Shown: in pieces, positions 1-64,000 of the stretch
Layout of the letters: every line of letters starts with the position of its first letter
How positions within the stretch are numbered: position 1 is the first letter of the stretch
Assembly (NCBI RefSeq): GCF_000455345.1
Contig: NZ_HG315690.1
Location: 372,001 to 436,000 of the forward strand
DNA from: Halopiger goleimassiliensis
Lineage (GTDB): Archaea > Halobacteriota > Halobacteria > Halobacteriales > Natrialbaceae
DNA: 64,000 nt
Reading direction: 5' to 3'
Made by a program: the position numbers and the translations under genes
Notes under the pieces: generated by a model
What the model saw: the letters and a program-made list of their open reading frames with translations, nothing else
What the model was told of the DNA's origin: nothing
Databases searched by the model: none

Positions 1-96
1 GTCTGGGTGGGCGTGGACGGCCTCGTACATACCCACACGCTCTCGCGGCGCGAACTTGGGGTTTGCGTCATTCGCTGCGAGACCACGTTGCGCCAT
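1..96 (-). CDS. Partial hypothetical protein, N-terminal 32 residues only
   Basis: An open minus-strand frame runs from an ATG at 96 to the window edge and gives 32 residues, starting MAQRGLAANDANPK and continuing into MYEAVHAHPD. The composition is haloarchaeal and the residues after Met23 could begin a small helical or winged-helix domain, but the piece is too short to assign. It lies downstream of the TbsP-type regulator on the same strand, separated by a hairpin-rich stretch. No convincing TATA box sits 27 nt upstream; the only nearby A-rich run is about 112-120. It could be a chance frame. The codon pattern and lack of stops make a real gene slightly more likely than not. Confidence 0.35.
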   Translation of the reverse strand, partial: MAQRGLAANDANPKFAPRERVGMYEAVHAHPD

Positions 97-133
97 CCTC
101 TGCCAGACCGTGGCGAAAACCGAGAGGCCGGGA

Positions 134-222
134 GTGCGCCTCGAGCACTGCGAGAGGCGCACGACCCGGGGAAGGGCAGGCACTCACCCAGATACCGACC
201 GCGAGCGAACCCGATGGGTGAG
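134..222. repeat. Two consecutive inverted repeats (hairpins)
   Basis: The first arms are GTGCGCCTC (134-142) and GAGGCGCAC (154-162), with an 11-nt loop. The second are CTCACCCA (183-190) and TGGGTGAG (215-222), with a 24-nt loop. Both pair perfectly. They fill the gap between the partial gene at the left edge and the composite hairpin at 291-360. No frame here looks coding. The stretch may be an untranslated region, a decayed repeat or part of a structured transcript. Confidence 0.4.
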
Positions 223-290
223 CGAGCGGGCCGACGACTGATGTGAGCGAGACCGACGGTCGAGCGAACGGAAGGAGGAGTGCTTTTGAT

Positions 291-360
291 CGAAATTTTA
301 CCGGGGGACATCGCGGTCGCGGATCGCCGCGACCGCGATAGACCACAGCGTAAAATTTCG
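291..360 (-). terminator. Composite nested hairpin directly after the tbsP stop codon
   Basis: The outer arms CGAAATTTTAC (291-301) and GTAAAATTTCG (350-360) are perfectly complementary. Inside them is a 13-bp perfect stem (310-322 with 327-339) closed by the tetraloop ATCG. The right outer arm abuts the stop codon of the minus-strand regulator gene at 361-363, so the structure would form in its 3' untranslated region. This fits a transcription terminator or an RNA-stability element. The paired outer ends also resemble terminal inverted repeats of a very small mobile element. Position favours termination. Confidence 0.55.
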
Positions 361-1179
361 TTAGTTGAGAATCGACTGTGCGACCGTCGCGAGCTGTCCG
401 TTGTTGGCTTCGCGGAGTCGGTCATCGCCGATCTTCAGGCGCAGGCGCGGTCGACCGACGTCGATCGGGACCTTCTCGGTGTCGATCAGGCCCATGTCCT
501 CGAGTTTGGTCTTCGTGCGGCTGAACGTCGCCTTGGAGGCGATGCCGACGTCCTCGCCCCACTTGCTGATGTCGTACAGCAGGGCTTCGTTCTTGGCCGC
601 GACGAGCAGGGAGATGGTGACCTCGTCGAGGCCGTCGCCGTCGCCGCGGGCCGTCTCGAGCGAGTCGAGGATCGACGTGAAGTCGTCCTCCGCCTCGGGG
701 CTGATCTCTTCGGAGAGGGTTTCGCGGACGTCGCTGATCGGGGGCGTCCGGAGGTTGAACTGCGAGGCGTTCTCCCAGCGGTCGCCGTAGGTGTCGTAGG
801 TGTCCTCGACGAAGCTGTCGTCGTCGGTGACGAGGCCGCCGACGCGGTCGCCGGCGTGGACGACGGCGATGACGCGGTCCTCGGTAACGAGCAGCGAGTT
901 CTCGGGCGCTGACTCGAGGGTTCGGAGCTCGAGCGCACCGTCGCTAATGAGGTCGGCGGCGTTCGAGGCGACGATGAAGTCGTCCATGACGTCTTTCAGC
1001 GTCCGTTCGTCGGCCAGCATGTTGACGGTCGGTAGCGAGCCGTCGAACGCCGTGGCAACGGCGACGAACTCCTCGATGGCGTCCCAGGACGGGTTCACCA
1101 TGTAGACGTCGCCGCCGGCGTCGTCCAGAACTGTTCGCAGGATATCATCAATCTGGTGGTTGAGTAAATTCGAGGCCAT
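361..1179 (-). CDS. tbsP: TbsP-type transcriptional regulator (DUF5821-like)
   Basis: This 272-residue protein looks like the haloarchaeal family that includes TbsP, a regulator described with TrmB in control of gluconeogenic gene expression in Haloferax. The family name is from memory of the sequence pattern. The N-terminal part begins MASNLLNHQIDDILRTV. The C-terminal third (about 180-272) has a winged-helix look, with SKATFSRTKTKLEDMGLI as the likely recognition helix followed by GRPRLRLKIGDDRL as the wing. The ATG at 1179 is chosen because residues further upstream in the frame are uncharacteristic and an AT-rich box (about 1209-1217, reverse strand) lies just ahead. A nested hairpin follows the stop. 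The upstream neighbour on the same strand is the CHAT protein, about 400 bp away, so the two are probably separate units. Confidence 0.7.
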   Translation of the reverse strand: MASNLLNHQIDDILRTVLDDAGGDVYMVNPSWDAIEEFVAVATAFDGSLPTVNMLADERTLKDVMDDFIVASNAADLISDGALELRTLESAPENSLLVTEDRVIAVVHAGDRVGGLVTDDDSFVEDTYDTYGDRWENASQFNLRTPPISDVRETLSEEISPEAEDDFTSILDSLETARGDGDGLDEVTISLLVAAKNEALLYDISKWGEDVGIASKATFSRTKTKLEDMGLIDTEKVPIDVGRPRLRLKIGDDRLREANNGQLATVAQSILN

Positions 1180-1468
1180 CTCTCTACAGAAGTAAACGGG
1201 GCTACAGTACTTAATTTTGGTGGCCGTTTGCACAGCATAACTTCTCGTCTCGTGGATGATCCGGTAGTTTTTGTCCCGAATTGTATTACTTTTCCGACTG
1301 TTCCGGCAGTAGTCACCATCGGTTGTCAGCCATACTGGCAAACTGGAGAGGTGATCGGAAGGTCGACCGGGTGGATCGACGCCGGGACATCCCCGTGGAA
1401 CTGTAGTTATCGTTGATGGTCACTCTGACCGATAACTATTTGGTGCTGATCTGTTATCCTGTATTCGT
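1180..1468. other. Intergenic region carrying the tbsP promoter
   Basis: This is the greater part of a 406-bp gap between the tbsP start and the CHAT gene stop. On the reverse strand an AT-rich box (about 1209-1217) precedes tbsP. The rest shows no coding signal I trust. Forward frames here have no family resemblance, and no tRNA-like or long repeated structure was seen. Confidence 0.4.
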
Positions 1469-1585
1469 ATGGGTGACAGTAAGAACCGACTGTGGTTGGC
1501 CGTGCTGGAAGCAGCGTCCGGCAAGCGAGCGGCACACCGTGGCCCAGTACTGGCCAAAGGGGTAAGCACGTACGGCGGCCCATAA
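1469..1585 (+). CDS. Possible 38-residue microprotein (doubtful)
   Basis: An ATG at 1469 opens a 38-codon frame starting MGDSKNRLWLAVLEAASGKR and ending with TAA at 1583-1585, one base before the convergent CHAT gene stop begins. A TATA-like stretch (CTATTT, about 1436-1441) lies roughly 28-33 nt upstream, near the spacing of leaderless haloarchaeal promoters. No family is recognised. The only support is promoter position, an uninterrupted frame and a short hydrophobic segment (residues 8-16). It may be spurious. Confidence 0.2.
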   Translation: MGDSKNRLWLAVLEAASGKRAAHRGPVLAKGVSTYGGP

Positions 1586-3727
1586 CTACCGATCGAACTC
1601 CGTCGAGAGGTCCGTCGACCAGTAGAGATCGCCATCGTAAACGACTGACGCCTCCGTTTCTTCGAGTAACGACGCGAGTTCGGACGACGAGAGGGTAAAG
1701 TGCGACTGGCGTCCACAGAGGTACGCGTACTCGTTGTCTTCGGTGTGGGGGACGTAGTACGACCCGGTCACGCGCGTAGAGTAACAATTGTAGGTCACCA
1801 GATATCGGTCGCCCTCGGAGAGCGGTTCGATCGTGATCGTCGTCGGCACCTGGTGGTCGCCGTGTGTCAGCGAGTAGGTACCGTCACCGACGACCGCGTA
1901 ATCTTTGCCCATCATGATCCGGCGGCGTGCGAGTCGCAACGCGCGTTCGATGCTGAACCCGTGGACGAGTAGCTTCGCGAACGTCGATCCGACCTTCACC
2001 GCGTGTTCGTTGAGGACCTGTGTGAACGTCACCGCGCCAGCTACGCTGCCGCGTTCGACCAGCGACCGCCCCTCGTAGAACGAGCCACAGGCGTTCAGGA
2101 AGAACGTCTGGACGTTACACTGGTCGATGCTCGAGGTCGAGAGGTAACCGTCCGAACACTGGAGGCCGTCCGTTTCGCAGTGGCCGATGTAGTGGACGAA
2201 ATCGTGTTCTGACTCGAACACCCTGGCGAGTTCGTCGGTGCGAAGCAACTCTTCGACGGAGACGGAGATCGGTAACGTCTCGGATCGTTGCCGGTAGATA
2301 TCGGCCACGTCGGCGTGTTCTCCGGCCATCTCCGGATCGTTCAACACGACGTGGATCGACGTCTCGTCGCTCTCGCGTTCGATGTACTCGAGGCGGTTCT
2401 CGTAAGCGTCGACCGTGGATTTGAAGACGTCGATCGGAACGCCGTCCGCGAGCCAGCCGTGGACCCGGCCGTGCCGCAGTTCCGGCTTCACGACGTCGAC
2501 AGACGCGACCTGGCGGGTGCTGGCGCGCGTAGCACCGACCGTCCCCATCGGAGTTCCTGCCGGTGAGCGGCCGTCGACGGAGTCGCCGTCACGCCCACGG
2601 TAGAAGTCGTCGAGCGACCGTTTCACGAGCTCCCGTCCTTCGAGTTCGGACGTGCTCGGCGGGTAGATCAGGCTCAACCGGTCGAGCAGGAACGGCAGCG
2701 CTTCCAGGCGGTCGTATTCGGGGGCGACGTACGTCGAGAGGTGCCAGTCGGGAAGTCGGTGTTCGATCGCCGAAAAGGGCACTTCGAGGTACGTCGCCAG
2801 CCGTCGTTCGGGCGTGGCGTCGTACAGGCGTTCCGCGTCGAGTTCCAGCGCATCGAGGAGGCTCAACTCGGCCAGTGAGGTTCCGTACGGGCCGGCGTTC
2901 CTGACCAGACAGTCCATGAAAAAGACCGTCCGGAGCAGTTGCTGGACGTCGCGTTCGAGTCCGGGTAGCGGCGATAGCGGTTCCTCGATGCCGAGTTCCG
3001 GAATTCGAAGCGTCGGGGTCGGTGGTTCCCCGGAGCGTGAATCGATCGTCCGAACCGTCGCCTGCAGGTAGTACGCCAGTGGCGCGACGACGTAGAGTGC
3101 CTCGTAACGCGGCGGCACGTGGAGTTCGATCCCCGGATCCGGCGTCTCTGCGCGAACGTCCGAGGGAATCTCGAGTGTATCTCCCGATTCGAACAGCGGC
3201 GGGTGGCCCCGGAGGGTCGGGTACGAGCGGTTCGGATTCGACGTCTTGTGCGAAGATCCCGTGTAGCTCAGCGCCGTTGCGAGCTCCCGGGGCGAATCGG
3301 GAACCGTGATCGTCGCGGACGGGAGTTCGTGACGGCTCCGCAGGCCGAGATGCAGACGGGTTCGGTCCGGAAAGGAGACCACGACGGTGTCGGATTCGGG
3401 GGTGGGTTCGATCGTCGCCGGGCCGGAAAACTCGAGGTAAGACTTGATGACGGTGTCGACGTCGACGACGTACTCGTCCGCCGGCAGCGAGAGGGGATCG
3501 CCGTCGGGCTCGAGTTCGTACTGCTCGCCGCTCGAGCGCGAGTGGACGTAGACGATGGCGTGGGGGAACTCGAGCCTGCGTGCGGTTACCGCGAGCGTCT
3601 CGTCGACCGGGCGCGGGAGTTCGTGATCGGTCTCGGCGACCGAGAAATCCGTTCCACGGACGATTACCTCCGCGTTATCCGCGTCAGTAACCCTCAGCGT
3701 GCGGGCGTCCGCCTCCCACGCTATCAT
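1586..3727 (-). CDS. Stand-alone CHAT-domain (caspase-like) protease
   Basis: This is a 713-residue protein. The region about 430-600 has the hallmarks of a CHAT/clan CD cysteine protease: a hydrophobic strand ending in FVHYIGHCETDG (His512 and His516), followed about 30 residues later by TFFLNACGSFYEG (Cys547). Within the family the His after Gly and the Cys in an NAC motif form the catalytic dyad, so His516 and Cys547 are the likely pair. Residues 1-420 are a long soluble region I do not recognise. The last 120 residues look beta-rich. There is no signal peptide or membrane segment, so the protein is cytosolic. It is divergent from glyA across a 141-bp gap. No gasdermin, CRISPR effector or obvious substrate gene is adjacent. 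The ATG at 3727 has an AT-rich box (ATTAAC, reverse, about 3755-3760) upstream. Confidence 0.7.
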   Translation of the reverse strand: MIAWEADARTLRVTDADNAEVIVRGTDFSVAETDHELPRPVDETLAVTARRLEFPHAIVYVHSRSSGEQYELEPDGDPLSLPADEYVVDVDTVIKSYLEFSGPATIEPTPESDTVVVSFPDRTRLHLGLRSRHELPSATITVPDSPRELATALSYTGSSHKTSNPNRSYPTLRGHPPLFESGDTLEIPSDVRAETPDPGIELHVPPRYEALYVVAPLAYYLQATVRTIDSRSGEPPTPTLRIPELGIEEPLSPLPGLERDVQQLLRTVFFMDCLVRNAGPYGTSLAELSLLDALELDAERLYDATPERRLATYLEVPFSAIEHRLPDWHLSTYVAPEYDRLEALPFLLDRLSLIYPPSTSELEGRELVKRSLDDFYRGRDGDSVDGRSPAGTPMGTVGATRASTRQVASVDVVKPELRHGRVHGWLADGVPIDVFKSTVDAYENRLEYIERESDETSIHVVLNDPEMAGEHADVADIYRQRSETLPISVSVEELLRTDELARVFESEHDFVHYIGHCETDGLQCSDGYLSTSSIDQCNVQTFFLNACGSFYEGRSLVERGSVAGAVTFTQVLNEHAVKVGSTFAKLLVHGFSIERALRLARRRIMMGKDYAVVGDGTYSLTHGDHQVPTTITIEPLSEGDRYLVTYNCYSTRVTGSYYVPHTEDNEYAYLCGRQSHFTLSSSELASLLEETEASVVYDGDLYWSTDLSTEFDR

Positions 3728-3838
3728 TCGATACTCCTAATATCTACCAGACAAGTTAATTGTATCGACAGAGGAACTCTCGGCGGTGATTGCCAATAGT
3801 TATATGGGTGGGGTCCCTGTCCGATGGGGAAAGGTACA

Positions 3839-3845
3839 CTTATAC
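3839..3845 (+). promoter_or_regulatory. TATA box of glyA
   Basis: CTTATAC sits 24-30 nt before the ATG at 3869. This is the spacing expected when transcription starts at the initiation codon, so it supports a leaderless transcript and decides the start. A second AT-rich word, TAGTTATATG (about 3798-3807), lies further upstream. Confidence 0.6.
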
Positions 3846-3868
3846 AGCCGCCAGTCGCCACATCGGAC

Positions 3869-5116
3869 ATGGACCACGACCACGTCCGGGAGGTCGATCC
3901 CGCGGTCGCGGACGCGTTGGAAGGTGAAGTGGACCGGCAGCGATCGACGCTGCAGATGATCGCCAGCGAGAACCACGTCAGCGAGGCGGTCGTCGACGCC
4001 CAGGGAAGCGTCCTGACGAACAAGTACGCCGAGGGGTATCCCGGGTCGCGCTACTACGGCGGCTGCGAGTACGCCGACGAGGTCGAGGAACTCGCCATCG
4101 AACGCGCGACTGAACTGTTCGGGGCCGAGCACGTCAACGTCCAGCCCCACTCGGGCACGCAAGCCAACCAGGCCGTCTACTTCGCGATGCTCGAACCCGG
4201 AGACAAGATCCTCTCGCTGGATCTGAACCACGGCGGCCACCTCAGTCACGGCCACCCGGCGAACTTCGTCGGCCAGCTCTACGAGGTCGAACAGTACGAG
4301 GTCGATCCCGAGACGGGCTACCTCGACTACGAGGGACTGGCCGAACACGCCGAGGAGTTCGAACCCGACGTCATCGTCTCGGGCTACTCCGCGTACCCGC
4401 GCGAGATCGAGTGGGAGCGCATCCAGGAAGCCGCCGACAGCGTCGGCGCTTACCACCTCGCGGACATCGCCCACATCACCGGACTCGTCGCCGCGGGCGT
4501 CCACCCCTCGCCCGTCGGGATCGCCGACTTCGTCACCGGCTCGACCCACAAGACCATTCGATCGGGACGGGGTGGCATCGTCATGTGCGACGAGGAGTAC
4601 GCGGACGACATCGACTCGGCCGTGTTCCCCGGCGGCCAGGGTGGTCCGCTGATGCACAACGTCGCGGGCAAGGCCGTCGGCTTCAAGGAGGCCCTCGAGC
4701 CCGAGTTCGAGGAGTACGCCGAGCAGACGGTCGCCAACGCCGAAGCGCTGGGCGAACGGCTCGCCGAGAACGGCTTCTCGCTGGTTTCCGGCGGCACGGA
4801 CAACCACCTCGTGCTCGTCGACCTCCGCGAGAGCCACCCCGACACCTCCGGCGGCGACGCCGAGGAGGCCCTCGAGGAGGCCGGCATCGTCCTCAACGGC
4901 AACACGGTGCCCGGCGAGACGCGTTCGCCCTTCGACCCGTCGGGCATCCGGGCCGGTACGCCCGCACTGACCACTCGCGGCTTCGACGAGGACGACTGCC
5001 GGACCGTCGCCGACCTGATCACCCGCGTCATCGACGATCCCGAGGACGAGAGCGTCCTTGAGGAGGTCCGTGCGGAGGTCGCGGACCTCTGCGAGGCGAA
5101 CCCGCTCTACGAGTGA
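3869..5116 (+). CDS. glyA: Serine hydroxymethyltransferase
   Basis: This PLP enzyme interconverts serine and glycine while moving a one-carbon unit to tetrahydrofolate in the cytosol. It has 415 residues, normal for the family. Recognisable blocks are the N-terminal LQMIASENHVSEAV, the substrate and cofactor region YPGSRYYGGCE, HLADIAHITGLV, and the PLP lysine in VTGSTHKTIRSGRGG (Lys228). GIRAGTPALTTRG near the C-terminus is also typical. I start at ATG 3869 rather than the in-frame ATG at 3824 because the TATA box lies exactly 27 nt upstream of 3869 and the extra 15 residues are not conserved-looking. folD, thyA, folA and purD lie elsewhere in the window as separate units. Confidence 0.95.
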   Translation: MDHDHVREVDPAVADALEGEVDRQRSTLQMIASENHVSEAVVDAQGSVLTNKYAEGYPGSRYYGGCEYADEVEELAIERATELFGAEHVNVQPHSGTQANQAVYFAMLEPGDKILSLDLNHGGHLSHGHPANFVGQLYEVEQYEVDPETGYLDYEGLAEHAEEFEPDVIVSGYSAYPREIEWERIQEAADSVGAYHLADIAHITGLVAAGVHPSPVGIADFVTGSTHKTIRSGRGGIVMCDEEYADDIDSAVFPGGQGGPLMHNVAGKAVGFKEALEPEFEEYAEQTVANAEALGERLAENGFSLVSGGTDNHLVLVDLRESHPDTSGGDAEEALEEAGIVLNGNTVPGETRSPFDPSGIRAGTPALTTRGFDEDDCRTVADLITRVIDDPEDESVLEEVRAEVADLCEANPLYE

Positions 5117-5319
5117 TCGATACCGACGGATCGACCGGCGGTCTCGCGGCGACTGTACCGATGCGGCGTAACCGCCCCGCTCCTCGATTTTCAGTGCCTG
5201 TATGCGCAAGCAGTAGCGTCACCCGTGCCACGCAGTGGCATCCGACACGGACTCGCGACCGCGCGCTGCGGGCACCGAGTTCGGTCGCATCGAACCGTCG
5301 ACTGATACGACACACACCC

Positions 5320-5532
5320 ATGAGCGACGAATCGAGGTTCGACGGCAGCGCGAATCGAAACCCGCTCGACGAACAGACAGTCACCGAGGACGAGCCGCCA
5401 TCGCCGGTCGATGCCGTCACCGACGGCGGGACGACCGACGAGGACGAGGCGGACGAGACGGACCCCCAGCAGGCCCGCGAGCGACGCGAGGGGACCGGCG
5501 ACTCCCTCGAGACCGAGGAGGACGAGGCGTAG
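5320..5532 (+). CDS. Small acidic hypothetical protein
   Basis: This 70-residue protein begins MSDESRFDGSANRNPLDEQ and is extremely rich in Asp, Glu and Thr, with no hydrophobic core and no Cys. It is probably disordered outside high salt. Small acidic proteins of this kind are common in haloarchaea and their function is unknown. The start at 5320 is chosen because the upstream part of the frame is arginine-rich and atypical. A weak AT box (CTGATACG, about 5302-5309) stands upstream. It lies 203 bp after glyA on the same strand. Confidence 0.55.
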   Translation: MSDESRFDGSANRNPLDEQTVTEDEPPSPVDAVTDGGTTDEDEADETDPQQARERREGTGDSLETEEDEA

Positions 5533-5645
5533 CCCGTTCGCCGTCCCCTCCGGTCTGTCACCCCACATCCCCATCATCACTCCTCGGATCGCCCCTGTCA
5601 CTCGCCGGCACGCGCCTTTTCAACTGGCCGGCTGTACCGCCGCGC

Positions 5646-6581
5646 ATGTCGACGAATCCGACCGGAACCGTTCTGGACGACGATCGGACCCTCGAGCTGC
5701 GCGAAACCGCGACGACGGCGGCCTCGGAGCTAGCGATCGAGCTGACGCCGGTCGCCGAGTTCATGGACGCCCAGGTGGGCGATCACATCGACTGGGACGT
5801 CGACGAGTACGAGGGTGAGCCGATGCTCGTACTCAGCGGCATTCCGGAATCCCAAACAGGCGACGCGCCGTACCCGCGCCGAATTCGCGAGGAGGACGGC
5901 GACCTCGTCGCACCCGTGCCGGACCCACTGGTGCGTGCCGAGCCGCCCGAGGGGCTGGGACTGGACCTCGAGTCGTACGACGCCGACCGGCCGCTGTTGT
6001 TCGACGCCGTGACGCTCGGCGAGACTATCGGCCTCGTCCCGGTCCGGTTCGACGACGGCGAGGTCTATCGGCCGGAACCGCTCCCCGGCGTCGCCGACGA
6101 CAGCGACCCCGTCGCCGAGGAGGTCATCGACCGCGAGCGCGAGGGTGACCCGACGCCGCGTCCCGAGACGATGGACGCGCCCATCGACCCGCTCGTCCTC
6201 GACGACGTGATGGCCGACGCACCGACCGACGTCCCCGTCGCCGACGTGATCGGGATCCTCGAGGGTATCGAGACCCACGACGTCGTCAGCGTCGCCGACC
6301 ACGCGGCCGGGACGGACCCCGTCTCCGTCGACGAGCGCGTCGTCTCGTTCCTGCCGGCCGATTCGTGGGCCGAGCGCATCGCCCCCGCGCTCGAAACCGC
6401 CGACGTCGACGTGGACGGGGACGCGATCGAGGTGGCCGCGGCGATCCACGAGCGCCAGGCCGAGGAGCTACTGGCCAGGGCCGACGAGCGCCCGGACCTC
6501 GACGGCGAGTACGAACCCGTCGTGACGGACGAACGCGATACCGCCGAGTGGGAGGTCAGCGAGCCGGGAGTCGACCGCTGA
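5646..6581 (+). CDS. Conserved haloarchaeal hypothetical protein
   Basis: This soluble acidic protein of 311 residues starts MSTNPTGTVLDDDRTLEL. I do not recognise a known family. The N-terminal third (about 1-120) reads like a compact alpha/beta domain. The middle (about 160-200) is a Pro/Asp/Glu-rich linker. Residues about 200-290 contain repeated DVxVADVIGILEG-type helices that could be a small helical domain. No metal-binding Cys or His cluster, P-loop or membrane segment is visible. The ATG at 5646 is the first good start and has CTTTTCAA about 30 nt ahead. It stands alone on the plus strand between a small acidic gene and the beta-lactamase-fold gene. Confidence 0.6.
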   Translation: MSTNPTGTVLDDDRTLELRETATTAASELAIELTPVAEFMDAQVGDHIDWDVDEYEGEPMLVLSGIPESQTGDAPYPRRIREEDGDLVAPVPDPLVRAEPPEGLGLDLESYDADRPLLFDAVTLGETIGLVPVRFDDGEVYRPEPLPGVADDSDPVAEEVIDREREGDPTPRPETMDAPIDPLVLDDVMADAPTDVPVADVIGILEGIETHDVVSVADHAAGTDPVSVDERVVSFLPADSWAERIAPALETADVDVDGDAIEVAAAIHERQAEELLARADERPDLDGEYEPVVTDERDTAEWEVSEPGVDR

Positions 6582-6715
6582 TTCGGCGCTCCCGAGTCCG
6601 ATTCGGGGAGCCTCGATGCGACGGCTCTCGGTCCGGAGCAGCGTGCCGGTGCACCGTCGTTCTATAAGATCCCGTGAGAAATGATATTGGACCGTCATGT
6701 GTTGGTTGTCCCCGT

Positions 6716-8014
6716 ATGTCATTCGATCGAACCGGAACGGGACGGCGACGGGTGCTGTCGGTGCTCGCCGCGACCGGCGTCGGGGCGGTCGCCGGCTGCG
6801 TCGATGGCGAAGCCAGCGACGACTCGAGGGGAGCCCCGTCGTCCGACGGGCGGCGGACGGAAACGGAACGACGGGATGGCGAATCGGACCTCGCCGCGAC
6901 CGGCCGCCAGCGAGTCGAACGGACGTTCGAGTACCACCTCGAGCGGGAGCTTCACCACGGGGCGCAACTCACGGTCTACAGCGACGGCGAGTTCGTCGTC
7001 GACCTGGCCGGCGGCGTCGCCGGCCCCGATGGGGAACCGACCGACCGCGACACGCGGCACGTCCTGTTCTCGGCGACGAAGCCGTTCGCCGCGGCCTGCG
7101 TCCACCTGTTGGTCGACCGCGGCGAACTCGCCTACGACGACCGCATCGTCGACCACTGGCCCGCGTTTGCCGAGGAAGGGACACCCAAGGCCGAGGTGAC
7201 CGTCCGACACCTCCTCTCACACCAGGCCGGGCTGTCGCAGGTCCCGGCGATCGACGACGATCCGTCCGTCTGGGCCGACCCCGACGCGAAGGCACGCCGG
7301 CTCGAGGCCGCGGAGCTCGCCGCCGCGCCCGGCGAACGGGCCCAGTACCACATCCTCAGCTTCGGCTGGCTGACCGGCGAACTCGTTCGACGGGTCACGG
7401 GCCGGCGAATCGATCGATTCGCCCGCGAGGAGGTGTTCGAACCGCTCGGAATGGACCGCACGTCCATCGGCCTGTCCGCCGACGAACCGGCAGACGTCGC
7501 CACCCTCGTCGGGTTCGAGCCGTACGATCGGATCGCCGACCCCGATCCGGAGGACGCCGCCTACAACCGGGAGGTCGCCGCACAGTTCAACAGCGACGCG
7601 GTCAGACGGGCGGTCGTTCCGGCCGCAAACGGCATCGGTACGGCGGCCGACGTGGTCCGCTTTTACGCCTGTCTGCTCAACGGCGGCGAACTCGAGGGAA
7701 CGCGGCTGTTCAGTCCCGAAACGGTCCGGGAGTGGACCTCGCTCGAGGCCGAGCGACGAGCGGATCCGGTTCGTGACGGCTCGCCGGGACGGTTCTCGCT
7801 GGGGTTTTTCCTCGGCGGCGGCGTCCACGACTCCTACGGCGTGACGGCACCGCCGGCGACCTACGGCCACGGTGGTCTCGGGAGTATCATGGGCTGGGCC
7901 GACCCCGAGAACGACCTCGCGTTCGCCTACGTGACCAACGGCATCCGCAGCGGATACGAACACGGCGTTCGCGCGACGGTGATGGGTGATACAGTGCGTC
8001 ACGAACTGGGGTAG
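6716..8014 (+). CDS. Serine hydrolase, class C beta-lactamase fold, Tat lipoprotein
   Basis: This 432-residue secreted protein has an N-terminal TGRRRVLSVLAATGV followed by GAVAGC, a twin-arginine signal and lipobox that would anchor it outside the membrane. The catalytic domain shows the SxxK motif in VLFSATKPFAA (Ser119, Lys122), a Tyr-containing block QYHILSFGWLTGEL in place of the usual YxN, and the C-terminal YGHGGLGSIMGW. Members act as esterases, D-aminopeptidases or penicillin-binding-like hydrolases. Archaea lack peptidoglycan, so an esterase or peptidase role is more likely than antibiotic hydrolysis. The start at ATG 6716 places the twin arginines correctly; the GTG at 6674 would add 14 unlikely residues. 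Confidence 0.85.
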   Translation: MSFDRTGTGRRRVLSVLAATGVGAVAGCVDGEASDDSRGAPSSDGRRTETERRDGESDLAATGRQRVERTFEYHLERELHHGAQLTVYSDGEFVVDLAGGVAGPDGEPTDRDTRHVLFSATKPFAAACVHLLVDRGELAYDDRIVDHWPAFAEEGTPKAEVTVRHLLSHQAGLSQVPAIDDDPSVWADPDAKARRLEAAELAAAPGERAQYHILSFGWLTGELVRRVTGRRIDRFAREEVFEPLGMDRTSIGLSADEPADVATLVGFEPYDRIADPDPEDAAYNREVAAQFNSDAVRRAVVPAANGIGTAADVVRFYACLLNGGELEGTRLFSPETVREWTSLEAERRADPVRDGSPGRFSLGFFLGGGVHDSYGVTAPPATYGHGGLGSIMGWADPENDLAFAYVTNGIRSGYEHGVRATVMGDTVRHELG

Positions 8015-8161
8015 TCGTCGCAGGGTCGGTGATGCGAATCCGGCCGTCGCTCGATGGCGGCCCAGATAGTATCCACATTCGTGGTCATTTTCTCGGCACG
8101 AAGTACTCGTTCTGCGCACGAATCCGAGAGTTGATTAGCCTCGCGGTCGACCGCTCGAGTA

Positions 8162-9055
8162 ATGACCGAGATCATCGACGGGACGGCCGTCGCGAGCGAT
8201 ATCCGGGACGAACTGACGGACGCGATCGAGACGCTCGCCGACGCGGGCGCGCGGCCGGGACTGGCGACGGTCCTGATGGGCGACGACCCCGCCAGCGAGA
8301 CGTACGTCAACATGAAGCAACGGGACTGCGAGGAGGTCGGCATCGAGAGCTACCACGTCGACGTCGACGGCGACGCCCCGCCCGAGGAGCTCTACGAGGA
8401 AATCGCGGACCTCAACGAGAACGACGACGTCCACGGTTACATCGTGCAGGCCCCGGTCCCCGATCACGTCGACTACCGCGAGGTCATCCGCCGGGTCGAC
8501 CCCGCGAAGGACGTCGACGGCTTCCACCCCGAGAACGTCGGTCGACTGGTCGCCGGCGACGCCCGGTTCCGGCCCTGCACGCCCCACGGCGTCCAGAAGC
8601 TGCTCGAGGCCGCGGACGTCGACACCGAAGGGAAAGACGTCACCATCGTCGGTCGCTCCGACATCGTCGGCAAGCCCCTCGCGAATCTGCTGATCCAGAA
8701 GGCCGAGGACGGCAACGCGACGGTGACGGTCTGTCACTCCCGTACCGAGGACCTCGCCGAGAAGACCCGAAGCGCCGATATCGTCGTCGCCGCGGCAGGC
8801 GTGCCGGAACTCGTCGACGGCTCGATGATCGGCGAGGGTGCGGTCGTGATCGACGTGGGCGTCAACCGCGTGGATGCGGACACGGAGAAGGGCTACGAAC
8901 TCGTCGGCGACGTCGAGTTCGAGAGCGCGAAGGAGAAAGCCGACGCGATCACGCCGGTCCCCGGCGGCGTCGGTCCGATGACCCGCGCGATGTTGCTCTA
9001 CAACACCGTCAAAGCGGCCAGCCAGCAGGAAGACGTGGACGTCGACCTGCCCTGA
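8162..9055 (+). CDS. folD: Methylenetetrahydrofolate dehydrogenase / methenyltetrahydrofolate cyclohydrolase
   Basis: This bifunctional cytosolic enzyme of folate one-carbon metabolism interconverts 5,10-methylene-, 5,10-methenyl- and 10-formyl-tetrahydrofolate using NADP. It has 297 residues, standard length. Diagnostic blocks are SETYVNMKQRDCEEVGI with the catalytic Tyr and Lys, VQAPVPDHVD, FRPCTPHGVQKLL, the dinucleotide site IVGRSDIVGKPLANLL, and ITPVPGGVGPMTRAML near the C-terminus. The ATG at 8162 opens the canonical N-terminus. It is convergent with the PH-like membrane gene 43 bp downstream and sits 3 kb from glyA, its metabolic neighbour. Confidence 0.95.
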   Translation: MTEIIDGTAVASDIRDELTDAIETLADAGARPGLATVLMGDDPASETYVNMKQRDCEEVGIESYHVDVDGDAPPEELYEEIADLNENDDVHGYIVQAPVPDHVDYREVIRRVDPAKDVDGFHPENVGRLVAGDARFRPCTPHGVQKLLEAADVDTEGKDVTIVGRSDIVGKPLANLLIQKAEDGNATVTVCHSRTEDLAEKTRSADIVVAAAGVPELVDGSMIGEGAVVIDVGVNRVDADTEKGYELVGDVEFESAKEKADAITPVPGGVGPMTRAMLLYNTVKAASQQEDVDVDLP

Positions 9056-9098
9056 CCAGAGCGCGCGGCGGCCCCGTTACTCTCCTTGGTGGGTGGTA

Positions 9099-9608
9099 TC
9101 AATCACCGCTCGTCGAGCGTCGCATCCCGGTCTCGATCGTCGTCCGGAGTTCGTGTGGCCGTTCGGAGCCGAGAAAGAGCGGCGGCCCCTCGCGCCGATA
9201 GACCTCGACGCCCTCGCTCGCGTTCGGCCTGTACTCCCAGCCCCAGCGAGTTCGCTGAATGCCGTACTGAAAGGCGCGACGCTCGGCGAGGCGAACTCGC
9301 TCGATCGACTCGAACGGAACGTGACGGTCGGAGCGGTGAATCGGGACGAACCTGAACCAGAGGCCGTCGTCCCGGACCTCGGTTCGGAGCCCAGCGCGGT
9401 GAACGAGCGGGATCGGCCCGAGGACCAGTACTGCGACGGCGGTTACGTAGAATTCAGCTTGGAGCGTGAGTCCGTACTCGTCGACGAGGACGACAGCGAC
9501 GAGCAGAAGCGAGGGGGCAGAGACGACGAGCAACGCGGTGGGAAGCCAGGATGGGAGTGACTGGGACTCGGAATAGGTCGGCTTCGCCGCGGTCATCCGT
9601 TCGGCCAT
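9099..9608 (-). CDS. Membrane protein with PH-like domain
   Basis: This 169-residue protein has two hydrophobic segments (about 22-42 and 52-72) followed by a soluble part that starts GLRTEVRDDGLWFRFVPIHR and runs to the C-terminus. The two-helix hairpin plus a beta-rich domain containing FESIERVRL resembles bacterial PH-domain (bPH) membrane proteins of unknown role. The ATG at 9608 lies 1 nt after the TGA of the zinc-ribbon gene (9610-9612), so the two are translationally coupled. A second ATG at 9596 is possible. Confidence 0.6.
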   Translation of the reverse strand: MAERMTAAKPTYSESQSLPSWLPTALLVVSAPSLLLVAVVLVDEYGLTLQAEFYVTAVAVLVLGPIPLVHRAGLRTEVRDDGLWFRFVPIHRSDRHVPFESIERVRLAERRAFQYGIQRTRWGWEYRPNASEGVEVYRREGPPLFLGSERPHELRTTIETGMRRSTSGD

Positions 9609-9609
9609 T

Positions 9610-10335
9610 TCACTCGAGGTCGCCGATCTCGAGCGAGTCGAGGCGGCCCTGGGCCTGCGTCAGCGCCAGTTCGTCGCCCCGAAGCCCGTTGGCGAGGTCC
9701 CGCGTCGCCTCGACGAGGCGGTCGGCAGTTCGTGGGGCGATATCGCCGTCGAGCATCCGGATGCGAGTGACGTGTTCGCCGAGCGTCTCGAGCGCGCTGC
9801 GCTCGGTCGTCGTGAGGTCGCGGTCCTCGGCCCACGTGCGGACGTCGCGCTGGTACTCCCGAACGGCGTTGGCGGAGGCGAGGCCGCGACCGGCCCGCAG
9901 CGAGCGGGGCACCTCCTCGGCCGGCGGGCGGACGCCGTCGTCGGCGTCCCGGAGCAGCGAGAGGAAGTACAGTTCCTCGCGTTCGCCGAGCGAGCGTTCG
10001 CGCGAGACGAGCGCGGCGACGTGGCGGAGTTCGTTCGCGGCGAGGTAGTCGTCGTCCAGGTCGCGGAGGTCGCCGGCGTTGACGAACCCGCGCTGGCGGA
10101 CGTACTCGCGGGCCCGCTCTCGAGCGCGGTCCGCGAGGTCGTCGTGGGGAACGTCGTCGATGTCGTTACGGACCGGGGAGAGGTCGAACGGGACCTGCAG
10201 GTCGGTGTGTTCGGTGCGCTCGTCGACGCCGACGCTGACGAGACTCCCACAGGCCGGACAGCCGATGCTGCCGGTCTCGTAGTACGACCAGCGGGTCCCA
10301 CACTCCGTGCACTCGCGCTCGCCCCGGATCTTCAT
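9610..10335 (-). CDS. Zinc-ribbon, helical protein of unknown function
   Basis: This 241-residue protein begins MKIRGERECTECGTRWSYYE and has a CxxC...CxxC ribbon (ECTECG then GCPACGS) within the first 35 residues. That is likely a structural zinc site of the rubredoxin or TFIIB-ribbon type. The rest is mostly helical and charged, with no catalytic motif I know. Ribbon plus helices suggests nucleic-acid or protein binding, which is inference. The ATG at 10335 is chosen because the ribbon starts within nine residues and the upstream frame is non-typical. It is the first gene of a two-gene operon with the PH-like membrane gene. A 14-bp palindrome lies immediately upstream of its start. Confidence 0.65.
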   Translation of the reverse strand: MKIRGERECTECGTRWSYYETGSIGCPACGSLVSVGVDERTEHTDLQVPFDLSPVRNDIDDVPHDDLADRARERAREYVRQRGFVNAGDLRDLDDDYLAANELRHVAALVSRERSLGEREELYFLSLLRDADDGVRPPAEEVPRSLRAGRGLASANAVREYQRDVRTWAEDRDLTTTERSALETLGEHVTRIRMLDGDIAPRTADRLVEATRDLANGLRGDELALTQAQGRLDSLEIGDLE

Positions 10336-10336
10336 G

Positions 10337-10350
10337 CGCGTACGTACGCG
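10337..10350. promoter_or_regulatory. 14-bp perfect palindrome at the start of the zinc-ribbon gene
   Basis: CGCGTACGTACGCG reads identically on both strands and ends one base before the ATG (10335-10333, reverse strand). If the transcript is leaderless, with the A/T stretch near 10358-10364 serving as the promoter box, the palindrome covers the -15 to -2 region. A repressor dimer could bind there. It is a candidate operator only. Confidence 0.4.
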
Positions 10351-10703
10351 AACACCCACAAAAGGTCTCACGGACTCGAGACGGCGAGCGAGCGATGAAT
10401 TCGTACCAGGCCAAACCCGCACCGGTCGTCGCCATCCCAGCGTCGGATTGCGTCCGATTCATCGTGGATTGGCGAAACGAACGGTTCGTCGGGGACGTCC
10501 TAACACGCGATTGGACGCGCCGTGTTCGGGAGGGAGCCCCCGTCTCGAGGTGAGTTCCGACGCCGCCGGGAGCGGACTCGTCGGTTCGGTAAACGGTCCG
10601 GTCGCTGTGACCCTCAGCGGACTCGAGGGGACGTTCAATGGGTGATTAAGATGCGGCACTTGCAGGCCGCAGTGCAACCAACCGGAACGTTCTATCCAGA
10701 GAT
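10351..10703. other. Intergenic region between divergent genes
   Basis: This stretch holds the promoter of the zinc-ribbon gene on the reverse strand (A/T stretch near 10358-10364). On the forward strand it holds a probable promoter for the acidic lipoprotein gene (GATTAAGAT, about 10643-10651), which would give a leader of about 30 nt. Forward open frames here are arginine- and serine-rich and look non-coding. I see no RNA gene or repeat. Confidence 0.4.
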
Positions 10704-11372
10704 ATGTCCCACCCAAGACTCAACCGACGGACGTTCGTCGCTGCCGCAGGTGCCGCGAGCGCGATCGCTATTGCCGGCTGCGCGGACGAAGGTCCGGGCG
10801 GCGAAGAAAACGGCACTGAAGAGGAACCCGGTGCCGGCGGCGACGAGGGCATGGAAGAGGAAGAAGAGGAGCCCGCTACCGGCGGAGAAGAAGAGGAAGA
10901 CACCGAGGAGGAAGATACCGAGGAAGAAACGGAAGACGAGACCTACACGCTGACGGTCACCGTCGAAGACGACGCGGGCGAACCCGTCGAAGGAGCCACC
11001 GTCACCCTCGAGGAAGACGGCGGAATGGGAATGGGCGACGAGGAAGAAGACGGGATGGCCGACGAGGAGAACGCGACGGACGAGGAGGAGATGGGCGACG
11101 AGGAAGAAGACGGGATGGCCGACGAGGGAACTGGTACCGAAGAAGAGGACGAGACCGACGAGAACGGCGAGGTCGAGTTCGAGGAACTCGAGGACGGCAG
11201 CTATACCGTCACCGCCGAAGACGAGGGCGAAGAGGCCGAGGACGACGTCGAAATCGACGGCGGCGACGAAGAGGTCACCCTGACTCTCGGCGAGGGCGGC
11301 GAAGAAGAAACGATGGACGAGGAAGACGGCGAGGAGAACGCGACGGACGAAGCGGACAACGAGTCGGCCTGA
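10704..11372 (+). CDS. Highly acidic Tat lipoprotein with split carboxypeptidase-regulatory-like domain
   Basis: This 222-residue secreted lipoprotein has NRRTFVAAAGAASAIAIAGC near the N-terminus, a twin-arginine signal with lipobox Cys. A Glu-rich linker follows to about residue 78. A small beta-sandwich-like domain then starts TYTLTVTVEDDAGEPVEGA and resumes at DENGEVEFEELEDGSYTVTA. This is the pattern of a carboxypeptidase regulatory-like (transthyretin-fold) domain. Between the two halves lies an insertion of about 50 residues with two copies of MGDEEEDGMADE. The Met/Asp/Glu-rich insertion could be a surface loop or could bind cations; function is unknown. Confidence 0.65.
   Translation: MSHPRLNRRTFVAAAGAASAIAIAGCADEGPGGEENGTEEEPGAGGDEGMEEEEEEPATGGEEEEDTEEEDTEEETEDETYTLTVTVEDDAGEPVEGATVTLEEDGGMGMGDEEEDGMADEENATDEEEMGDEEEDGMADEGTGTEEEDETDENGEVEFEELEDGSYTVTAEDEGEEAEDDVEIDGGDEEVTLTLGEGGEEETMDEEDGEENATDEADNESA
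11031..11127 (+). repeat. Exact 37-bp direct repeat with a 60-bp period inside the acidic lipoprotein gene
   Basis: Positions 11031-11067 and 11091-11127 are identical. The spacing is 60 bp, so the repeat adds exactly 20 codons and keeps the frame. It looks like a recent tandem duplication within the coding sequence and makes this surface loop length-variable in principle. Confidence 0.8.
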
Positions 11373-11713
11373 TCGCCCGATTGGAGACAGCGTACTGATG
11401 CGCCGGCCGACGAACGAGGTGTCCCATCGGCTCCGGCGACTGTCGATCGACGCCGACTTCCCGGCGTGACGGTCGGTCCGACGCGAGGAGTGGTTCGGTT
11501 TCGGACCGTTTCACCGAATTCACGGGCTGTGAGCACGTCCCGAGCGATCGGGAATCGTTTCGCGCCCGAAACCGTGGGCTTCTCGCTACCCCTGATCCGT
11601 GTTGGACCAGCCGGCGCTTGCTGGCATCCCCACACGGTCGGAATCGCCGGGTTCCTCAATACCCGTACGTCACTGTCGACCGATTTTTTGGTCTCGACCG
11701 GGTAGGATCCCCC
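11373..11713. other. Intergenic region, no gene recognised
   Basis: This 341-bp stretch lies between the acidic lipoprotein and a 48-residue ORF. A T-rich box (GATTTTTTGG, about 11680-11689) near the right end is placed to serve the small ORF. Open frames on either strand have atypical composition. No strong hairpin or repeat was seen. Confidence 0.35.
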
Positions 11714-11860
11714 ATGCGGGACGAAGAAGAAATCAGAGAGCAGTACGAGTTCTTGAAAGAGCACCTCGAGGACGAGGAGATGAATCACGACGGCGTCGAA
11801 CGGATGTTCACCTACTACAAGCGCGCGATCGGGTGGGTGCTCGAGGAGGAACACATGTGA
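11714..11860 (+). CDS. Small charged hypothetical protein (48 residues)
   Basis: The frame starts MRDEEEIREQYEFLKEHLED and contains a second helix around MFTYYKRAIGWVLEEEH. It is strongly acidic and probably two-helical. The codon use matches neighbouring genes. A T-rich promoter box lies about 27-34 nt upstream of the ATG at 11714, as expected for a leaderless gene. No family is recognised. It stands upstream of the candidate structured RNA on the same strand. Confidence 0.55.
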   Translation: MRDEEEIREQYEFLKEHLEDEEMNHDGVERMFTYYKRAIGWVLEEEHM

Positions 11861-11920
11861 CGAGTCAGTTGCGAACAGTTCGTGTTTCTAACCCATCACG
11901 TAGTCGGGGCGTGTCGTTAC

Positions 11921-11928
11921 CTTTAAGG
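11921..11928 (+). promoter_or_regulatory. TATA-like box for the candidate RNA
   Basis: CTTTAAGG lies 22-29 nt before the first base of the hairpin at 11951. That is the usual distance from an archaeal TATA box to the transcription start. No protein start codon is found at the matching position, so a non-coding transcript is the simplest reading. Confidence 0.4.
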
Positions 11929-11949
11929 TGGCCCAGCGGAATCTTTCAC

Positions 11950-12055
11950 GTGACGCTTCGCTTGGAGGGCCGAAGCGTCAGCGGGGACCAATTCAGGGCG
12001 GCAAGCGATCGCGCGGCGTTTTTCCCGCCGCGCGATCCGCTTTCCTGTTTACTAC
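11950..12055 (+). ncRNA. Candidate structured non-coding RNA, two hairpins
   Basis: Two perfect hairpins stand in a 443-bp gap (11861-12303) without a convincing gene. Hairpin 1 pairs TGACGCTTCG (11951-11960) with CGAAGCGTCA (11971-11980) around a 10-nt loop. Hairpin 2 pairs GATCGCGCGGCG (12007-12018) with CGCCGCGCGATC (12026-12037) around a U-rich 7-nt loop. A T-rich run (about 12041-12050) follows, consistent with an archaeal terminator. The promoter-like box at 11921 predicts a start exactly at hairpin 1. Ends are estimates. It is not obviously SRP RNA, RNase P RNA or a tRNA. An H/ACA-type guide is conceivable because of the two-hairpin layout, but the stems lack the expected internal pocket. 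The rest of the gap (12056-12303) holds a TATA-like word (GTATAAACT, 12113-12121) and the PadR promoter. Confidence 0.4.
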
Positions 12056-12303
12056 AACTCTGAGTGGCGACGACGCGCCGGCAACGGAGCGTACGTCGAT
12101 GCCGCGACGGACGTATAAACTTTCGACCCGACAACCGATAGACGCTAAACATGAATCCACCATTACGGATCGAATCAGCGGCAATTCATCACGTCCCGTA
12201 TCATTCGAGACGGCTGTTCGATACGAGAAATACACCTGTTTCGATCGAAACGACCCGATAGCCTTATTAAAATTCGACAGTAAGTGCGGGTAGTACTTCC
12301 CCA

Positions 12304-12579
12304 ATGTACGACTTGACAGGATTCCAGCGGGATCTCCTCTACGTCATCGCCGGCGAGGACGAACCCCACGGCCTCGCGATCAAGGAAGAACTCGAGGAGT
12401 ACTACGAGAAGGAGATCCATCACGGCCGACTGTATCCGAACCTCGATACGCTCGTCGACAAAGGACTCGTCGAGAAGGGAACGCGCGACCGACGGACCAA
12501 CTTCTATACGCTCACTCGGCGCGGTCGACGCGAAATCGAAGCACGGCGGGAGTGGGAATCCCAGTACGTCGACCTCTGA
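12304..12579 (+). CDS. PadR-family transcriptional regulator
   Basis: This 91-residue winged-helix DNA-binding protein has the family pattern of LTGFQRDLLYVIAG for helix 1, HGLAIKEELEEYY for helix 2 and HHGRLYPNLDTLVDKGLVEK for the recognition helix and turn. The wing is RRTNFYTLTRRGRREIE. It lacks the longer C-terminal dimerisation part of classical PadR, as usual for the haloarchaeal single-domain version. A promoter box (TTATTAAAATT, about 12263-12273) lies upstream. Target genes cannot be told from the sequence. Confidence 0.85.
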   Translation: MYDLTGFQRDLLYVIAGEDEPHGLAIKEELEEYYEKEIHHGRLYPNLDTLVDKGLVEKGTRDRRTNFYTLTRRGRREIEARREWESQYVDL

Positions 12580-12804
12580 CTGGGGTCACAGGACGTCGAT
12601 CGGCGGTTCGTTCGCCGACTGGTCGATACGCGATCGATCGGCGGCCGCTCTCGAGTTCCGTTCGAGTCCGCGTTGCCCCACCCAGATTCGGCTCGTCTCG
12701 TCTGGACCCCTCTCACCTCGTTCCGATCCGTTCCTCGACCGAGCGATATCGGTGACCACGACCCCTGAGAGCCCCGCCGATACCGTCTCGTGGGGGCACC
12801 GTAC

Positions 12805-12811
12805 TTATATA
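12805..12811 (+). promoter_or_regulatory. TATA box deciding a GTG start
   Basis: TTATATA sits 23-29 nt before the GTG at 12834. No ATG exists near the predicted transcription start, so this box supports the GTG as the true initiation codon of the downstream membrane protein gene and a leaderless mRNA. Confidence 0.55.
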
Positions 12812-12833
12812 CGATCGGACAGAACTACAGCGA

Positions 12834-14126
12834 GTGAACGGACTCGCGCTACAACTCGCCGAGGCCCCGCTCGACGAGACGGTCGTCCGCCTGGCGCTTG
12901 CGGGTGCGCTCGGAATGTTTCTCGGCCTCGAGCGCGAGTGGTCACAGAAGTCCGCCGGCATCAGGACCTTCTCCCTGATCAGTCTCCTCGCGGCCGTCTT
13001 CACGCTGCTCGTGCTCGAGTCGAACGTCGGGGAGAGCCTGCTGATCCTCGGCGGCCTGCTCGTGATCGTCCAGGGCGTGTTGCTCGCTGTCAAGGGGTTG
13101 CTCGAGGAGGAGACGACGGGACTTTCACTGACCACCTCGGTCTCCATGCTGGTCGCCTACGGGGTCGGGGCGCTCGTCGCGGCCGGCTTCATCATCGAGG
13201 GAGTCACCGTCGCCGTCCTCTCGTCGCTGCTGCTCGTGCTGAAGCGCGAACTCCACGAGTTCGCCTGGGGACTCTCCCGCGAGGAGATGCGCTCGACCAC
13301 CGAGTTCGCCATCCTCGCGTTCGTCATCTACCCGCTGTTGCCGTCGTCGTACGAGGTCCGGATCGGCGACCTGGCGCTCGACCTCGAACCGCAGGTCATC
13401 TGGCTGATGGTCGTCGCGGTCGCCGGAATCGGCATCGTCAACTACGCCATCGTCTCGACCTACGGCGGGCGTGGAATCGCTGTGACCGGCTTTTTCGGCG
13501 GCCTCGCCTCCTCGACGGCCGTGGTCGGAACGATGCTCGATCACGTCCGCCAGCGCCCGGAGGCCGCCTCCTACGCCGTCGCCGCGATCTTGCTCGCGAA
13601 CGCCGCGATGGCGGCCCGGAATCTCGCGATCGCGGTCGGGTTCACCGTCGGCGGCGACATCGCCGTCCTCGTCGAAGCGATCGTCCCGCTTGGGGCCGTC
13701 ATCCTGCTCGCGTTCGCCGTCGCAGCCTGGACGGCCAACTGGCGCGAATCTACACCTATCGACCTCGAGAGCCCGTTCTCGTTGAAAAACGCCCTCGGGT
13801 TCGGGGCCGTCTTCCTGCTCGTGCTCGTGTTCGGGTCGCTCGCCGAGACCTGGTTCGGGACGATCGGGTTCTACGCGACGGCGGTCGCCAGCGGCTTCGT
13901 CTCGAGTGCCGGTGCGACTACCTCAGCGGTCGTGCTCTATCGCAGCGGCGCGCTCGGCCCCGCGGAGGCGACGATCGCGATCCTGCTGGCGACGGTCTCG
14001 AGCATCGTCGTCAAGGCGGTGCTGGCCTCGACCTCGACGAACCGCGGCTTCCGCAATCAGGTCGCCGGCTACAGCGCCGTGCTGTTGCTCGGCGGCACGC
14101 TTGCATCGCTCCTGATCGTGATCTAG
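12834..14126 (+). CDS. MgtC/SapB N-domain plus DUF4010 membrane protein
   Basis: This is an integral membrane protein of 430 residues with about 12 hydrophobic segments. The N-terminal domain carries LALAGALGMFLGLEREWSQK, the MgtC/SapB-type signature, and FSLISLLAAVFTLL. The C-terminal half (about 190-430) fits DUF4010, with FGGLASSTAVVGTMLDH and SAGATTSAVVLYRSG as conserved-looking turns. The family is widespread but its transport role is unproven; magnesium or other ion homeostasis is suggested by the MgtC part. A GTG start is supported by the TATA box at 12805-12811. Confidence 0.8.
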   Translation: MNGLALQLAEAPLDETVVRLALAGALGMFLGLEREWSQKSAGIRTFSLISLLAAVFTLLVLESNVGESLLILGGLLVIVQGVLLAVKGLLEEETTGLSLTTSVSMLVAYGVGALVAAGFIIEGVTVAVLSSLLLVLKRELHEFAWGLSREEMRSTTEFAILAFVIYPLLPSSYEVRIGDLALDLEPQVIWLMVVAVAGIGIVNYAIVSTYGGRGIAVTGFFGGLASSTAVVGTMLDHVRQRPEAASYAVAAILLANAAMAARNLAIAVGFTVGGDIAVLVEAIVPLGAVILLAFAVAAWTANWRESTPIDLESPFSLKNALGFGAVFLLVLVFGSLAETWFGTIGFYATAVASGFVSSAGATTSAVVLYRSGALGPAEATIAILLATVSSIVVKAVLASTSTNRGFRNQVAGYSAVLLLGGTLASLLIVI

Positions 14127-14211
14127 CGTCCAAATCGGCACAGTAGTGGACGGAATCCAACACCGATCGGAGTACAATGGATATTTGATTACCTTTCTCG
14201 TATTGAGAGTC

Positions 14212-15555
14212 ATGGACCGAGATACGGTCGAAGTGCAGGTCGACGCGATGCCGGGTGAACGAGCCAAACGTTGGGCCGAGTATCACCACGAGTTCGCCGC
14301 GCCCAGCACGTACGTCTACGAGTTCGTCTGGGATACGAGCGCCCCCGCCATCGGTCCCTTCTGTACCGACGTCGACGGGAACGTCTTGCTCGATTTCACG
14401 AGCCACGTCGCCGCCGCCCCGCTCGGATACAACAACCCCCAGCTCCGCGAGCGACTCGAGGCGTTCGACCTGGTCGACCCCTCGAAGATCGCTGGCCAGG
14501 ACTTCTACGTCAGCAACGGCGGGTCACCGACCGACACGGACCTCCCCGGACCGAGCCAGTTGATGGACCGACTGCTCGAGACCGTCGACGGCTACGGGAT
14601 GGACCGGGTCTTCCTCTCGAACTCGGGTGCCGAAGCCGTCGAGAACGCGATCAAGATCTGCTACGCATCCGGCGGCCACCGCGCGTTTACCTTCGACGGT
14701 GCCTTCCACGGTCGAACGCTCGGCGCGCTCTCGCTCAACCGGTCGAAAGCCGTCCACCGGAAGGGGTACCCCGAGATTCCCGGGGTCGTGAGCCTCCCTT
14801 ACCCCTCGACCGACGAGGAGTACGAGCGCCGCTGGCTGACGGACGGTCCCGGTGGCAACGTCGTCGCGGACAAACTCCACCCCGAGCGGGGCGTGATCGA
14901 CCCCGACGAGGTGGCCTATCTGATCCTCGAGCCGATTCAGGGCGAAGGCGGCTACCGCCCCGCCCATCCCGAGTTCGCCCGCGACCTCGAGGCGCTGCGC
15001 GAGGAGTACGACCTGCGGGTCGTGGCCGACGAGATCCAGTCCGGCCTCGGACGGACGGGCGACATGTGGGCGGTCGACGCCCTCGATCTCACCCCGGACG
15101 TCATCACCAGCGGCAAGGGCCTTCGCGTCGGCGCGACGATTTCGCGCTCGGACGTCTTCCCCGAGGAGACCGGGCGACTCTCCTCGACCTGGGGTGCGGG
15201 TGACGTCGTCGCCTCGTTGCAGGGCGCGCTCACCCTGGAAGTCATGCAGGAGGAAGACCTGCTCGCGAACGTCCGGGAACGGGGCGAAGGGCTCCGGGCC
15301 ATCATCGAGGACGCCGTCGAAGACGGCGAGGCTCCGGGCATCGTCGACGTCCGCGGACGCGGGCTCATGATCGGCGTCGAGTTCGAGACGAAAGCACGTC
15401 GGGAGGCCGTCGTCGAAGCCGCGTTCGAACGCGGACTGCTCACGCTCGGCTGTGGCCACAAGACGCTGCGGCTGCTGCCGCCGCTCGACGTCACCGAACG
15501 CGAGATCCACCTCGGGGCGGACCTGCTGCTCGAGGCCGTGGACGCGACGAGTTGA
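14212..15555 (+). CDS. Class III PLP-dependent aminotransferase
   Basis: This 447-residue enzyme of the acetylornithine/4-aminobutyrate aminotransferase class acts in the cytosol. It shows VFLSNSGAEAVENAIKIC, the FDGAFHGRTLGALSLN block, VVADEIQSGLGRTG with the PLP-contacting Asp, and ITSGKGLRVGA with the Schiff-base lysine (Lys302). LTLGCGHKTLRLLPPLDVT near the end is also typical. Substrate cannot be told from sequence; 4-aminobutyrate, ornithine or another omega-amino acid are possible. The ATG at 14212 is supported by an AT-rich box (GATATTTGAT) about 27 nt upstream. No pathway partner is adjacent. Confidence 0.85.
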   Translation: MDRDTVEVQVDAMPGERAKRWAEYHHEFAAPSTYVYEFVWDTSAPAIGPFCTDVDGNVLLDFTSHVAAAPLGYNNPQLRERLEAFDLVDPSKIAGQDFYVSNGGSPTDTDLPGPSQLMDRLLETVDGYGMDRVFLSNSGAEAVENAIKICYASGGHRAFTFDGAFHGRTLGALSLNRSKAVHRKGYPEIPGVVSLPYPSTDEEYERRWLTDGPGGNVVADKLHPERGVIDPDEVAYLILEPIQGEGGYRPAHPEFARDLEALREEYDLRVVADEIQSGLGRTGDMWAVDALDLTPDVITSGKGLRVGATISRSDVFPEETGRLSSTWGAGDVVASLQGALTLEVMQEEDLLANVRERGEGLRAIIEDAVEDGEAPGIVDVRGRGLMIGVEFETKARREAVVEAAFERGLLTLGCGHKTLRLLPPLDVTEREIHLGADLLLEAVDATS

Positions 15556-15651
15556 GGCCGATCGAGAACGCGTCGACGGGCACCGAACGCGTCGGCAGTC
15601 GGTCGTGAACCCAAACGACAAATTTCTTAATGGTATCGTGCGGTCGACTAC

Positions 15652-16944
15652 ATGATGGTATCCTCTCGGTACGCCGTCGAGTTGCTCGGAACTACCTGTA
15701 TCACGGGTGCGTTGCTCGGATTCGGGGTGCTGGCCGGTCTGGGGGTCTGGACCGTCACGGTGACGCTCGGGCTGGTCACCGTCAGGTTGGTCTTTCTCAT
15801 CGGGATGGTGACGGTGATCGGGTTCGCGCTCTTTGCCGTACTCAGCGGCGGTCTCCTGAGTCGGGGCGTCTGGGCCGATCGTTCGACGCAGGAACGGCTT
15901 GCATCGGGTCCAGCAGTCTGTGCGATCGTGCCAGCCTACCGAGACGGAAACGTCCTCGACATCAGCGTCGAGAGCCTGCTCGAGAACGCCTACGAACCGC
16001 TCACGGTCGCCATCGTCGTCGAACCCGACGACGAACCGACGCGCAAGCGAGCCGAAGAACTGGCGGCCGAATACGACCGCGTCGACTGTCTCGTCAACGG
16101 GACGCCGGGATCGAAGGCGACCGCGATCAATTACGCGGTCCAGCAGTCCGACGCGGAGTACTTCGCGGTGGTCGACGCCGACGAGCGGGTCGCCCCCGAG
16201 TTCGTGCCGGCAGCCGCGGCCGCGCTCGAGAACGGTGCCGACGTCTTCCAGGGGCGTCGGATCCCGCGACCGAACGGTGCCGTCGAGACGATCGCCTACT
16301 GCGAACGGATCATCGTTCACTCGGCGTACGCGCTGTTCGAGATGTTCGGGTTCGCGAACCCGAAGAGCGCGTCGGTCGTCTTCACCCGGGAGGCCTTCGA
16401 GAAGATCGGTGGCTACCGATCGATGCTGACCGAGGACATCGCGTTCGCTCACGAGTGTCACGACGCGAACCTGACGGTCCACCAGGATCGACGCTGTACC
16501 AGCACGATGGAGGCACCCCACACGCTCGGTGATCTCTGGGGACAGCGCAAGCGCTGGCGGATCGGGCAGATCCAGGTGTTACACTCACGGCTCCGACAGG
16601 AACTCCGCGGCGGCACCGGCTTCCGGGGCGTGCTCTCGCTCGCGCGTGCCGTCGGCAGCCTCGTCGGCGGCATGCTGACGCTCGTCGTGGCCTCGCACGT
16701 CCTGCTCCTGTTACTGTTCGAGGCGACCCTGACGCTTCTCGTCCCGTTCCTCTGTATCCTCGCGACCATCGGGGCCGTCTGGCTCCGGGACCTCACTGCG
16801 GGACGCGTCGGCCGTCTCTCCTGGACGGTCGTCCTGGTGCCGTTCGTCTATCCGGCGCTCGGCGTACTCACCGTCAAATCGCTGCTCGAGTACTACTGCA
16901 CCTGGGACGGCGAGTGGTACCAGGTGATGAAAGTCGGAACGTAG
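15652..16944 (+). CDS. Membrane-bound family 2 glycosyltransferase
   Basis: This 430-residue processive-type glycosyltransferase resembles cellulose or hyaluronan synthases. Two N-terminal membrane helices (about 10-32 and 40-62) precede a GT-A domain with CAIVPAYRDG, the nucleotide-sugar and metal motif VVDADERV, the catalytic Asp in LTEDIAFAHE, and the acceptor motif QRKRWRIG (QxxRW). Three or four helices follow (about 330-415). It would polymerise or transfer sugars at the cytosolic face for export. The sugar is unknown. It starts MMVSS; an AT-rich box (TTTCTTAAT, about 15622-15630) supports the first Met. It stands alone, so it is not embedded in a polysaccharide cluster here. Confidence 0.85.
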   Translation: MMVSSRYAVELLGTTCITGALLGFGVLAGLGVWTVTVTLGLVTVRLVFLIGMVTVIGFALFAVLSGGLLSRGVWADRSTQERLASGPAVCAIVPAYRDGNVLDISVESLLENAYEPLTVAIVVEPDDEPTRKRAEELAAEYDRVDCLVNGTPGSKATAINYAVQQSDAEYFAVVDADERVAPEFVPAAAAALENGADVFQGRRIPRPNGAVETIAYCERIIVHSAYALFEMFGFANPKSASVVFTREAFEKIGGYRSMLTEDIAFAHECHDANLTVHQDRRCTSTMEAPHTLGDLWGQRKRWRIGQIQVLHSRLRQELRGGTGFRGVLSLARAVGSLVGGMLTLVVASHVLLLLLFEATLTLLVPFLCILATIGAVWLRDLTAGRVGRLSWTVVLVPFVYPALGVLTVKSLLEYYCTWDGEWYQVMKVGT

Positions 16945-17061
16945 GCTCGCGGTCGCTCCCTTTCACTTCGTGATCGACGGCTGAAGATCGCCGCACCCGA
17001 CCAGTTGCCGATCCGGACGACCGACACCACGTAGCGGTCGGTCCCAGTCGACAGTCGCGAA

Positions 17062-18354
17062 TTACTCGCCCCGAAGCTCGTTCACGTGGTCGATCCGCTG
17101 CTGGACGAGGTCCGGTTTTCCGATGTCGTGGCGCATATCCAGGCCCTCCTCGCCGGCGACCGCGAGGGCGTCTTCGGCGATTGCCTCGGCTTCGGTGATC
17201 GAGTCGGCGAGGCCGACCACGGCGAACGCGCGCGAGGTCGTCGTGTAGATGCCGTCGTCCCGTTCGTCGACGCTCGCGTAGTACAACAGCGCGTCCCCAG
17301 CGCTGTCCGCATCCACCTGCACCTTCGCTCCCGCCTCGGGATCGGTCGGGTATCCCTCGGGAACGGCGTACTTGCAGACCGTCGCCTGCTCGGCGAACTC
17401 GAGTTCCGGTACCGCGTCACCGTCGCGGGCGGCGGTGAGCACCTCGAGGAAGTCGGTCTCGAGCACGGGCAGGGTGTTCATCGCCTCGGGGTCGCCGAAC
17501 CGGGCGTTGAACTCGACGACCTTCGGTCCCTCGCTGGTCAGCATGAACTGTCCGTAGAGGATGCCCCGATAATCCTCGAGGGCGTCGACGGTCGCCTCGA
17601 TGATCGAGACGGCCTCCTCGTAGTCGCCTTCGGTCATAAAGGGCAGTTCGCGGGTCGCGTCGGAGTAGCTACCCATACCGCCGGTGTTCGGCCCTTCGTC
17701 GCCCTCGTAGGCGCGTTTGTGGTCCTGAACGGCAGGTGAGGTCTCGAACGTGTCGTTGGCGACGAACGCCTGGATCGTGAACTCCTCGCCGATCAGCCGT
17801 TCCTCGAGGACGATCCGGTCGTAATCCGATTCCTGGATGTACTCCTTGCCCTCCTCGGCGGTCACCTGATCGCCGATGACCTTCACGCCCTTCCCACCGG
17901 TGAGGCCGGCGGGCTTGATCGCGAGGTCGCCGTCGTACTCGTCGATGTAGTCGCAGGCGGCCTCCATATCGTCGAACGTTTCGAAATCCGGACAACCCGG
18001 GATGTCGTTCTCCCGCATGAACCGGCGCTGGAACGCCTTGTCAGTCTCGATACGGGCGTCGGCTTCCTTCGGTCCGAACGCGTAGATCCCGGCGGCCTCG
18101 AGTTCGTCGGCGACGCCGGCCTCGAGGGGGGATTCGGGACCGATGACGGCGATGGTCGCCTCGACGTCCTCGGCGTACTCGACGACGGCCTTCGGGTTCG
18201 TCGTCTCGAGGGTCTCGAAGTCGGTCGCGATCTCGGCGATGCCCGGATTGCGGTTGCCCGCGCAGGCGTAGAGGTCGGCCTCGCTATCCGCCAGTGCGCG
18301 AGCGATGGCGTGTTCGCGGCCGCCACCACCGATCAGGAGCACGTGCTCTCGCAT
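17062..18354 (-). CDS. purD: Phosphoribosylamine--glycine ligase
   Basis: This is the second enzyme of de novo purine synthesis, an ATP-grasp ligase joining glycine to phosphoribosylamine. It has 430 residues. The N-terminal VLLIGGGGREHAIARAL is diagnostic. The ATP-grasp core shows KPAGLTGGKGVKVIGD, GPNTGGMGSYSDA and VVEFNARFGDPEAMNTL with metal-binding Glu and Asn. The start is ATG 18354; the longer frame adds 40 residues without similarity. It is convergent with the glycosyltransferase and divergent from a lipoprotein gene. It is functionally linked to glyA and folD through glycine and formyl-folate. Confidence 0.95.
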   Translation of the reverse strand: MREHVLLIGGGGREHAIARALADSEADLYACAGNRNPGIAEIATDFETLETTNPKAVVEYAEDVEATIAVIGPESPLEAGVADELEAAGIYAFGPKEADARIETDKAFQRRFMRENDIPGCPDFETFDDMEAACDYIDEYDGDLAIKPAGLTGGKGVKVIGDQVTAEEGKEYIQESDYDRIVLEERLIGEEFTIQAFVANDTFETSPAVQDHKRAYEGDEGPNTGGMGSYSDATRELPFMTEGDYEEAVSIIEATVDALEDYRGILYGQFMLTSEGPKVVEFNARFGDPEAMNTLPVLETDFLEVLTAARDGDAVPELEFAEQATVCKYAVPEGYPTDPEAGAKVQVDADSAGDALLYYASVDERDDGIYTTTSRAFAVVGLADSITEAEAIAEDALAVAGEEGLDMRHDIGKPDLVQQRIDHVNELRGE

Positions 18355-18479
18355 GGTCGGTATCGGAACGCACGAACCTGTAAACGTTGCTCTTTCCACG
18401 AGGGAGATGTATGCACGCTCGTGGGTTGGGACGATCGAACGTCGCCTACACTTATCAGTCACCGCTCGTATCACTACCT

Positions 18480-19292
18480 ATGAACCGCCGCCCGTTTCTC
18501 CGCGGCGTCGCTACCGGCGGCCTCGCCCTCTCAGCCGGGTGTCTCGACGCGATCCCACTGACGGGTGGCCGCCTCGAGACCGACGCCGCCTTCGCCGGCT
18601 ACCGATACGAGGGGACCGACCTCGTCGTCGACCTCCGCGAAGACGTCGACGTCGAACGCGTGGTCCTCCTCGACTCCGAAGCGGACGTCGAGTACGACGC
18701 GATCGAGCGGCCCGGGGAGACGGTCCGTTTCCAGGTCGTCTTTCCCGAGCGACTCCAGACGTACCTCAAGAATCACCCGGCACTCCGCGTCAGGGCCGAG
18801 ACCCCCGACGGCGACGCTCGACTCTCGGTCTGGGAGCCGGTCCACGGGGCCGTGCGAACCGTCGAACCGCTGGCGGACGGGCGTGCGCGCCTCGAGGTGG
18901 AAAATCAGGGTGAAGCGCCGTTGCTCGTCCGGTTTCTCGCGATCTACGGCGACGTTCCGAACCCGACGGTCGATCCCCAGGCCGACGGGATCGATCGGTC
19001 GGACCTGCCGGGATCGCCTGGCGTCGTGGGTATCGACGGGAATCGACCGCTCTCGCCCTCGCGGTCCGATCTGGTCGTGGCCCCGGACGAGACCGAACCG
19101 TACGAGACGACGTACGCGCCCTTCGTCGATCCGGAATCCTGTGGGGACGCCGAGCGTCAGGGAATGGTCGCAGTCGTTCACGGAGCCGGCGGGAGCGCGG
19201 CCTACGGGTTCAGGTATCGACTCACAGGTGACCGAACGGAACTGGAGGGCCTCGAGGCGACGGTCTGTCGCGACGGGGACGCGGGCGGCTAA
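18480..19292 (+). CDS. Tat lipoprotein of unknown function
   Basis: This 270-residue protein starts MNRRPFLRGVATGGLALSAG followed by the lipobox Cys, a twin-arginine lipoprotein signal. The mature part is beta-rich, with repeated DLVVDLREDVDVERVVL-type strands. It suggests an immunoglobulin-like extracellular domain; no catalytic motif is seen. CTTATC (about 18451-18456) stands 24-29 nt upstream, supporting the ATG at 18480 over the frame start at 18387. Confidence 0.65.
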   Translation: MNRRPFLRGVATGGLALSAGCLDAIPLTGGRLETDAAFAGYRYEGTDLVVDLREDVDVERVVLLDSEADVEYDAIERPGETVRFQVVFPERLQTYLKNHPALRVRAETPDGDARLSVWEPVHGAVRTVEPLADGRARLEVENQGEAPLLVRFLAIYGDVPNPTVDPQADGIDRSDLPGSPGVVGIDGNRPLSPSRSDLVVAPDETEPYETTYAPFVDPESCGDAERQGMVAVVHGAGGSAAYGFRYRLTGDRTELEGLEATVCRDGDAGG

Positions 19293-19383
19293 CGGCCGTC
19301 GCCCGAGCGGTCGCTTCGGCCGCTGGCACGCGCTCCTCGAGCGGTAGACATCCGACGACCGATAGGGACTGTTCACGTCGAGT

Positions 19384-19488
19384 TCAGCCGAGCCAGTTAG
19401 GCATCTCGTCGTCCCACAGTAATCGAACGAACGAGTACAGCAATCCGACGACGAACAGGATAGCGACGGCTGAGAGCGCAGGTTCCAT
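19384..19488 (-). CDS. 34-residue single-pass membrane peptide
   Basis: The peptide starts MEPALSAVAILFVVGLLYSF, giving one membrane helix (about 3-22), and ends in an acidic and tryptophan-containing tail. A box reading CTATTTAGG on the reverse strand (about 19511-19519) is 23-31 nt upstream of the ATG at 19488, exactly the leaderless spacing. This makes a real gene likely despite the size. Function is unknown; such peptides often act as small subunits of membrane complexes. Confidence 0.5.
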   Translation of the reverse strand: MEPALSAVAILFVVGLLYSFVRLLWDDEMPNWLG

Positions 19489-19621
19489 ACTGGTAGCTGT
19501 GACGTCGGCACCTAAATAGCGACCGGCCAGTACGTGTCCCAACCGGCTCCGCGATCCATCGACGGACGCTCGAGACCGCGTAAAAGAGACGCGCTCCGCT
19601 CGGAACGGGCCTCTCAGACGG

Positions 19622-19690
19622 ATTACTGTAACGAGGAACCGACGCAACAGCGACCCGGGCGGGGGTTGCGTCGGAAACGACTTACAGTAA
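19622..19690 (-). terminator. Nested hairpin after the HD hydrolase gene
   Basis: Outer arms TTACTGTAA (19623-19631) and TTACAGTAA (19682-19690) enclose a 10-bp stem, CCGACGCAAC (19639-19648) with GTTGCGTCGG (19665-19674). The structure ends six bases before the minus-strand stop codon (19697-19699). It resembles the nested hairpin after tbsP in layout, with an AT-containing outer pair and a GC-rich inner stem. A terminator or 3'-end stabiliser is likely. Confidence 0.55.
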
Positions 19691-19696
19691 CCCGTA

Positions 19697-20371
19697 TCAC
19701 ACCTCGCCGAACCACTCCCGCTCGAACCGATCGCGGAACGTCACCAGGAACTCGTGTCGCCTCTCGGCGATTCGCCGACCGGTCTCGGTGTTCATGTCCT
19801 CGCGCAGGTGCAACAGTTTCTCCTCGAAGTGCTCGAGCGTCGAGTCGCCGGTTTCGTCGGCCTCCCAGTCGACCCACGCAGGTGCCGGATCGCGGTCCCA
19901 CAGCGGGTGTCCGTGCGCGCCACCGAACGCGAAGGCGCGGGCGATGCCGACGGCCCCGATGGCGTCGAGGTTGTCCGCATCCTGAAGGACCGCCGCCTCG
20001 AGCGTGTCCGCCCCGCGTTCGTCGCCGTGGCCGTAGTCGAAGCCGTACTCCTCGTGGACGGCGACGCAGTGACACACCTCCTCGACGTGCGCCGCCGGAA
20101 CGCCGGCGTCGTCGAGGATCTCGCGGACCGTCGGGAGCGTCTCCCGCGGGTGGACGAACTCCTCGCCGCCGACGACCCGGTGGAGGTCGTGAGTGAGCGC
20201 CGCCGCGCCGACGATCAGGCCGTCGGCACCCTCCTCGTCGGCCATGCGTCGCCCGAGCGAGAAGACCCGCCAGGCGTGGTGGACGTCGTGTCCGCTCGAG
20301 TCCAGCGCCAGTTGCTCGGCCATCCGTTCGGCGATCGCACCGAACAGGGCCGACTCGGGTGGCTGGGTCAT
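19697..20371 (-). CDS. HD-domain phosphohydrolase
   Basis: This 224-residue cytosolic metal-dependent hydrolase has the HD pattern of HDVHHAWRVFSLGRRM (first His), ALTHDLHRVVGG (His-Asp pair) and VLQDADNLDAIGAVGIAR (distal Asp), resembling the YedJ-like uncharacterised subgroup. Members hydrolyse phosphomonoesters or nucleotides, but substrate is unknown. The ATG at 20371 gives a start that matches domain length. It is divergent from the DUF6498-like membrane gene, with a 131-bp gap holding both promoters. Confidence 0.8.
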   Translation of the reverse strand: MTQPPESALFGAIAERMAEQLALDSSGHDVHHAWRVFSLGRRMADEEGADGLIVGAAALTHDLHRVVGGEEFVHPRETLPTVREILDDAGVPAAHVEEVCHCVAVHEEYGFDYGHGDERGADTLEAAVLQDADNLDAIGAVGIARAFAFGGAHGHPLWDRDPAPAWVDWEADETGDSTLEHFEEKLLHLREDMNTETGRRIAERRHEFLVTFRDRFEREWFGEV

Positions 20372-20502
20372 ACGCCATCCTCGAAGGTGTGGACCGTGGA
20401 TCTTTCGGGTTCTCCCCGCTGACGCCACTCGAGTCGGCGACCGGCAGCCGGACGAAATTTCAGAACAGCTATAAGACGAACCGTCGATGACGACGGCCAC
20501 AG

Positions 20503-21915
20503 GTGACGGGACCGCCGACAGACCTCGAAGCCACCGACCCGTGGGGAGGGTTCGCGCCGATCCTGATCGCGAACCTGCTGCCGCTGATCGGGGTCCTCGC
20601 GCTCGGCTGGGACGCGACGACGCTGGTCGCAATCTACGCGCTCGAGGTTCTCCTCTCGTTCCCGCTCGCTGCGGTGAAAGCGCTCGTCGCCCAACAGCCG
20701 CCACCGTTCGACGAGGAGGACGGAGAGGCGGTCTCGGCCGACCTGAAACAGCGACGCGGCAGTGTAACAGTCGTCCCGTGGTTGCCGCCGATCTATCCCC
20801 GAAACGTGCCGTTCGTCGGCGACGTCGGTATGGCAGTCGGCTGGTTCTGGGTCGCGTTCGGCATCGTCTTCAGCCACGTCTTCGACGTGGGGGCGGTCCT
20901 CACGCGACCCGAGGTGCTCGCGAGCGCCGCGGCACTACTCGTCGGCGTGACGGTCGACCTCCACCGCGAGTACCTCCGCGGTCGCCAGTACGAGAGGGTC
21001 TCCGCGTACGAGGTCGTCGAGACCCAGGTGTGGCAGACCCTGTTCCTCGTCGTCGTGCTGGTCGGAGTCGTCGTGCCCGATGACGTCGGTGGCGTGGCGC
21101 TGCTCGTCGGGTTCGTCGTCGGCAAACTCCTCCTCGAGTGGGCGTCGTTCCGCGCTGCACACGGTGAGCGAAGCCGACTCACCGGCTGGCTCGCCGGCCC
21201 GACCGCGAGCCGCAAGCCCCGCGAAAAACCGGCGGTACCCGGGGGCGAACCAGACGTTCGATTCTCGACCGACGACACCGCCGTCCTCTGGTCCGCCGCC
21301 CATCACACGCTGTTCGGGGCGATCTTCTACCTCCCCTGGCACGTGCTATTGTGGTTCGGCTCGGTCGCCGTCCTGGGGGGCGAAACGCCGACGCGGACAC
21401 TCCTGCTCGGCACAGGCGTCGCGTTCGCAACGTTGTACCTGATACAACTCGGGGTGACGGTCGTCCAGTACGTACTCAGAGACCTGCCGCTCGAGTATCG
21501 CCGCTACGACGACCGCCTCGTCGCGTACGACGAGTGGGCCGACGAGCCCCAGTGGGCCGTCCCGGTACACGAACTCCGTGAGGCCGATGTCGTCCGGGAC
21601 AGCCTCCCAGATCACCTGCTCGGCACCCGCCGGTTCGCCGTGACGATGGGGTGGGGCGACGACGAGTTCGACCGAACGCTCGGACCCGTCTCGGACCCCG
21701 ACGCGTTCGTCGCCGCCTGTCATCTCCCGGTTCGGTCGACCGAACTGGGACCGATCGATCGGCGGTGTTCCGTCGTCTCCGTCGCGCTCGTCGCCGCCCT
21801 CCTCGTGGTCGTCTTCGTCGTGTTGGACTCGGCACTGTTCACGGCAGTGTTGCTTCCGTTCGTCGTCTTCGTTCCGTGGGGCGTCTGGCGACTGGGGTAC
21901 CCGGACCCAGACTGA
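20503..21915 (+). CDS. Multi-pass membrane protein, DUF6498-like
   Basis: This 470-residue protein has hydrophobic segments near 20-35, 40-60, 105-125, 135-150, 170-190, 195-210, 265-285, 295-320 and 425-460. The N-terminal GGFAPILIANLLPLIGVLAL and the paired-helix arrangement recall DUF6498 proteins. The family call is from memory and moderate. A soluble acidic segment (about 330-420) lies before the last helices. A GTG start at 20503 is supported by CTATAAG (about 20469-20475), 28-34 nt upstream. The role is unknown. Confidence 0.55.
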   Translation: MTGPPTDLEATDPWGGFAPILIANLLPLIGVLALGWDATTLVAIYALEVLLSFPLAAVKALVAQQPPPFDEEDGEAVSADLKQRRGSVTVVPWLPPIYPRNVPFVGDVGMAVGWFWVAFGIVFSHVFDVGAVLTRPEVLASAAALLVGVTVDLHREYLRGRQYERVSAYEVVETQVWQTLFLVVVLVGVVVPDDVGGVALLVGFVVGKLLLEWASFRAAHGERSRLTGWLAGPTASRKPREKPAVPGGEPDVRFSTDDTAVLWSAAHHTLFGAIFYLPWHVLLWFGSVAVLGGETPTRTLLLGTGVAFATLYLIQLGVTVVQYVLRDLPLEYRRYDDRLVAYDEWADEPQWAVPVHELREADVVRDSLPDHLLGTRRFAVTMGWGDDEFDRTLGPVSDPDAFVAACHLPVRSTELGPIDRRCSVVSVALVAALLVVVFVVLDSALFTAVLLPFVVFVPWGVWRLGYPDPD

Positions 21916-21987
21916 CCGGAGACGGGTGAGGGTATCGAGGTTCCGCGACCGATCGTTTCATAGGACCGTCATTCGAACGTGGTCAGT

Positions 21988-24024
21988 ATGGTCCAGCACG
22001 GTCCCCCGGAGACGAAACGCGAGAACACGAGTTACATGCGCCACGGCGACGTGGTGGCGGACCCGTACCTCTGGCTCGAGGACGACGGCGAGGACGTCGC
22101 TGCGTTCGTGGAGCGACAGAACGAGTACGCCGACGACTACCTCGAGTCCGTCGACGTCCGCGAGGACCTCCGACCGCGATTCGAGGAGCTGGCGCGGACG
22201 ACCGACTACGGGTCGATCACGCCCGCGCCGACGGGCTACTTCCAGGAGGTCGAGCGACCGGAGGACGACCAGCCGGTGCTGTACTTTCGGGAGTCGCTCG
22301 AGGACGACCGGGAGGTGCTGGTCGATCCAAACGAGTTCAGCGAGGACGCCACGAAGTCGATGGGCTGGTGGACGGTCTCGGCCGACGGCGAGCGACTCGC
22401 CTACGGCGTCGACGAAGGCGGCGACGAACTGTACGACGTGACCGTCCTCGAGGTCCCCTCCGGCGACGTCCTCGAGGAACTCCCCGGCCTCGGACGGGCC
22501 AACCCCGGCATGTTCGCCTGGACGCCGGACGGGTTTTACTACGGTCGGACGGGACTCGAAGGCGAGGCCCAGCTCGAGAAGGAGATCCGCTACCACGAAC
22601 ACGGCGACGACCCCGACGCGGACCCGCTGGTCGCGGAGGTCGACGAGCCGTCGACGTGGCCGATGCTCTCGACCGATCGAGATGGAGAGCATCTCCTCGT
22701 GGCGTTCGTCACCGGCTGGGAGCGAAGCGACCTCTCCTACGCGGCGGTCGGCGACACCGACCTGACGCCCGTGATCACCGACGCCGAACACCTCTACACG
22801 CCGCTGATTTACGACGACACGGCCTACGTCCGAACCGACCTGGACGCCCCCTACTATCGGTTCCTCGAACTCGACCTCTCGGGCGACGTCGGCGAGGTCG
22901 ACCCCGCCGAATTACCCGAGGCGATCCCCGAACGGGAGGGGATCGTACAGGGGGCGACGGTCGCCGACGATCGCCTGCTCGTCCAGTACGAACGCGCGGC
23001 CGTCTCCGAACTCGAGGTCTTCGACCTCGACGGCGACCACGTTCGATCGATCGACCTGCCCGGAACGGGGACGGTCACCGGCCTGCAGGGCAACCGCGAC
23101 GCGCCGGAGGCGTTCTTCGGCTACCAGTCGTTCGACCACCTGCCGGCCGTCTTCCGCTACGATCTCGACTCCGACGCCAGCGACGAACTCGACCGCCCGG
23201 ACGTCGCCCTCGAGTTCGATCTGACGGTCGAGCAAGTCCGGTACGAGTCCGCCGACGGAACGGAGGTGCCGATGTTTATCGTTCACCGCGAAGACCTCGA
23301 CCGCGACGGCGACAACCCCACCCTGCTGTACGGTTACGGCGGCTTCGAGAACAGCCTGACGCCCGGATTCCAGACGTTCGGCCGCGAGTTCCTCCGTTCG
23401 GGTGGGGTCTTCGCGCAGGCGAACCTGCGCGGCGGCGGCGAGTTCGGCAAGGAGTGGCACGAGGCCGCCCGTCACGGGAACAAACAGCACACGTTCGACG
23501 ACATGATCGCCGCCGCGGAGTACCTGATCGACGAAGATTACACCTCGAGCGATCGGCTGGCGATCCAGGGCGGATCCAACGGCGGCCTGACCGTCGGCGC
23601 GGTGTTGACACAGCGGCCGGACCTGCTGGGGGCGGTCTGCTGTCACGTCCCCCTGCTGGACATGCTCCGGTTCCACACGTTCCTGCTGGGTTCCTCCTGG
23701 ACGAGCGAGTACGGCTCCCCGGACGACCCCGAGGCCTACGAGTACATCAAGGAGTACTCGCCGTATCACAACGTCGATCCCGACACCGAGTACCCGCCGG
23801 TCTTCTTCAAGACCGCGGAGGACGACACCCGCGTCCACCCGGTCCACGCCTGGAAGATGGCCGCCCGCATGCAGGCGGTCGCCGACGGCGGGCCGTTCCT
23901 CTGCAAGACGAACCGCGACACCGGCCACGGCACCGGCAAACCCACCTGGATGATCGTCGAGGAGCAACTCGACGTCTGGTCGTTCCTCTTCGATCAACTG
24001 AACGTCGAGTACGACGCGCCGTAA
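21988..24024 (+). CDS. Prolyl oligopeptidase family serine peptidase (S9A)
   Basis: This cytosolic peptidase cleaves short peptides after proline or basic residues. At 678 residues it has an N-terminal beta-propeller (about 70-400) and a C-terminal alpha/beta-hydrolase domain. The triad is visible: Ser530 in IQGGSNGGLTVGAV, Asp612 or Asp613 in TAEDDTRVHPVHAWK, and His647 in DTGHGTGKPTW. The oxyanion-side block LYGYGGFENSLTPGF is also typical. No signal peptide. I use ATG 21988; a GTG three codons earlier is possible, but the AT box at about 21955-21961 is better spaced for 21988. The preceding membrane gene ends 72 bp before. Confidence 0.92.
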   Translation: MVQHGPPETKRENTSYMRHGDVVADPYLWLEDDGEDVAAFVERQNEYADDYLESVDVREDLRPRFEELARTTDYGSITPAPTGYFQEVERPEDDQPVLYFRESLEDDREVLVDPNEFSEDATKSMGWWTVSADGERLAYGVDEGGDELYDVTVLEVPSGDVLEELPGLGRANPGMFAWTPDGFYYGRTGLEGEAQLEKEIRYHEHGDDPDADPLVAEVDEPSTWPMLSTDRDGEHLLVAFVTGWERSDLSYAAVGDTDLTPVITDAEHLYTPLIYDDTAYVRTDLDAPYYRFLELDLSGDVGEVDPAELPEAIPEREGIVQGATVADDRLLVQYERAAVSELEVFDLDGDHVRSIDLPGTGTVTGLQGNRDAPEAFFGYQSFDHLPAVFRYDLDSDASDELDRPDVALEFDLTVEQVRYESADGTEVPMFIVHREDLDRDGDNPTLLYGYGGFENSLTPGFQTFGREFLRSGGVFAQANLRGGGEFGKEWHEAARHGNKQHTFDDMIAAAEYLIDEDYTSSDRLAIQGGSNGGLTVGAVLTQRPDLLGAVCCHVPLLDMLRFHTFLLGSSWTSEYGSPDDPEAYEYIKEYSPYHNVDPDTEYPPVFFKTAEDDTRVHPVHAWKMAARMQAVADGGPFLCKTNRDTGHGTGKPTWMIVEEQLDVWSFLFDQLNVEYDAP

Positions 24025-24114
24025 CCGCGACCGGTACTCGCACCGGCTCAGAGGACAGCGTCGGGTGCTACCGCGACGCGAGGGTTTTTATCGACGCCGC
24101 TACTGAAGAACGGT

Positions 24115-25128
24115 ATGACCGACGAGTCAGACGGGGCCACGTCGGAATCGCCCAGCGACGCGTTTCAGGCGCTGGGCAACGAGGTCCGGACGACGATCCT
24201 GCGGACGCTCGACGCGGCCGAACCGCGGACGTTCTCGGCGCTCTACGAGGCCAGCGACGTCGACACGTCCGCTGGCTTCGCCTACCACCTCCGCCAACTC
24301 GAGGGCGGGTTCGTCCGCGCTCGACCGGACGACCGCTACGAGTTGACGGCCGCAGGGCGGTCGGCGGTCCGGTCGATTCGGTCTGGCGTCTACACCGACA
24401 GCGTCGACCGCGAGCCGATCGACCTCGAGGAGCGCTGTCCGCTCTGTCGCAACGACGGACTCGTGGCTCGCGTCGAGGACAACGTGACGCGGGTCGACTG
24501 CGAGGCGTGTTCCTCACCCGTGCTGGCGGTCTCGACGCCCCCGAGCGGCTACCGCGATCGCAACCGGGGCGACGGCGATGTCGCGGCCGCTATTGACGCC
24601 TACCACCACCGCCGGATCGAGGCGTTCGCCGACGGCGTCTGTCCCGACTGTGCCGGCCCGGTCGACGGCCAACTCGTGCCGTACGCCCCCGAGAGCGATG
24701 CCACCGACGCCGACGTCGACGACCCCACCGAGACGGACGTCGACAATCCAGTACAGGCGACGTTCGAGTGCGATTCCTGCGGCGCGTCGGTCGCCTGTCC
24801 CGTCTCGTTGACGCTGCTCGAACATCCTGCAGTCGTCGCGTTCGCGCACGAACACGACGTCGACATCGCGGAGCGGCCGCTGTGGAACGTCGGCCCCGAG
24901 TGGAGCGAACGCCTCGTCTCCACGGATCCGTGGTGTCTCGTCGTGGGCCTCCGCCTCGACGAGGAGTTGCTCGAGTGCTACCTCGCGCGCGACGCCACCG
25001 TCGTCGACCACCGACGCCGGACGGTCCCGGAGCCCACCGGACCGGAGGCCGCCACGCCTGCCTCGAGCACCGCCGACAGCGGTTCCGGCGACGCCGGCCT
25101 CGACGACGGCGAAGGAACGCCAGCCTGA
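24115..25128 (+). CDS. Winged-helix regulator with zinc ribbons
   Basis: This 337-residue protein has an N-terminal ArsR-like winged helix (about 10-100), with ALGNEVRTTILRTL and TSAGFAYHLRQLEGGFV as helices 1 and 3. Two Cys-rich ribbons follow: CPLCRNDGLV paired with DCEACSSPV, and CPDCAGPV paired with CDSCGASV. This arrangement matches a haloarchaeal regulator type, possibly with a DUF7351-type C-terminus (from memory). The start ATG 24115 has TTTTTATC about 27 nt ahead. It follows prolyl oligopeptidase by 90 bp but has its own promoter. Ligand and targets are unknown. Confidence 0.7.
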   Translation: MTDESDGATSESPSDAFQALGNEVRTTILRTLDAAEPRTFSALYEASDVDTSAGFAYHLRQLEGGFVRARPDDRYELTAAGRSAVRSIRSGVYTDSVDREPIDLEERCPLCRNDGLVARVEDNVTRVDCEACSSPVLAVSTPPSGYRDRNRGDGDVAAAIDAYHHRRIEAFADGVCPDCAGPVDGQLVPYAPESDATDADVDDPTETDVDNPVQATFECDSCGASVACPVSLTLLEHPAVVAFAHEHDVDIAERPLWNVGPEWSERLVSTDPWCLVVGLRLDEELLECYLARDATVVDHRRRTVPEPTGPEAATPASSTADSGSGDAGLDDGEGTPA

Positions 25129-25162
25129 GACCGCGCCCGTCCCTTCAGCGGCGGCGTTTGTA

Positions 25163-25897
25163 CTACGACGCGCCAGTCAGCCCGGCCTCACCGAGCGCGC
25201 TCGCCCGTCGCTCGCGGTCGAACAGGTTCACGCCGTCCGAATCGGTCCTGATCGTCCCGATAGCGACGTCGTCCGGCCCGATATCGGCCTCGAGTCCGTC
25301 GTCGAGCGCCCGCAGGGCCAGGCTCGTCGCCGCGCTCGTCTCCAGATCCTGCGTGTACTCCGCCTCGAGCGAGTCGCGGATCGCCTCGCCGTTGCCGCCG
25401 ACGGCGACCGCGCGCCACTCTCGCGGCGTCCCGGATGGATCGACCTCGTACAGTCGCGGATCGCCGCCGTCGATGCCGCCGAACAGTAGCGAGGTGCCGA
25501 ACGGCCGCATGCCCCCGGACTGGGTCGATTCCTGCACGTAGTCCCCGACGGCCGTCGCGATCCGTTCGACGCCGGCGCGTTCGCCGTACCGAAGGCGCTC
25601 ACGCTGGCCCGCGAGGCGCGCCTCCTCCACGAGGTGGCGTCCGTCGGCGACGTGGCCGGCCGTCGCCGCCCCGACGCGGTCGTCGATGGCGTGGAGTTTC
25701 TCGACAGTCTCGGAGACCTGCAGCGGGGACTGTACCGGACGGTGTGCCGCCAACACGACGCCGTCGGTCGCTCGCACGCCGACGACCGGACCACCCCGTC
25801 GGACGGCTTCGCGGGCGTACTCGACCTGGTAGAGCCGCCCGTCCGGCGAGAAGATCGTGCTGGTCCGGTCGTAGGCCTCCCGCTGGGGACCCTGCAT
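25163..25897 (-). CDS. psmA: 20S proteasome alpha subunit (paralogue)
   Basis: This 244-residue alpha subunit forms the outer rings and gate of the 20S core. The N-terminal YDRTSTIFSPDGRLYQVEYA is diagnostic, and QREAYDR precedes it. The pocket lysine for ATPase C-terminal tails is kept in VEKLHAIDD (the residue equivalent to Lys66 of Thermoplasma). The central block TAGHVADGRHLVEEARLAGQ is also typical. Compared with the usual alpha subunit it has AAHRPVQSPL where VDKRIRSPL is common, a sign of divergence. The ATG at 25897 overlaps the psmB stop by one base, so the two are co-translated. A pair like this next to its own beta suggests an accessory, not the main, proteasome. Confidence 0.9.
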   Translation of the reverse strand: MQGPQREAYDRTSTIFSPDGRLYQVEYAREAVRRGGPVVGVRATDGVVLAAHRPVQSPLQVSETVEKLHAIDDRVGAATAGHVADGRHLVEEARLAGQRERLRYGERAGVERIATAVGDYVQESTQSGGMRPFGTSLLFGGIDGGDPRLYEVDPSGTPREWRAVAVGGNGEAIRDSLEAEYTQDLETSAATSLALRALDDGLEADIGPDDVAIGTIRTDSDGVNLFDRERRASALGEAGLTGAS

Positions 25898-26619
25898 CAG
25901 GACGCACCTCCGGTCTCGAAGCGCACGCCGTCGCGATCGATCACCGCGAGCGTAACGCCGTCGCCGCTCGCGGTGTCGCGTTCGCTGGCGGCCTCGACCG
26001 CGGCAGTCGCCGTCGTCACCGCCTCTTCCGTCGGAGCGTCGGGTTCGAACCGGTCCTCGAGCACGCCGTAGGCCAGTTGCATCCCGCTGCCGCCGGCGGC
26101 GTACCGGTCGGCCATCACGGAGCCGCTCCCGTCGAGTTGGAAGACGTGCGCTCCGGCATCGTCGACGCCTCCGAGCAGCGGTGCCACGGGAGCGCCTCGC
26201 ACCAGTCCGCCGGCGACCTCCGCCAGCGCGCTCACGCGCATCGGGCGGCCGCGTCGGGTCTCGTACAACCTGGCTTCGACGCTGAGCGACCGGAGCAAGT
26301 CCTGGGCGGGGCCGACGGAGCCGGCGATAGCCATCGCCGCCGTCGGGTGGACGGACTCGATCTTTTGGGCGTCCTTGTTGGCGACGAGTCGGCCGCCGAG
26401 ACTCATCCGCTGGTCCGCGGCCATCACGACGCTCTCGTCGGCTTCCATCGCGACGATGGTCGTCCCCGTCTCGAGCGTGGGGGTGTCCTCGGACGGGTTC
26501 GGCGCAGCGTGTTCGGCCGGGGGCCGCTCCTCGAAACTGCCGAGTCTCGCTTCCGTGCGGTGGTGTCGCTGTCGTCGGTCGTCGGTGGCGCGACCACCCG
26601 CGTCGAATCGATGTCGCAT
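25897..26619 (-). CDS. psmB: 20S proteasome beta subunit (paralogue)
   Basis: This is the catalytic subunit, 240 residues, with a propeptide of 52 residues. Processing at Gly52-Thr53 would free the nucleophile Thr53 in TLETGTTIVAMEA. The active-site Asp lies in VVMAADQRMS and the Lys in NKDAQKIESV region, with one residue more than usual in the loop between them. AIAGSVGPAQDLLRSL is the next conserved block. The propeptide is unusually Arg/His-rich (MRHRFDAGGRATDDRRQRHH). The ATG at 26619 is preferred over the GTG at 26625 because ATATATTC (reverse) lies 25-31 nt upstream. It is the first gene of the psmB-psmA operon. Confidence 0.9.
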   Translation of the reverse strand: MRHRFDAGGRATDDRRQRHHRTEARLGSFEERPPAEHAAPNPSEDTPTLETGTTIVAMEADESVVMAADQRMSLGGRLVANKDAQKIESVHPTAAMAIAGSVGPAQDLLRSLSVEARLYETRRGRPMRVSALAEVAGGLVRGAPVAPLLGGVDDAGAHVFQLDGSGSVMADRYAAGGSGMQLAYGVLEDRFEPDAPTEEAVTTATAAVEAASERDTASGDGVTLAVIDRDGVRFETGGAS

Positions 26620-26643
26620 ACCCACCTCTCGGTCCGGCGCGCG

Positions 26644-26651
26644 AATATATG
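26644..26651 (-). promoter_or_regulatory. TATA box of psmB-psmA
   Basis: On the reverse strand the sequence reads CATATATTC here and lies about 27 nt before the ATG at 26619. It is followed directly upstream by the 18-bp palindrome. Confidence 0.5.
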
Positions 26652-26654
26652 TTA

Positions 26655-26672
26655 GCTAAAATATATTTTAGC
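26655..26672. promoter_or_regulatory. 18-bp perfect palindrome upstream of the proteasome operon
   Basis: GCTAAAATATATTTTAGC is identical on both strands and lies just upstream of the psmB TATA box, where BRE and activator or repressor sites are found. It is strikingly AT-rich in a GC-rich region. No plus-strand gene starts nearby, so it should serve psmB-psmA. A dimeric regulator site is likely; a second TATA-like element is an alternative. Confidence 0.5.
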
Positions 26673-26784
26673 CGGGCGACGAAATCGAGTCGGCCGGCAC
26701 CGGAATCAGACGGTCGCCTGGAAGTCAGTTCCGGTGGCACAGCGATCGGCGGTGGTGACGACGGAGCCGGTACAGCAGGCCGTC

Positions 26785-29496
26785 TCAGGCGTAAAACAGC
26801 GGTGGCCGCCGGTCGCCGCCGTACTCCTCGTCGGGCAGGTACGCCTCGAGGGCGCTCCGGTCCTCGTTGCCGAGCAGTTGATCGAGGACGTCGACGGCCG
26901 CGCCGCGATGGAGGGGCCGGTTGTCGTTGCCACACTGGTCGTCCATCACGCAGGCGGGACAGCCGCCCGGATCACCGCAGTCGCAGTCAGCGATCAGTCG
27001 TCGCGCCCGGCGAGCAACGGCCTCGAAGTGCTCGTAGATGGCCCGCGCGAACCCGAGGCCGCCCTCGACGCCGTCGTAGATGAACCAGCCGCTGGCCGGC
27101 GGCCGCTCCAGATTGGTCGCGATCTCGCGAACGGTGGCCTCGGCCGCAGCGATGTTTCGCGGCGCGTCGCCGTCGTCGGTCGCCACGCCGAACCCCTCGT
27201 TCGATTCGGACGGCTCCTGATCGAGGTGCGAGTCGATCGTCAGCGTCGCCAACCCGCCCAGGTCGCGCTTGTCGACCATCAACTCGAGCGGCGCGACGCC
27301 GATCGTCGCGTGCTCGGCGGCGTGCAACCCGCCAGCGTAGCCGAGGTGAGCCGTCCCCGCGAGGTCGTCCTCGAGTTCGGGGACGGAGACGTCGCGGTAC
27401 TTCTCGATCAGCGCGCGCTCGACGTCCTGGGGAACCTCGAGCCAGCAGAGTTGCGTCTCCATCGAGAGCGGCGGGTTCTCCGTCGGGATCGACTGCTTTC
27501 GCTTCTCCCCACCGTGGATCGCGACCTGATCGTACGTGCCGTGGTAGACGAGGACGCGACCGCGGCCGAAGTGGAGGGTGAAGTCGCCGATCTCACGGGA
27601 GCGCTCCGAGACGGCGTCCAGCACCGTCACGTCGGTCCGCGTCCGGGTGTAGTAGTCGACGTCCGTCGGCCGCAACGTGACGCTCGGCCGTGGCGCGGCG
27701 TGGTCGACGTCGACGACCTCGTACTGTTTCCCCTGGTGGAGGCGGACCGCCCCCTCGTGGAAGTCCCGGAGGACGCGTTCCGTCGCCAGCGGTTCCATCT
27801 CCGGATCGTGCACGTCGTCGACGCCCTCGGCGAGTCGGACCTCGTACTCCTCGCCCGTCGTCGCGTACAGCGAGACGGACTGCTGGGGTCTGGGCGGTCC
27901 CGCGTACGAGACGCCCGTCTCGAGGTGACCCCGTAGCTGCCCGGCCCGCCGCCACATCTCGATCCCGCGCTCGAGGCGCTCGCGCTCGGTGAAGGTCCCC
28001 GCGTCGGTCTCGTCGATCGCGAGTTCGTCGGCCGCACACCGGAGGTGCTGGGCGAAGACGGCGTCGTTGTCGACGTCGACCACCGCGTCCTCGACGTCGT
28101 TCTCGAGCAGGTAGTCGGGGTTGGAGACGACGTACTGGTCGAGGGTTCGGTGTTCGGCGACGAGCACCGAGAGCGCACGACTTCGTCCCCGACCTGCGCG
28201 ACCGATCTGTTGCCAGAACGACTGTCGCTGGCCGGGATACCCCAGCTGGACCGTCGCGTCCATCGCGCCGATGTCGATGCCCAGCTCGAGGGCGTTCGTC
28301 GAGGCGACGCCGTCGAGCAACCCGTTCCGGAGCTGATGTTCGGTGCCGTGGCGTTTCTTCCGGGAGTGGCCGGCGTGATAGGGCTCGATCGCGCTCCCGC
28401 GGTCGGGGTTGGTGTAGTAGCGGGGGTTGTCGCGGCGGTGTTTCGACGCCCGCTTGACCGAGAGTTCGGCGAGCTTCCGGGAGGGCGTAAACAGCAGCGT
28501 CTGGGCGTCGTTGTAGGTCAGATGCGACAGGACACGCGGCGCGTCGACCGTGGCCGGGACGCGCTCGGAAATCGTGTCGTCCGCGTCGTCCGCCGTCCGT
28601 TCGGCACCGGGTTGCTTCGCTTCAGCGTCCGTCTCCGACCACTCGCCGCGCTCGTCGTCTCGCTCCCGGTCCCGCGGCGGCGGGTTCCAGAGCACCAGAT
28701 CCCGCGGCCCGCGCGGCGAGCCGTCCTCGTCGACGACGGTGACCGACTCGTCGATCAGTGCCGCGGAGTGTTCGCCCGGGTTCCCGATCGTCGCGCTCGT
28801 GAGCACGAACTGCGGGTCGGCGTCGTAGTACGCGAGAACGCGTTTCAGTCGCCGGACGATCCAGGCGACGTGCATCCCGTGAACGCCGGTGTAGGTGTGG
28901 GACTCGTCGATCACCACGAGGTCACAGGCCGAGAGAAAGCGCGCCCACCGGTCGTGGTCGTGCAGGTAGGTGTTCACGCCCGCGAAGTTGGTGATGATGA
29001 CGTCGGCCTCCTCGCGGATCCGCCGCCGGTTCTCGCCGCGTTCGGTGTCGCCGTCGTACACCCGGACCGTGATCTCGAGCCCCAGATCGTCGAACAGATC
29101 GTTCAGCGCCCCCTCCTGATCCCGCGAGAGCGCCTTCGTCGGGTACAGCAGGTAAGCGGTCGATTCGACGCCCCGAGCGCGAGCCTCGAGGTAGTTTCTG
29201 GCGATCTGGAGGGCGTAGACCCGGGTCTTCCCCGAGGACGTGCTCGTCGCGACGCAGACGTGCTCCCCGTCGGCGAGCGCCGCGAGCGCCTCTGCCTGAT
29301 GGGTGTAGAGGTCGTGCTCGAGGGGACCCGCGAGTTCGGATTGCAACACGTCTTTGGCGGGAACCGTCTGGGCGTCTCGCCCCGGCAACTCGAGGACGCT
29401 GACGTCCGCCGGATCGTGGTATCTGGGAAAGCTCTCGACCAGCTCCTCGCCGGTGATCGGGACGTCCGTCCGCGTCTCGGATTCGGGTTCGCTCAT
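26785..29496 (-). CDS. Hrq1/MrfA-type superfamily 2 helicase with DUF1998 zinc site
   Basis: This 903-residue ATP-dependent helicase shows motif Q around HDLYTHQAEALAAL, Walker A in ATSTSSGKTRV (Lys90), YPTKALSRDQ (Ia), the DEAH-like box VVIDESHTYTG (Asp197-His200), SAT in FVLTSATIGN, and LLFTPSRKLAEL and QQIGRAGRGR in the second RecA lobe. The C-terminus carries Cys residues at 838-855 (CDCGDPGGCPACVMDDQC), the zinc cluster typical of DUF1998 in Hrq1, YprA and MrfA proteins. These repair crosslinked or alkylated DNA. It follows the exonuclease gene by 16 nt on the same strand, matching the MrfA-MrfB pairing known in Bacillus. Confidence 0.88.
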   Translation of the reverse strand: MSEPESETRTDVPITGEELVESFPRYHDPADVSVLELPGRDAQTVPAKDVLQSELAGPLEHDLYTHQAEALAALADGEHVCVATSTSSGKTRVYALQIARNYLEARARGVESTAYLLYPTKALSRDQEGALNDLFDDLGLEITVRVYDGDTERGENRRRIREEADVIITNFAGVNTYLHDHDRWARFLSACDLVVIDESHTYTGVHGMHVAWIVRRLKRVLAYYDADPQFVLTSATIGNPGEHSAALIDESVTVVDEDGSPRGPRDLVLWNPPPRDRERDDERGEWSETDAEAKQPGAERTADDADDTISERVPATVDAPRVLSHLTYNDAQTLLFTPSRKLAELSVKRASKHRRDNPRYYTNPDRGSAIEPYHAGHSRKKRHGTEHQLRNGLLDGVASTNALELGIDIGAMDATVQLGYPGQRQSFWQQIGRAGRGRSRALSVLVAEHRTLDQYVVSNPDYLLENDVEDAVVDVDNDAVFAQHLRCAADELAIDETDAGTFTERERLERGIEMWRRAGQLRGHLETGVSYAGPPRPQQSVSLYATTGEEYEVRLAEGVDDVHDPEMEPLATERVLRDFHEGAVRLHQGKQYEVVDVDHAAPRPSVTLRPTDVDYYTRTRTDVTVLDAVSERSREIGDFTLHFGRGRVLVYHGTYDQVAIHGGEKRKQSIPTENPPLSMETQLCWLEVPQDVERALIEKYRDVSVPELEDDLAGTAHLGYAGGLHAAEHATIGVAPLELMVDKRDLGGLATLTIDSHLDQEPSESNEGFGVATDDGDAPRNIAAAEATVREIATNLERPPASGWFIYDGVEGGLGFARAIYEHFEAVARRARRLIADCDCGDPGGCPACVMDDQCGNDNRPLHRGAAVDVLDQLLGNEDRSALEAYLPDEEYGGDRRPPLFYA

Positions 29497-29512
29497 GGTT
29501 CGGGAGGTGAGA

Positions 29513-31198
29513 TCAGAAGTCGGTCAATCCGGCCTGTTCGGTGTCCTCGGTGCTCGTGCTCGAGCGACCGGTTCCCTGGCTGTGCGACGCCGATCCGTCG
29601 CTCGTCGTCTCGCCTCGATTCGCCTCCGCGGTCGCCGCCGGGGAGTCGCCCGTCGACTGACTCGCGTCGGTTCGGTCCACATCGTCGACGCTCGAGGCCA
29701 TTGTCTCGGACGCCAGCGGCGCGTCCCGCAGGCGTTCGTAGACGTGCCAGAGGGCACGACAGTCGTCCTCGCAGTAGGCCTCGTGGCGGTCCCACGCGAG
29801 TTCCGCGCCGGTGCGCACGAATCGCTGGTAGGCCGCGGCCGTCGCCGCGCCGTCGAGGCCCGTCTCCGCACCCTCGTAGCCTAGCGCGTCGGCGACGACC
29901 TCGAGTTCGTTCGTCCGGCCGGGGAGCAGGGCGTTCTCGTCTTTGACGGCCCACAAGTAGAGGTCGAACTTGGGGATCGACTCCCACGCCTCGGCGTAGT
30001 AGGGGACGTGTTTCGCGACGAACGAGCCGAGGTGTCGGTAGTCGAACCCCCAGCCGTTCCAGGTGAGCAGCGCGCGGTTCGGGTGCATGCCGAAGAGCCA
30101 GTCGCAAAAGGCCTCGAGCACCGGCGCGGGGTCGCTCGGATCCTCCCGCTCGACGAAGGCCCGATACTCGTCGGTTGCGGGATCGTAGACGCCGATCTGC
30201 CAGAGGATCGTCGGCGAGAGGCCGTCGGTCTCGACGTCGAGACACAGCGGCGGTTCGTGCCAGTCCGCGCCGGGCAGTGATTCGTCGGTCAATCGTCGCG
30301 GCTCGCCCGTCTCGAGGACCCGAGCGTGCTGGTGCATCGTCCGGGCGCGCTCGCGGCCGACGCCCGGGAGGTCCGCGAGCGTCGCGATCGAGGTCTCGAG
30401 GAGTTCTGCGCGAGTGGTCACTCCCCGGTCGGCGAGTCGATCCGCCGTCTTCGGTCCGATTCCGGCCACGGCCTCGAGGCCGAAGTCGGTCACGTCGTGC
30501 GTGTCGACGCGAGTGACGCCGTCCGCGGTCAGCGTCAGACTCGCGATCGATCCCCGCTCGCCGTAGCCCTTCGTCGGGCCGGCCCCGCGGACGCGAACGG
30601 AGACGCAGTCGTCCCCGAGCGGTTCGACGCCGCCGACCGTCTCGTGGTCGACGCAGCGGACGGCACCCGTCCCGGGTTCCAGGTGCCAGAGCGCATCGTA
30701 CCCCGCAGGCTCGCTCCCCGTCAGCAGGGTGGTCACCGTTCCGGTTGGCAGCGCGTCGGCCAGCACCGGCGCTCCCTCGAGGCGCGTCTCGAGGGCCGTC
30801 GGCCGCGTCACCGTCGTCACGTCGTCACAGACGAGCGACACGGTATCGGCCTCGAGCGTCCGCAAGACGGCGTCCGGGTCCGCACGCAAGGCCTCGGTCC
30901 CGGGCGCGAGGGCGATCTCGAGGGGAGCGTCGTCGTCGTTCCCGTCCTCCGGCGCGGTGGCCTCGAGCAGCCGTCGAGACAGCGGGCCGTCGCCACCGGT
31001 CTCGAGTGGCGGATGCACGGCCGGGGCATCGAAGACGCTCCGGGCCCGCGCGAACGCCTGCGGGTCGCGATCGGGGCCGAGCACCCAGACGGCGTCGGGT
31101 TCGACCGTCGCTGCGAGATCCTCGAGCGTGGGGACTGGCCGATCCGCGATCGCCGACGGCGGGAGGGCGAGGACGGTGACGCCGGCTCGAGCGGTCAT
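29513..31198 (-). CDS. YprB/MrfB-type RNase H-fold exonuclease with helix-hairpin-helix domain
   Basis: This 561-residue protein has three parts. Residues about 1-235 are an unrecognised N-terminal domain. About 240-300 is a tandem helix-hairpin-helix DNA-binding region with VAGIGPKTADRLADRG and LADLPGVGRERARTM. About 315-495 is a DEDD-like nuclease with LCLDVETDG (Asp321, Glu323), TWNGWGFDYRHL (Asp386) and AYCEDDCRALW (Asp478, Asp479). The tail (about 500-561) is Ser/Thr/Gln-rich and disordered. The start is ATG 31198, with CATTATC (reverse, about 31222-31228) upstream. It is first in an operon with the helicase. The predicted activity is a 3'-5' DNA exonuclease. Confidence 0.8.
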   Translation of the reverse strand: MTARAGVTVLALPPSAIADRPVPTLEDLAATVEPDAVWVLGPDRDPQAFARARSVFDAPAVHPPLETGGDGPLSRRLLEATAPEDGNDDDAPLEIALAPGTEALRADPDAVLRTLEADTVSLVCDDVTTVTRPTALETRLEGAPVLADALPTGTVTTLLTGSEPAGYDALWHLEPGTGAVRCVDHETVGGVEPLGDDCVSVRVRGAGPTKGYGERGSIASLTLTADGVTRVDTHDVTDFGLEAVAGIGPKTADRLADRGVTTRAELLETSIATLADLPGVGRERARTMHQHARVLETGEPRRLTDESLPGADWHEPPLCLDVETDGLSPTILWQIGVYDPATDEYRAFVEREDPSDPAPVLEAFCDWLFGMHPNRALLTWNGWGFDYRHLGSFVAKHVPYYAEAWESIPKFDLYLWAVKDENALLPGRTNELEVVADALGYEGAETGLDGAATAAAYQRFVRTGAELAWDRHEAYCEDDCRALWHVYERLRDAPLASETMASSVDDVDRTDASQSTGDSPAATAEANRGETTSDGSASHSQGTGRSSTSTEDTEQAGLTDF

Positions 31199-31290
31199 CG
31201 GTCGTCGGGAGGCCCGCGGCGATAATGAGGGTTTGGACACCAGAGTGAAAGTGGTAGCAGTCGATAGGAGAACGGTTGCGTCTAATACCA

Positions 31291-31546
31291 CCACGAAAGC
31301 CCCTACCTCGCTCGACCGGTTGCGACTCGTTGCGGTCCTCGGCCTTCGGCCTGCGGTCCTTACATCGTCTCACCGGGTCGAGCGAGGCAGCCCCTTTCAT
31401 TCCCACCCGTATCGGCTGGCCGGTCATGCCATTGCGGGTTGGAATGAAAGGGGCTGCCGGCTCCGGGAAGACGGGCGAAGTAAGCACGGCAGTGAAACGA
31501 GGAGCGCAGCGAGTCCATCGACCGGAGCCGTCAGGGGCTTTCGTGG
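31291..31546. mobile_element. 256-bp element of nested inverted repeats (MITE-like)
   Basis: The ends CCACGAAAGCCCCT (31291-31304) and AGGGGCTTTCGTGG (31533-31546) are perfect inverted repeats. Inside, CCTCGCTCGACC (31306-31317) pairs with GGTCGAGCGAGG (31376-31387). A further pair of 24-nt arms with one mismatch (31386-31409 with 31435-31458) closes a 25-nt loop. No frame inside resembles a protein. It fills most of the 430-bp gap between the divergent exonuclease gene and thyA. No target-site duplication is visible at its ends. It could be a miniature transposable element, a dispersed haloarchaeal palindromic repeat or a structured RNA gene. Confidence 0.55.
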
Positions 31547-31628
31547 CGTTCTCGATCGTTACAGATACCTGAACATCACGATCGGCGAGCGATCAATGTT
31601 TTAGTCGGGGGCTTCGAATGGCGGGACA

Positions 31629-32657
31629 ATGCAACAGTACCTCGAGTTAGTCGAAACGGTCCTCTCCGAGGGCACCCACAAACCCAATCGGACCGGCGTC
31701 GACACGATTTCGTCGTTCAGCGAACACTACGAGGTCGATCTGCAGGAGGGGTATCCCCTGCTGACGACCAAGCAGATGGACGGCTACCGCTGGAACTCGA
31801 TGCTCCACGAGGTCTGCTGGTATCTCTCCGGCGAGGAACACATCCGGAATCTCCGCGAGGAGACCAAGATCTGGGACGCCTGGGCCGACGACGAGGGCCG
31901 ACTGGACACCGCCTACGGTCGCTTCTGGAGGCGGTATCCGGTCCCCGAAGGCGAGGCGCGACTCGAGGGCGAGTCCTGGCCAGACGAGTCCCACCGGTGG
32001 GTCACCGTCGAGGAGACCGCCGACGGCGGTCGGCGACGGGTGTTCGACCAGCTCCAGTACGTGATCGACACGCTCTCGGATTCGCCGAACTCCCGGCGGC
32101 TCGTGGTCAACGCCTGGCACCCCGCCAACGCGGCCGTCTCGACGCTGCCGCCCTGTCACTACTCGTTCGTCTTCAACGTGCAGGGCGACCGGCTGAACTG
32201 CCACCTCACCCAGCGCTCCGGTGACATCGCGCTCGGCGTCCCGTTCAACATCGCCGCTTACGCCCTCCTGACGAAAGTGATCGCCCAGCAGACCGGGTTC
32301 GAACCAGGCACGTTCGCCCACACCGTCGTCGACGCCCACGTCTACTGCGGCCGCGGCGACCGCGGCGACTGGTACGCCGACAACCTCGAGTCCCTGCAGT
32401 CCCGCCTGCGCGACGTCGACGACCGCGAGGAGTACCGCGAGATCCGCCAGTGGCTCGAGGCCGAAGCCCCCGCCGAAGCCGAGGGCGACGAACGCCTCGA
32501 TCACGTTCCCGGCCTGCTCGAGCAACTCTCCCGCGAACCGCTCGATCGCCCGACCCTCGAGGTCGCCGACGTTTCGATCGACGACCTGACCGCCGACGAC
32601 GTCGAACTGAAAGAGTACGAGTCTCACGACGGCATCGAGTTCGCCGTGGCCGAATGA
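31629..32657 (+). CDS. thyA: Thymidylate synthase
   Basis: The enzyme methylates dUMP to dTMP using methylene-tetrahydrofolate and releases dihydrofolate. It has 342 residues, including inserts. The catalytic cysteine is Cys176 in LPPCHYSFVFNV. QRSGDIALGVPFNIAAYALL gives the dUMP and folate contacts, and NRTGVDTISSF is near the N-terminus. The region after 255 has an acidic insert (WLEAEAPAEAEGDERLDH) typical of haloarchaeal copies. A box (GTTTTAGTC, about 31598-31606) precedes the ATG by 27 nt. folA overlaps its stop by 4 nt, so the dihydrofolate product is recycled by the next gene. Confidence 0.95.
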   Translation: MQQYLELVETVLSEGTHKPNRTGVDTISSFSEHYEVDLQEGYPLLTTKQMDGYRWNSMLHEVCWYLSGEEHIRNLREETKIWDAWADDEGRLDTAYGRFWRRYPVPEGEARLEGESWPDESHRWVTVEETADGGRRRVFDQLQYVIDTLSDSPNSRRLVVNAWHPANAAVSTLPPCHYSFVFNVQGDRLNCHLTQRSGDIALGVPFNIAAYALLTKVIAQQTGFEPGTFAHTVVDAHVYCGRGDRGDWYADNLESLQSRLRDVDDREEYREIRQWLEAEAPAEAEGDERLDHVPGLLEQLSREPLDRPTLEVADVSIDDLTADDVELKEYESHDGIEFAVAE

Positions 32658-33202
32658 CCGATCACGAATCCCTCCCCGAAACGCTCGCGGACGCGACCGA
32701 CCGCGAACTGGTGGGCATCGTCGCCGTCGCCGACAACGGCATCATCGGAACGGACGGCGCGATGCCCTGGCACCTCCCCGAAGACTTGCGACACTTCAAG
32801 GAGACGACGATGGACCATCCGGTCATCATGGGCCGGATCACCTACGAGAGCATCCTCGAGACGCTCGGCGAGCCGCTGCCGGGACGGACGACGGTCGTGG
32901 TGACGACCCGGGACCTCGAGACGCCCGAGAACGCGGTCGTCGCGGAGAGTCTCGAGGAGGGGGTCCGGAGGGCCGAGAAGGCCGCACGCGAACGCCACGA
33001 CGACGCCGAGCGAATCTTCGTCGCGGGCGGTGCATCGGTCTACGAGCAGTTCCTCCCGGCCCTCGAACGGCTGATCGTCACCGAGGTTCACCGGGAACCC
33101 GACGGCGACGCACACTTCCCGGACTGGGATCGCGAGTCGTGGCGGGAGGTCGACCGCGACGACCGCGACGGCTTCGCGTTCGTCGAGTACGTCCGGGAGT
33201 GA
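32654..33202 (+). CDS. folA: Dihydrofolate reductase
   Basis: This NADPH-dependent enzyme reduces dihydrofolate made by thymidylate synthase to tetrahydrofolate. It has 182 residues. It shows LVGIVAVADNGIIGTDGAMP followed by the WHLPEDLRHF substrate loop, PVIMGRITYESI, and the cofactor block RIFVAGGASVYEQFLP. An N-terminal extension of about 18 residues precedes the core. The ATG is inside the thyA stop (ATGA overlap), proving translational coupling by position. The kinase-like gene starts 2 nt after its stop. Confidence 0.93.
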   Translation: MTDHESLPETLADATDRELVGIVAVADNGIIGTDGAMPWHLPEDLRHFKETTMDHPVIMGRITYESILETLGEPLPGRTTVVVTTRDLETPENAVVAESLEEGVRRAEKAARERHDDAERIFVAGGASVYEQFLPALERLIVTEVHREPDGDAHFPDWDRESWREVDRDDRDGFAFVEYVRE

Positions 33203-33204
33203 GG

Positions 33205-34059
33205 ATGGCCGACCCGGACCGAATCGCCGACGCCGTCGCGCGGGCGCTCGACGTCCGGCCGACGGCCGTCACCGAACTGCAGGGCGGACAGATCGGCTCC
33301 GTTTACCGAGTCGACCGTGCGGACGGGCCGGCCCTCGTCGCGAAGGTCGGCGAGACGCCGCTCTCGACCGAGGCGTTCATGCTCCGGACGCTGGCGCGGG
33401 AGAGCGAGCTACCCGTTCCCGACGTCGTCCACGCCGACGACGACCTGCTGGTGCTCGAGCACGTCGCGGGATCGACCGAGCACGGCCCCGCGGCCGCTCG
33501 AGACGCGGCGGATCACCTCGCCGTGCTCCACGACAACAGCGCCGACGCGTTCGGATTCGAGCGCGATACGCTCACGGGACCGATTCGCCAGCCGAATCCG
33601 TGGACCGACTCCTGGGTCGCGTTCTATCGCGAGTCGCGGCTCGAGTACGCCGCGAGCCTCGCGCGAGAGGACGGGTCGCTCTCGCCGGCCCTCGCCGAGC
33701 GACTCGACGAGGTGGCCGCCGATCTCGAGTCGCTGATCGACGACCCGGACGCGCCCGCGCTGATCCACGGCGACGTCTGGGCCACGAACGTGGTCTCCCG
33801 GGGCGGCGAGATCGCCGCGTTTCTGGACCCCGCGACCTACTACGCGCATCCCGAGATCGAACTGGCGTACATCGACTGGACCGACACGTTCGGGGACGCG
33901 TTCTTCGATCGGTATCGGGCCCAGCAGTCGATCGAGCCGGGCTTTTTCGACCGCCGTCGGTACGTCTACCGCCTCTATCCGCTGCTCGTTCACGTTCACC
34001 TCTTCGGCGGGCGGTACGTCGAGCGGTTCGAGGCGACGCTCGAGGTGCTCGGGTACTGA
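33205..34059 (+). CDS. Fructosamine/ketosamine-3-kinase family protein
   Basis: This 284-residue protein has a protein-kinase-like fold related to aminoglycoside phosphotransferases. It shows LQGGQIGSVYRVDRADGPAL for the nucleotide loop, ALVAKVGE with the ATP lysine, ALIHGDVWATNVVSRGG for the catalytic loop and AAFLDPATYYAHPEIELAY for the metal Asp. The family phosphorylates ketosamines such as fructoselysine to start deglycation of proteins. It is third in the thyA-folA operon, 2 nt after folA, so it is expressed with dTMP synthesis; a metabolic link is not obvious. Start ATG 33205. Confidence 0.82.
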   Translation: MADPDRIADAVARALDVRPTAVTELQGGQIGSVYRVDRADGPALVAKVGETPLSTEAFMLRTLARESELPVPDVVHADDDLLVLEHVAGSTEHGPAAARDAADHLAVLHDNSADAFGFERDTLTGPIRQPNPWTDSWVAFYRESRLEYAASLAREDGSLSPALAERLDEVAADLESLIDDPDAPALIHGDVWATNVVSRGGEIAAFLDPATYYAHPEIELAYIDWTDTFGDAFFDRYRAQQSIEPGFFDRRRYVYRLYPLLVHVHLFGGRYVERFEATLEVLGY

Positions 34060-34278
34060 TACCGACGCGGGCACTGCCACGGCGGCTGGCACAGGTACGC
34101 TGCTGATTCCGATCGCTCCGCACCGGTATCGCCGATCGAGTTCGGTACGAAGGTGACTCTCCGGAGCCCTACATACGGTACGTGATTGTTCACCCCACTA
34201 CCCCAGAATAACGGGTGTATAAGGGCCTCTATACGGTATTCTCGAGACATTCAAATACGCAGGATACGAAATTCGGTT

Positions 34279-37095
<2,817 letters not shown>

Positions 37096-37182
37096 CGCGA
37101 CCGAGCGTCGGGACGCCCAGATCGAAATCCGGGCTCGGTGTCGCCCGTTTTCCGTTTTCGCGATCAAGATGCCTGTGATGGT

Positions 37183-37503
37183 CTACACGGGCGGGTCTGC
37201 GTCGTCACCGAACCCACTCCCGTATTTCTCGACGATTTCCGTAACAGTGACTTCGTACGCATCGTACCACTCCGTCCACCGCTGTTTCGCGCGTTCGTGG
37301 TCGGAATCCGCTGCAAACGACTCGAGCGCGTCCAGCGACTCCCAGTAGTACACGACGAGAACCTCCTCGCTCTCCGGAGCGTGCCACGTTCGTTTGCCCA
37401 GATACCCCTCCGTATTCTCGGCAGCCGTCTGTATTGCGTCGTTCAACTCGTGAAACTCCGCATCGTACTCCCCCGGATCGAGACGGAACGTAACGAGATA
37501 CAT
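37183..37503 (-). CDS. Antibiotic-biosynthesis-monooxygenase-like (ABM) domain protein
   Basis: This 106-residue dimeric alpha-beta barrel protein starts MYLVTFRLDPGEYDAEFHEL and contains the typical TEGYLGKRTW and EEVLVVYYWESLDALESF strands and helix. ABM proteins oxidise small aromatic or haem substrates, but the fold is also used for stress proteins, so the activity is uncertain. It is convergent with acnA and divergent from the cystathionine gamma-synthase-like gene. Confidence 0.7.
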   Translation of the reverse strand: MYLVTFRLDPGEYDAEFHELNDAIQTAAENTEGYLGKRTWHAPESEEVLVVYYWESLDALESFAADSDHERAKQRWTEWYDAYEVTVTEIVEKYGSGFGDDADPPV

Positions 37504-37725
37504 CAGGACTGCTCATTCGTCCACGCGAACAAGACGCTTCCCCTCCGAAGACACAACGTTCGCTACGAACGACTCGCTGACTCGCGCCCGCATCGGGTTG
37601 GCGTTTCTGGCCACTCTCGCCGGGAACTCCACACCTTTCCTTCGCGACGGAGAACGTTCCTCTGGACACCCTCTCCGTATCGTCGGCCCGTACAACCGCT
37701 CGAGTAGGCCCTATTGTGACAATTC

Positions 37726-38910
37726 ATGACACGACACGACGACCACTCTAACGAGAATCGATTCGCGACAATCGCCGTCGGCGCAACTGAGACCGAGACG
37801 CACCCCCACAGAGGTGGAACGAACGACGTCGTTCCACCGATCCACCTCTCGACCACGTTCGAGTGGGCCAGCGGGGCGAACGCCAACGACCACGACTATT
37901 CGCGCGAGAGCAATCCGACTCGGGCGGTCCTCGAAGAGCAGCTAGCCCGCCTCGAAGGCGGCGAGCACGGACTGGCGTTCGCCTCCGGGATGGCTGCCAT
38001 CTCGACGACGATGCTGGCGCTGGTCCCGCCGGGAGGCCGTATCGTCTCCTCGGACTCCGTCTATAGTGGGACCGAAAAACTGCTCACGGAACTCGCCGCC
38101 GGCCACTTCGACATCGACGTCGACTTCGTCGACGCTCGCGACCCCGAAAACGTCGCCGCAGCAGTCGATTCCGACACCGACCTGATCTGGGTCGAAACGC
38201 CGTCGAACCCCCTGATACGGCTGTACGACGTCCGGGCGATAGCTGACGTCGCCGACGACCACGATGCCCTGTTCGGCGTGGACAGCACCTTTGCGAGTCC
38301 GTACTTCCAAGCGCCGCTGGACCTCGGTGCCGACGTCGTCGTCCACAGCACCACCAAGTATCTCAATGGGCACTCCGACTCGATCGGCGGTACCGTCATC
38401 GTCGACGACGAGGAAGTCTTCGAGCGATTCGCGTTCGCTCAGCGGGTCGGACTCGGAAACATGCTGTCACCGTTCGATTGCTATCTGGTTGCGCGAGGTG
38501 TGAAGACGCTGCCCGCGCGGATGGAACATCACGAGGAGAACGCGATGGCGGTTGCGCGGTTCCTCGAGAGCCACGAGCGGGTCGACCGTGTTTACTATCC
38601 GGGCCTCGAGAGTCACCCGCAACACGACCTTGCGAGTGAGCAGATGTTCGGGTACAGCGGGATGCTGTCCTTCGAGTTCGACGGCACGCCCACCGAACTC
38701 GAAGCGGTTATCGAAGGGCTGGAGGTATTCACGCCGGGTGCCAGTCTCGGTGGAGTCGAGAGCCTCGTCGAGGTGCCGTCGCTGATGATTCCCGACGAAT
38801 TTAGCCGTGGAAAAGCCACGGCGGAGATTCCCGAGACGTTGGTCCGAGTGTCGGTTGGCCTCGAAGACGCCGAGGACCTCCGCGATGATTTCCGGACGGC
38901 GCTACCGTAA
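37726..38910 (+). CDS. Cystathionine gamma-synthase/lyase family PLP enzyme
   Basis: This 394-residue enzyme of transsulfuration-type chemistry has PPIHLSTTFEWASGANANDH, YSRESNPTRAVLEEQLARLE, FASGMAAIST, WVETPSNPLIRLYD, and the PLP lysine in VVVHSTTKYLNGHSDSIGG. The C-terminal SLGGVESLVEVPSLMI is typical. Which reaction it carries out (cystathionine gamma-synthase, gamma-lyase or O-acetylhomoserine sulfhydrylase) cannot be told. An 11-bp palindrome (ATTGTGACAAT, 37713-37723) sits directly before the ATG and may be an operator. The expected TATA box is weak, so regulation by an activator is possible. Confidence 0.88.
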   Translation: MTRHDDHSNENRFATIAVGATETETHPHRGGTNDVVPPIHLSTTFEWASGANANDHDYSRESNPTRAVLEEQLARLEGGEHGLAFASGMAAISTTMLALVPPGGRIVSSDSVYSGTEKLLTELAAGHFDIDVDFVDARDPENVAAAVDSDTDLIWVETPSNPLIRLYDVRAIADVADDHDALFGVDSTFASPYFQAPLDLGADVVVHSTTKYLNGHSDSIGGTVIVDDEEVFERFAFAQRVGLGNMLSPFDCYLVARGVKTLPARMEHHEENAMAVARFLESHERVDRVYYPGLESHPQHDLASEQMFGYSGMLSFEFDGTPTELEAVIEGLEVFTPGASLGGVESLVEVPSLMIPDEFSRGKATAEIPETLVRVSVGLEDAEDLRDDFRTALP

Positions 38911-39001
38911 GCCCCAGTTCTTCGTGACCGAGATGCATTGCTCGAGTACTCGCTTCGTCGCCGTCAGCAGCGTCTTTATTCTTCGGTACGAACCCCTCCC
39001 C

Positions 39002-39727
39002 GTGACCGAGTTACGATACCTTCCAGATGCCGACGACGTGACGACGTTCACGGCGACCGTCACCGAAACGACCGACGACGGCGTGTTCCTCGACGGAACC
39101 TACTTCTATCCGGAAGGCGGCGGGCAACCGTCCGACCGCGGCGTCCTCGAGTGGGAGGACGGCGTCGCCGACGTGATCGACGTCCGGAAGGACCACGGCG
39201 AGGTGCGCCACGACGTCGAACTCCGGGAGGGGACGCTTCCCGACGCGGGAACGACGGTCGAGGGTCGGATCGACGAGGAGCGACGACGGCAGTTGAGCCG
39301 CATGCACACCGCCCAGCACGTCGTCTCCCGCGTCGTTCTCGAGGAGTACGGCGCGAGCACCGCCGGGAACCAGGTCTATCCCGATCGCTCGCGGATCGAC
39401 TTCGAGCCCGCGTCGTTCGACGACGAGGACCTCGCGCTCATCGAGCGCCGTAGCAACGAGGCGATCGATCGCGACCTCGCGGTCGTGAAGGAGAACCGTC
39501 CGCGGGACGCCGTCGAAGCGGAGGTCGACGAGGGCCGCGCGCTGCTCGACCTGATTCCCGACTCCGTCGACCCGCTTCGCGTCGTCGAGATCGAGAAATT
39601 CGACATGTGCCCGTGTGGCGGCACGCACGTCTCGCGACTCGGTGACATCGGGCGAGTGTCGATCGTGGACCACACGTCGAAGGGCGACGACACCGATCGG
39701 ATCGAGTTCGAACTCGAGGAGTCGTAG
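39002..39727 (+). CDS. Alanyl-tRNA editing protein AlaX
   Basis: This free-standing editing domain hydrolyses Ser or Gly wrongly attached to tRNA(Ala). It has 241 residues. Zinc ligands are His102 and His106 in SRMHTAQHVVSRV, and Cys205 and His209 in DMCPCGGTHVSRLG. The GGGQPSDRG motif (about 39-47) in the N-terminal part marks the longer AlaX-M type that discriminates Ser. The GTG at 39002 is chosen because TTTATT (about 38974-38979) lies 27 nt upstream and there is no ATG near the conserved N-terminus. It follows the PLP enzyme gene by 91 bp. Confidence 0.88.
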   Translation: MTELRYLPDADDVTTFTATVTETTDDGVFLDGTYFYPEGGGQPSDRGVLEWEDGVADVIDVRKDHGEVRHDVELREGTLPDAGTTVEGRIDEERRRQLSRMHTAQHVVSRVVLEEYGASTAGNQVYPDRSRIDFEPASFDDEDLALIERRSNEAIDRDLAVVKENRPRDAVEAEVDEGRALLDLIPDSVDPLRVVEIEKFDMCPCGGTHVSRLGDIGRVSIVDHTSKGDDTDRIEFELEES

Positions 39728-39891
39728 TCCCGATTTCGGAACGGGGGCGGATCGGTCGAACAGGGTAACGTCACGTAGTTACCGCCGGTAGCGTCTACAT
39801 TGGCGATCGGGTTCTTCCGCCCACATCCGCCGTTCGCTTCGCATCTGCGTCGAACTCGTCTCACTCCTGTCACTCGCTCCACCCCTCGTCG

Positions 39892-40080
39892 ATGTCGGCT
39901 CGAGCCCTCGAGGAGGCCACGGGCTTCCTCCAGCACCTGCTGGTGTTCATCTTCGCCGCGATTCCGGTGATCGAACTCCTCGTCGTAATTCCGATCGCGA
40001 TCGGCCTCGAGCCCGGTCCCGTTCTCACGGGCGTCGTCGCGTTCGCCGGAAACGTCCTCTCGATGCTCGGAATCGCGTAG
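39892..40080 (+). pseudogene. Truncated small multidrug export protein (PF06695-like)
   Basis: The 62 encoded residues include VFIFAAIPVIELLVVIPIAI and VVAFAGNVLSMLGIA, which match the first third of the small multidrug exporter family, whose members have about 160 residues. The frame stops at TAG (40078-40080) just after the second hydrophobic segment. No continuation is found in the other forward frames before the next gene at 40144. The 3' two-thirds is therefore missing, probably deleted. The remnant could still make a two-helix membrane peptide. Confidence 0.55.
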
Positions 40081-40143
40081 CCGGTTCGAACGCTCGAGGG
40101 GTCGTACGCCGGGCTTTTACGAGCGCTGGCCCTACCCAGTGAC

Positions 40144-42399
40144 ATGAGCCAGCCGACCCAGCGCAACCGACTCGACGAGGAGGAGAGCCCCTACCTGCGC
40201 CAGCACGCGGACAACCCCGTCAACTGGCAGCCCTGGGACGGGCAGGCCCTCGAGGCGGCCCGCGAACACGACGTACCCATCTTTCTCTCGATCGGCTACT
40301 CGGCGTGTCACTGGTGTCACGTCATGGAAGAGGAGAGCTTCGCGGACGAGGCGGTCGCCGAGGTGCTGAACGAAAACTTCGTCCCGATCAAGGTCGACCG
40401 CGAGGAGCGCCCCGACGTCGACTCGATCTACATGACGGTCGCCCAACTCGTCACCGGCCGGGGCGGCTGGCCGCTCTCGGCGTGGCTCACGCCCGAGGGC
40501 AAACCCTTCTTCGTCGGGACCTACTTTCCGAAGGAAGCCAAGCGAGGACAGCCCGGTTTCCTCGACCTCTGCGAGCGGATCAGCGACTCCTGGAACGGCG
40601 AGGACCGCGAGGAGATGGAACAGCGAGCGGAGCAGTGGACCGCCGCCGCGAGAGATCAACTCGAGGAGACGCCCGACGCGGTCCGGGGAGCCGAACCGCC
40701 CTCGAGCGAGGTGCTCGAGTCGGCCGCCGACGCGGCGGTCCGAAGCGCCGACCGGGAGTACGGCGGCTTCGGCTCGAGCGGCCCGAAGTTTCCCCAACCC
40801 GCGCGACTGCGGGTGCTCGCTCGCAGCTCCGATCGGACCGGGGACGAGGAGTACGGGACGGTGCTCGAGGAGACGCTGGACGCGATGGCCGCTGGCGGCC
40901 TCTACGACCACGTCGGCGGGGGGTTTCACCGCTACTGCGTCGACCGCGACTGGACGGTCCCCCACTTCGAGAAGATGCTGTACGACAACGCCGAGATCCC
41001 GCGTGCGTTCCTGACGGGCTATCAACTCACGGGCGAGGAGCGGTACGCCGAGGTCGTCGCGGAGACGCTGGCGTTCGTGGACCGAGAACTCGCCCACGAG
41101 GAAGGCGGCTTCTTCGCCACGCTCGACGCCCAGAGCGAAGACCCGGCGACCGGCGAGCGCGAGGAGGGCGCGTTCTACGTCTGGACCCCCGACGAGGTCC
41201 GCGAGGTCCTCGCGGACGAAACGACGGCCGACCTCTTCTGCGAACGGTTCGATATCACCGAGTCCGGCAACTTCGAGGGAACGAACCAGCCCAACCGCGT
41301 TCGATCGATCGCGTCGCTGGCCGACGAGTTCGACCTCGCGGAGGACGAGGTCCGCGACCGCCTCGAGTCGGCCCGCCGGGCGGTCTTCGAGGCCAGGGGG
41401 GAGCGACCCCGACCCGACCGCGACGAGAAGGTGCTGGCGGGCTGGAACGGACTCATGATCGCGACCTGTGCCGAGGCCGCGCTGGTCCTCGACGAGCGCC
41501 ACACAACGGCCGTCGGTCCGACTGGGACGACCGTCGATCCCGAAGCGATGGCCGTCGACGCCCTCGAGTTCGTCCGAGACCGGCTCTGGGACGACGAAGG
41601 GAACCGACTCTCTCGACGATACAAGGACGGCGACGTCAAGGTCGACGGCTACCTCGAGGATTACGCGTTCCTCGCGCGCGGTGCGCTGGCCTGCTACGAG
41701 GCGACCGGGAACCACGACCACCTCGGGTTCGCGCTCGCCCTCGCACGGAGTATCGAGGCCGAGTTCTGGGACGAAGAGCGGGAGACGCTGTACTTCACGC
41801 CCGAGAGCGGCGAGTCGCTCGTGACCCGTCCCCAGGAACTGTCCGACCAGTCGACCCCCTCCGCGACCGGCGTAGCCGTCGAAACGTTGCTCGCGCTCGA
41901 TAGTTTCGCTGGCGAGGGATCGAAGATCCCTCGTGAAGACGGCGAAGCCGTCGACGAAGACTTCGCGACGCTCGCCGAAGCCGTCCTCGAGACCCACGCG
42001 AACCGCCTCGAGTCGAACCCCCTCGAGCACGCGACGCTCTGTCTCGCCGCGGATCGCCTCGAATCGGGGCCGCTCGAGGTGACCGTCGCCGCCGACGAAC
42101 TCCCCGCCGAGTGGCGCGATGCCTTCGCCTCCCGGTACTTCCCGGACCGGCAGTTCGCGCCCCGTCCGTCCACCGAAGCGGGCCTCGAGACGTGGCTCGA
42201 CGATCTCGATCTGGCGGAGGCCCCGCCGATCTGGGCCGGCCGCGACGCTCGGGACGGTAAACCGACGCTGTACGTCTGTCGCGGGCGAACGTGCTCGCCG
42301 CCGACCCACGACGTCAATGACGCGCTCGAGTGGCTCGAGGGCCACCAACCGGATACTGGCACGTTTACCGGAGACGAATCGTCCGAAAGCCCGTTCTAA
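40144..42399 (+). CDS. YyaL/SPATA20-type thioredoxin-domain (DUF255) protein
   Basis: This is a large cytosolic protein of 751 residues. The N-terminal thioredoxin-like domain (about 1-170) contains SPYLRQHADNPVNWQPW and the CxxC motif in YSACHWCHVMEEESF. A six-hairpin glycosidase-like barrel follows, with PHFEKMLYDNAEIPRAFLT and DEKVLAGWNGLMIATCAEAA. The family occurs in all domains of life and its activity is unproven; an epimerase or glycan-linked role has been suggested from the barrel. A box (GCTTTTACG, about 40112-40120) precedes the ATG by about 27 nt. The thioredoxin gene lies convergent just downstream. Confidence 0.88.
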   Translation: MSQPTQRNRLDEEESPYLRQHADNPVNWQPWDGQALEAAREHDVPIFLSIGYSACHWCHVMEEESFADEAVAEVLNENFVPIKVDREERPDVDSIYMTVAQLVTGRGGWPLSAWLTPEGKPFFVGTYFPKEAKRGQPGFLDLCERISDSWNGEDREEMEQRAEQWTAAARDQLEETPDAVRGAEPPSSEVLESAADAAVRSADREYGGFGSSGPKFPQPARLRVLARSSDRTGDEEYGTVLEETLDAMAAGGLYDHVGGGFHRYCVDRDWTVPHFEKMLYDNAEIPRAFLTGYQLTGEERYAEVVAETLAFVDRELAHEEGGFFATLDAQSEDPATGEREEGAFYVWTPDEVREVLADETTADLFCERFDITESGNFEGTNQPNRVRSIASLADEFDLAEDEVRDRLESARRAVFEARGERPRPDRDEKVLAGWNGLMIATCAEAALVLDERHTTAVGPTGTTVDPEAMAVDALEFVRDRLWDDEGNRLSRRYKDGDVKVDGYLEDYAFLARGALACYEATGNHDHLGFALALARSIEAEFWDEERETLYFTPESGESLVTRPQELSDQSTPSATGVAVETLLALDSFAGEGSKIPREDGEAVDEDFATLAEAVLETHANRLESNPLEHATLCLAADRLESGPLEVTVAADELPAEWRDAFASRYFPDRQFAPRPSTEAGLETWLDDLDLAEAPPIWAGRDARDGKPTLYVCRGRTCSPPTHDVNDALEWLEGHQPDTGTFTGDESSESPF

Positions 42400-42459
42400 C
42401 GGGTCTCCAGTCGTGCGTACGAGAACGAGAGAACTCGATCGGACGACCGTTTCGGGGAG

Positions 42460-42831
42460 CTACAGTTCGTTCTCGAGTCGCTGTGCGAGCCAGATCGCCG
42501 GGGGGACGTCCTCCTCCTCGACGAAGCGGACGACCTCCTCGCCGTCGTCGGTCTCGACCACGACGGTCGGGATGTACTCGATGCCGTACTCGTCGACGCC
42601 GGGGCCCTGTTTGTCCTGATCGACCGCGATCTCCTCGATGCGATCCTCGGGAACGCCGGCCGCGTCCAGGGCCGCCCCGAAGTCGGGCAGCAGTTTGCGA
42701 CAGTCCTTACACCAGTCCCCGCCCCAGACCTTGAACACCAGTTCGTCGTTGTGCGCTTCGAGAGTGTCCACGGCGTCCTCGTAGGAGGCGGCGTCCCACG
42801 CGGGATTCGGTTGCATGGTCTCGAGACTCAT
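42460..42831 (-). CDS. Thioredoxin-fold protein
   Basis: This 123-residue cytosolic redox protein carries the active site GGDWCKDCRKLLPDF (CxxC with Lys-Asp between) and the cis-proline segment EYIPTVVVETDDGEE. The WCKDC sequence differs from the classic WCGPC, so redox potential and partners may differ. It is convergent with the YyaL-type gene and divergent from the amino-acid dehydrogenase, with a 129-bp promoter gap. Start ATG 42831; a second at 42816 is possible. Confidence 0.85.
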   Translation of the reverse strand: MSLETMQPNPAWDAASYEDAVDTLEAHNDELVFKVWGGDWCKDCRKLLPDFGAALDAAGVPEDRIEEIAVDQDKQGPGVDEYGIEYIPTVVVETDDGEEVVRFVEEEDVPPAIWLAQRLENEL

Positions 42832-42960
42832 ACCACCCGATTGCGTCCCCGACGGCTTAACGGCCGCGTTTCCCGCAGCGTCCGACGGTGATCTCGGAGA
42901 TGCGTCCTCGCGGGACCCGCCGGCGAAGCAAATATCACGCTAAACCCAACAATTAATAGC

Positions 42961-44019
42961 ATGGTGTTCGGTTCCATCGCGGATTCCGGCCACGAGCAGG
43001 TATCGTACTTCAACGACCCGGACACGGGGCTGCAGGCGATCGTCGCGATTCACGACACGAGCCTCGGCCCCGGACTCGGCGGTACTCGAGTACTCGACTA
43101 CGAGACCGAGTCCGCCGCGCTCGAGGACGTTCTGCGGCTCTCGCGGGCGATGACCTACAAGGCCGCCGCGGCGGACCTCTCGCTCGGCGGCGGCAAGGCC
43201 GTCGTCCTGCTCGAGGAACCGAAGACGGGCAAGAGCGAGGACCTGCTCGAGGCCTACGGTCGGGCCGTCGACTGTCTCGGCGGTCGGTACGTCACCTCGG
43301 TCGACGTCAACTCGACCGTCGCAGACATGGACGTGGTCGCCCGTCGGACCGACCACGTCGTCGGCACCAGCGACGGACTCGGCGATCCGTCGCCGATCAC
43401 GGCCCACGGCGTCTTCTGTGGGATCCGAGCCTGTATCGAGGCCGTCTACGGCACCGACTCGGTGGCCGACCGCGAGGTGGTCGTCCAGGGACTCGGCAAG
43501 GTAGGCCGGGAACTGGCGGTGAAACTCCTCGAGCACGGTGCCTCGGTGACGATCACCGATCTGAGCGAGGACGCGCTCGAGGCGTTCGCGGCCGATCACG
43601 ACGTCGATATCGTCGCACCGGACGCGGTCTACGACCACCCGTGTGACGTCTTCGCGCCCTGTGCGGTCGGCGGGGTAGTCAACGACGACACGGTCGATCG
43701 CCTCGAGTGCGATATCGTCGCCGGCGCGGCGAACAACGTCCTCGCGGCGCGACGCCACGCCGAGGCGCTCCGGGAACGCGAGATCCTCTACGCGCCGGAC
43801 TACGTGATCAACGCCGGCGGCCTGATCACGGTCGCCGAGGAGTACCGCAGCGGCACGCGGGAGTCGGCGCTGGAGAAGACGTCGGCGATCGAGGATCGAA
43901 CCCTCGAGTTGATCGAGCGGGCCGACGACGAGGGGACGACGGTGCTCGAGGCCGCCGAGAACTACGCCGAGGAACGACTCGAACGAGCGGGTCGCGAAAC
44001 GCCGGTGCCGCCGGCCTGA
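42961..44019 (+). CDS. Glu/Leu/Phe/Val dehydrogenase family protein (leucine dehydrogenase-like)
   Basis: This 352-residue NAD-dependent amino-acid dehydrogenase performs oxidative deamination. It has [15 protein letters not shown], the catalytic lysine in [27 protein letters not shown], the Rossmann motif [15 protein letters not shown] and [14 protein letters not shown]. The short length and sequence fit the leucine/phenylalanine/valine branch better than the glutamate branch, which is longer. Substrate is not decidable. AAATATC (about 42929-42935) stands 26-32 nt before the ATG. Confidence 0.87.
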
Positions 44020-44134
44020 CCCGACTGCTGTACCTCGACGCAGCGTTCCCGTCCGTCGTTCGCTAGCCCCGACGAGCCGGCGGACGTGGTTCGGGACCGG
44101 TATCGGTATAGGCCGGCCGCGCGAGGTCCAGACC

Positions 44135-45433
44135 ATGAGCGAGCGCGTCACCATCGCCCCCTCGAGCGTCGAGGGGACGGTCCAGGCACCGCCGTCGAAG
44201 AGCTACACTCACCGGGCGATCCTCGCGTCGGGGTACGCGAGGCGGGCGACGGTCCGGGACGCCCTCTGGAGCGCCGACACGCGCGCGACCGCACGGGCCG
44301 TCGATCTCTTCGGTGGTGCCGTCGAGCGAACCGCCGGCGGCGTGCTCGAGGTCGAGGGATTCGACGGCCGACCGGAGGTTCCGGCCGACGTCATCGACTG
44401 CGAGAACAGCGGGACGACGATGCGACTCGTGACCGCAGCCGCGGCCCTCGCCGAGGGGACGTCGGTACTCACCGGCGACGAGTCGCTTCGCTCGCGGCCA
44501 CAGGGGCCGTTGCTCGAGGCCATCACGGACCTCGGCGGGGACGCGTACAGCACCCGCGGGAACGGACGGGCACCGCTTGTCGTCACGGGACCCATCGATG
44601 GCGGCGAGGTGTCGATCCCCGGCGACGTCTCCTCGCAGTACATCACGGCGCTGCTGATGGCCGGTGCAGTGACAGACGCGGGGATCGACGTCGTCCTCGA
44701 GACCGAGCTGAAGTCCGCGCCGTACGTCGACATCACGCTCGAGGTGCTGGAGGCGTTCGGCGTCGACGCGCGACACACGGCGGACGGATTCGCCGTCGAC
44801 GGCGGACAGACGTACGCCCCCGAGGGCGGCGAGTACGCCGTTCCGGGTGACTTCTCCTCGATCTCCTACCCGCTGGCCGCGGGTGCGATCGCGAGCGAGG
44901 GGGGTATCCGCATCGAGGGTGCAAACCCGAGCGCGCAGGGAGACACCGCCATCGTCGATATCGTCGACCGCATGGGCGCAGCCGTCGACTGGGATCGGGA
45001 TGCGGGTACGATCGACGTTGCGACCGGGTCGCTCGAGGGGATCGAGGTCTCCGTCGCGGACACGCCGGACCTGCTGCCGACGATCGCGACGCTGGGGGCC
45101 GTGGCCGACGGCGACACCCACATTACGAACGCCGAGCACGTCCGCTACAAGGAGACCGACCGCGTGAGCGCGATGGCCGAAGAACTCGGGAAGATGGGCG
45201 TCGAGACGACCGAAAAGCAGGATTCGCTCACGATACACGGCGGCGAGTCGACCCTCGAGGGCGCGACCGTCGACGGGCGGGCCGACCACCGGATTATCAT
45301 GGCGCTCGCCCTCGCTGGCCTCGTCGCCGAGGGCGAGACGACGGTACGAGGGGCCGACCACGTCGACGTCTCCTTCCCCGGGTTCTTCGACGTACTCGAG
45401 GGACTCGGGGCCGATATCGAACGTCGCGAGTAA
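44135..45433 (+). CDS. aroA: 3-phosphoshikimate 1-carboxyvinyltransferase (EPSP synthase)
   Basis: This is the sixth shikimate-pathway enzyme; it joins PEP to shikimate-3-phosphate. It has 432 residues. Diagnostic parts are [50 protein letters not shown] followed by [25 protein letters not shown], and the C-terminal [17 protein letters not shown] and [24 protein letters not shown] (44107-44110) lies 25-28 nt before the ATG. aroC, the next enzyme, is 3.9 kb downstream on the same strand but with intervening genes, so not in one operon. Confidence 0.95.
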
Positions 45434-45462
45434 CGGGTGGCGGGCGAAGCGATTCTGCGACT

Positions 45463-45654
45463 CTACGCCCCCCTCGAGGTGACGTAGCCGTCGGCGAACA
45501 TCAGGACGGCAAACGCCACGATGGCCACGAGCAAGGCGAGAACGCCCCCGTTGCTCGGGTCGAAATACTGTTCTGCCCCGAGGTACGCAGCCACTCCGAC
45601 TCCGGCCGAGAGAACGCACATCGCGAGAAGCCGTCTATCTGACGGTGATTCCAT
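45463..45654 (-). CDS. Small two-helix membrane protein
   Basis: This 63-residue protein starts MESPSDRRLLAMCVLSAGVG and has two membrane helices (about 8-27 and 37-56). A CATATGG word (reverse, about 45678-45684) is roughly 27 nt upstream. No family is recognised. It is convergent with aroA, 29 bp away, and divergent from the phosphodiesterase-like gene. Confidence 0.5.
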   Translation of the reverse strand: MESPSDRRLLAMCVLSAGVGVAAYLGAEQYFDPSNGGVLALLVAIVAFAVLMFADGYVTSRGA

Positions 45655-45756
45655 ATATCAAGTTGTCTGAAAAGATCCATATGTGTTTCCCCGTTCCCGA
45701 GTGCCGTGGTACCACTCCTGCCGACCCTTTAGGACCGTCGGCGGCGAAGCGCCCCC

Positions 45757-47001
45757 ATGTTCCAGTCGGGCGTCGAGGAACGGCTCCGAGACGAGTACGA
45801 GGAGGACGGCTATCTCCGTCCTGCCTACGACTCGTTTTGCTTCGCCAACGTCCCACACACGGTCGCGTCGATGCTGGGAACGGAGACCGGCCGCACCCTT
45901 CCCGACGAAGCGTTCGCGGGCCTCGAGACCGACGTCGAGACCGTTCTGGTCGTGCTGATCGACGGTCTCGGGCTGAATCGCTGGCGAAGCGAGCGCGACG
46001 TCCCCCTGCTCGAGCGACTCACCGAGCGCGGCACCGTCACGCCGTTGACGTCGGTCTACCCCTCGGAAACGGCGGCCGCGATGACGTCGTATCACACCGG
46101 GACGTTGCCGGCCGAACACGGCGTGATCGGCTGGAACGTCTACGAACCGACCGTCGGCGAATCGTTCGAAGCGCTGCCGTTCGTCACCAAAGACGGCAGG
46201 CAACCCGGACTCGAGCCGGAGTCCGTCGCCGATGCCGATCCGTGGGTCGCCCAGCTCGATTCGGCGGTCGACGTTCACTACGTCACGGGCTTTCCCCAGC
46301 ACCAGCAATACGCGACGATCCACGAGTACGAACCGATCGAAGCACTCGGTCCGACGCTCGAGGGAGCGCTGACCGCCACGGAAGACGGCTCGCCGTCGTA
46401 CGTCTTCGCGTACGTGCCCCATCTCGACGCCGCGGCTCACGAACACGGAACGGCGTCCGGGCCCTACCGCGAGACGCTCGAGGAGGTGTCGGCGCAACTC
46501 GAGCGGGCGTTCGACGGTGTCGACGCCGAGACCGCAGCCGAGACGCTCCTGGTCGTGACGGCCGATCACGGTCATCTCGACACCGATCCGGAGCGAAACG
46601 TCGATCTGACCGAGATCGAGGTCCTCGAGGAATCGCTCGCGCGCGATCCGGCGGGCGAACCGATCCGCTACGCCGGGAGTCCGCGGAACGTCCACCTGCA
46701 CCTGCAGGAGGGAACGGTCGAGAACGTGCGTGAAACGCTGACGAGTCGACTCGAGGCCCGCGTCTACCGGCGCGAGAGGCTCCTCGAGATGGACCTGTTC
46801 GGCGATCGGTCGCCGTCGGCGACCCTCGAGCGCCGAATCGGCGATCTGGTCGTCGTTCCTCGAGACCTGGGTGTCTGGTACGGCGGCGAACACGAACCCG
46901 AAGAACTCGACCTCGTGGGCATGCACGGCGGGCTCTCCCCGGCGGAGATGCTGGTACCGTTCGCTGTGGCTCGCCTGCACGACGTCGGCCAGTATAAATA
47001 G
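45757..47001 (+). CDS. Alkaline phosphatase-superfamily phosphodiesterase/pyrophosphatase
   Basis: This 414-residue enzyme is related to nucleotide pyrophosphatases/phosphodiesterases. Metal and nucleophile motifs are VLVVLIDGLGLNRW (Asp), SVYPSETAAAMTSYHTGTLP (Thr nucleophile in SET), EHGVIGWNVYEP, YVPHLDAAAHEHG (Asp and His) and VVTADHGHLDTDP. No signal peptide is visible, so it is probably cytosolic. The substrate is unknown. TTTAGG (about 45728-45733) lies 24-29 nt before the ATG at 45757, fitting a leaderless mRNA. Confidence 0.85.
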   Translation: MFQSGVEERLRDEYEEDGYLRPAYDSFCFANVPHTVASMLGTETGRTLPDEAFAGLETDVETVLVVLIDGLGLNRWRSERDVPLLERLTERGTVTPLTSVYPSETAAAMTSYHTGTLPAEHGVIGWNVYEPTVGESFEALPFVTKDGRQPGLEPESVADADPWVAQLDSAVDVHYVTGFPQHQQYATIHEYEPIEALGPTLEGALTATEDGSPSYVFAYVPHLDAAAHEHGTASGPYRETLEEVSAQLERAFDGVDAETAAETLLVVTADHGHLDTDPERNVDLTEIEVLEESLARDPAGEPIRYAGSPRNVHLHLQEGTVENVRETLTSRLEARVYRRERLLEMDLFGDRSPSATLERRIGDLVVVPRDLGVWYGGEHEPEELDLVGMHGGLSPAEMLVPFAVARLHDVGQYK

Positions 47002-47072
47002 GCTTCGACGGCTTGTCCGCTCGAACAGTCCGAGTATCATTATATTGGCCCCTCGTGCGTCCGGTAACACGA

Positions 47073-48344
47073 ATGCGACCGAACCAATCGAGCGATCGAC
47101 CACGGAAATCGGGGCGTCGGACGATACTGCGGGCGGCTGGTGCGTCCCTCGCAGTCGGCTCGCTTCTCTCGACGGCTGGCTGTCTCTCGTCCGTCCCAGC
47201 GCTCGGCCAGCAGGTCCGTTACGGCGAGGTCGACGCGCCGGAGGCCAAGTCGCCGACGTACCGACGGTGGGTCCCCGCACCGTCCGAGGCGGTCGGCGAG
47301 CGGAGCACGATGGATCCGATCGTCTTCCGGCCCGGCGAGGCGGGTGCCGACGAGGTCGGCGTTCGACCCATGGGCGGGATCCCCGAGGCGCTGACGCGAG
47401 CGAGGATGGACTACTTCGGCGTGGGATTCGACCGCTACGAAACGGTCTTCAGCTACGATCCGGTGATCGTCGCCCTCGGCTCGTTCGACGCGGCCGACGT
47501 GACCGAGACGATTTCCGCCGGCCCGTACGAACACGCCGACAGCTACCGTGACTTCGACGTGTACGAGCGGTCGGCTCCCGAACGAAGCGTCGCCGTCCGG
47601 GACGGAGCCATCCTCTTCGGATCCGCACCCGAGGCCCGTCCAGCGCTCGAGGCCGTCATCGACGCGAGAAACGACGCGGAACGTCGCCTGACCGCGACGG
47701 ACGAGACGTTCGCGGCCCTGACCGACCGGATCGGGCTCCACCCGGCGGTCGCGTTCAGCGCTGGAACCGACGCCGACGACGCGAAGGCGGGCGGACTGCT
47801 CGGCGGCGAGCTAGGGCCCACTCGCGGCAGCGCCTGGAGCTATGCGTTCGACGATGCGGACGTCTACCATCGAAACCTGCTCTGCTACGAGCGCGACGTC
47901 GACCTGACGGAGCGCCGCGTCAAAGCACGCCTCGAGAACGAGAACGAAGCGATCGACGCCGCAGCGGTCGCCGTCGACGTGGACGGGCAGTGGCTCCGAA
48001 TCGACTTGCGACAGTCCCACGAGCGTGTACGCGACCGAGTCGGCGACCCGGTTCCGGCACCGCCACAGATCACTTGGACGTTCGATCGCGAGCACGAGTC
48101 CGTCCGGATCACCCACCGCGGCGGTGACGCCGTTCCGGCGTCGGCCCTCGCGGTCGGTCTCGGTGGCGGACTCGAGATCGACGAGACGGCCCGACAGTTC
48201 ACAGACGAGTACGAGACCGTCGCCGACGGCGACGCCATCACGGTCGATACGAGCGAGCGGGCCGGGGACGACTCGGTCGTCATCGTCCACGATCCTGGCG
48301 ACCGAAACGATCGGACGATCGTCGGCTCCTACCCGCTCGAGTGA
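47073..48344 (+). CDS. Lipoprotein of unknown function
   Basis: This 423-residue secreted protein has SGRRTILRAAGASLAVGSLL followed by STAGC, a twin-arginine signal with lipobox. The mature part has repeated TGxxDVYERSAPERSVAVRDG-like strands and a helical region (about 195-230). I do not recognise a family. CATTATATT (about 47038-47046) lies about 27 nt before the ATG at 47073, so I prefer that to the upstream frame start at 47013. It follows the phosphodiesterase gene by 71 bp. Confidence 0.65.
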   Translation: MRPNQSSDRPRKSGRRTILRAAGASLAVGSLLSTAGCLSSVPALGQQVRYGEVDAPEAKSPTYRRWVPAPSEAVGERSTMDPIVFRPGEAGADEVGVRPMGGIPEALTRARMDYFGVGFDRYETVFSYDPVIVALGSFDAADVTETISAGPYEHADSYRDFDVYERSAPERSVAVRDGAILFGSAPEARPALEAVIDARNDAERRLTATDETFAALTDRIGLHPAVAFSAGTDADDAKAGGLLGGELGPTRGSAWSYAFDDADVYHRNLLCYERDVDLTERRVKARLENENEAIDAAAVAVDVDGQWLRIDLRQSHERVRDRVGDPVPAPPQITWTFDREHESVRITHRGGDAVPASALAVGLGGGLEIDETARQFTDEYETVADGDAITVDTSERAGDDSVVIVHDPGDRNDRTIVGSYPLE

Positions 48345-48407
48345 GGACGGGCTGTCGAGCCAGTTCCGACCCGATCGCTCCTTCCGGGGTCCGAACCGGC
48401 ACACCTC

Positions 48408-49142
48408 TCAAAACTCGTAGGCCATCAACACCTCGTCGACGAACTCCTCGTCGTCGACCGTGTAGTGATCCTTGCGGATTCCCTCGGTGTGCCAGCCGTG
48501 ACGCTCGAGGAACTCGAGGGCGACGTCGTTGGTGGCGGGGACGCTGTTGTACACCTTCCGGTAGCCGTTGGCCTCGGCCCAGTCCAGCCCGCGTTCGAGC
48601 AGGTTGCTCCCGACGCCCCGCTTCCGGGAGTCGGATCGCACGCCGACGGTGAGCTGGGCGGTATCCCGGAGCTTTTCGACGTGTGGCAGGTCGAGGTGGG
48701 TCCAGCCGATCACCTCGCCGTCGACCGTCGCGACGAAGAAGACCCGCGATTCGACCGTCGTGTGTCGCGAGACGGCGTCGTCGTAGAGCAACTGTTCGGC
48801 GACCGTCTCGGCGACGACGTAGGTCGCGGACTCGGTGACGTCCCTGATCGCGTCGACGACGCCCTCGAAATCCGCGTGACGGGCGGGTCGGATAGTGTAC
48901 GCGAACCCGTCGGTCTCGTACTCCTCGATCGAGCCGACGTCGAGGGGGACCCGGATCGTGCCGCCGTCCTCCTCGAGGTAGCCGTTCGTCTTCAGCTTCT
49001 CGAGGCTCTCCTGGAACTGTTCGGGCGGCACCGACGCGGCGTCGCGAACGCGATGACGTGCGGCCGTCCCGTGGCGTTCGACGTACTGGTAGATCTCCTT
49101 GCTCGCCTCGTCGTCGAACGTCGGTCGCTCCGGAGCGCGCAT
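48408..49142 (-). CDS. HTH-GNAT fusion: N-acetyltransferase with N-terminal winged helix
   Basis: In this 244-residue protein, residues about 10-65 look like a winged helix (YQYVERHGTAARHRVRDAAS, FQESLEKLKTNGYLEEDGG). A GNAT acetyltransferase follows (about 75-235), with the acetyl-CoA motif LTVGVRSDSRKRGVGSNLLE and the C-terminal NDVALEFLERHGWHTEG. The fusion suggests either a regulator controlled by acetyl-CoA or an acetyltransferase directed to DNA-bound targets. The ATG at 49142 is preferred; nine extra residues are possible upstream. It is divergent from aroC. Confidence 0.8.
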   Translation of the reverse strand: MRAPERPTFDDEASKEIYQYVERHGTAARHRVRDAASVPPEQFQESLEKLKTNGYLEEDGGTIRVPLDVGSIEEYETDGFAYTIRPARHADFEGVVDAIRDVTESATYVVAETVAEQLLYDDAVSRHTTVESRVFFVATVDGEVIGWTHLDLPHVEKLRDTAQLTVGVRSDSRKRGVGSNLLERGLDWAEANGYRKVYNSVPATNDVALEFLERHGWHTEGIRKDHYTVDDEEFVDEVLMAYEF

Positions 49143-49296
49143 ACGCCTAGGAACCGGGGGTACTGCCATAGTCTTTGCTGCTAGATAGCACGCGACACCC
49201 TCCCCCCCGTGAGCCGATCACTCGAGGGAGAGGGGACGACGTCGATATCCGCCGAATCCTGCACCGATAAGTGGCCCCGCCCCGGAGGGAGGCGTA

Positions 49297-50451
49297 ATGA
49301 ACGGCAACCGTTTCGGTCGCCTCTTTCAGGTGACCACGTTCGGCGAGAGCCACGGGGAGGCGATGGGCTGTACGGTCTCGGGCTGTCCCGCCGGCCTCGA
49401 GCTCTCCGAGGAGGACATCCAGGAGGATCTGGACCGGCGCAAACCGGGCCAGTCGATGATCACCACCAGCCGGGGCGAACCCGACGCCGTCTCCATCAAG
49501 TCGGGCATCCAGGACGGTTACACGACGGGCACGCCGATCGGGATGGTGATCCAGAACAAGGACGCCCGCTCGGGCAAGTACGAGCCCTTCATCACCGCGC
49601 CGCGGCCGAGCCACGGCGACTTCACCTATTCGGCTAAATTCGGCACGCGCAACTGGGGCGGCGGCGGGCGGTCCTCGGCCCGCGAGACCGTCAACTGGGT
49701 CGCTGCCGGTGCCATCGCGAAGAAACTGCTCGCGCTCGAGGGCATCGAACTCAAGGCCCACGTCAACCAGATCGGCGATATCGAGGCCCCCGACGTGAGT
49801 TTCGAGCAGATCAAGGAGCACAGCGAGGAAAACGACGTCCGCTGTGCCCACCCCGAGACCGCCGAGAAGATGCAGGACCTGATCGCCGAGTATCAGGAGG
49901 AGGGCGACTCCATCGGCGGCAGCATCTACTTCGAGGCGCAGGGCGTTCCGCCGGGGCTGGGCGCACCCCGGTTCGACTCGCTGTCCGCGCGCCTGGGCCA
50001 GGCGATGATGGCCGTTCCCGCCGCGACGGCCTTCGAGTTCGGCCTCGGCCGCGAAGCCCGCGAGTGGTCCGGTTCCGAGCGCAACGACGACTGGGAGTTC
50101 GGCCCCGACGGCGATCCGAAACCCGTCGAGAACGACCACGGCGGCATCCAGGGCGGCATCTCGAGCGGCGAACCCATCTACGGCGAGGTGACGCTGCACG
50201 CGCCCACGTCGATCCCGAAAGAACAGCAGACCGTCGACTGGGAGACCGGCGAAGTCGTCGACGACGCGCAGGTCATCGGCCGCCACGATCCCGTGCTGCC
50301 GCCCCGCGGGGTGCCGGTCGTCGAGGCGATGCTCGCGCTGACGCTCGTGGACTTCATGCTGCTGTCGGGCCGGATCAACCCCGACCGCGTCGACGACCAG
50401 CCCGGCGAGTACGACACCGACTACCACCCGAGCAACCCGAACAACGAGTGA
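49297..50451 (+). CDS. aroC: Chorismate synthase
   Basis: This is the last common enzyme of aromatic amino-acid synthesis; it forms chorismate from EPSP using reduced flavin. It has 384 residues. The signature GESHGEAMGCTVSGCPAGLE, DLDRRKPGQSMITTSRGEPD, GTRNWGGGGRSSARETVNWV and ENDHGGIQGGISSGEPI are all present, as is RHDPVLPPRGVPVVEAM. The ATG at 49297 gives the conserved N-terminus MNGNRFGRLFQVTTFGES. It is 3.9 kb downstream of aroA. Confidence 0.96.
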   Translation: MNGNRFGRLFQVTTFGESHGEAMGCTVSGCPAGLELSEEDIQEDLDRRKPGQSMITTSRGEPDAVSIKSGIQDGYTTGTPIGMVIQNKDARSGKYEPFITAPRPSHGDFTYSAKFGTRNWGGGGRSSARETVNWVAAGAIAKKLLALEGIELKAHVNQIGDIEAPDVSFEQIKEHSEENDVRCAHPETAEKMQDLIAEYQEEGDSIGGSIYFEAQGVPPGLGAPRFDSLSARLGQAMMAVPAATAFEFGLGREAREWSGSERNDDWEFGPDGDPKPVENDHGGIQGGISSGEPIYGEVTLHAPTSIPKEQQTVDWETGEVVDDAQVIGRHDPVLPPRGVPVVEAMLALTLVDFMLLSGRINPDRVDDQPGEYDTDYHPSNPNNE

Positions 50452-50617
50452 CCTGCTGACGACGACACTCGACCGCCGTCTATTCCGTTCCCGCGAACGG
50501 AATTACTGCGCAAGGCGGGTCTACCTCCGACGCCTATCCGCAGGTCGGTACCCGCGATTCGTTGCACCCACAGCATCCCGGCAGAAGCCATAACCCGTCG
50601 TCCGTGGTGGACCGTAT

Positions 50618-51397
50618 ATGTACGATTTCCACGTCCACTCTACCTACTCGGACGGGGACTTCCTCCGGAAGATGGTCCGGGCGGCCGAGAGCGCCGGTCT
50701 CGAGGGCGTCGGCGTCTCCGACCACTGTAACGCGGCTTCCCGCGAGCGGATGGCGCACATGCGAGAGGTCTACGGATTCAACCTCGACATCACCTACGAA
50801 CGGCGGCGCGCGGCGATCGAACGACTTCGCGACGCCGTGGACCTCGAGATTTACGACGCCGTAGAGATGGACTACGATCCGCGGGACGTGGACGAGATTC
50901 GAACGTTCCTCGAGACGGCCGACTTCGATTACGCGATCGGGAGCGTCCACGAAGTGGACGGACAGAACGTCCAGGTCTCCTCGAACTACGTCGATCTCTC
51001 CGAAGGCGAACGGGACGAGGTCGTCGCGACGTATTTCGATCGACTCGTCTCCCTGATCGAGTCGGAGTTGTTCGACGTCGCCGCTCACGTCGACTTGATC
51101 GAGCGCACGACACCCCTCCGTGGACGGGCGACGACGGACCAGTACCGCCGCGTGGCACGGGCGTTCGAGAACTCGCGAACGATCCCCGAAATCAACGCCG
51201 GGCGGGCGCTGACCGACGAGGAGGTCGTCCATCCAGATCCCGAGTTCCTCGAGATCCTTCGCGACCACGACGTGTCGGTCACGATCGGAACGGACTCGCA
51301 CCGGTCGTTCGAGATCGGGAATCGCGTCGACTTTCTCGAGGAGTTCCTCGACCGCCGCGACCTCGATCCGGTGCGCCCGCCGGCGCTCGAGGGATGA
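50618..51397 (+). CDS. PHP-domain phosphoesterase (histidinol-phosphatase-like)
   Basis: This 259-residue trinuclear-metal hydrolase starts MYDFHVHSTYSDGDFLRKM, the PHP motif I, with GVGVSDHCNA, VEMDYDPRD, YAIGSVHEVDG, FDVAAHVDLIER and SVTIGTDSHRSFEIG as further metal-site motifs. Archaeal members include histidinol-phosphatases and other sugar-phosphate phosphatases. No his gene is adjacent, so the substrate is open. CCATAAC (about 50587-50593) lies about 27 nt upstream of the ATG. Confidence 0.85.
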   Translation: MYDFHVHSTYSDGDFLRKMVRAAESAGLEGVGVSDHCNAASRERMAHMREVYGFNLDITYERRRAAIERLRDAVDLEIYDAVEMDYDPRDVDEIRTFLETADFDYAIGSVHEVDGQNVQVSSNYVDLSEGERDEVVATYFDRLVSLIESELFDVAAHVDLIERTTPLRGRATTDQYRRVARAFENSRTIPEINAGRALTDEEVVHPDPEFLEILRDHDVSVTIGTDSHRSFEIGNRVDFLEEFLDRRDLDPVRPPALEG

Positions 51398-51500
51398 GTC
51401 GGACCCCTCGAGAATGCTGGTCACCTGACCGTTCCTCGGGGAGAGACGGCCGACGTCCTGTCCCGGCGGCTGCTGTCGGGGGTACCAGATATGGACAATC

Positions 51501-51643
51501 ATGAACGAAACTGCGAGGATAATAGAGATCCTTCATGTAGAAACGTGAACGAACGTCCATCCTTCACGAAAGATCCTTGGTAATGTATAGCAAAGGCTTT
51601 AGGTCACGTAGAGCAAATTCCCGGTACGGTTGGCCACCGGCCA
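51501..51643 (+). promoter_or_regulatory. Repeat-containing upstream region of porAB
   Basis: The 256-bp gap before porA is more AT-rich than its surroundings. TGAACGAA occurs at 51502-51509 and 51546-51553. ATCCTTCATG (51528-51537) is repeated as ATCCTTCACG (51559-51568). TATA-like words are GTATAGC (51585-51591) and CTTTAGG (51597-51603). TGGCCACCGGCCA (51631-51643) is a short palindrome 11 bp before the ATG. The repeats are spaced like binding sites for a regulator, so carbon-source control is plausible. Confidence 0.4.
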
Positions 51644-51653
51644 CTGATTTACT

Positions 51654-53558
51654 ATGAGCGACGACGAACTCATCTGGCGAATCGCAGGCGGTTCCGGAGA
51701 CGGAATCGACTCGACGAGCCAGAACTTCGCGAAAGCGCTGATGCGTTCGGGGCTCGACGTGTTCACCCATCGGCACTACCCGTCGCGGATCCGCGGCGGT
51801 CACACGTACGTCGAGATCCGGGCCGCAGACCACGACGTACAGTCACGAGGGGACGGCTACAACTTCCTGCTGGCGCTCGGGGACTCGTTCGCCCGGAACC
51901 CGCAGGAGGAGGCCTACTACGGCAACGAGGAGATCAAACCGCTCTCCGAGAACCTCGACGACCTGCGGGAGGGCGGCGTCATCGTCTACGACGAGGGGCT
52001 GATCGACGAGGACGACGTCGAGGCCATCGACCTGCACGAGCGCGCCGAGGAGAACGGCTGGCACGTCTATCCCGTCGACCTCCGCGGCCTCGCCAAGGAA
52101 CACGGCCGCGAGGTCATGCGCAACACCGCCGGCGTCGGGGTCACCGCCGGCCTGCTCGAGATGGACCTCGAGCACATCGAGGACCTGATGGAGGACGCCA
52201 TGGGCGGCGACGTCCTCGAGGCGAACCTCGAGATCCTTCACGAGGCCTACGAGATGGTCGGCGACGAGATCGAGGTCGAACACGACCTGCGCGCCCCCGA
52301 GGGGTCCCACGAGACCGAGCAGGCGCTGCTGTCGGGGTCGAACGCGATCGCCTACGGCGCGATCGACGCGGGCTGTCGGTTCATCGCCGGCTACCCGATG
52401 ACGCCGTGGACGGACGTGTTCACCATCCTCAGCCAGAACTTCCCCGACATGGGCGGCGTCTCCGAGCAGGTCGAGGACGAGATCGCCGCGGCCGCGCTGG
52501 CGGTCGGCGCGAGCCACGCCGGCGTCAAGGCCATGTCCGGCTCCTCCGGCGGCGGCTTCGCGCTGATGAGCGAACCGCTCGGGCTGGCGGAGATGACCGA
52601 GACGCCGATCGTGCTCATCGAGGCGATGCGCGCCGGTCCCTCGACCGGGATGCCCACCAAGCCCGAACAGGGCGACCTCGAGCACGTCCTCTACACGAGT
52701 CAGGGCGACTCCCAGCGGGTCGTCTTCGCGCCGGGGAACGTCAGGGAGGCCTACGAGCAGACCCGACTGGCCTTCGAGATCGCCTGGGACTACCAGATCC
52801 CGACGATCCTCATCTACGACCAGAAGCTCTCCGGCGAGAACACCAACGTCGACGTCGACTTCTTCGACCGCGAGCCCGCGCCGGACCTCGGCTCGACGCT
52901 GACCGAGGAGGAACTCCGGGAGGCGGCTCACGACAACTCCGGGAAGTTCAAGCGGTTCAACTACGAGGACGCCGAGAACGGCGTCGCCCCGCGATCGATC
53001 CCCGGCCAGAAGGGCGGTCGCTACCTCGCGACTGGGAACGAGCACAACCCGGTCGGTCACATCAGCGAGGACCCCGACAACCGCGTCTACCAGATGGAGC
53101 GCCGGATCGAGAAACTCGAGTCCATCCGCGAGGAACTCGACGAGGAGCGCGACTCCACCCAGACGTACTTCGGTCCAGAGGACGCCGAGTACGGCATCGT
53201 CACCTGGGGCTCCTCCCAGGGTGCCGTCGCGGAAGCGATCGAGCGCCTGAACGACGCTGGCCACAGCGTCAAGGGGATCAGCGTCTCCGACATGATGCCG
53301 TTCCCGGAGCAGGAGGTCACCGAGTTCTTGGAGAGCGTCGACGAGGCGATGGTCGTCGAGATGAACGCCACCGCGCAGTTCCGCGGGCTGATCCAGAAGG
53401 AACTGGGCCGGTTCGGCGAGAAGATGACCAGCCTGCTGAAGTTCAACGGCAACCCCTTCGAGCCCGCCGAGATCGTCGAGGGCTACGAGGTGAACCTCGC
53501 AGACGAGGACCGCGAACCGACCGCACAGGTACGAATCGAGCCCGCTGCGGGCGACTGA
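51654..53558 (+). CDS. porA: 2-oxoacid:ferredoxin oxidoreductase alpha subunit, probably pyruvate-specific
   Basis: This 634-residue subunit joins a gamma-like domain (about 1-190, with RIAGGSGDGIDSTSQNFAKA and HYPSRIRGGHTYVEIR) to the alpha pyrimidine-binding domain (about 210-630, with AYGAIDAGCRFIAGYPMTPW, VKAMSGSSGGGFALMSEPLG and MRAGPSTGMPTKPEQGDLE). With the beta subunit it oxidises a 2-oxoacid to acyl-CoA and reduces ferredoxin, replacing pyruvate dehydrogenase. The length matches the haloarchaeal pyruvate enzyme better than the 2-oxoglutarate enzyme (about 590 residues, from memory), but the substrate is not proven. porB follows after 16 nt. Confidence 0.88.
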   Translation: MSDDELIWRIAGGSGDGIDSTSQNFAKALMRSGLDVFTHRHYPSRIRGGHTYVEIRAADHDVQSRGDGYNFLLALGDSFARNPQEEAYYGNEEIKPLSENLDDLREGGVIVYDEGLIDEDDVEAIDLHERAEENGWHVYPVDLRGLAKEHGREVMRNTAGVGVTAGLLEMDLEHIEDLMEDAMGGDVLEANLEILHEAYEMVGDEIEVEHDLRAPEGSHETEQALLSGSNAIAYGAIDAGCRFIAGYPMTPWTDVFTILSQNFPDMGGVSEQVEDEIAAAALAVGASHAGVKAMSGSSGGGFALMSEPLGLAEMTETPIVLIEAMRAGPSTGMPTKPEQGDLEHVLYTSQGDSQRVVFAPGNVREAYEQTRLAFEIAWDYQIPTILIYDQKLSGENTNVDVDFFDREPAPDLGSTLTEEELREAAHDNSGKFKRFNYEDAENGVAPRSIPGQKGGRYLATGNEHNPVGHISEDPDNRVYQMERRIEKLESIREELDEERDSTQTYFGPEDAEYGIVTWGSSQGAVAEAIERLNDAGHSVKGISVSDMMPFPEQEVTEFLESVDEAMVVEMNATAQFRGLIQKELGRFGEKMTSLLKFNGNPFEPAEIVEGYEVNLADEDREPTAQVRIEPAAGD

Positions 53559-53574
53559 TCACCACGAGACAACC

Positions 53575-54510
53575 ATGAGTGCATTCAACGCCATCGGAGA
53601 GGAACGGGAGATCGACCGGGACGAGTTCACGCCCGGCGTCGAACCGCAGCCGACCTGGTGTCCGGGCTGTGGCGACTTCGGCGTGCTGAAGTCGCTGAAA
53701 CAGGCCCTCCCCGAGGTCGGGAAGACCCCCGAGGAGGTCCTGACGGTCACCGGGATCGGCTGTTCGGGCAAGCTGAACAGCTATCTGGACACGTACGGCT
53801 TCCACACGATCCACGGCCGCCCGCTGCCGGTCGCACGGGCCGCCAAACTCGCCAATCCCGAACTCGAGGTCATCGCCGCGGGTGGGGACGGCGACGGCTA
53901 CGGGATCGGCGGTAACCACTTCATCCACACGGCCCGCGAGAACCACGACATCACCTACATCGTCTTCAACAACGAGATCTTCGGCCTGACGAAGGGCCAG
54001 ACCTCGCCGACGAGCCCGAAGGGCCACAAGTCCAAGACCCAGCCCTCGGGGAGCGCGAAGACGCCGATCCGACCGCTGTCGCAGTCGCTGACCGCCGGCG
54101 CGAGCTACGTCGCCCGTACCGCCGCGGTCAACCCCAACCAGGCCAAGGAGATCATCAAGGAGGCCATCGAACACGACGGCTTCGCCCACGTCGACTTCCT
54201 GACCCAGTGTCCGACCTGGAACAAGGACGCCCGACAGTACGTCCCCTACATCGACGTCCAGGAGTCCGACGACTACGAGTTCGATCACACCGATCGAGCG
54301 GAGGCCGCCGAGATGATGCGCGAAACCGAGAACGCCCTCTACGAGGGCGAAGTGCTGACCGGTCGGTACTACGTCGACGAGGACCGACCGTCGTACACCG
54401 AAGAGAAACGCGCGGTCGGCGAACTGCCGGAGCAGCCCCTCGCCGAGCGCTACTTCGACGAGGACGCCGAGTGGGAGCGCAGCTACGACCTCCTCGAGCG
54501 ACACACGTAG
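53575..54510 (+). CDS. porB: 2-oxoacid:ferredoxin oxidoreductase beta subunit, probably pyruvate-specific
   Basis: This 311-residue thiamine-diphosphate-binding subunit has PQPTWCPGCGDFGVLKSLKQ, TGIGCSGKLNSYLDTYGFH and GGDGDGYGIGGNHFIHTARE with the metal/TPP motif, and YIVFNNEIFGLTKGQTSPTS. It has no 4Fe-4S ferredoxin domain, but the Cys in WCPGCG and GCSGK fit the single-cluster site of the family. Transcribed with porA (16-nt gap). The C-terminal 100 residues are acidic. Confidence 0.88.
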   Translation: MSAFNAIGEEREIDRDEFTPGVEPQPTWCPGCGDFGVLKSLKQALPEVGKTPEEVLTVTGIGCSGKLNSYLDTYGFHTIHGRPLPVARAAKLANPELEVIAAGGDGDGYGIGGNHFIHTARENHDITYIVFNNEIFGLTKGQTSPTSPKGHKSKTQPSGSAKTPIRPLSQSLTAGASYVARTAAVNPNQAKEIIKEAIEHDGFAHVDFLTQCPTWNKDARQYVPYIDVQESDDYEFDHTDRAEAAEMMRETENALYEGEVLTGRYYVDEDRPSYTEEKRAVGELPEQPLAERYFDEDAEWERSYDLLERHT

Positions 54511-54775
54511 CGACTACGGGCTGGTCGCTACAGCGCCCTTTTACCGGTCACACACCGACAGCCGCTGGTCCGGCGGCCGACGAGAGCGTTCGATATCGAG
54601 CGAGCAGCAGGATCGAAGCGGCCGCTGCGAACCGACTCGAGCGCCACCACTCGTGGCAAACGGACTACCGTACGTCCGTCGCCGGTGCGCCCACGGTTCC
54701 CCTGTACGTCATCTCCGGAGCACCCACGGTCCGGTCGGCGTGTTTCGGTCCGATCACTCGGTACAGCGGACCGTA

Positions 54776-55915
54776 CTACCCACAGTCGATGCCTTCGGCG
54801 ACGTCGATCGCCGTCTCACGATCGACGGGGTCCTCGACGAACACCGAGTAGTACAGGTCGCCACAGAGCCACTGTAGCTCCGTCCCGGCGTCCGTTCGGG
54901 CGATCGATCCGGTGACGCCACCGATCTCGACGTCCTCCCCGTCGACGGCGACGGCCCTGGGAGCGTCGCTCGTCGTGACCGAAACCGTCGTCGTGGCGTT
55001 GCGGTAGAACACCGAGGCCTGCGCCCGGTCCTCGTCGGGGAACTCGTAGACCGTCACGCCGTCGCGAACGAGGCCGTCCGGTATCGTCGCCGGATCGGGT
55101 TCGGCGATCACGAACGGCACTGCTTCGGCTGCGTCGGCGACCGTGGGGTACTGCTCGATCACTGGCTGGACGAATCCCCCGCCGTCGTCCTGGTCGCTCG
55201 GTGGCTCGAACAGGTCGTCTTCGAAGCCGGGATCGAACCGCACGTCTGTGTAGGTCGTCTCGAGCGTGAGTCCATCTCCTTCGATGGTGTGGCGAAGCGG
55301 AAACAGCGTCTCCTGATCGAGCCAGAGTTCGACCCGGTCGGCGGAGCGTTCGAGGTCCTCACGCTCGGTCGTCTCGAGCGGAATCACGAACTCCGTCTCG
55401 CCCACGAGGACGTCGATCGACCGTTCGACCGTCTCGTTGGCGGGCGGTTCGAACGCGATCCGGTAGACCTCACGGGTCTCGAAGGTCGTCTCCTGGAGGG
55501 TCGCGACCGCGTACGCCTCGAAGTAGCGTTCCCCCTGCCGGTAGATGCTCTCGAGCAGCGAGGGGGCCTCGGGGTCGAGGTCGACGGTCGTGGATTCGTT
55601 CGTCACGGGATCTACCTGCCACCTGGTCTCGCCGTCGCTGACGACCAAGGGCTGGCCGTCCGCGGCCGATTCGACGCGCTGGGCCCCGTCGTCCCGAAGC
55701 ATGACCGTCTCGGCTCGTTCGACCGTCTCGCCGTCGACCGTCTCGGTGATCTCGACCGTCGCCTCGAGTTCCGCGGGCGGCGTTTCGTTCTCGAGTCGCT
55801 CTTCGAGGTCGTCGGCTGAAAGATCCGCACTCGGGACCAACCCACAGCCCGCGAGCATGGTGAGGGTTCCGAGGACGAGAACGACGGCGAGGGGGCGACG
55901 AAGCGAGGAGGGCAT
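54776..55915 (-). CDS. LolA-like / outer-membrane-carrier-type lipoprotein
   Basis: This 379-residue exported lipoprotein has MPSSLRRPLAVVLVLGTLTM followed by LAGC. The mature part starts with DLSADDLEERLENETPP. The middle (about 60-260) resembles the LolA-type half-barrel found in many archaeal lipoproteins, with repeated DGETRWQVDPVTNESTTVDL-type strands. A second small domain (about 265-379) with FVIAEPDPATIPDGL may be DUF4367-like. The start at ATG 55915 is supported by AAATAATG (reverse, about 55942-55949). It may bind lipids or act in signalling; no direct evidence. Confidence 0.65.
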   Translation of the reverse strand: MPSSLRRPLAVVLVLGTLTMLAGCGLVPSADLSADDLEERLENETPPAELEATVEITETVDGETVERAETVMLRDDGAQRVESAADGQPLVVSDGETRWQVDPVTNESTTVDLDPEAPSLLESIYRQGERYFEAYAVATLQETTFETREVYRIAFEPPANETVERSIDVLVGETEFVIPLETTEREDLERSADRVELWLDQETLFPLRHTIEGDGLTLETTYTDVRFDPGFEDDLFEPPSDQDDGGGFVQPVIEQYPTVADAAEAVPFVIAEPDPATIPDGLVRDGVTVYEFPDEDRAQASVFYRNATTTVSVTTSDAPRAVAVDGEDVEIGGVTGSIARTDAGTELQWLCGDLYYSVFVEDPVDRETAIDVAEGIDCG

Positions 55916-56047
55916 ACGCGATACACGCAAGCCGAGATACATTATTTCATCGGAACGTTCGGGTCCGCGATCGGTCGTCGGGTTCACCCCGGATACGGCC
56001 TCGAGCCGTAGCCGCTCCGTCGGATCGGGAACGTCGTCCCGCGGCCC

Positions 56048-56365
56048 TCAATCCGACCTGTATCCCCATCCCTGAGCGAAGCGTCTCGTCAGGGTGCTCA
56101 GAACGAGCAAGAGGGTCAGCAGTGCGGCCAGTGCCCCGAAGGAGTAACCGTAGAACGTCTGGTGTGCTCCGTAGCCGACCATGGCAAAACCCATCAACAG
56201 CGCCGTCGCTCCCGCTCGCCTCGAGACGTACGCGGGATCGACGTCCTCGTCGTAGTGAACGTGCAGGTCGGCCCGGCCACGGGCGGCGATCAGGTAGGCC
56301 GGAACCAGCACCACGAACCCGAGCAGGATCCAGAAGCCCCCGACGAGGACGTTGACATCGACCAT
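56048..56365 (-). CDS. Small three-helix membrane protein
   Basis: This 105-residue protein starts MVDVNVLVGGFWILLGFVVL. Three hydrophobic segments are near 5-28, 52-70 and 75-92. A CTTATCC box (reverse, about 56389-56395) lies 24-30 nt upstream of the ATG at 56365, so I choose it over the ATG at 56374. Length and layout recall small DUF3784-type proteins, but I do not claim the family. It is divergent from the Lrp-type regulator. Confidence 0.55.
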   Translation of the reverse strand: MVDVNVLVGGFWILLGFVVLVPAYLIAARGRADLHVHYDEDVDPAYVSRRAGATALLMGFAMVGYGAHQTFYGYSFGALAALLTLLLVLSTLTRRFAQGWGYRSD

Positions 56366-56524
56366 CGACGGCATTCGGCCGGCTGCCAGGATAAGTCCGA
56401 CGATCGCCACCGGAAACGGCCCCGTCGTGGGGTCGTACCCGGCCTCGAGTGGTCACCTTCCGTCACGCGATCCGACGTTTTCGTATACAAAAGATATTTT
56501 CCCGCCGGAGCAAAAGGGACGACC

Positions 56525-56953
56525 ATGAGCACACAGGCGACGGAGGATCGGATCCTCGAGGTCCTCGAAGAGGACGCACAGGCCTCGTACGCAGAGATCG
56601 CCGAACGCGCGGACGTCTCGAAGCCGACGGTCCGCAAGTACATCCGGAAACTCGAGGACGAAGGCGTCATCGTCGGCTACTCGGCCGACGTCGATCCCAA
56701 GAAGCTCTCGAGCCAGACCATCGCGCTCGTCGGGATCGACGTCTCGAGCGAACGGTACGTCGAGGCGACCCAGGCGATCAAGGATCTCGACCAGGTCGAG
56801 GCGCTGTACAGCTCCAGCGGCGACCACATGCTGATGGCCGAGTTCCGCGCCGAGGACGGCGACGCCCTGGGCGAGATCATCTCCGAGGAGTTGCTCGACA
56901 TCGAGGGCGTGACGGCTGCCCATCCGTCGTTCCTCCAGGAACGGCTGAAGTAA
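56525..56953 (+). CDS. Lrp/AsnC-family transcriptional regulator
   Basis: This 142-residue protein has an N-terminal winged helix (RILEVLEEDAQASYAEIAER, SKPTVRKYIRKLEDEGVIVG) and a C-terminal ligand-binding RAM domain (ALVGIDVSSERYVEATQAIK, LYSSSGDHMLMAEFRAED). It responds to amino acids or other small effectors by changing oligomer state. The target is unknown; such regulators often act on adjacent or amino-acid genes. The start ATG 56525 has AAGATATTTT (56491-56500) upstream. Confidence 0.88.
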   Translation: MSTQATEDRILEVLEEDAQASYAEIAERADVSKPTVRKYIRKLEDEGVIVGYSADVDPKKLSSQTIALVGIDVSSERYVEATQAIKDLDQVEALYSSSGDHMLMAEFRAEDGDALGEIISEELLDIEGVTAAHPSFLQERLK

Positions 56954-57043
56954 CCGGCCGGATCCGTCGCCTGTTCGGGTGCGGACGCCCTTTCGTTTCG
57001 CGTCGCTGACACGGACAGGCCATGCCGCGGGATTTTCACGGCG

Positions 57044-57541
57044 GTGCGACTAGCGGGTTCCGTGGCGAGCTACGATCGACGAACGACGGTCGACGCACCC
57101 CTCGAAGAGGTGTGGGCGTTTCACTCGAGTCCGGCGGGACTGGAGCGACTGACGCCCGACTGGATGAACCTGCTCGTCGAGGCTGCCGTCGGCCCGGACG
57201 GCGAGCGCGATCCGGCGGTGCTCGAGGCGGGGTCGGAGCTGTCCCTCTCCGTCCGCCCGTTCGGCATCGGGCCACGCCAGTACGTCCGCTCCGCGATCAC
57301 CGAACGCGAACGGGCCGGCGGACGCGCGTATTTTCGGGACGAACTGGTCGACGGCCCGTTCGATCGCTGGGAACACACCCACGCGTTTTTCGCGGACGGC
57401 GACCGGACGATCGTTCGAGATCACGTCGTCTACGACCTCCCGTACGGGTCTCTCGGCCGGTTCGCGACGCCGCTGTCGACCGTCGGCTTCGAGGCGACGT
57501 TCCGGGACCGACATCGGCGCACGAAGGCCGCGCTCGAGTGA
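57044..57541 (+). CDS. SRPBCC-family ligand-binding protein
   Basis: This 165-residue protein has a START-like fold. It contains YDRRTTVDAPLEEVWAFHSS, LTPDWMNLLVEAAVGPDGER and YFRDELVDGPFDRWEHTHAF, with GYGSLGRF-like C-terminal features (DLPYGSLGRFATPLSTVGF). This is the cyclase/dehydrase-like subgroup that binds hydrophobic ligands. The start is either GTG 57044 or GTG 57062; the N-terminal strand begins at about residue 9, so both are possible. It follows the Lrp gene by 90 bp. Confidence 0.7.
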   Translation: MRLAGSVASYDRRTTVDAPLEEVWAFHSSPAGLERLTPDWMNLLVEAAVGPDGERDPAVLEAGSELSLSVRPFGIGPRQYVRSAITERERAGGRAYFRDELVDGPFDRWEHTHAFFADGDRTIVRDHVVYDLPYGSLGRFATPLSTVGFEATFRDRHRRTKAALE

Positions 57542-57618
57542 GGGTCTCGCGGCCATCGCGGCCGACGTTCGACCCGTGAACCACGGTCGTTTTGGGTATC
57601 GGATCGGTAGTTCGTGGT

Positions 57619-58242
57619 ATGACCACGCTCGAGGACGGACGGATGGACCGCCGACGGCTGCTGGCGACGGTCGGTGCCGGCGCGGCCGTCGGCGTCGCGG
57701 GCTGTCTCGGCGGCGACGGTAACGGGAACGGCGATCCCGAACAGGAATCGACCGACGACGACGGCCCGTTCAATACAGCTGCACTGGTCGATCACCCCGG
57801 TGACGACCCGATCGAGTTTACGGACGAGCACAACTGCCCGCTCTGTAACATGGGTCCGGCCCGCTACTCCGACTGGCGGTGCCAGCTCGCTCACGAAGAC
57901 GGGCGCGGCGCGACGTTCGATACCCCTGGCTGTCTGTTCGCGTACTTTGCGGTCCACCCGGTCGAGTCGCCGATCATCGGTGCCTGGGTGACCGATTACA
58001 ACACTGGCGACCTCGTCGACGGCACCGAGGCCCACTACGTGATCGTCACGGACGAGTCGGGGGCCGATCCCGACGAACCGATGGGATTCAACCCCCGTCC
58101 GTTCGCCGACCGCGAGGACGCCGTTTCCTACCTCGAGGAGTGGGAACCGGAGGAGTTGACCGAAGACGACATCCTCGAACTCGCGGACGTGACGTACGAC
58201 ACGGCGGCCATCTATCGCGGCGGCCGAATGCCCGACGAGTAG
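57619..58242 (+). CDS. NosL-family copper-binding lipoprotein
   Basis: This 207-residue protein has MDRRRLLATVGAGAAVGVAG with lipobox Cys29. The NosL core includes NCPLCNMGPARYSDWRCQLA with CxxCxM metal ligands, and GCLFAYFAVHPVES. NosL delivers Cu(I) to nitrous-oxide reductase in denitrifiers, but NosL-like lipoproteins also occur without nos genes, as here. The start is ATG 57619, with a TTTTGGGTATC box about 27 nt before it. cbiT follows 182 bp later with its own promoter. Confidence 0.8.
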   Translation: MTTLEDGRMDRRRLLATVGAGAAVGVAGCLGGDGNGNGDPEQESTDDDGPFNTAALVDHPGDDPIEFTDEHNCPLCNMGPARYSDWRCQLAHEDGRGATFDTPGCLFAYFAVHPVESPIIGAWVTDYNTGDLVDGTEAHYVIVTDESGADPDEPMGFNPRPFADREDAVSYLEEWEPEELTEDDILELADVTYDTAAIYRGGRMPDE

Positions 58243-58424
58243 TTCTCCGCCCTCGACCGTCTCTCACCTACGGCCTGCGTTCGAACTGTTTTCAGCGAGC
58301 GTGACGAGTTGATCCGCGAGTAGCCGGCCAGCTATCGCTATCGTTCCGGGCCGCCAGTAAGACAACCCAGATTGATCTACCACAACCACAATTGTTTTAG
58401 GGGCGGCCGCTGTTCCCCCGGCTG

Positions 58425-59048
58425 ATGCCACCGATCGCGCTGCCACACGACGCGAAGGCCGGGCCGACGAAGCCGGAGGTCCGGGCCGTCACCCTCTCGA
58501 AACTCGCACTGGGTCCCGAGGATCACTTCGTGGAGGTCGGCTCCTGTACCGGGGCGGTCACCATCGACGCCGCCCAGCGGGCCGGACGCGTGACCGCCCT
58601 CGAGCGGAAGGCCGACCGCCTCGAGACGACCGAACGAAACCTCGCGGCCAACGAGGAGTCGATCCGGGCGGACGTCGACCTGCGACACGCCGAGGCACCC
58701 ACGGGACTGCCCGACGACGCCGACGCCCTCTTCCTGGGCGGGAGCCGCAACTTCGAGGGCGTTCTCGATCACGCCAAAGAGACTGCGGTCGATCGGATCG
58801 TCATGAACGTCTCCCGTCTCGAGGTCGCTGGCGAGGCGACTGCGGCGTTTCGCGAGCGCGACCTGCTCGAGGAGGTCGTCCAGTTCCAGGTGAGCCACGG
58901 TTACGAACTCGCGGGCGCGACGAGTTTCGACGCGCAGAATCCCGTCTACATGCTGGTCGGGAGCGCGACGCCCCCCTCGGACGCCGAGGGCGACTCGTCG
59001 ACGGTCGCGGCCGACGGCGGCACGCGGACGGGAGGTGCGGACGGATGA
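58425..59048 (+). CDS. cbiT: Cobalt-precorrin-6B C15-methyltransferase (decarboxylating), CbiT
   Basis: This 207-residue SAM-dependent methyltransferase of anaerobic cobalamin synthesis shows HDAKAGPTKPEVRAVTLSKL at the N-terminus, the SAM motif DHFVEVGSCTGAVTIDAAQR, and ALFLGGSRNFEGVLDHA. The C-terminus has a short acidic tail. A TTGTTTTAGG box (about 58392-58401) precedes the ATG by 24-33 nt. It overlaps cbiL by an ATGA, so the three cbi genes form one operon. Confidence 0.9.
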   Translation: MPPIALPHDAKAGPTKPEVRAVTLSKLALGPEDHFVEVGSCTGAVTIDAAQRAGRVTALERKADRLETTERNLAANEESIRADVDLRHAEAPTGLPDDADALFLGGSRNFEGVLDHAKETAVDRIVMNVSRLEVAGEATAAFRERDLLEEVVQFQVSHGYELAGATSFDAQNPVYMLVGSATPPSDAEGDSSTVAADGGTRTGGADG

Positions 59049-59872
59049 CCCTCTACGGCGTCGGACTGGGACCGGGCGAGGCCGATCTCGTGACCGTCCG
59101 CGGGAAACGCGTCCTCGAGACCGCGGACGTGGTCTACTCGCCGGGACGGCTCTCGCGGTCGGTCGCGCTCGAGCACGTCGACGAGTCGGCGATCGGCGAC
59201 CTCGACTTTCCGATGACCAGGGACGAGGAGCAACTGCGAGCGGCCTGGAAGGAAGCCGCGGCGACGGTCGCCCCGAACGCCGCCGAGGGTGACGTCGCCT
59301 TCGTCACGCTGGGCGATCCGAACGTCTACTCGACGTTCGGCCACCTCCGGCGGACGCTCGAGGCCTTCCACCCCGAGGTCGAGGTCGAAATCGTACCCGG
59401 CGTCAGCGCCGTCACGGCGTTCGCGACCGCGCTGGGGGTCGAGATCGAGGCCGGCGCTGGTCTCTCGCTCCGGGAAGCCGCCGACGGGCGGAGTCCGACC
59501 GGCCCGGACCGGATGATCCTGTTCAAGGTCACGGACGCCCCCGCCACCCACGAGGGGCTCGCCGAGGCCGGCTACGAGGTGACCTACGGCCGCCGGCTGT
59601 TCATGGAGCAGGGCGAGACGATCGTCACCGACGATCCCACCGAACTCGAGGACCGCGACTACTACACGCTGGCGTACGCGGAGAAGGGCGACCTCGCGGT
59701 CGAACCCGCGACGGCCGCCTTCGAGTCGGACGGGGAGGCCCCGGAGAGCGACCGGTCCGCGGGCGAGTCCGACGAGTCGACCGGCTCCGAACCGATCGCC
59801 GACGGCGGCGAGGAAGTCACCCTCGAGCGGGCCGAGGGTTGCGTCCACGGCGACTGCGGGGGGCATCGATGA
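59045..59872 (+). CDS. cbiL: Cobalt-factor II C20-methyltransferase, CbiL
   Basis: This 275-residue member of the tetrapyrrole methylase family has LYGVGLGPGEADLVTVRGKR, VAFVTLGDPNVYSTFGHLRR, and VEIVPGVSAVTAFATALGVE. The C-terminal 60 residues are acidic and Ser-rich with a Cys/His end (GCVHGDCGGHR) that might bind metal. It adds the C20 methyl group before ring contraction. It overlaps cbiT (4 nt) and cbiF (4 nt). Confidence 0.9.
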   Translation: MTLYGVGLGPGEADLVTVRGKRVLETADVVYSPGRLSRSVALEHVDESAIGDLDFPMTRDEEQLRAAWKEAAATVAPNAAEGDVAFVTLGDPNVYSTFGHLRRTLEAFHPEVEVEIVPGVSAVTAFATALGVEIEAGAGLSLREAADGRSPTGPDRMILFKVTDAPATHEGLAEAGYEVTYGRRLFMEQGETIVTDDPTELEDRDYYTLAYAEKGDLAVEPATAAFESDGEAPESDRSAGESDESTGSEPIADGGEEVTLERAEGCVHGDCGGHR

Positions 59873-60780
59873 CCGGCGGCGACTCTGGCGTCGATGCCAA
59901 CGATACCGAGGCAGGTGACGGTAAGCCTGATCCGGCCGCGGCGATCGACGCGCAGTCGGCCGCGCGCCGGGAGGACCTCGACGATCGGATCGCCGACTAC
60001 AGCGCCGGCGACGAGCAGGCGGGGATCCCGTTCGTCGGTGCCGGGCCGGGCGACCCACGCCTGTTGACCGTCGCCGGCAGGGAGTTACTCGCCGACGCAG
60101 ACCTCGTGGTCCACGCGGGGTCGCTGGTCAACAGCGAACTCCTCGAGGCCTACTGCGACGGCGCAGAGCTCGTCAACTCGGTCGGCAAGGACCTCGAGGA
60201 ACTGATCCCGCTGATGCGGGACGCCTACGAGGAGGACCGCGAGGTGGTCCGCCTACACAGCGGCGATCCGGCCATCTACGGTGCCGCACTCGAGCAGATG
60301 GACGCCCTCGAACGCGAGGGCGTCCCGACCTACATCGTTCCGGGCGTCACGTCCGCGTTCGCCGCGAGCGCGACGCTCCGAACGCAGTTGACGCTCAACG
60401 AGGTGGCGAACCACGTCGCGTTCACCCGACCCCAGGGCAAGACCCTGAGCGCGGACGAGGACCACATCTCCGAGTTCGTCGGGATGGGCGACGTGACCAC
60501 CTGTATCTATCTGGGAACCCACGCCGTCCGCGACACGATGGAGCGCCTGCTCGAGGACGGTCACGATCCCGAGACGCCCGTCGCGGTCGTCTATCACGCC
60601 TCCTGGCCGGACGAGGACGTCATCGTCGGGACGATCGGAACCATCGCGGACGCGGTCGAGGACGCCGGCTATCGGGCGTCGGCGCTGGTCGTCGTCGGAG
60701 AGGCCGTCACCGGTGCAGGCTACGAGCGCTCGTATCTCTACGGTGAGTGGGCGAATCGAAGCGACGACGCCGACGAATGA
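59869..60780 (+). CDS. cbiF: Cobalt-precorrin-4 C11-methyltransferase, CbiF
   Basis: This 303-residue tetrapyrrole methylase has an N-terminal acidic extension (about 50 residues) before GIPFVGAGPGDPRLLTVAGR. Typical blocks are VVHAGSLVNSELLEAYCDGA, VVRLHSGDPAIYGAALEQM, VPGVTSAFAASATLRTQLTL and ISEFVGMGDVTTCIYLGTH. The start ATG 59869 overlaps the cbiL stop. No cbiG or cbiH follows, so the remaining cobalamin genes must be elsewhere. Confidence 0.92.
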   Translation: MTGGDSGVDANDTEAGDGKPDPAAAIDAQSAARREDLDDRIADYSAGDEQAGIPFVGAGPGDPRLLTVAGRELLADADLVVHAGSLVNSELLEAYCDGAELVNSVGKDLEELIPLMRDAYEEDREVVRLHSGDPAIYGAALEQMDALEREGVPTYIVPGVTSAFAASATLRTQLTLNEVANHVAFTRPQGKTLSADEDHISEFVGMGDVTTCIYLGTHAVRDTMERLLEDGHDPETPVAVVYHASWPDEDVIVGTIGTIADAVEDAGYRASALVVVGEAVTGAGYERSYLYGEWANRSDDADE

Positions 60781-61000
60781 TCGCGGTCGCATCTGATCCC
60801 CGATACGAACCCGCCTGAACCTGCTTCGACGATTAGAACCGCGCGGAGACAGTCGGAGCGGGTCGTCGCATCCGACAGATACGAAGGGTTGCCGACGTGT
60901 TCCATCGTGATAAAACTCCTTATTCCAGTTATGATTATGGATAGACAGAAATATATGAGTAAGGGAGGAGTTAGGATTAACCAGAGCGGGTGTACGTTAA

Positions 61001-61927
61001 ATGGGTGGTGCGAAGAGAACCGAACGTGACGTGCGGACGGTATCGGATGGGGAAAACACGAACGGCGTCGAGCGTACCTGTGACGAGTGTGGGACGACCC
61101 TGCGAACGGAGGAGGGGGAGACGGTCTGTCCCGACTGCGGACTCGTCGTCTCGGTCGACAACATCGATCACGGGCCGGAGTGGCGATGTCCGGATCCGGA
61201 CGAAAACGTGCGTCGAACGGGCGCACCGATGGATCCGTCTCGCCACGACCGGGGACTGTCGACCCGCATCGGGTACGGACCGGACAGCGACGGGGATGGT
61301 CCTCGAACGCGACAACTCGTCCGGATGCGCCGGCTCCACAACCGGGCGCGGTTCTCCTCGAAGACCGACCGGAACCGGGCCTACGGCTTCACGGAGATTC
61401 GGGGGATCGTCTCGGCGCTGTCGCTTCCCGCCTCGGTGAAAGACCAGTCGTGTTCGCTGTTCGAGTCGGCCCAGTCCGAGGACCTCCTCTGTGGCCGGTC
61501 GATCGAGGGGTTCGCTGCCGGGTCGGTGTACGCTGTCTGTCGGGTCCAGTCGATCGCTCGCACCATCGAAGAGATCGTCGACGCGTCCCACGCCGACCGT
61601 GACGAACTGATCGTCGCCTACGACGCCCTCAACCGGGATCTGGGGCTCCCCATCGGTCCGATCTCGCCGCTCGAGTACCTGCCTCGGTACGCGACGGAAC
61701 TGGACCTCGAGTGCGACGTCGAGGCACGCGCCCGGGAGTACGCGACGTCGTTCATCGAGTCGGACAAGCTGGGCGGCAAGAACCCGAGCGGCGTCGCAGC
61801 CGCGTGTCTGTACATGGCCGCCTACGATCTCGGCGTCGACGTCAGCCAGACGACCGCCGCGGAGGTGGCGGACGTCTCGCGGATGACGATCCGCTCCCGA
61901 ATCAAGGAACTGAAGGAGTTGCGCTGA
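61001..61927 (+). CDS. Divergent transcription initiation factor B (TFB)
   Basis: This 308-residue general transcription factor has a zinc ribbon with Cys27, Cys30, Cys43 and Cys46 (ERTCDECGTT, VCPDCGLV), a B-finger region (GPEWRCPDPDENVRRTGAP, HDRGLSTRIGYG) and two cyclin repeats, the second ending DVSRMTIRSRIKELKEL. The linker between ribbon and cyclins is shorter than in housekeeping TFBs, and the B-reader region is altered. Haloarchaea keep several TFBs that choose promoters. The start ATG 61001 has TTAGGATTAA (60971-60980) upstream, in an AT-rich 220-bp gap after cbiF. Confidence 0.88.
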   Translation: MGGAKRTERDVRTVSDGENTNGVERTCDECGTTLRTEEGETVCPDCGLVVSVDNIDHGPEWRCPDPDENVRRTGAPMDPSRHDRGLSTRIGYGPDSDGDGPRTRQLVRMRRLHNRARFSSKTDRNRAYGFTEIRGIVSALSLPASVKDQSCSLFESAQSEDLLCGRSIEGFAAGSVYAVCRVQSIARTIEEIVDASHADRDELIVAYDALNRDLGLPIGPISPLEYLPRYATELDLECDVEARAREYATSFIESDKLGGKNPSGVAAACLYMAAYDLGVDVSQTTAAEVADVSRMTIRSRIKELKELR

Positions 61928-62009
61928 CCCCGCGCCACGAGCCGTCGATCTTCTACTGTTCTGCCAGGTACTGTCTAAGTTCAAAAAGGAAGAGGAGACT
62001 AATCGTGGC

Positions 62010-63296
62010 ATGATCGCCATCGCTGGATCGAAAGGTGGCTGTGGGAAGACCACGGTGACGTTGGGACTCGCCGAGGCGTTCGCCCGGGCGGAGACGGCGG
62101 CGATCGCCGTCGACGCGGACAGACAACTGCCGAACCTGCACGTCAAGACCGACCTCGATCGGGGGCCGACGGTCGCCGACCTCGAGTCGGGTCACTCGCT
62201 CGAAGAGATCGCCCAGGAACACCCCAGGGAACCGTCGGTCGGGATCGTTCCCGCCCCGAAGTCCTCGGAGGCCTTCGAGTTCGACGTGCTGGCAGAGCAC
62301 GTCGACGAGGACGGTTACCAGGCCCTGATCGACTGTCCCTCCGGTGCCGGTCCCGACGTCGTCGATCCGATGAGCCAGGCCGACGGCGTCGTCGTCGTGG
62401 CCTCGGAGACGGACCGCAGCCTCGAGGCGGCCGAGACGACGATCGAAATGGCTCGGCGACTCGGCGTCCCGGTCTACGGTGCCGTGTTGAACAAGTGCTC
62501 GGAGATCCCCCAGCGGGCGAGCCGGTGGGACGTCCCGTTGCTGGGGTGTGTCCCCGAACGAACCTCGCCGCTGGTGAACGACGAGGTGATGGCCGCCTTC
62601 GACGACGTCGTCGCGACGCTGCGGGAACAGTCCCCCAGCGACCGCGCGCCGCCGACGCTGTCCGGCGACCGACTGCCCACCGGCGTGACGGAACTGGATT
62701 ACCGGATCGGTGGCGGTCTTCCACCGGGCTCCGTGGTAGCGCTGGTCGCGGAACCGGCCAGCCAGGCCGAACACCTCCTCTTCCAGGCGACCGGCGTTCG
62801 CGGGACGCTCTATCTCTCGACGGCCCACTCGCGGGAAAACGTCCGCCGGTCGATCGAAGCCGCGTCCACGGGCACCGGAACGCCGACGATCAGACGGGTG
62901 TCCGGCCCCGACGCCATCGACGACGCGCTGTCGTTGATCGAGAAGCTTCCCGACGCCGCGAACCTGATCGTCGATCCCGTCGACGAACTCGAGCGACGGG
63001 ATCGTTCGTCGTACGTCCGCTTCCTCGACGAACTCCGGGAGCGCATCGCCGAGACCGACAGTCTCGCTATCCTCCACTGTCTCGAGGGCGATCCGGAGAA
63101 CCGCGCGGCGACGCTTCGGGCCGCCGACGCAGTGCTCAAACTCGAGAGCGTCGCACCCGGGGCAGGGACGGACGTCGAACACTACCTGTCGGTTCCGAAG
63201 TACCGACCGAACGCCGAGTTCAGCGAGACGTTCGAGATCGACTTCGCCGACCACGCGGGCGCGGGACCGATCGAGTCCCCGCTCGAGTCGGACTGA
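62010..63296 (+). CDS. MinD/ParA-like ATPase fused to a degenerate RecA-like domain
   Basis: This 428-residue protein starts MIAIAGSKGGCGKTTVTLGL, a deviant Walker A (signature Lys8, Lys13) of the MinD/SIMIBI class, with IAVDADRQLPNL and YQALIDCPSGAG as further motifs. From about 215 a second domain begins (TGVTELDYRIGGGLPPGSVV) that resembles RecA/KaiC proteins, but the place of its Walker A reads AEPASQAEHLLFQA and lacks Gly-Lys-Thr/Ser. The second lobe is therefore likely a non-hydrolysing scaffold. Polar localisation or regulation of another protein is a plausible role. The next gene starts 11 nt after its stop. Confidence 0.8.
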   Translation: MIAIAGSKGGCGKTTVTLGLAEAFARAETAAIAVDADRQLPNLHVKTDLDRGPTVADLESGHSLEEIAQEHPREPSVGIVPAPKSSEAFEFDVLAEHVDEDGYQALIDCPSGAGPDVVDPMSQADGVVVVASETDRSLEAAETTIEMARRLGVPVYGAVLNKCSEIPQRASRWDVPLLGCVPERTSPLVNDEVMAAFDDVVATLREQSPSDRAPPTLSGDRLPTGVTELDYRIGGGLPPGSVVALVAEPASQAEHLLFQATGVRGTLYLSTAHSRENVRRSIEAASTGTGTPTIRRVSGPDAIDDALSLIEKLPDAANLIVDPVDELERRDRSSYVRFLDELRERIAETDSLAILHCLEGDPENRAATLRAADAVLKLESVAPGAGTDVEHYLSVPKYRPNAEFSETFEIDFADHAGAGPIESPLESD

Positions 63297-63307
63297 GGTG
63301 ATCCCGG

Positions 63308-64000
63308 ATGGTCGATCTCCCGTACGAGTCACTGATCGGGATCTCCTACGGCCTCCTGCTCGGGTTCGTCCCCGCGTTGCTCTTCGGGCTGGCGGCGGTC
63401 GGCGTCGGAATCGGCCGGGACCGATCGGTCCCCCTCCTCGCCGGCGTGGGCACGGTTCCGATCGCGCTCGCGCTCGGATACTGGATCGGTATCTTCGATC
63501 CGAGTACCGGCCTCTCACAGACGCCGCGGCTCGCGATGGGGGCCGTCGTCGCCGGCGTCCTCGGCGTCGTCGCCACGAATCAGGGCAACCGGATCGCCGC
63601 CGAACTGCCGCGTGACCGGACGTTCCCGATCGTTCGGGGGCGCGCCCTCTCCGCAGATGCCATCGACAGCGTCGACGCGATGGGGCAGGTGACGATCCGA
63701 CCGACAGGTGCCATCCGCGAGTTCGATGGCTATCCACCGCTGTCCCCCGCGCTGCGATCCGCACTCGAAGACGGGGCCTGGCGGTTCCCCGCGGACCTGC
63801 AACTCGCGGAACTCGAACGGCGGCTCGAACAGCGCCTCGAGTCGGAGTACGGACTGTCGATGGTCGAGGTGTCGATCGACGGTCGCGGACGGGCGACGAT
63901 CGCCGCAGCACCGCCGGCAAAGGGCGTCGCGACGACGCTGTCCGACGGCACCAGGGCCGTGACGATCGCCGGCCTCCTGCCGACTGGTATCGAAGCGGGC
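63308..64000 (+). CDS. TrkA-C type membrane protein, partial at window end
   Basis: The frame has 231 codons and stays open to the end of the window. It starts MVDLPYESLIGISYGLLLGF. Three membrane helices (about 10-36, 42-60 and 75-91) are followed by a soluble domain with GQVTIRPTGAIREFDGYPPL and SVDGRGRATIAAAPP-like strands. The pattern resembles haloarchaeal proteins annotated as potassium transporter TrkA C-terminal domain proteins (from memory). It is 11 nt downstream of the MinD-like gene, probably co-transcribed. The C-terminal part is missing, so the family call is moderate. Confidence 0.6.
   Translation, partial: MVDLPYESLIGISYGLLLGFVPALLFGLAAVGVGIGRDRSVPLLAGVGTVPIALALGYWIGIFDPSTGLSQTPRLAMGAVVAGVLGVVATNQGNRIAAELPRDRTFPIVRGRALSADAIDSVDAMGQVTIRPTGAIREFDGYPPLSPALRSALEDGAWRFPADLQLAELERRLEQRLESEYGLSMVEVSIDGRGRATIAAAPPAKGVATTLSDGTRAVTIAGLLPTGIEAG

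Follow-up and report, generated by a model that had tools for sequence, protein, structure and literature searches.

The window analysed here, a stretch of 64,000 nucleotides from Halopiger goleimassiliensis, contains two neighbouring minus-strand genes that, in our view, likely form a co-translated DNA repair module consisting of an MrfA/YprA-type 3'-5' helicase and a PCNA-tethered DEDDy exonuclease. The arrangement is MrfAB-like, with a nuclease that belongs to a different subfamily. Like the MrfA-MrfB (YprA-YprB) pair involved in mitomycin repair in Bacillus subtilis, it couples a YprA helicase to a DEDD exonuclease of the RNase_H_2 fold, but the haloarchaeal nuclease falls into a separate DEDDy clade, carries a predicted dead phosphoesterase domain, a helix-hairpin-helix (HHH) module and a putative PCNA-interacting (PIP) box, and has no TPR domain. 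The gene pairing, the domain make-up, the intact active sites, the loss of the phosphoesterase ligands and the conservation of the PIP box were all obtained by computation. The coordinates of all features are listed in Table 1.

Table 1. Features of the nuclease-helicase locus; positions refer to the window.
Feature	Coordinates	Strand	Basis or remark
Nuclease gene	29513-31198	-	561 aa from ATG at 31198, start common to relatives
Predicted calcineurin-like metallophosphoesterase fold, metal ligands not conserved, nuclease residues 1-238	30485-31198	-	AF2 and structural matches
Tandem helix-hairpin-helix (HHH_5), nuclease residues 241-293	30320-30478	-	Pfam E 1.4e-12
DEDDy 3'-5' exonuclease domain (RNase_H_2), nuclease residues 314-495	29714-30259	-	Pfam PF13482 E 4.5e-28
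Variable, predicted disordered linker, nuclease residues 505-554	29537-29686	-	pLDDT <50 at 513-554
Predicted C-terminal PIP box QAGLTDF, nuclease residues 555-561	29516-29536	-	motif conservation
MrfA/YprA-type SF2 helicase gene	26785-29496	-	903 aa
RecA1/DEAD domain of helicase	28783-29304	-	Pfam PF00270
RecA2/Helicase_C domain of helicase	28189-28521	-	Pfam PF00271
MZB (DUF1998, "MrfA Zn-binding") domain of helicase	26947-27126	-	Pfam PF09369, 59 bits, cut-off 24

The helicase gene is located 3' of the nuclease gene and separated from it by 16 nt, bearing out the coupled pair with a 16-nt gap described in the initial annotation. Genes recognised by sequence flank the locus: thyA and folA upstream of the nuclease gene on the opposite strand, and, shortly past the 3' end of the helicase gene and on its strand (25163-26625, minus), two genes resembling the alpha and beta subunits of the proteasome. 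The region between the nuclease gene and thyA (31291-31546) harbours several interleaved inverted repeats, one of which has arms of 31 nt (31386-31416 and 31428-31458) with 87% complementarity; the other repeats range from 78 to 100%.

A survey of 145 haloarchaeal genomes identified the nuclease in 55, all of which (55/55) also encode the helicase, whereas a further, 56th genome contained a helicase fragment only (Fisher p ~1e-39, shared ancestry uncorrected). No nuclease occurring alone was encountered among the 55 nuclease-positive genomes, and the pair is thus inseparable in this set. For 57 of 60 nuclease copies the helicase follows on the same strand within 400 nt downstream, and for the remaining three within 1.5 kb. 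The gene order with the exonuclease first, initially taken to be fixed, was found in the same orientation in 80 of 80 further named loci, with the helicase directly downstream, a median of 2 nt away. Such pairing greatly exceeds what chance would give, and the pair is obligate. A mirror-tree correlation of 0.97 between nuclease and helicase was not counted as evidence, because it is expected for co-inherited operon genes.

The pair is absent from about 60% of the haloarchaeal genomes and often plasmid-borne, for example on plasmid pHS3 of Halobacterium salinarum R1 (OE_RS12870/OE_RS12865). There, a small RNase_H_2/PolB-exonuclease-like protein of 214 aa (L246:11654-12298) comes third, after the pair. 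Viral contigs provided two weak relatives among the matches listed. Such a patchy distribution with many plasmid copies is unlike that of core repair, and the DISARM, Dpd, Druantia and ARMADA systems are driven by other YprA-family branches (PMC12458937), as would suit the main rival to our proposal, namely an antiviral or anti-plasmid defence module that destroys incoming DNA, perhaps at foreign replication forks loaded with PCNA. We nevertheless consider a defence function unlikely: the helicase is closer to MrfA (315 bits) than to defence helicases (123 bits for DruE, the best defence-system model; the bits stem from different search tools), the nuclease had no PADLOC match, and the recurrent neighbour families of the pair look housekeeping, none being an evident defence gene as judged by sequence. 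Also, no additional conserved third gene was found beside the pair. In the Natrialbaceae, the chromosomal copies have retained housekeeping neighbours, with thyA (26 loci) foremost among them.

The helicase was initially described as a DUF1998-type Hrq1/MrfA enzyme and can now be assigned to the MrfA/YprA repair type, based on its PF09369 domain and on its best solved relative in a phmmer search, B. subtilis YprA/MrfA (6znp, E 6e-93); the next one, Lhr, reached only 68 bits. Across 32 sequences, Walker A (GKT) and the DESH motif show little or no variation, and five cysteines in and just beyond the MZB domain (C838, C840, C846, C849 and C855) are present in 32/32. By these motifs, we classify the protein as a divergent repair-type MrfA/YprA enzyme in which the motifs and putative zinc cysteines are intact. 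Scores to MrfA amounted to 522 bits for a methanogen MrfB-linked helicase, 433 for a haloarchaeal solo helicase and 315 for the paired haloarchaeal helicase, which by this measure is the most divergent among the archaeal members compared; in the helicase tree, the three kinds form separate clades. In many haloarchaea that lack the pair, a YprA helicase from another clade occurs solo, with no adjoining nuclease (L211-L218). Sorted by content, 52 genomes comprised 3 in which the pair and the solo helicase occur together, 18 with the pair only, 23 with the solo helicase only and 8 with neither. The rare co-presence is as expected under overlapping function and hints at such an overlap, a reading confounded by shared ancestry, as families differ in which of the two they carry.

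For the nuclease, an AlphaFold2 model of the whole protein was confident (pLDDT 88). The exonuclease domain is structurally closest to the proofreading domains of family B polymerases (Z 16.1). Since MrfB is likewise reported to resemble these domains (PMC11194089), the fold alone cannot separate the two proteins. The catalytic residues do so: D321, E323, D386, Y475 and D479 are invariant in 65/65 aligned sequences, acidic residues included, which makes the nuclease a DEDDy enzyme, in contrast to the DEDDh type of MrfB. The His expected four residues before the last Asp in a DEDDh site is lacking in the haloarchaeal nuclease, with Tyr475 found in 65/65, whereas methanogen and Geobacillus MrfB have a His at the fifth catalytic position.

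Plain orthology of the archaeal genes to Bacillus MrfA-MrfB, with HHH as an extra domain, would account for the helicase match to MrfA, for a nuclease of the same Pfam family (RNase_H_2) and for the resemblance of both nucleases to family B proofreading domains. However, such orthology is quite improbable for the pair and, with respect to the nuclease, already contradicted, as methanogens of the same phylum possess true MrfB-MrfA pairs (L199-L206, L209, L210). There, too, the nuclease gene comes first, overlapping with or adjacent to the helicase gene, and the MrfB proteins of about 330-370 residues have HHH followed by the exonuclease domain, also ending soon after the latter. They differ from the haloarchaeal nuclease by their membership in the MrfB clade, their DEDDh site, a YprB-like N-terminal motif, the lack of a dead phosphoesterase domain and, according to the sequences read, a C terminus without PIP box, and their helicases belong to a distinct clade, apart from that of the haloarchaeal paired ones. 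The one methanogen MrfA-adjoining nuclease that was searched matched the MrfB crystal structure (E 4.5e-25), and its H..D site has the catalytic His at the expected position, whereas the haloarchaeal nuclease gave no match to this structure. Ten methanogen nucleases and Geobacillus MrfB grouped as one clade, from which the haloarchaeal clade is set apart by a long branch with support 100/99 (few outgroup sequences). At the C terminus of the haloarchaeal nuclease, no match to a TPR domain was obtained; a disordered tail is predicted there, and its N terminus is different as well.

The separate clade, Tyr in place of His, the missing TPR domain and the lack of a match to the MrfB structure rule out the nuclease as an MrfB orthologue, and its placement in a different subfamily is well supported by the sequence comparisons. 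Of the YprB/MrfB-type exonuclease with tandem HHH motifs in the initial annotation, the 3'-5'-type DEDD exonuclease with HHH stands, but the MrfB assignment does not. The HHH module, which likely binds the DNA backbone, had been regarded as an archaeal addition. Methanogen MrfB has one too, although weaker, so that it is not a haloarchaeal addition. Geobacillus MrfB, unlike methanogen MrfB, shows no HHH by Pfam.

The N-terminal part of the nuclease (about 235 residues) yielded no match in Pfam or NCBIfam, in agreement with its early description as a domain of 235 residues that could not be placed from sequence. Because matches to the exonuclease domain took up the fold searches made with the entire protein, the N-terminal domain was modelled and searched separately, and structure prediction indeed provided a placement. 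Residues 1-238 folded with an AF2 pLDDT of 92.5, and their best 50 structural matches were all calcineurin-like metallophosphoesterases, headed by Rv0805 (Z 10.4, 178 residues aligned, rmsd 3.6) and including purple acid phosphatases and Mre11/SbcD. Foldseek was weak (E 0.017), its top rows representing the same superfamily. Conserved His/Asp/Asn metal ligands were not found in 65 sequences, in which no column exceeds 57% His or 9% Asn, indicating that the metal site has been lost. We thus predict, with high confidence, a dead metallophosphoesterase fold. The B-subunits of replicative polymerases are dead phosphoesterases as well, the likeness to the nuclease domain being one of fold class only. 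Most likely, the dead domain would serve as a protein-binding scaffold, and by analogy it probably docks the helicase: the N-terminal tail of MrfB has been modelled to wrap MrfA (PMC11194089), which makes helicase docking the obvious candidate role.

Two further protein families share parts of this architecture. The TM0106 family (TIGR03491) combines a RecB-like domain with HHH and RNase_H_2; the latter two are shared with the haloarchaeal nuclease (48-51 bits there), which differs by its phosphoesterase-like N-terminal domain and its helicase partner. The nuclease matches TIGR03491 with the HHH and exonuclease part only and stays below the cut-off (51 versus 97.45 bits). This match had pointed to a RecB-like N-terminal domain, an assignment ruled out by the structural neighbours, which are phosphoesterases. 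A Rhodococcus relative of the TM0106 layout has a Tyr in the last motif. The second family is a plasmid-borne haloarchaeal metallophosphoesterase-HHH-RNase_H_2 fusion (L018 group, alignment A5) of the same domain order, but with intact phosphoesterase motifs (PF00149, 37.9 bits) and with neither a helicase neighbour nor a PIP box. Since this family keeps an intact phosphoesterase, descent of the nuclease from an active fusion is plausible, whereas a profile comparison of the N-terminal domain with the L018-type phosphoesterase, for which one of the two profiles had just four near-identical rows, gave no signal. Intact fusions were seen on plasmids at L219:5073-6515, L220:4826-6265, L221:5064-6506 and L222:5241-6683, in each case with no adjoining YprA helicase. 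They are 94-97% identical across haloarchaeal genera and have probably spread recently by horizontal transfer; relics are present in L224 and L225.

At its C terminus, the nuclease carries a motif that was absent from the initial account of this protein. The form QxxLx[DE/S][FW] closes the nuclease in 79 of 80 loci, the exception being a frame-broken gene, and in 65/65 aligned sequences, while the distance from the last active-site motif to the box varies from 31 to 80 residues in relatives. The chance of such a C-terminal motif arising from tail composition is about 0.1% per protein. The motif has the PIP-box form Q-x-x-h-x-x-a at an exposed terminus, though the longest PIP consensus has a second aromatic residue that is missing here. 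QxxLxxFx-type PIP boxes are known from H. volcanii RNase H2, Fen1 and polymerases (PMC7776575), and the same C-terminal form appears in the H. goleimassiliensis genome in putative RNase HII (QTSLEGF), Hel308 (QSSLGDF) and a family-4-like UDG (QTRLDGF). A genome pattern scan for QxxLxxF, however, returned 4 sites versus 7 in the backward control, numbers too small to count as evidence by themselves, and missed the nuclease of the window itself owing to a TTG Leu codon; as the scan was no richer than its control, the case for the PIP box comes from conservation across relatives. From this conservation, the tail very likely ends in a PCNA-binding box. In Haloferax, the NreA-PCNA-UvrABC pathway is an archaeal mitomycin repair system that also depends on a PIP box (PMC7776575), the role of NreA requiring its interaction with PCNA (PMC7776575, PMC4929162), but NreA belongs to a protein family unrelated to the haloarchaeal nuclease.

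The shared form of the RNase HII box, together with the RNase H-like fold name and the annotation as "ribonuclease H-like", might suggest that the pair acts at PCNA in an RNase HII-like manner, on RNA-DNA hybrids (R-loops or primers) rather than on damaged DNA. This appears highly improbable to us, given that DEDDy exonucleases of the same fold, the family B proofreading domains, act on DNA and that MrfB prefers DNA (PMC11194089).

For the repair module that we favour, PCNA binding, complex formation, the repair function and the type of lesion are parts of a model that we infer as follows. Through the PIP box on its flexible tail, the nuclease would be held on PCNA where a fork has stalled or at a repair patch. 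The HHH module would hold on to the backbone of the DNA, and the dead phosphoesterase domain would act as a protein scaffold, probably as a helicase dock in place of the MrfB tail. The helicase, as deduced from MrfA, would then unwind the damaged strand, and the exonuclease, for which fold and catalytic residues were computed, would degrade the displaced strand past the lesion with a presumed 3' to 5' polarity, before a polymerase receives the gap from PCNA. In bacteria, the action of MrfAB in mitomycin repair does not depend on UvrABC (PMC11194089); for the haloarchaeal pair, mitomycin repair remains an analogy.

In the open literature, we found no description of the haloarchaeal nuclease. 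A study of the YprA family describes MrfB-linked and solo repair helicases, and a link to a phosphoesterase, to HHH or to PCNA is not mentioned in its text. Judging from the literature searched, the pair would be an undescribed PCNA-linked helicase-exonuclease repair module, and we tentatively suggest a further YprA-helicase repair machine, with a clamp-tethered nuclease on a dead phosphoesterase scaffold in the place of MrfB. The annotation "ribonuclease H-like domain-containing protein" thereby gains a specific, testable role, and the pHS3 copy in the genetic model Halobacterium salinarum R1 makes the module directly testable. If true, excision would be tied to the replication clamp and not to the helicase alone, and the module would be a case of a repair helicase family accepting another nuclease partner under unchanged operon logic.
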